Assembly (NCBI GenBank): GCA_016186945.1
Contig: JACPKR010000051.1
Coordinates: 1-14,624, forward strand
Origin: Deltaproteobacteria bacterium
GTDB taxonomy: Bacteria > Bdellovibrionota_B > Oligoflexia > Oligoflexales > Bog-1112
Direction: 5' to 3'
DNA length: 14,624 bases
Shown here: positions 1 through 14,624 of the stretch, one piece after another
Position numbering within the stretch: the first letter of the stretch is position 1
How the letters are laid out: the number at the start of each line of letters is the position of its first letter
Program-made: the position numbers and the translations under genes
The notes under the pieces: generated by a model
Database searches by the model: none
What the model was told of the DNA's origin: nothing
The model's input: only the letters and a program-made list of their open reading frames with translations

Positions 1-90
1 CATTCCCTGACCTCGCAAAAAACCTGATATTTTAACCCCATGATGTGGTCGACGCATTTACGTTTGACGAGTCCGGTGAGTGTGTGGGCC

Positions 91-150
91 CACCACTTCT
101 AAATTTTCCTGAGCACCACTTCTAAAATTTCTCGAGCACCATCTTTTGAG
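91..150. repeat. 23-bp tandem repeat, about 2.6 units
   Basis: Two adjacent 23-bp units start at 91 and 114. Both begin CACCACTTCTAAA and end GAG, and differ at a few internal bases. A partial third unit starts at 137 (CACCATCTTTTGAG). They lie just upstream of the first lipoprotein gene. They could be direct-repeat regulatory sites or simple slippage; the sequence does not decide. Confidence 0.6.
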
Positions 151-179
151 AAGCCCTTCTTAGATCCTTCCGCCTAAGC

Positions 180-185
180 TAAAAT
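180..185 (+). promoter_or_regulatory. Candidate -10 box close to the start codon at 192
   Basis: TAAAAT lies six bases before the ATG at 192. With usual -10 spacing, transcription would begin at or next to the start codon. The start has no Shine-Dalgarno sequence, which fits a leaderless message. There is no good -35 match (TTCTTA at 157-162 is weak), so this is tentative. Confidence 0.25.
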
Positions 186-191
186 CTTAAC

Positions 192-668
192 ATGGGTCAA
201 CGTCTAGAATTTTTTCTGTGCTGCCTTCTGACCGTTTCCTCCTGCCGGGTGTCGTCGCTTTCCGATGATTTGAGGAGAAGGCCGGAAGGACGCCTGCCGC
301 AAGCTTGGGGGGGAGAGGACGATTGGCAGGGAGCATTTCCGTTCTTACTACGAGGAGTCGGGGGAGAGAAGAGGTTGAAAATCGCCTTTCTCAAACCGTG
401 GGATGTGCCTGATGCCAACACGTGGGACATTGCGGTAGCCTCTGATGAGGACATTCAAAAGGTTACGCTTTGTTTGGCCGTTAGTGCGAATGCGATCTGC
501 CAAGGGCCGACGTATGAACTCCGCCTGGAACACTCGAGATCGGGGCGGAAATTTTTCCTCAACCCCCTAGGCGATTCCTTCAAGGTCCAACGAGGCCAGT
601 TTTGGGTCATTCGTGGCTATAGGGGTGAAGATCTGGAAAGCACGCAGAGGATTGTGAGGTTTCTTTAG
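192..668 (+). CDS. Small lipoprotein of unknown function
   Basis: The 158-residue protein starts with a short hydrophobic segment ending in the lipobox VSSC, with Cys18 as the predicted lipidation site. It should therefore be exported and anchored in a membrane. The mature part is mixed and mildly basic, with no repeat, membrane span or motif I recognise. Its C-terminal half (WVIRGYRGEDLE) looks like beta-rich globular sequence. No Shine-Dalgarno site precedes the ATG; a TAAAAT box lies six bases upstream, so the message may be leaderless. A second small lipoprotein gene follows after 24 bases, so the pair may be co-transcribed. The function is unknown. The reading frame is supported by the signal peptide and by the neighbour in the same orientation. 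Confidence 0.65.
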   Translation: MGQRLEFFLCCLLTVSSCRVSSLSDDLRRRPEGRLPQAWGGEDDWQGAFPFLLRGVGGEKRLKIAFLKPWDVPDANTWDIAVASDEDIQKVTLCLAVSANAICQGPTYELRLEHSRSGRKFFLNPLGDSFKVQRGQFWVIRGYRGEDLESTQRIVRFL

Positions 669-692
669 TTCTGAACTGCAAAGGGGGTGAAT

Positions 693-968
693 TTGAGGTT
701 TCTGCTCCTGGTTTTAACCCTAAGCGCCTGCGCCACTCGTCGTGATCTTGGCCAAACGCCCCCGATGCGAGAATCGTTCACAGGTTACAACCGTTATGGG
801 GAAGCTCGCGCTTGCTATGCGATGAAAGACAAAACATGCAAGAAAGCTGAGCTGACAACTGAGGCTGAAAATTTCAAAAAAGCGTGTCAAGAAGGAGGCG
901 GTGAGTCGTTCCCGTGCGATTGTGCGAGTTTCCTTTGCAGTAAGAACGTCTGGCGCGATAAAAATTAA
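693..968 (+). CDS. Small cysteine-rich lipoprotein of unknown function
   Basis: This is a short lipoprotein of about 91 residues. The signal peptide MRFLLLVLTLSAC carries the lipobox LSAC, with the lipidated Cys at residue 13. The mature part has six further cysteines (ARAC, KTC, KAC, then PCDC and FLC), enough for three disulfides outside the cytoplasm. I place the start at TTG 693 because AAAGGGGGTGA at 680-690, nearly the full anti-16S consensus, then sits five bases upstream. A GTG at 687 is in frame and adds two residues, but it lies inside that ribosome-binding site. The gene follows another lipoprotein gene by 24 bases and converges on ung with 15 bases between stops. I do not recognise the family. 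A small disulfide-stabilised envelope protein is an inference from the cysteine pattern. Confidence 0.65.
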   Translation: MRFLLLVLTLSACATRRDLGQTPPMRESFTGYNRYGEARACYAMKDKTCKKAELTTEAENFKKACQEGGGESFPCDCASFLCSKNVWRDKN

Positions 969-983
969 AAAACCTCTCCCAAG

Positions 984-1670
984 TTATAGTCGCCAATCTA
1001 TGGGCACCATCCCTTTCGATTGAAGATAGTGATTCGTTTTGGAAAACGGCTTCGACCCCAAGAATCCTCGGTTTGCTGAATAGGGAGAAGGGTGCGAGCT
1101 TTCGATGACAAGGTGTTTCTCGCGGTCTATCACCCTTCCCTTCTGTTGCGCGTAGGCTCCCCATAAGATGAAGACAAGATGCTCCCGCCTGTCGTTCAGC
1201 TCTTTGATAGCCTGGTCAGTGAACTCTTCCCAGCCCTGGTTCTGGTGAGAGGCTGGCTTGTTGCGTTCGACGGTGAGCACAGCGTTGAGTAGTAGAACTC
1301 CCCGCTCGGCCCATGCTTTCAAGTAGCCATGAGAAGGGGGCGGAATCTGTAAGTCGTCTTCCAGTTCCTTATAAATGTTCACAAGCGAGGGAGGAACCCG
1401 CACGTCGGGTTTGACGGAAAAACACAAGCCATGGGCCTGACCTGGTCCATGGTACGGGTCTTGCCCAATGATGACCGCCTTAACGTTTGCAAAAGGAGTG
1501 AGATTGAAGGCTTGGAGGATTTCATCGCCAGGGGGGAAAATCTGCTTTCCGGACGATTTCTCAGCGAGCAGGAACTTCCGCAGTTTCTGCATGTAAGGTT
1601 TGGAAAACTCGTTTCCTAGGACGGCTTTCCATTGGTCTTCAAGTTTTATGCGATTGCTGTGGTCAGACAT
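984..1670 (-). CDS. ung: Uracil-DNA glycosylase, family 1
   Basis: Ung removes uracil from DNA, arising from dUTP misincorporation or cytosine deamination, and starts base excision repair in the cytoplasm. The 228-residue protein matches the usual family 1 length (E. coli Ung is 229). The water-activating loop GQDPYHGP is at residues 69-76 with catalytic Asp71. LLNAVLT at 127-133 holds the uracil-binding Asn129. The leucine-loop motif HPSPYSA at 193-199 holds catalytic His193. The start ATG has AAGGAG five bases upstream. Convergent stops lie 15 bases from the lipoprotein gene. Upstream is repeat copy 1 and then the divergent GTPase gene, so ung is probably transcribed alone. All key residues are present and the identification is firm. 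Confidence 0.97.
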
Positions 1671-1686
1671 CTAAGCTCCTTGTTTG

Positions 1687-1820
1687 GCATTGCGTAAGCC
1701 ACTCGGGGCAAGGAGGTGGTTTGGAGGAAACTGCGCAGCTGGTTCCTCCATGAAACCCGCAGGAGGCGACGGCCTCGCCCCTCCAAACCTCCCTCTCCCT
1801 AAGATGGGGTGTCGCATTAC
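1687..1820 (-). repeat. Dispersed palindromic repeat, copy 1 (inverted relative to copies 2 and 3)
   Basis: This copy begins GCATTGCGTAAGCC and ends GTCGCATTAC. Internally it has the GGCAAGGAGGTGGTTTGGAGG block, the GAAACTGCGCAGCTGGTTCC block and a C-rich end. Its reverse complement lines up along its full length with the repeats at 7452-7597 and 13429-13563. The right terminal repeat has diverged. It fills most of the gap between divergent ung and the GTPase gene. No target duplication is visible at this copy. Confidence 0.85.
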
Positions 1821-1821
1821 G

Positions 1822-1830
1822 TGCTAAAAT
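1822..1830 (+). promoter_or_regulatory. Candidate extended -10 promoter for the GTPase gene
   Basis: TGCTAAAAT (a TG extension, then TAAAAT) lies 36 bases before the GTPase start, immediately beside the end of repeat copy 1. No convincing -35 box is seen at 17-18 bases, as is usual for extended -10 promoters. If it is real, the repeat forms the upstream promoter flank. Confidence 0.35.
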
Positions 1831-1866
1831 AATCAATGTAGAGTTCTTGCTGGGGAAAGGTTAGAA

Positions 1867-3303
1867 ATGTCGTCTCGCGAATTTTTGATCAAGGGGAACA
1901 GGAAAGCTATGCAGGATAAAGATTCCTACATCGACTCGCTGAGAAGGGAGCTGCTTTTCCTCATTGAAAAAAAGCTCTCCCCCATTGCGCTTAAATACAA
2001 TTACGCGGATGTTCCCCTTGAGTCGAAGATCAAATGGAAGCCCCTCGTCCTTGTCCTTGGAAATTATTCTTCTGGAAAATCCACGTTGATCAATGAGTTT
2101 GTGGGGGCAAAAATCCAGACGACTGGCCAAGCACCCACTGACGACTCCTTCACCGTCATAACGTGCGACGAGGATGATGAGAAGACAAGCCACCTTCCGG
2201 AAGGTGCGGTGTACGAGACACGCGACGGAAACGTCCTTCTGAATGACGAAACCTATCCGTTTGAGCTGCTGAAAAAGTACGGTGACCGTTTCGCTTCGCA
2301 TTTCCGTCTGAAGAAGGTGAACTCGAAACTCCTCAAGAACCTTGCGATCATAGATACCCCTGGCATGCTCGACTCGGCGAGCGAAAAGGGCCGTAGCTAC
2401 AACTTCCAAGGTGCAATCGGAGACCTTGCACTTCTGAGTGATCTGGTTCTCGTTCTCTTCGATCCTCACAAAGCAGGAACGATTAAGGAATCTCACTTCA
2501 GTCTCAAGGAAACCTTACCCGAAAAAACATTTGACGACAGAGTCATCTTCGTCCTTAACCGGATCGACGAGTGCACCAACCTTGACGACTTGCTGCGTGT
2601 CTATGGCACTTTGTGCTGGAATTTGTCTTTTATGACAGGTCGAAAAGATATTCCCCCCATACTTCTTACCTACTCTCCTTCTGTCTCGCACACGAAGGGT
2701 GAGCAGGATGTGCATGAATTTCTCACTCTACTTGAGAATCAACGGAATCAATTGACGAACGTCATCCTCGATGCCCCACGGCACAGACTGGACCACCTTG
2801 CAAGTTTTGTGGAATATCACAGCCGCCGGCTCTCTCACCTTCTGGAGGAGCTGATCCATTTTGAAAAGGAACAGAGAGCCTTTCGATGGCGCTTAACCCT
2901 CCTTGGTTTTACCGTTTCGCTCTTTGCTGGTGCTCTCGTGGGAGTCTATGCGCATTTTGTCAAACCTTGGGGTGAGTTTGACGAACCTAGCACGGCAGCC
3001 ATTGCGGGAGGCGTGGCCGTCGTGCTTTATGCGATCTGGCATATTGCGGTGGTCGGCATCTTAGCGAAGTTCAAATTTTCCAATGCTGTTAGAGAACTGC
3101 ATGAAGACACCAGAACTTTCGCAAGTGCCGATCGTATGGATACCTGGAAATATGTACGGCAACGATTGATAGATTACCTCGAGTCGGAAGCTTCGCCCGC
3201 CAGTCTAGCAACACTTAAGAAAGAACGAGAGCTAGTCGACACCGTTCACAATAAAGGGGCGAGGGAACTTCGCAACGCTATTAACAAAATCAACGAGATC
3301 TAA
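1867..3303 (+). CDS. EHD/dynamin-like GTPase with two C-terminal membrane segments
   Basis: This 478-residue protein is a dynamin-superfamily nucleotidase, most like the EHD branch. The P-loop GNYSSGKST is at 65-73, the switch I region PTDDSFTVI at 90-98, and the G3 motif DTPGM at 163-167. The G4 position reads NRID (231-234). After G3 the order YNF..AI, LLFD-type LVLFDPHKAG (196-204) and DLLRVYGTLCWNL (241-253) is what EHD proteins show after their DTPG motif. Two hydrophobic spans (about 343-362 and 377-398) would anchor it in a membrane, with a charged C-terminal helical region after them. Such proteins remodel or tether membranes using nucleotide hydrolysis; that is family knowledge, not shown here. 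AAAGG sits six bases before the ATG. The stop codon overlaps the Shine-Dalgarno of the next gene, suggesting coupling. The EHD assignment is from motif memory; a general dynamin-like or GTPase label would be the fallback. Confidence 0.85.
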   Translation: MSSREFLIKGNRKAMQDKDSYIDSLRRELLFLIEKKLSPIALKYNYADVPLESKIKWKPLVLVLGNYSSGKSTLINEFVGAKIQTTGQAPTDDSFTVITCDEDDEKTSHLPEGAVYETRDGNVLLNDETYPFELLKKYGDRFASHFRLKKVNSKLLKNLAIIDTPGMLDSASEKGRSYNFQGAIGDLALLSDLVLVLFDPHKAGTIKESHFSLKETLPEKTFDDRVIFVLNRIDECTNLDDLLRVYGTLCWNLSFMTGRKDIPPILLTYSPSVSHTKGEQDVHEFLTLLENQRNQLTNVILDAPRHRLDHLASFVEYHSRRLSHLLEELIHFEKEQRAFRWRLTLLGFTVSLFAGALVGVYAHFVKPWGEFDEPSTAAIAGGVAVVLYAIWHIAVVGILAKFKFSNAVRELHEDTRTFASADRMDTWKYVRQRLIDYLESEASPASLATLKKERELVDTVHNKGARELRNAINKINEI

Positions 3304-3314
3304 GGAGACCTTCG

Positions 3315-3854
3315 ATGAAGCTTGTCAACACCATCATCCTGATTGTCATGTTTGGCTTTCACGCGCAGTGTACACATGCACAGAAGCAGCAGCAGTTGAC
3401 AATGAAGATTGTCGATAAAACGGGCGGACCGAACGTCAGCAAGGAGTGGCAGAGTGTGTTTCTTTCCAAGTGGGAGGGGTCGGATGTGAAGGAGGGCTGG
3501 GGACTTTTCACCTGTTGTGGGGGTTGGGCCCCGGACGACGGGCAATATATGGTTATCGCGGGGGACAAAGAGGCGCAATTCATATACGTAAAACCGTTCT
3601 CCAAAAAAGTAGATGAGGAGAAAGCACTACCCGAAAAAATGAGGCAGGGATTCCTTGCTGACATGCGTGCTTTCGATACCCTTGGCAACAAATTCGAGGT
3701 CGCATTTGACCAAATCAACCTGGAGTATGTTCACGCGCGAAGAGAGGGAGACAGGATCATCATTCTTCAGCGTGTGCATATGAACCTGATTGATAAGAAA
3801 GATGCCGAGCATTGGCACTTGATCCAAACTTTCAAAAACCTCGTAGGTAATTGA
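3315..3854 (+). CDS. Exported protein of unknown function
   Basis: The 179-residue protein has a signal peptide: charged MKLVN, hydrophobic core TIILIVMFGF, then a THA-QK cleavage site near residue 22. Cys19 is not in a lipobox because Gln precedes it, so a soluble periplasmic product is likely. The mature part has a CCGGW pair of cysteines and a C-terminal half of alternating hydrophobic residues (FEVAFDQINLEYVHARREG). This looks like a small beta-rich domain. Its Shine-Dalgarno (AAGGAG) overlaps the TAA of the upstream GTPase gene, with eight bases on to the ATG, so the two are probably translated from one message. I do not recognise the family. Acting with the GTPase at the envelope is an inference from that coupling only. 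Confidence 0.7.
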   Translation: MKLVNTIILIVMFGFHAQCTHAQKQQQLTMKIVDKTGGPNVSKEWQSVFLSKWEGSDVKEGWGLFTCCGGWAPDDGQYMVIAGDKEAQFIYVKPFSKKVDEEKALPEKMRQGFLADMRAFDTLGNKFEVAFDQINLEYVHARREGDRIIILQRVHMNLIDKKDAEHWHLIQTFKNLVGN

Positions 3855-3879
3855 AATTCAAAGAAAAGTGTGCTAAAGA
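3851..3879 (+). promoter_or_regulatory. Candidate sigma70 promoter for the gene at 3909
   Basis: TTGAAA (3851-3856), a 17-base spacer, then TAAAGA (3874-3879) preceded by an extended TGC. The -35 box overlaps the stop codon of the upstream gene. This would start transcription about 25 bases before the next gene, so the last two genes of the cluster may have their own promoter. Confidence 0.45.
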
Positions 3880-3908
3880 ATGCCGAACCACAAGGGTGAG
3901 GTGTCGTG

Positions 3909-4130
3909 ATGAAAATCATGGTCTTTGTCACTTGCAGCGTCGGCATGTTCTTTTTCTTCAGCACTCACAGCGTCCGAGGCGCGCTCTTCGGACAGGATAA
4001 GCAAATTCCCATCGACCACTATTTAAGCCCCGCAGAGGTACAGAAACTCACAAACACCCTGGAGCAAGAGCCTGCCAGCATGCAGGAGAACTTACAGATC
4101 TTGTTTCAAGTTATATTCGGGAACCAATAG
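3909..4130 (+). CDS. Small exported protein of unknown function
   Basis: The product is a 73-residue protein with a clear signal peptide: MK, then IMVFVTCSVGMFFFF, and cleavage near VRG-A (about residue 24). The mature peptide of roughly 50 residues is mostly helix-forming (SPAEVQKLTNTLEQEPASMQ) and ends in a hydrophobic stretch, LQILFQVIFGNQ. I chose ATG 3909 because GAGGTG lies five bases upstream. A GTG at 3906 is in frame and adds one residue. Its TAG overlaps the GTG of the next gene by one base (TAGTG), a standard arrangement for translational coupling, so its product probably works with the barrel-like protein downstream. It matches no family I know. Confidence 0.65.
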   Translation: MKIMVFVTCSVGMFFFFSTHSVRGALFGQDKQIPIDHYLSPAEVQKLTNTLEQEPASMQENLQILFQVIFGNQ

Positions 4131-4954
4131 TGCGCTTCGTGCAGATCGCAATGTTTTGCCTGGCTTTCCCTTTCCCTACATGGGGGAGGAACACGTCTGT
4201 GGACTATAACCTTGCAGGTGTGTTCAAAAACCGAACCCTCACTCTAGGCATCCTTGGCGATGCTACGTACCGCTACCCACTCTGGGGAAAGGAATCCTCC
4301 GAACAGGACGAAAGTTTTCTGCACGGGTATTTGGAAACGTATGCGGAATTTTTTACCGCAGGTATTACGAACATCATAGAGCCTGTCGTCCAGGTTTTCC
4401 CCCTGCCCATACTCGGACTGGGAGGAGGGGCAAGGTGGAGCCATAGCGTTTACGATTCTCTCAGCATCAAAGCTTGCGGAGATACCCTAACCTGCACAGA
4501 CCTTGTGCAGTGGATCTTCGCTAAGGTGACCCTGCAAGCAGCTTACGAGGGTGCCTTCCTGCGGGGCGTGTGGCAAAAGGGGCCACTGAAACATCGCAGG
4601 ACTGACAAACCCTTCTACGAATCCACGGCTGTTCTCACCGCACCGGCTGAGGGCAGTCTTATGGAGTACCAATCTTACATAGCTGGTTATCAGTGGTCCC
4701 TGCTCCGTTCGTTCGGAATCTTACACGTGCGCAATAAAATACATGCGGATCGCACCCAGTCCATCATGACAGCCGGGTTTACGCGCATTGTGGACACACC
4801 GTGGACTTACTTTGTAGGTTTGGGGACCTTTGAATCCCCTGTTTTGAAGGACGCTAAAAAAGAAGGCGACCCAGCTCGTTCCTTCTTGGTGCTCTTGTCG
4901 GTAAGTTTCTCTGGCACCTTGCGGTCTGCTAAAGATGCGGGGCCTAGCAAATAG
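4130..4954 (+). CDS. Probable outer-membrane beta-barrel-like protein
   Basis: The GTG start overlaps the previous stop by one base. The 274-residue product has a signal peptide (MRFVQIAMFCLAFPFPTWG, cleavage near residue 19). The mature chain is rich in Gly, Tyr and alternating hydrophobic residues, with short amphipathic segments such as TYFVGLGTFE. Near the C-terminus RSFLVLLSVSFSG looks like a closing beta strand. These are the usual marks of a small outer-membrane barrel, but I cannot count strands reliably. Cys115 and Cys122 (ACGDTLTC) could form a loop disulfide. The last 148 bases overlap, on the opposite strand, the end of the TVP38-lipase fusion gene. The family is not recognised and the barrel call is an inference from composition. 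Confidence 0.65.
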   Translation: MRFVQIAMFCLAFPFPTWGRNTSVDYNLAGVFKNRTLTLGILGDATYRYPLWGKESSEQDESFLHGYLETYAEFFTAGITNIIEPVVQVFPLPILGLGGGARWSHSVYDSLSIKACGDTLTCTDLVQWIFAKVTLQAAYEGAFLRGVWQKGPLKHRRTDKPFYESTAVLTAPAEGSLMEYQSYIAGYQWSLLRSFGILHVRNKIHADRTQSIMTAGFTRIVDTPWTYFVGLGTFESPVLKDAKKEGDPARSFLVLLSVSFSGTLRSAKDAGPSK

Positions 4955-6300
4955 GCGAGTGTATCTCCCACATCGCGCCTCTTGAGGAAGTCGATATGCT
5001 CAACATGGTGCATGGGGATGGGATGCACCCGCTCCTTATTCTTGACAGGCTTGAAAATACCGTTCTGTCCTCTAGCCACATAGTCTAGGTCTGAGAAAAT
5101 ATTGTAGATTTGCAGATGAGGGGGAATTTCAAGCTTCTTGAGTTCCTTGAGAAAGTCCGACCCTGGCTTCATTTGCCAGACATCCTTCCATACAGGCCCC
5201 AGGGGAGTCAGGAGACCGAGCCAGGTGAGGTAAGTTCCCTCGAAAGGTGTACCCATGGTGATCAGTGTGTCACAGTATTTATGTCCTCCCATCTTCAGTA
5301 GCCACCATAGGGCTACCAGGCCACCCTTGGAATGCGCGACAATGCTAAGTCGGTCGATGTTGTGAGTTTGGATGTAGCGCGTAAGTTTGCGGTCGATAAG
5401 TTCCGCAGTTTCGGTGACGCTCTGAGTCGAGAAAACTCCGAAGAGTCCGCCGAGATTGAACGTAATGACTTCGTAGCCTCGTTTTTCAAGAAAACGACCG
5501 AGCACCGTTAAAGTTTTGCGGGATGAGAAGAAGCCGTAAACAACAAACACAGGAGTTTTGCTTGGGTCGTGGACCCTCTCACGGATGATTGTATTCGTGA
5601 GACGGATTTCAAACACGATTTCCATCCACATTGCTTTCAATCGCATCCACATGCTGGAGCCTTTTTGCCGGCTCAGATATTCAATCAGCAAACCAGGCGT
5701 GAGGAAAAAGAGTGCCACGACCGTGACCGTCTTGAACATTGCCCCTGTAAACGTTGCCGTGGGCGAGCCGAATTCACTGAATATGTATAGTTCCGGTAAA
5801 CTTGCCAGGAATGAAAATAAAAGAACGTAGTACCAGCGGAAGTTAGCGAGTCCGTATATAAAAGACAAAATGTCGTAAGGGAAAAAGGGTATGAGCCGTG
5901 TCGCAACGATGACCTTCCAATCCTGGGAACGGATAAAGCGCAAGGTCTGTGGCAGGTTTGTCCCCAGCCACGGGGTGATGAAGCGTCTGCCGATCAAACG
6001 AGCCAGCCAGTAAAGGCCCGCGCACGTGAACAACCCGCTCAACGCAGTCAGTACGGTTCCTCCCAGGGAGCCGAAAAGACTTCCTGCCAGGACGGCAAAA
6101 AAGTCGATGGGAGTAAAGAGGAACGGCCTGACTACAGAAAGGAAGAAAAATTCCAGGCGCGAGATTTCTTCCGGAATCAGACAGACCTCCCCGCCACAGT
6201 ATGCAGACCAGAACTTCGCTACAATGGCGACGAGATTCGCAAGGATAAGAAGCTCAATGAGGACGACGGTTCTAAGCTGTTTCCCGAAACTGTACGGCAT
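4807..6300 (-). CDS. TVP38/DedA-like membrane domain fused to a lipase-type alpha/beta hydrolase
   Basis: This is a 497-residue two-domain protein. Residues about 10-210 form a polytopic membrane domain of the TVP38/TMEM64 (SNARE-associated, DedA-like) type. It has a Gly-rich LAGSLFGSLGGTVLTALSG stretch at 71-89, LARLIGRRF at 99-107, and TRLIPFFPYDILSFIYGL at 134-151, the family's arginine-proline motif. Residues about 248-455 are an alpha/beta hydrolase: VFVVYGFFSS at the oxyanion side, the nucleophile elbow VAHSKGGL at 321-328 with Ser324, candidate acids in FSDLDYV (Asp404/406), and candidate catalytic His in HHVEHIDF (431-438). The last 45 residues are charged and probably disordered. Family knowledge suggests lipid transport or scrambling for the first part and ester hydrolysis for the second, so a phospholipid or acyl-lipid substrate is plausible but inferred. 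Start ATG 6300 has GGGGGAG about eight bases upstream. The 3' end overlaps the convergent barrel gene by 148 bp. Confidence 0.9.
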   Translation of the reverse strand: MPYSFGKQLRTVVLIELLILANLVAIVAKFWSAYCGGEVCLIPEEISRLEFFFLSVVRPFLFTPIDFFAVLAGSLFGSLGGTVLTALSGLFTCAGLYWLARLIGRRFITPWLGTNLPQTLRFIRSQDWKVIVATRLIPFFPYDILSFIYGLANFRWYYVLLFSFLASLPELYIFSEFGSPTATFTGAMFKTVTVVALFFLTPGLLIEYLSRQKGSSMWMRLKAMWMEIVFEIRLTNTIIRERVHDPSKTPVFVVYGFFSSRKTLTVLGRFLEKRGYEVITFNLGGLFGVFSTQSVTETAELIDRKLTRYIQTHNIDRLSIVAHSKGGLVALWWLLKMGGHKYCDTLITMGTPFEGTYLTWLGLLTPLGPVWKDVWQMKPGSDFLKELKKLEIPPHLQIYNIFSDLDYVARGQNGIFKPVKNKERVHPIPMHHVEHIDFLKRRDVGDTLAYLLGPASLADRKVPEKLTDKSTKKERAGSPSFLASFKTGDSKVPKPTK

Positions 6301-6317
6301 AAAATCGCTCCCCCCTT

Positions 6318-6326
6318 ATTTTAACA
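6318..6326 (-). promoter_or_regulatory. Candidate extended -10 promoter for the TVP38-lipase gene
   Basis: On the minus strand the sequence reads TGTTAAAAT, an extended -10 box, about 17 bases before the start codon. No clear -35 is present. The untranslated leader would be about ten bases, just enough for the G-rich Shine-Dalgarno. Confidence 0.3.
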
Positions 6327-6359
6327 GAAAGAATGCGATCGCGGATTTCCAACTCGAAC

Positions 6360-6368
6360 TGTTATATT
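6360..6368 (+). promoter_or_regulatory. Candidate extended -10 promoter for efp-accB-accC
   Basis: TGTTATATT gives an extended -10 box 71 bases before the efp start. No -35 match is visible at 17-18 bases. It lies back to back with the minus-strand box at 6318-6326, consistent with divergent transcription from this 139-base gap. Confidence 0.35.
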
Positions 6369-6439
6369 GCAAAGGTCAGGGGAAGGCGCTAAATTATTTG
6401 CCTATTTCCCGATACGCAGCCCCAAGGAGACGGCACTTT

Positions 6440-7003
6440 ATGTATGAAACAACTGATTTTCGCAAAGGTCTCAAAATCGAATATGACAATAAAGCCTTTG
6501 AAATTGTCGAATTTCAACATGTTAACCCAGGAAAAGGTTCTGCCTTCGTCCGTACACGCATCAAAAACCTGGAAACTGGCAAGGTCATAGACGTTACCTT
6601 CAAAGCGGGAGTGGATAAAGTCGGGGTTCCCGACCTCGCTTCCCGACAAATGCAGTACCTATACAACGACGGCACAAACTACCACTTCATGGACACAAAC
6701 ACATACGATCAAGTTTCCCTCACAAACGAAGACGTCGGAGATGCGCAGTATTACCTGATCGAAAATTCACAGGCGCGTGTAACGTACTACCGCGGCAAGC
6801 CTGTCTCGATCGACCTCGATAATTTCGTCGAACTCACCGTCAAGGAAACGCAACCCAACATCCGCGGAGATACCTCGTCAGGCGGGGGAAAACCTGCAAC
6901 AATGGAGACAGGACTGACAATTAACGTCCCTTTTCATATCAACGCCGGTGACGTTCTGAAAATTGATACACGAACCAACCGCTACGTGGAAAAGGTTAAA
7001 TAG
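6440..7003 (+). CDS. efp: Translation elongation factor P
   Basis: EF-P binds ribosomes stalled on polyproline stretches and promotes peptide bond formation. The 187-residue protein (E. coli 188) has the N-terminal KOW-like domain with the loop HVNPGKGSAF. Lys32 in PGKG is the residue modified in EpmA-type systems. Two OB-like domains follow, with the family signatures RTRIKNLETGKV, QYLYNDGTNYHFMD and GLTINVPFHINAGD near the C-terminus. The start is ATG 6440: AAGGAGA at 6424-6430 precedes it by nine bases and the family N-terminus MYETTDFRKGL begins here. The frame is open upstream to 6026, but that part is antisense to the fusion gene. accB begins three bases after the stop, so these genes form an operon. 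The modifying enzyme is not in this window. Confidence 0.97.
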   Translation: MYETTDFRKGLKIEYDNKAFEIVEFQHVNPGKGSAFVRTRIKNLETGKVIDVTFKAGVDKVGVPDLASRQMQYLYNDGTNYHFMDTNTYDQVSLTNEDVGDAQYYLIENSQARVTYYRGKPVSIDLDNFVELTVKETQPNIRGDTSSGGGKPATMETGLTINVPFHINAGDVLKIDTRTNRYVEKVK

Positions 7004-7006
7004 CCG

Positions 7007-7441
7007 ATGGAACTGAAGGAAATCGAAAACCTGGTCAAACTCATGCAAAAATATGACCTGCATGAACTTGAAGTGAGGGAGGGGGATAAAAAAGTCAGAC
7101 TGACTCAAGCCCCTTCCTCCCCTATCATGAGGGAAGTGTCCCAGACGCCGACCTATCCCTCTAAAACGCAGGAAAGCGAAGTACAGAAAAAAGAGCCGAA
7201 AGAGAAGCTTCTCGAAGTGCGCTCTCCTTTCGTTGGTACCTTCTACCTTGCGTCAGCACCGGGTGCAGAACCCTTTGTAACCGTCAACAAAACGGTACGA
7301 AAAGGCGACACCCTCTGTATCGTTGAGGCTATGAAACTCATGAATGAAATCGAAGCGGAGCGAGACGGAACGATCGTTGAAATCCTCGTCGAGAATGAAC
7401 AACCGATTGAATACAATCAACTGCTCTTCCTTATGAAATAG
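7007..7441 (+). CDS. accB: Biotin carboxyl carrier protein of acetyl-CoA carboxylase
   Basis: AccB carries the biotin that is carboxylated by AccC and passed to acetyl-CoA by the carboxyltransferase, the committed step of fatty-acid synthesis. The 144-residue protein has a conserved N-terminal helix region ([21 protein letters not shown]). A low-complexity linker follows at about 35-68, rich in Ser, Thr, Pro, Lys and Glu. The biotinyl domain begins at [10 protein letters not shown] (71-80). The biotinylation motif EAMKLMNEI places the modified Lys at 110. Length and order are typical. It starts three bases after efp and is followed by accC, but repeat copy 2 separates accB from accC by 186 bases. 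Confidence 0.97.
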
Positions 7442-7442
7442 G

Positions 7443-7606
7443 AAACGTTTTGTAATACGTAAGCCACTTGGGGCAAAAAGGGAGAGGGGGGTTTGGGGGG
7501 GCGAGGGAACCGTCGCTCCCCCATGATTTTTCTTGGAGGAACCAGCTGCGCAGTTTCCTCCAAACCACCTCCTTGCCCCAAGTGGCTTACGCATTACAAA
7601 CGTTTT
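7443..7606 (+). mobile_element. MITE-like palindromic repeat, copy 2, with 9-bp target duplication
   Basis: The element spans 7452-7597. Its ends are 25-bp terminal inverted repeats (7452-7476 and 7573-7597) that differ at one base; each reads GTAATGCGTAAGCC or GTAATACGTAAGCC inward from the outer edge. The nine bases AAACGTTTT flank it directly on both sides (7443-7451 and 7598-7606), as expected of a target-site duplication. A second, inner inverted repeat TTGGAGGAA/TTCCTCCAA lies at 7533-7541 and 7555-7563. At 146 bp it encodes no transposase, so it must be mobilised in trans if still active. Terminal GTAA and an 8-9 bp duplication recall IS66-type elements, but that link is a guess. Removing it leaves only 31 bases between accB and accC. 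Confidence 0.9.
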
Positions 7607-7627
7607 CAGACAAAAAGGGAGGGCATT

Positions 7628-8947
7628 GTGAAAAAAGTTCTGGTAGCAAATAGAGGGGAAATCGCCGTCCGTATCATTCGAGCCTGCCAGGAACTTGGAT
7701 TGCAAACGGTCGCCATCCATTCCGTAGCAGATCGAGAATCCCTTCATACAAAGATCGCAGACGAAAGTGTTTGCGTCGGCCCCGCAGCGAGCGCGCGCAG
7801 CTACCTTTATATGCCAAGTATCATGAGCGCGGCGGAAATCAGCGGCGTAGATGCCATCCACCCTGGCTACGGCTTTCTCGCTGAAAATGCTGAATTTGCG
7901 GAAATTTGCGAAAAATCGGGAATTTGCTTCATCGGACCCACCCCCCAACAAATGCATAGCCTGGGAAACAAAATCAAAGCCAGGCAGCTAGCTATAAAAG
8001 CCGACGTCCCCCTTCTCCCGGGAAGCGAGGGCGTCATCAAAGAAACGAAAGCCGTTAAACTTGCCAACGAAATCGGCTTCCCCGTTATCATCAAGGCAGC
8101 AGCAGGAGGGGGCGGCCGAGGTATGAAAATCGCTCGAAACAAGGAGGAACTGAAACGACTCCTCCCCCTCGCTCAGAAAGAAGCCCTCGCTGGATTCGGA
8201 AACGCCGACTGCTTCCTGGAAAAATACCTGGAACACCCTCGCCACATTGAAGTGCAAATCATTGCTGACGCAGAAGGCAAGATCCGCCACCTAGGTGAAC
8301 GCGACTGCTCCATCCAACGGCGACATCAGAAGCTGGTCGAAGAATCCCCCTGCCCCGTTCTCGACCGCACACTCAGAGAGAAAGTCGGTGACCTGGCGGT
8401 CCGGCTTGTCAAGACAAACGGTTATCGTTCCCTCGGAACTGTGGAATTTCTCTTCCAAGACGAGCAATTTTATTTCATGGAAATGAACGTTCGCGCACAA
8501 GTTGAACACCCCGTCACGGAAATGGTGACCGGGATCGACCTCATCAAGGAGCAAATCCGCATTGCTCAAGGACACTCACTTAATTTGCCAGAGACAATTA
8601 CCCCTAATGGCCATGCCATCGAATGCCGAATCAACGCGGAAGACCCACAGTCCTTTACACCCTGGCCCGGGAAAGTAAGCGCCTTCCACCAACCAGGAGG
8701 ACCGGGAGTGCGGGTAGATAGCATGCTCTACACGGGCTACACCGTCCCGTCCCAGTACGACTCCCTGGTGGCAAAGCTAGTGACGCATGGAGCAGATCGC
8801 GCAGAAAGCATCGCCCGCATGAGGCGAGCGCTTCGGGAGATGAAAATCGAAGGCATTCGCAGCAACATCGACTTCCACCTGAAACTTATGGAGAACGTAC
8901 ACTTTCAGAAAGGTAACGTTTCCACCCGCTTTCTCGAGTCGTTCTAA
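7628..8947 (+). CDS. accC: Biotin carboxylase subunit of acetyl-CoA carboxylase
   Basis: AccC uses ATP and bicarbonate to carboxylate the biotin on AccB. From GTG 7628 the product is 439 residues (E. coli 449). The N-terminal fold begins MKKVLVANRGEIAVRIIRAC, followed by HPGYGFLAEN at 78-87. The ATP-grasp glycine loop AAAGGGGRGMK is at 157-167 and CSIQRRHQKLVEE at 227-239. The catalytic strand MEMNVRAQVEHPVTEM is at 284-299, with the E..N.R.Q.E metal and biotin pattern intact. The start is fixed by GGAGG five bases upstream and by homology. An open frame continues upstream to 7493, but that part is translated repeat. Its stop overlaps the stop of the convergent gene by four bases. Confidence 0.97.
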   Translation: MKKVLVANRGEIAVRIIRACQELGLQTVAIHSVADRESLHTKIADESVCVGPAASARSYLYMPSIMSAAEISGVDAIHPGYGFLAENAEFAEICEKSGICFIGPTPQQMHSLGNKIKARQLAIKADVPLLPGSEGVIKETKAVKLANEIGFPVIIKAAAGGGGRGMKIARNKEELKRLLPLAQKEALAGFGNADCFLEKYLEHPRHIEVQIIADAEGKIRHLGERDCSIQRRHQKLVEESPCPVLDRTLREKVGDLAVRLVKTNGYRSLGTVEFLFQDEQFYFMEMNVRAQVEHPVTEMVTGIDLIKEQIRIAQGHSLNLPETITPNGHAIECRINAEDPQSFTPWPGKVSAFHQPGGPGVRVDSMLYTGYTVPSQYDSLVAKLVTHGADRAESIARMRRALREMKIEGIRSNIDFHLKLMENVHFQKGNVSTRFLESF

Positions 8948-9393
8948 GGTTCTTCCTCTATCGTCGTCACACAGTCATTGAAAGCCAGCTCTTCCCTGTC
9001 TTCCCTACCCGCTGTTTGAATGGTAACAAGTGCAGTCTTTTTTCTATTCTTGAATCGGAATTTATAGGTCTTGTTCCCCTGCTGGATCGTAAATCCACCC
9101 AGGAAATCACCAAAAGTCGAAAGACCCTTACCCATAGTGTTGAGTAGGATATGATCCCTGTCCATCAACTCGTCAGCCAGGCGATCAAGGATGTCCCTCT
9201 CTTTGTAACTGAGCGTGACATGGTATTGTGTAAAGGATGGGAGATTCAGACCTAAGACAGGGTCCGGTTTGGAGTAAACCTTCAGGTCGTATTTTCGACC
9301 GTCTGTTTTTGTTTTACAACTCATGACATCGACAAAAGACAGGCCCGTAACCGACTGCGCGAGAAAAAGAAATGATAGAATGAACTTCATCAT
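8944..9393 (-). CDS. Exported protein of unknown function
   Basis: The product is 149 residues with a signal peptide (MMKFILSFLFLAQSVTG, likely cleaved near residue 17). The mature part has two widely spaced cysteines (MSCKT near residue 26 and NDCVT near 142) that could pair in a disulfide. Alternating patterns such as KTYKFRFKNRKKTALVTIQT suggest a beta-rich fold. AAGGAGG lies about five bases before the ATG at 9393. It converges on accC with a four-base overlap (CTAA). It is divergent from the chorismate mutase gene across a 58-base gap. I do not recognise the family; a small periplasmic protein is the most that can be said. Confidence 0.7.
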   Translation of the reverse strand: MMKFILSFLFLAQSVTGLSFVDVMSCKTKTDGRKYDLKVYSKPDPVLGLNLPSFTQYHVTLSYKERDILDRLADELMDRDHILLNTMGKGLSTFGDFLGGFTIQQGNKTYKFRFKNRKKTALVTIQTAGREDREELAFNDCVTTIEEEP

Positions 9394-9451
9394 AGCAACC
9401 TCCTTCTGGGAGCTAACCTAGCATGAAAGCAGAGAGTTTGGAAATAATATT

Positions 9452-9745
9452 GTGATTTCAGAACCTTACGACACAAAAAGAATCACCGAACTGCGTGAGG
9501 ACATTGCCAAACTAGATAGGCAGATCTTAAAGTGTCTTGCCAAACGGCTTGTCCTGGCGGCAGCATTGGGGGAAATTAAGGAACGTCTTGGTCTTTCCCT
9601 TCAAGACTGCGAGTGGGAAACGGCGGTGCTTAAGAGAAATCTTGAAGCAGGGGCAGAGTATGGACTGAAACGCGAGGTGGTCGCGGCACTGACCGAGTTT
9701 CTCATCAGTCAGGCACTTGCCCATCAAGAGTCTCTGATACTATAG
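9452..9745 (+). CDS. Chorismate mutase, AroQ type (monofunctional)
   Basis: The enzyme converts chorismate to prephenate, the branch point to phenylalanine and tyrosine. The 97-residue all-helical protein matches the AroQ domain in length. Aligned to the E. coli P-protein mutase domain at a constant offset of four, the active-site residues are Arg15 (LRED), Arg32 (AKRL), Lys43 (GEIK), Asp52 (LQD), Glu56 and Gln92 (AHQE). All the main ones are present. There is no fused dehydratase or dehydrogenase and no signal peptide, so it is cytoplasmic. The start is GTG 9452 with only a weak upstream GGA, so the exact start is less certain. The next feature downstream is a multi-hairpin repeat. Confidence 0.88.
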   Translation: MISEPYDTKRITELREDIAKLDRQILKCLAKRLVLAAALGEIKERLGLSLQDCEWETAVLKRNLEAGAEYGLKREVVAALTEFLISQALAHQESLIL

Positions 9746-9761
9746 TATTCAAGATAATCAA

Positions 9762-9884
9762 TTTGGGGAAAAACTTTTTGAAAAAAGTTATTTCCCCAAG
9801 CCCCTTTTCAAAAACTTCAATATCTAAAGTTTTTTGGGGGGAGGCGTGGAGGGGAACTTTTTTTCAAAAAAGGTCCTCTCCACA
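9762..9884. repeat. Multi-hairpin A/T- and G-rich repeat between the chorismate mutase gene and htpX
   Basis: Three inverted repeats sit end to end. At 9765-9797 GGGGAAAAACTTTTT pairs with AAAAAGTTATTTCCCC, with one bulge. At about 9809-9836 CAAAAACTT pairs with AAAGTTTTT. At about 9848-9882 GTGGAGGGGAAC pairs with GGTCCTCTCCAC across T and A runs, with two mismatches. The whole looks like a second palindromic repeat family distinct from the GTAATGCG element. It may stop transcription from the upstream gene. It ends about 30 bases before the htpX start. Confidence 0.7.
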
Positions 9885-9913
9885 AATTCTAGTTAGAACT
9901 TCATACCATCCTG

Positions 9914-10750
9914 ATGCTTTCCATCATCCTGAATCTTTTAGGCATCCGTCCCTATTTGGATGCCAGCGGTATCAACTATGAATCGCTCTTTCTCTTCTGC
10001 CTCGTCTGGGGTACGGGTGGTGCTTTCATCAGCCTTTGGATTTCAAAATGGATGGCTAAGAGCATGTACGGTGTTCAAATCATCGACCGTTCAAGCCATA
10101 TGGGGTGGTTGGTAAACACGATCCATGAATATGCTCGCCGCGCCAACCTGGAGAAAATGCCCGAGGTTGGGATTTACGAATCGCCGGAAATGAACGCATT
10201 CGCTACAGGACCCTCAAAAAACAACGCCATGGTTGCCGTATCCACAGGGCTGCTTCACAAGATGAGCCGGGAAGAAGTCGAAGGTGTGGTCGGCCACGAG
10301 GTTGCCCACATCGCAAACGGTGACATGGTGACGATGACGCTTTTGCAAGGGGTCATGAACGCCTTCGTTATGTTCTTCGCAAGAATTGTGGCACACCTGA
10401 TAGACAGTTTTCTACGTGGGGATCGCGAAGGAGGAGGACTCGGATTTTTCGGCTACATCATGACCGTCTTTTTCTTCGAGGCCGTTTTTGGTCTTATTGG
10501 ACAGATGGTCACGTCCTACTTCTCCCGTCATAGGGAATTTCGTGCGGACAAGGGCGGTGCTCGATTTGCGGGAAGAGAGAAAATGATCGCCGCTCTGGAG
10601 GCTTTGCACAAAGATTATGCATGGGTCGCACAGAAGAAACAGGAAGGCCAGCTTGCCTCCCTTCAGATCTCCTCGAAAAGTAAGTTCCTGCAACTGCTTT
10701 CAACTCACCCACCGCTTGAGGTACGGATAAAAGCGTTACGAGGCTTCTAA
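9914..10750 (+). CDS. htpX: HtpX-like membrane zinc metalloprotease, N-terminus apparently shortened
   Basis: HtpX is an inner-membrane M48 protease that degrades misfolded membrane proteins. This 278-residue copy has the zinc motif HEVAH at 128-132 within GHEVAHIANGD, and the third ligand Glu208 in HREFRAD. Membrane spans lie at about 24-44, 145-165 and 180-202, and the M48 C-terminal signature STHPPLEVRI is at 263-272. NAFATGPSK at 94-102 is typical. Compared with E. coli HtpX (293), about 14 residues are missing: the usual charged start and the first half of membrane span 1. The ATG has no Shine-Dalgarno site, an in-frame stop lies at 9890-9892, and a multi-hairpin repeat ends just upstream. 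The active site is intact, but the start may be altered. It overlaps the convergent GGDEF gene by 15 bases. Confidence 0.93.
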   Translation: MLSIILNLLGIRPYLDASGINYESLFLFCLVWGTGGAFISLWISKWMAKSMYGVQIIDRSSHMGWLVNTIHEYARRANLEKMPEVGIYESPEMNAFATGPSKNNAMVAVSTGLLHKMSREEVEGVVGHEVAHIANGDMVTMTLLQGVMNAFVMFFARIVAHLIDSFLRGDREGGGLGFFGYIMTVFFFEAVFGLIGQMVTSYFSRHREFRADKGGARFAGREKMIAALEALHKDYAWVAQKKQEGQLASLQISSKSKFLQLLSTHPPLEVRIKALRGF

Positions 10751-11716
10751 GGAATCTTGGGAAGAATCCTGGGGCGTCACCACACAGCCACCACCTCGCC
10801 TTTTGGCAACGTAAAGATTTTGATCCGCCTGACGAATGAGTTCCACCTCTGTTGGAAAGTTCGGGTCGGGCGGGATGTAGGTAGCCGTCCCGAAGGAAGC
10901 CATGATCTGCACCTTAAACATGCTGTTATCGAACTCATGTTCGGCAAGCACTCGCAGGATTCGTTCTGACAGTGCTTTGGCCCCTGCTTGCGGGGTTTCA
11001 GGAAGCATAAGAACGAATTCATCGCCGCCATAGCGTGCGGCGACATCTGAAATCCGGGTCGAGGCGAGGATAAGCTTTCCCACTTCCGCCAAAACATAAG
11101 ATCCCATAAGGTGATCGCAACTGTCGTTCACCAGCTTAAAATGATCCAGGTCAAACATGATTACGGAAAGTGTTTCGTTGTAGCGTTTGGAACGGGAGAA
11201 TTCCTGCAAGAGTCGACGATTAAAATAACGCATGTTGTGAAGTTTCGTAAGGTCGTCGGTGATTGACACCTCGCTTAGTTTTTCATTTGCCAGCTTGAGC
11301 TTGAAGTTTGTCAATTGCAGCGAGTCCGCAATTTCCTTCCTTCGCAGGACGGATTGAATACGGATGTGGATCTCGGTTTTCACCCGGGAACTGAGACAGA
11401 AGTCGTCCACTCCCTCCTCAATAGCAGCAAGGGTCTCGCGCTGAGTGATCTCGTCACGCACGATAATGACTCCCAGGTAAGCACGCTCACCCCGCGTCAG
11501 AGCGATTTGACGGCACAGCTTTTTGATCCCCGCAAAAGATATGGAAGCATCAATGACAAGAATTTGCGGAAGAGAATCCCTAGCGAGTCGACCCGCTTCT
11601 TCAAGATCGTCCGTGGCAGTGACTGTGAGTTGTAGACCGTGTTTATCTTGGGAAAGGAGCCTTGAGAGCTGCTTGCTGCTGCCTTCCATCACCAATATTC
11701 TGACAGTTTTGTCCAT
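10736..11716 (-). CDS. Receiver-GGDEF diguanylate cyclase
   Basis: GGDEF enzymes make the second messenger c-di-GMP from two GTP. The 326-residue protein has a receiver-like N-terminus (about 5-128), a short coiled helix linker (128-150), and a GGDEF domain (150-312). The catalytic motif GGDEF is at 230-234. FDLDHFKLVND at 188-198 holds the metal-binding Asp. The inhibitory I-site RISD (221-224) is spaced five residues before GGDEF, so product feedback is likely. The receiver has a candidate phosphoacceptor Asp56, but the acidic pocket is reduced to one Glu (VMEGSS). The usual Lys near GADDFLTKP is lost (DDFCLSS), so it may not be phosphorylated normally. No histidine kinase is adjacent. Its start faces lysS across 104 bases and it has only a weak Shine-Dalgarno. 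Confidence 0.93.
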   Translation of the reverse strand: MDKTVRILVMEGSSKQLSRLLSQDKHGLQLTVTATDDLEEAGRLARDSLPQILVIDASISFAGIKKLCRQIALTRGERAYLGVIIVRDEITQRETLAAIEEGVDDFCLSSRVKTEIHIRIQSVLRRKEIADSLQLTNFKLKLANEKLSEVSITDDLTKLHNMRYFNRRLLQEFSRSKRYNETLSVIMFDLDHFKLVNDSCDHLMGSYVLAEVGKLILASTRISDVAARYGGDEFVLMLPETPQAGAKALSERILRVLAEHEFDNSMFKVQIMASFGTATYIPPDPNFPTEVELIRQADQNLYVAKRRGGGCVVTPQDSSQDSLEAS

Positions 11717-11820
11717 TGCTCAAGATTACGCTTTCAGTATTATTAACGTTCTGATCGGAATGGATACCTTGTTTCTCAATATTTTGAAATTTTCCATATC
11801 AATATCAAAGGCTTAACTTT

Positions 11821-13404
11821 ATGAATGCGCAAAAACCGTTTAGTCCTCATTGGGCCGACATCGCAGCTTTCCAAGTTGTTCAGAACAAGGGGGATAAAGA
11901 CACATACACCGCGGCAAGTGGAATTACACCCAGTGGGACGGTGCATGTTGGCAATTTTCGAGAAGTCATAACGGTCGACCTGGTGGTGCGAGCCTTGCGA
12001 AGCTTGGGGAAAAACGTCCGCTTCATCTATAGCTGGGATAACTTCGACACGTTCCGCAAGGTTCCCAAGAACCTGCCGGACCCGGAAGCGTTTCAACCCC
12101 ATCTGCGCAAACCTATAGCCCGTATCCCCGACCCTTGGGGATTGGAAGCCACCTATGCCAAAGGTCGCATGGCCTTGTTCGAGAAAGAACTGGCGCAAGT
12201 AGGGATAAGCCCCGAGTACATTTCCCAGGAACAACGCTACTCGTCAGGCACCTATGCAAAAGACATTCGCTTTGCCTTGGAAAAGAAGGATCAAATCCGA
12301 GAGATACTCGACCGCTTCCGTACGCAAGCATTGTCTGAGGATTGGCTGCCGACAGCGATTTATTGCAGCAAGTGCCAAAAAGATGAAATGGAGTACGAAC
12401 GATACAATGGAGAGTGGACTTATTCCTACAAATGCAAGTCGTGCGGGCTGGAAGAACGTGTCGATATCCGCAAGACCCTTAACCTCAAGTTGGCTTGGCG
12501 TATCGACTGGCCCATGCGCTGGGCTTTTGAAGGAGTGGACTTCGAGCCAGGGGGCAAAGACCACTCCAGTGAGGGAGGCTCCTTCGACTCGGGGAAACAA
12601 ATCGTCAAGGAAGTCTGGGGCAAAGATCCCCCACAGTACCTTCAATACGACTTCGTTATGATCAAAGGCGGAGCAGGTAAAATGTCGTCCTCCTCCGGAG
12701 AACTCTACACCTTGTCCCAGGTGCTTGAAGTCTACGAACCCCAGATCGTGCGCTGGATTTTCGCCAACCATCGTCCTAACCACGACTTCGCTCTCGCTTT
12801 CGACGAAGACGTCTTCAAGGTCTACGATGAGTTCGACAAGGCGGAATCCATGGCCCTCGCTCCCGCTCCTCACCGCCCTGGCAAGTGGCCGCTGCTACGA
12901 CGGACTTACGAATTGTCACTGCCTGACGGAAAGTTGCCAAGTGAAATGCCCCAACGACCGAAGTTCCGTGAACTCTGCAGCCGCTTGCAAATCTGCGGAG
13001 GTGACACCGAAAGGACATGGGAGAAATTCTATAAAAACGAAATGGGGGAAAGCAAGAAACCCTATTTCATGCTCCGCGCTCTACGTGCGTGGCACTGGCT
13101 GTCGGAATACGCTCCGGAAGATTTCCGCTATCACCTGCAGGAGAAAAAACCCGAGGGGCTGACCTCACAAGAGGAACAAATCCTAAGCGCCCTGCGCAAT
13201 CTTGTCAGTACTGTCGATCTGGAAACGATCGGTGAACAAGACTTGGGAAACCTCATTTGGGAAAAAGTCATAAAAGCTTTGAATGGTGATGCCAAGCAAA
13301 CCTTTACCACGATTTACAGGTCTTTGATCGGCAGAGACCAAGGACCCCGGCTGCCGAATTTTTTGAAGGAAATTGGCAAAGAAAGACTGATGGAGTTACT
13401 CTAA
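11821..13404 (+). CDS. lysS: Lysyl-tRNA synthetase, class I
   Basis: The enzyme charges tRNA-Lys with lysine. This is the class I form, unrelated in fold to the class II LysRS of E. coli. The Rossmann-fold HIGH-type motif is PSGTVHVGN at 37-45. The KMSKS-type motif is GKMSSSSG at 286-293. A zinc-type knuckle lies between them (Cys182, Cys185, Cys205, Cys208). The 527-residue length fits the class I family. The start ATG follows an AAAGG at nine bases. The symbol lysK is used for this form in some genomes. The lipoprotein gene with repeat copy 3 follows directly and may share the transcript. The identification is firm from both signature motifs. Confidence 0.96.
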   Translation: MNAQKPFSPHWADIAAFQVVQNKGDKDTYTAASGITPSGTVHVGNFREVITVDLVVRALRSLGKNVRFIYSWDNFDTFRKVPKNLPDPEAFQPHLRKPIARIPDPWGLEATYAKGRMALFEKELAQVGISPEYISQEQRYSSGTYAKDIRFALEKKDQIREILDRFRTQALSEDWLPTAIYCSKCQKDEMEYERYNGEWTYSYKCKSCGLEERVDIRKTLNLKLAWRIDWPMRWAFEGVDFEPGGKDHSSEGGSFDSGKQIVKEVWGKDPPQYLQYDFVMIKGGAGKMSSSSGELYTLSQVLEVYEPQIVRWIFANHRPNHDFALAFDEDVFKVYDEFDKAESMALAPAPHRPGKWPLLRRTYELSLPDGKLPSEMPQRPKFRELCSRLQICGGDTERTWEKFYKNEMGESKKPYFMLRALRAWHWLSEYAPEDFRYHLQEKKPEGLTSQEEQILSALRNLVSTVDLETIGEQDLGNLIWEKVIKALNGDAKQTFTTIYRSLIGRDQGPRLPNFLKEIGKERLMELL

Positions 13405-13428
13405 TACGTGCCAAATAGGGAGGAGAAG

Positions 13429-13563
13429 GTAATGCGTAAGCCACTTGGGGCAAATAGGGAGAGGGGGGTTTGGGGGGCGAGTGAAGCGTCGCCTCCCCCG
13501 GATTTCTTGGAGGAACCAGCTGCGCAGTTTCCTCCAAACCACCTCCTTGCCCCAAGTGGCTTA
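13429..13563 (+). repeat. Dispersed palindromic repeat, copy 3 (right end truncated)
   Basis: The sequence begins GTAATGCGTAAGCC, as copy 2 does, and follows it through the central GGAACCAGCTGCGCAGTTTCC block to CCCCAAGTGGCTTA. The last eight bases (CGCATTAC) are missing and are replaced by lipoprotein-gene sequence. There is no stop in the frame that continues into that gene. Bases 13402-13425 just before it (TAATACGT...GGGAGGAG) also resemble a shortened left end of the repeat, so two insertions may be nested. Confidence 0.85.
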
Positions 13564-14022
13564 ATCAAACTATTGCCGGTCATCCTTTTCACCAGCTCAA
13601 TTCTCGGTTGTACAATACTCAAAGAAACCCTGGGATTTGTTGCCCAGAAGCCGAAAGTTGTGATCGAAAGCATCCGCATCGCAAAGGTCGATCTTAAGGA
13701 ACTGAAACTGGAAGTTCACCTTTCGGTTGAAAACCCCAACGCCTTTGACCTCGTCTTGTCCGACCTGCACTATTCAGTCAATATTCACGACAGTGATGTA
13801 GCTTCGGGAATCCACAAAGATGAACTCAAAGTCGCAGCTTACGAGAAAAAAACAATCGAAATCCCCCTTAGCATCCAAACCCAAAACACCCTCCAAGTCC
13901 TCGGGCGCATTCTCTTTGAACGCAAACCCATCCCCCTTCATTGGCAAGGCCAGGCAAATTTCCACTCTCCCATCGGACCCATGATCGTGAAATTCTCAGA
14001 TCAGAAGGAAATAACACTCTGA
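13432..14022 (+). CDS. LEA14/WHy-domain lipoprotein with a repeat-encoded N-terminal extension
   Basis: From ATG 13432 the product is 196 residues. Residues 1-44 are translated from repeat copy 3 (for example RERGVWGASEASPPPDF). After them comes a normal lipoprotein signal, KLLPVILFTSSILGC, with lipidation Cys60. The mature part is an LEA14/WHy-type domain: strands around VVIESIRIAKVDLKELKLEV, the family motif ENPNAFDLVLSDLHYSV at about 102-118, then ELKVAAYEKKTIEIPL. Such proteins bind or protect other envelope components in some bacteria, but the role here is unknown. AGGAG at 13421-13425 is six bases before the ATG. A later TTG at about 13574 would restore a short signal peptide but has no ribosome-binding site. 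The insertion probably removed the original start, so export could be reduced. Confidence 0.8.
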   Translation: MRKPLGANRERGVWGASEASPPPDFLEEPAAQFPPNHLLAPSGLIKLLPVILFTSSILGCTILKETLGFVAQKPKVVIESIRIAKVDLKELKLEVHLSVENPNAFDLVLSDLHYSVNIHDSDVASGIHKDELKVAAYEKKTIEIPLSIQTQNTLQVLGRILFERKPIPLHWQGQANFHSPIGPMIVKFSDQKEITL

Positions 14023-14051
14023 ATTTCTTGGAGGAACGAGCTGCGCAGTTG
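14023..14051 (+). repeat. Fragment of the dispersed palindromic repeat
   Basis: ATTTCTTGGAGGAACGAGCT and the following GCGCAGTT match the centre of copy 3 (13501-13529) with one substitution. Neither end of the repeat is present. It starts just after the lipoprotein stop codon. It is best read as a decayed remnant. Confidence 0.75.
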
Positions 14052-14102
14052 AAAACATCATATCGTCGTCATATTTCCTGGAAAAATGACACAGAGGTGA
14101 CA

Positions 14103-14624
14103 ATGCACTATGCGAGAATGATTAAGTGTCCTGAGAAGAGCTTTTTCCTTTTCGGCCCGAGGGGGACAGGAAAATCCACGTGGCTGCGGGAAACGTTTCC
14201 TAACGCAACTTGGGTAGACCTTTTGGACGAGAGAAAATTTCAAGCCTATCTCGCGGACCCCTGCCTTTTCGCCGGCGTGTTGGAAGCTGCACCTGACAAC
14301 TCCTGGGTCGTCGTAAATGAAATCCACCGTCTGCCCAACCTGTTGAATGAGGTACACAGATTTATTGAAAAGAAAGGCCTGCTCTTTGCCTTAAGCGGAT
14401 CCGGTGCAAGGAAACTTAAACGCTCGGGAATCAACCTGCTGGCAGGAAGAGCCTCAAGAAAATTTCTACCTATTCGAAGGATGGTTTTTGACGTCCTCCC
14501 CACGGCTAAAGCCGGGGGATTCCTATATCACTTTAGATACAGCGTTTCACGCCCGAAACGGAGAATGTTCAGCATGGAAGCACCCACTCTCTTAGATGCT
14601 AGATTTCACAGGCTCTCGCCTCCC
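14103..14624 (+). pseudogene. AAA_14-type ATPase gene, probably broken; frame open to the window end
   Basis: From ATG 14103, with GAGG five bases upstream, the frame reads an AAA_14 (COG1373-like) ATPase start. The Walker A motif GPRGTGKST is at 18-26. VDLLDERKFQAYLADP at about 38-53 is typical. LFALSGSGARKLKRSGINLLAGRA at 94-117 holds the sensor region. The Walker B position reads VVVNEIHRLP, with Asn72 where the family has Asp (VVIDE), which should weaken ATP hydrolysis. After about residue 117 family resemblance is lost in this frame but seems to continue in the +1 frame (ENFYLFEGWFL), suggesting a one-base deletion. From about 14493 the sequence is an IS200/IS605-type end. No stop occurs before 14624. 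Family members are often toxin-like or NTPase genes in mobile regions. Confidence 0.6.
14493..14624 (-). mobile_element. IS200/IS605-type element end (partial)
   Basis: GACGTCCTCCCCACGGCTAA and the following AGCCGGGGGATTC form the hairpin CCCC-A-CGGC-TAAA-GCCG-GGGG, the usual subterminal structure of IS200/IS605 elements. It normally follows the tnpB stop codon. On the minus strand a frame open from the window edge ends at 14592 (last residues REPVKSSI). It could be the end of tnpB, but ten residues cannot prove it. The element would have inserted into the AAA_14 gene. Confidence 0.6.

Follow-up and report, generated by a model that had tools for sequence, protein, structure and literature searches.

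Bacterial MITEs that coexist with a resident parent IS include MITEAba12 with ISAba12 (PMC6382973) and MITECca01 with IS982 (PMC9769881), and elements of the IS66 family have ends that begin with GTAAGCG and are flanked by 8-bp direct repeats (PMC11946415). REP dimers nested in longer palindromes have been described in A. variabilis (GTAG-15) and H. neapolitanus (CGTC-1) (PMC3733652). Here, we analysed a window of 14,624 nucleotides (the whole stretch of DNA under study) from a bacterium whose own genome, hereafter G000, is available as a 2.66-Mb assembly of 76 contigs that is 91% complete. A palindromic element lying between accB and accC in this window is a member of a new MITE family, and with a probability of roughly 0.85 we read it as a non-autonomous cut-and-paste MITE of the DDE type that carries an older, nested hairpin unit.

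The element occupies positions 7452-7597 (+ strand) between two genes of fatty-acid synthesis, accB (7007-7441, +), which encodes a biotin carboxyl carrier protein with a Biotin_lipoyl domain, and accC (7628-8947, +), which encodes biotin carboxylase. It is 146 bp long, gene-free and about 95% identical to the family consensus. Its 25-bp terminal inverted repeats, which differ by one mismatch, lie at 7452-7476 (+; GTAATACGTAAGCCACTTGGGGCAA) and 7573-7597 (-; GTAATGCGTAAGCCACTTGGGGCAA as reverse complement), and an exact 9-bp duplication, AAACGTTTT, flanks it at 7443-7451 and 7598-7606. The sequence bears out both the palindromic element and the exact duplication reported in the first-pass annotation, 9 bp being the minority length in a family whose duplications are mostly of 8 bp. 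The right half contains a REP-like core hairpin unit (7527-7577, - strand, reading GCAAGGAGGTGGTTTGGAGGAAACTGCGCAGCTGGTTCCTCCAAGAAAAA), and comparison of the element's two halves identified the left arm (7474-7523, +) as a diverged homologue of that unit in the opposite orientation, which accounts for the palindromic fold. As single-stranded RNA, the element folds at -88 kcal/mol (z about -9 to -10 relative to shuffled sequences), and its left arm contains a hairpin (7494-7523) that, followed by TGATTTTTCT, is terminator-like on the sense strand of accB-accC. A search of Rfam returned only sub-threshold chance matches, and searches of plasmid records, phage records and viral contigs gave no match to the element.

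The three further copies or pieces previously noted in the window are real. The second copy (1687-1820, -) is a degenerate full-length composite without a duplication, located between divergent ung-like and dynamin-like genes; the third (13429-13563, +) has the same orientation as the accB-accC copy and has lost its right-most ~8 bp; and the last (14023-14051, -) comprises just 28-29 nt of the core hairpin unit. The third copy overlaps the 5' end of an ORF for a LEA_2-domain lipoprotein (13408-14022), so that either the element supplies the first ~50 codons of this ORF, or translation now begins within the element or just past it, the original start having been lost. A second, unrelated high-copy palindromic repeat family (about 190 bp, plus shorter pieces) is also present in the window, at 9743-9890 between chorismate-mutase-like and htpX-like genes; 760 kb of G000 contain dozens of its members, including one at C40 about 38,680-38,870. 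The lysyl-tRNA synthetase encoded at 11821-13404 is of the class I type (tRNA-synt_1f).

Across G000, the 18-nt end motif (allowing up to three mismatches) gave about 294 matches, 143 forward and 151 reverse, compared with none for the reversed control pattern, and the family numbers well over a hundred copies. Among 58 genomes of the phylum, this motif was found only in G000, barring two single one-mismatch matches. The 40 near-full copies that were scored showed 92-100% identity, and identity to the family consensus is about 92-99% for most copies, suggesting that a burst took place fairly recently. Target duplications were examined in paired copies (57 distinct, extracted from about 760 kb, or 28%, of G000, together with other individual copies), and the count was restricted to the 32 copies with intact GTAA...TTAC ends. 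Exact duplications flank 21 of these 32 copies (14 of 8 bp and 7 of 9 bp), and three more have an 8-bp repeat with one mismatch, whereas pairing the flanks of different copies produced a duplication in 0 of 992 control combinations. The duplicated target sequences have no obvious common motif. Since the 9-mer AAACGTTTT is nearly palindromic, the accB-accC case alone would be weak evidence of transposition, and it is the family-wide duplications that settle the matter. The family shows traits of a MITE in its short, non-coding body with terminal inverted repeats and in its target duplications of a fixed length class (8 or 9 bp).

Terminal repeats beginning GTAACCC, GTAAAGCG or GTAATACGCAACCC are joined to the same nearly invariant core unit in copies on contigs C52 and C6 of G000 (e.g., C52:87326, C6:34392 and C52:49103). 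In addition, composite MITEs lie in or beside core-like units at C54:37002-37147, C12:74015 and C32:86545, which suggests nesting or a mild target preference for such units.

The MITE is a composite, a feature missed in the first-pass annotation, its right half being a REP-like hairpin unit of 47-51 nt (GCAAGGAGGTGGTTTGGAGGAAACTGCGCAGCTGGTTCCTCCAAGAAATC) that consists of the head GCAAGGAGG and a hairpin. When the 146-bp element was compared with 56 relatives, two genomes from two other genera (G005 and G007) matched it only at approximately element positions 73-138. The 20-nt centre of the core unit occurs at 382 sites in G000, 85 in G007 and 61 in G005, and 55 further genomes from the phylum have none. 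In G005 and G007, the unit is found alone or as inverted pairs of 205-506 bp; the pairs in G007 share a common interior, and none of 13 has flanking duplications. Because the unit is present in these two genera without the terminal repeats seen here, the intact core unit is probably older than the MITE. Inside the G000 composites, the core unit diverges from its consensus by 0.7%, compared with 9.7% and 4.4% for the terminal repeats, a contrast tempered by the selection of composites through loose matches to both core and terminal repeats.

The hairpin tip hardly changes within G005 and G007, and the stem below it varies together with its pairing partner. Varying stem positions are 61-97% paired in G007 and 85-89% paired in G005, compared with 40-72% and 45-50%, respectively, after partners were shuffled. 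Pairing at positions -4 to -7 in G007 and at positions -6 and -7 in G005 exceeded all 200 shuffles, with up to four pair types, showing that the hairpin covaries and that its stem carries compensatory changes. By a crude ORF caller that places starts too far upstream, 61% of units are intergenic, compared with 10% of random positions. Units lie between convergent genes in 36% of cases versus 22%, and within tandem gene pairs they favour the strand opposite the genes (30 vs 12), as does the accB-accC copy. Tandem partial duplications of the core unit were observed in G000 at C6:27281, C6:5673, C52:21032, C52:66756 and C32:40323; several of them break in the 5' part of the unit and repeat the flanking sequence upstream of it, a pattern that replication slippage at the hairpin would produce. 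A similarity between the 3' end of 16S rRNA and the core unit (its hairpin together with CCTCCTT) was rejected, since about 0.5-5% of random genomic windows align equally well with the generic 16S 3'-end sequence used for comparison; the 16S gene of G000 itself is missing from the assembly.

Of 142 core units in 760 kb of G000, 40 lie in full composites and 38 have neither a terminal repeat nor a partner arm. These solo units match the consensus of the composite units but are somewhat more diverged, and partial copies of the composite exist, which would fit an explanation of the solo units as mere truncated remnants of composites that do not move independently. However, the 34 clean solo units share sharp edges rather than random break points, nearly all beginning exactly at GCAAGG and losing similarity a few bases past TCCAAGAA, and the unit is present in G005 and G007, where the terminal repeats of the composite are absent. 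We therefore consider the truncation explanation unlikely, although it retains appreciable weight. The solo units appear instead to have moved alone; none of the 34 has flanking duplications, and a duplication-free, REP-like route is likely for the core unit, presumably through a single-stranded hairpin, as in REP/IS200-type elements. More tentatively, the core unit may define a new tag class of REP-like hairpins (head GCAAGGAGG, nearly invariant tip GGAAACTGCGCAGCTGGTTCC, a stem that varies but stays complementary) that is spread by an enzyme other than RAYT and switches vehicles. It would travel by itself, in one genus as long inverted pairs, and in G000 inside an amplifying DDE-type MITE, a proposal that we regard as possible, with the odds somewhat against it.

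The same properties raise the question of whether the whole 146-bp element could be a REPIN, i.e., a REP doublet that a RAYT-type Y1 transposase mobilises in the form of folded single-stranded DNA, with incidental flanking repeats. Two inverted hairpin units with a head, the strong fold, the compensatory stem changes, the intergenic bias and the excess between convergent genes would all agree with this, as would the lower divergence of composite than of solo units, which parallels REPIN doublets and singlets (PMC3116915). However, transposition of the IS200/IS605 type proceeds without larger target duplications (PMC2817692), and this family has them, so that a REPIN origin of the 146-bp unit is largely refuted and very improbable. 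For the core unit by itself, the agreement is partial: it is a high-copy small palindrome with compensatory changes and no target duplication, but its head is neither of the GTAG/GTGG type nor the CGTC head of CGTC-tagged REPs, and no RAYT flanked by inverted copies of the unit was found. No RAYT-like gene for the core unit was recognised in G000, where the Y1 genes are IS200/IS605-type tnpA genes and fragments, and none of the Y1 genes in G000, G005 and G007 is flanked on both sides by the core unit. The IS200/IS605 copies were also rejected as a source of the hairpin, as their ends differ and the hairpin in G007 lies beyond the likely right end of the copy. This IS605-like copy (G007:C16, about 38,871-39,236) has an intact tnpA and a disrupted tnpB, and the diverged core hairpin is found about 90 bp past tnpB, outside the likely right end.

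The accB-accC junction of relatives was compared as a possible empty site. The interval between the accB stop and the NRGE motif of accC is 207 nt here, and 52 nt after subtraction of the element and one duplication. Four other genera of the family have 47, 65, 44 and 165 nt over the same interval, and the same-genus genome has an assembly gap at this junction and no copy anywhere of the end motif or the core. None of the four spacers contains the element; three (44, 47 and 65 nt) are close to the predicted length, and the fourth (165 nt) consists of unrelated sequence. An empty junction in this bacterium would be predicted to read GGAAACGTTTTCAGAC. Neither of the two conditions that the first-pass annotation named as refuting applies, and the duplications at other copies and the short accB-accC spacers in relatives support the earlier proposals that the element moved as a unit by transposition and is non-autonomous. 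The suggestion that it is instead a fixed regulatory or structural RNA of the accB-accC operon can draw on the strong fold between co-oriented genes and the terminator-like arm on the sense strand, but is extremely improbable given more than 100 dispersed copies in unrelated contexts, their target duplications, and relatives' spacers that do not contain the element.

The right duplication ends 21 bp upstream of the accC start codon and spares a ribosome-binding-site-like stretch, AGGGAGGG (7616-7623), which lies outside the element. Most likely, the insertion does not disturb translation starts and the operon tolerates it. The transcript would form a three-way hairpin with a terminator-like arm, which might lower accC relative to accB. 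Since terminator-like calls in the region are near chance level (2 found vs 1.6 expected), an effect of the folded RNA on accC, or on the AccB:AccC ratio as the first-pass annotation had proposed, is plausible at most. As a strongly folding mobile element tolerated in an operon whose products, AccB and AccC, are needed in proportion, the accB-accC copy is a clean case that lends itself to testing.

The target duplications point to a DDE-type transposase acting on the terminal repeats in trans. Such an enzyme would recognise the GTAATGCGTAAGCC terminal repeats and insert the 146-bp unit, comprising two inverted REP-like hairpin units, one intact and one diverged, between those repeats, with staggered cuts at little-selective targets that leave duplications of 8 bp in two thirds of cases and of 9 bp in one third. 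A transposase with matching terminal repeats, which the first-pass annotation had suggested looking for, did not emerge from searches of G000 for IS66, IS256, IS1595 and DDE_Tnp_1 enzymes: the IS66 (PF03050) search had no match although positive controls did, IS1595 (PF12762) had no match, and IS256 and DDE_Tnp_1 were represented by fragments only. In addition, 760 kb (28%) of G000 yielded no long autonomous element that shares these ends and is flanked by a duplication. The cognate parent may lie outside the assembled sequence, may have been lost, or may belong to another family. As the assembly holds no cognate transposase, we infer the source family from the ends and the 8-bp duplications, which resemble those of IS66 most and suggest an IS66 origin.

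Collectively, two layers of small mobile DNA coexist in one genome: a structurally constrained hairpin unit and a MITE that carries it. They provide a natural system for asking whether an unrelated transposase can amplify REP-like repeats and what moves REPs where a genome lacks a RAYT; to a specialist, the unusual part would be the nested REP-like unit, for which no RAYT is recognisable. The element resembles IS66 in having ends that start with GTAA, inverted repeats of 25 bp and mostly 8-bp duplications, and the GCG of GTAAGCG is present but set off by one extra base (GTAATGCG); however, one third of its duplications are of 9 bp, which is not typical of IS66, and the assembly contains no IS66 transposase. 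With MITEAba12 it shares a short, non-coding body, terminal inverted repeats and 8-9-bp duplications in a fraction of copies, and with MITECca01 an intergenic bias and high copy number, but unlike both it has no parent IS found in the assembly, and its interior includes a separately dispersed hairpin unit. The core unit recalls REP/REPIN systems with RAYT (PMC2817692, PMC3116915) and GTAG/CGTC repeats (PMC3733652) in forming hundreds of small hairpins with an unpaired head, compensatory stem changes, inverted pairs and an intergenic location. It differs from REP/REPIN in its head, which is GCAAGGAGG rather than GTAG or CGTC (PMC3733652), in its 21-nt nearly invariant hairpin tip above a varying lower stem, and in having no associated RAYT found. 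As in GTAG-15 and CGTC-1, REP-type hairpins lie within a larger inverted repeat, whereas the outer inverted repeat described here is itself mobile and generates target duplications.

Follow-up and report, generated by a model that had tools for sequence, protein, structure and literature searches.

Rickettsia palindromic elements (RPEs) are mobile palindromic repeats of about 150 bp that carry an open peptide and lie in frame within unrelated protein genes (PMC10969869, a review). The host repeat described here resembled RPEs, as judged from their description, in its similar size, its mobile palindrome, and its in-frame reading in host proteins, and in-frame insertion into protein genes was found for the copy at a lipoprotein gene (copy 3; Table 1) and for other fused copies. 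Unlike RPEs, the host repeat had most of its copies outside genes, its fusions mainly at gene starts, and clear 8-bp target duplications.

IS66 elements have ends starting GTAAGCG, with 8-bp repeats (PMC11946415). Judged by this criterion (PMC11946415), IS66-family miniature elements (MITEs) and the host repeat had in common ends starting GTAA plus 8-bp target duplications, while the host end repeat GTAATGCG differed from the GTAAGCG of IS66. As for a full-length IS or its transposase, no match to the IS66 transposase (PF03050) was found in the 91%-complete host genome, and the repeat was therefore not filed as IS66. The comparison was also applied to REP/REPIN sequences: the palindromic core GGAGGAACCAGCTGCGCAGTTTCCTCC also occurred in relatives G005 and G007, where it was not accompanied by these ends, and the host had Y1 transposase genes. 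REPs are not known to make 8-bp target duplications, and the full host repeat, unlike REP/REPIN, displayed both inverted ends and such duplications. Many end-less core palindromes were located near gene ends in G005 and G007; in the host (G000), four Y1 transposase (PF01797) matches, one of them broken, were found on contigs C40, C76, and C52, and the genome was rich in REP-like cores.

The analysed window (14,624 nucleotides) was one whole contig from the 2.66-Mb draft genome (76 contigs; 91% complete) of an uncultured Oligoflexales bacterium. Its lysS gene served as the search query for the lysS–LEA_2 loci of relatives, and the best lysS relatives in named records were Oligoflexales/Oligoflexia or Deltaproteobacteria MAGs. 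The Rfam search of the window gave zero matches, and promoter and terminator scans gave results at or near chance level.

Table 1. Features of the window at and around the repeat–lipoprotein fusion
Feature	Position	Strand	Basis
Copy 1 of the repeat, opposite orientation, approximate boundaries	1684..1819	-	Inverted pairs I1, I2, I6, and I10
Copy 2 (type 2) of the repeat, located between accB and accC, with direct repeat AAACGTTTT at flanks	7452..7597	+	Sequence and arms
lysS, class I lysine-tRNA ligase; adjoins the lipoprotein gene on its 5′ side and shares its frame	11821..13404	+	PF01921, E=1.6e-117; adjacent to the LEA_2 gene in several relatives
GTG, candidate native lipoprotein start, in frame, 3 nt past the lysS stop	13408..13410	+	Sequence; joined flanks; start spacing in relatives
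AGGAG, Shine-Dalgarno-like, 6 nt 5′ of ATG 13432; or ordinary codons of the native leader	13421..13425	+	Sequence
Copy 3 of the MITE-like repeat; type 1 in orientation A, with 135 of 144 nt retained	13429..13563	+	Alignment to consensus
Left terminal inverted repeat GTAATGCGTAAGCCACTTGGGGCAA	13429..13453	+	End-repeat matches
ATG within left end repeat, candidate current start	13432..13434	+	Sequence; reading open to 14019
G6 run (G7 in consensus); the one-base loss connects the ATG frame with the FLEEPAAQ frame	13472..13477	+	Consensus alignment
Right end repeat without outer CGCATTAC	13542..13563	+	End-repeat comparison
Native part of LEA_2 lipoprotein gene with hydrophobic segment, lipobox ILGC, and stop	13564..14022	+	PF03168, E=2.2e-11

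The repeat was a species-specific, MITE-like element. It had terminal inverted repeats of 25 nt beginning GTAA, a full length of 144–146 bp, and no internal transposase. The end sequence AAGCCACTTGGGGCAA (at most two mismatches) had 153 + 156 matches in the host genome (309), whereas its reversed control had 0 + 1. The full 25-nt end was absent from all 42 further genomes of the order covered by the search. The family comprised at least 160 dispersed copies, and 161 distinct ones, drawn from stretches fetched around known repeat places, were examined. Two types were recognized: (i) type 1 of 144 nt, whose pattern GAAGCGTCGCCTCCCCC matched 95 places (at most one mismatch), and (ii) type 2 of 146 nt, whose pattern GAACCGTCGCTCCCCC matched 106 places; a few places may be counted under both patterns because these differ at few bases. 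Mobility was evident from 8-bp target duplications: with exact end positions of the copies, 7–8 of the 8 flanking bases matched in 21 of 65 paired copies versus 3 of 5000 shuffled pairs.

Several structural variants were observed within the family. The end repeats were of at least three types (GTAATGCGTAAGCCACTT, GTAACCCGTAAGGCATTT, and GTAAAGCGTAAGCCAACC), and individual copies may combine two different end types, as though ends had been swapped. L069 and L085 were 77-nt copies, scarcely more than both end repeats. L033, L048, and L083 were fused to C-terminal gene ends, the ORF continuing into the repeat; named from sequence, these ORFs were aspartokinase-like, alanine-racemase-like, and methyltransferase-like, respectively.

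Compared to the type-1 consensus, copy 3 showed zero substitutions and differed by one G of the G7 run plus the last 8 nt. In orientation A, the consensus had a stop in the frame of the end-repeat ATG; owing to the lost G and the trimmed right end, copy 3 was 135 nt (3 × 45) long, and the lipoprotein frame contained no stop anywhere from 13405 to 14019. The sequence-only reading had described a mobile repeat running in frame into the lipoprotein, and the identity of the repeat and its open frame bore this out; one repeat copy did start at 13429 as proposed, while the consensus alignment placed its end at 13563 instead of 13620. The further elements of that description, namely GTAATGCG, ATG 13432, AGGAG at 13421–13425, the KLLPVILFTSSILGC segment, Cys60 (TGT at 13609–13611), and the 44 codons between ATG 13432 and 13563, were all found in the sequence. 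A solo repeat-core fragment ATTTCTTGGAGGAACGAGCTGCGCAGTT at 14023–14050 started right at the 3′ side of the lipoprotein stop codon, so that repeat sequence was present at both ends of the gene. Further downstream (14104–14560), an AAA_14 ATPase gene started, and its frame soon entered CCCCACGGCTAAAGCCGGGGGATTCC, which we take to resemble the hairpin end of an IS200/IS605-type element; this gene was possibly interrupted.

A target duplication was absent at copy 3, and for this reason we infer the insertion history there, together with the order of its events. The probable explanation is that a MITE with IS66-like ends inserted behind lysS, and that two small losses left a 45-codon in-frame fusion to the LEA_2 lipoprotein, with ATG 13432 as the most likely start. 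Such a non-autonomous DNA transposon would have entered just 3′ of lysS, at or within the beginning of the LEA_2 leader. Inserted cleanly, it would have brought 144 + 8 = 152 nt and shifted the frame, and the repeat would also have carried a stop in the reading used by copy 3. The proposed losses are one G of G7 and, at the right junction, 16 nt made up of the last 8 nt of the repeat and the 8-nt target duplication, the net gain being 135 nt (45 codons) provided that no native sequence was lost. The lost G would bring the end-repeat ATG into the frame continuing to the lipoprotein, and the gene would then be read across the repeat and on into the native signal peptide. Of the candidate starts, ATG 13432 would most likely be used, positioned by AGGAG 13421; GTG 13408 may be a second or the native one. 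If made, lipidated, and exported, the protein would carry about 59–67 residues ahead of the lipidation Cys, where about 20 are usual.

The native part of the gene was a LEA_2 lipoprotein by both domain (PF03168: 44.5 bits versus a cut-off of 25.4) and signal: the lipobox ILGC followed a hydrophobic leader where the hydropathy peak was located, and its Cys (Cys60) was invariant across 11 aligned sequences. LEA_2 lipoproteins beside lysS in Oligoflexales were alike in domain, Cys, and gene order, while the leader in the window was longer by 45 codons: relatives' LEA_2 genes adjoining lysS had leaders of about 17–24 residues before the invariant Cys (that of the same-genus genome being MRRPLRSILLCTLLPFMTGGC), and the 45-codon extension was absent from them. 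An orthologue with the same extension but no repeat, which the sequence-only reading had named as a refuting outcome, was looked for among lysS-adjacent orthologues, in genomes lacking the repeat ends, and none was found. The proposal that the insertion had rescued the gene was unsupported; the family is conserved beside lysS even where the repeat is absent, and hence no rescue was needed.

The conserved order also bears on a repeat-driven mis-join of the assembly, which we consider very improbable. The genome was a 76-contig draft, several contigs started within copies (e.g., C16, C66, and C70 at base 51), and repeats this long can mislead assemblers; against this, lysS followed by LEA_2 was the order in relatives, which argues that the join across the repeat is correct, and the G6 variant was present in five independent copies.

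The start codon was examined by joining the flanks of copy 3 without the repeat, which gave GTG-(M)PNREEKIKLLPVILFTSSILGC, a complete normal 23-residue leader in frame; the empty site expected for a net 135-nt insertion behind a GTG start would read AGGAGAAGATCAAAC. The lipoprotein ORF was also open from GTG 13408, on which the sequence-only reading was silent. Its proposal of a start provided by the repeat was supported only in part: a proven sole start within the repeat was dropped, GTG 13408 being in frame and the joined flanks restoring the leader. Because they did so, the native start may survive with the repeat inside the leader, as a 45-codon in-frame insertion. Taken further, initiation would still occur at GTG 13408 through coupling to lysS termination, leaving the ATG of the repeat unused; this is rather less likely than a start at ATG 13432. 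Besides the restored leader, LEA_2 starts in lysS-adjacent relatives (0–24 nt past the lysS stop) are consistent with it in part, those of L233, L234, and L225 lying 0–5 nt past the stop. The ATG with AGGAG at 6 nt nevertheless looks better than the GTG, whose nearest GGAG was 12 nt upstream, and is probably the better start for the present gene. Some relatives started 17–24 nt past the stop, among them L232 with its own AGGAG; for this reason, AGGAG in the window could be the native Shine-Dalgarno sequence of a native start lost with the right junction. The nucleotide alignment of the lysS–LEA junction with the same-genus genome was very gappy and did not fix the native start. A start at TTG 13574, which had been named as a contrary outcome, was unlikely: Lys would be lost, only 11 residues would precede the Cys, and no adjacent Shine-Dalgarno match was found.

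An open frame across copy 3 is by itself weak evidence for anything beyond chance, because 119 of 152 end-repeat ATG readings were open to the far end of their copy. Type 1 in the orientation of copy 3 had just 19 of 43 such readings open. It is conceivable, and we regard it as unlikely, that the insertion is recent and neutral or damaging, with the gene silenced or its product unexported and the frame open by luck. Copy 3, having zero substitutions relative to the consensus, was a recent insertion, and the intact fused ORF thus says little about selection for the frame correction, which may have acted. The same reading fits a leader of at least 59 residues and the predicted RNA fold of the whole region (−90 kcal/mol; z −3.9), in which AGGAG and ATG were buried by pairing and translation may thereby be lowered; the fold of the start region alone was weak, which speaks against it. 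So do the 135 nt, which demand two separate length changes, and the behaviour of the five G6 copies.

Type-1 G6 copies were in frame with the downstream gene in 5/5 cases versus 12/76 of the others (p=2.4e-4; post hoc), and the fused genes encoded the LEA_2 lipoprotein, a FlgA-like protein (L111), a queuosine synthesis protein (L075), and two radical SAM proteins (L097 and L107). This and the following association tests were framed post hoc, with a crude gene caller and few copies: (i) phase-corrected type-1 copies in the orientation of copy 3 had an in-frame downstream gene (at least 80 codons) in 8/13 versus 3/30 of the rest (p=0.001; post hoc); (ii) open readings with a downstream gene had it in the end-repeat ATG frame in 16/26, against one third expected (p=0.003; post hoc); and (iii) a Shine-Dalgarno-like stretch preceded the end-repeat ATG in 8/16 fused readings versus 20/136 others (p=1e-4; post hoc).

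In L075, L097, and L050, the fused gene retained its own ATG immediately 3′ of the repeat, and read-through there need not matter; only the lipoprotein gene of the window, and perhaps L111 and L107, would depend on the fusion. L111 (L111:836-) was a right-truncated G6 copy fused to the FlgA-like protein, with a hydrophobic leader STLVFLLLSIRAWG that had no ATG of its own; the alignment of FlgA orthologues failed across the leader region and so gave no date for this fusion. Because a few frame-corrected sibling copies also ran into host genes, repeat-born protein starts look recurrent in the host genome, as far as sequence can tell. In a bolder form, for which we see little likelihood, the family would be a mobile start-of-protein module with an inward ATG at each end, mostly open readings, and slippage in the G7 run setting the phase, and insertion between ribosome site and gene plus one-base slippage would repeatedly create or switch fused N-termini, possibly reversibly.

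Small mobile repeats captured in frame by protein genes are known chiefly from Rickettsia, while the host repeat family was large, young, and species-specific in a lineage of free-living type, with a frame correction that was legible base by base. This correction in the G run is the most interesting aspect of the repeat–lipoprotein fusion. If confirmed, the fusion would offer a way to test how frequently new protein N-termini arise from mobile repeats, and whether a leader of three times the normal length is tolerated by a lipoprotein.
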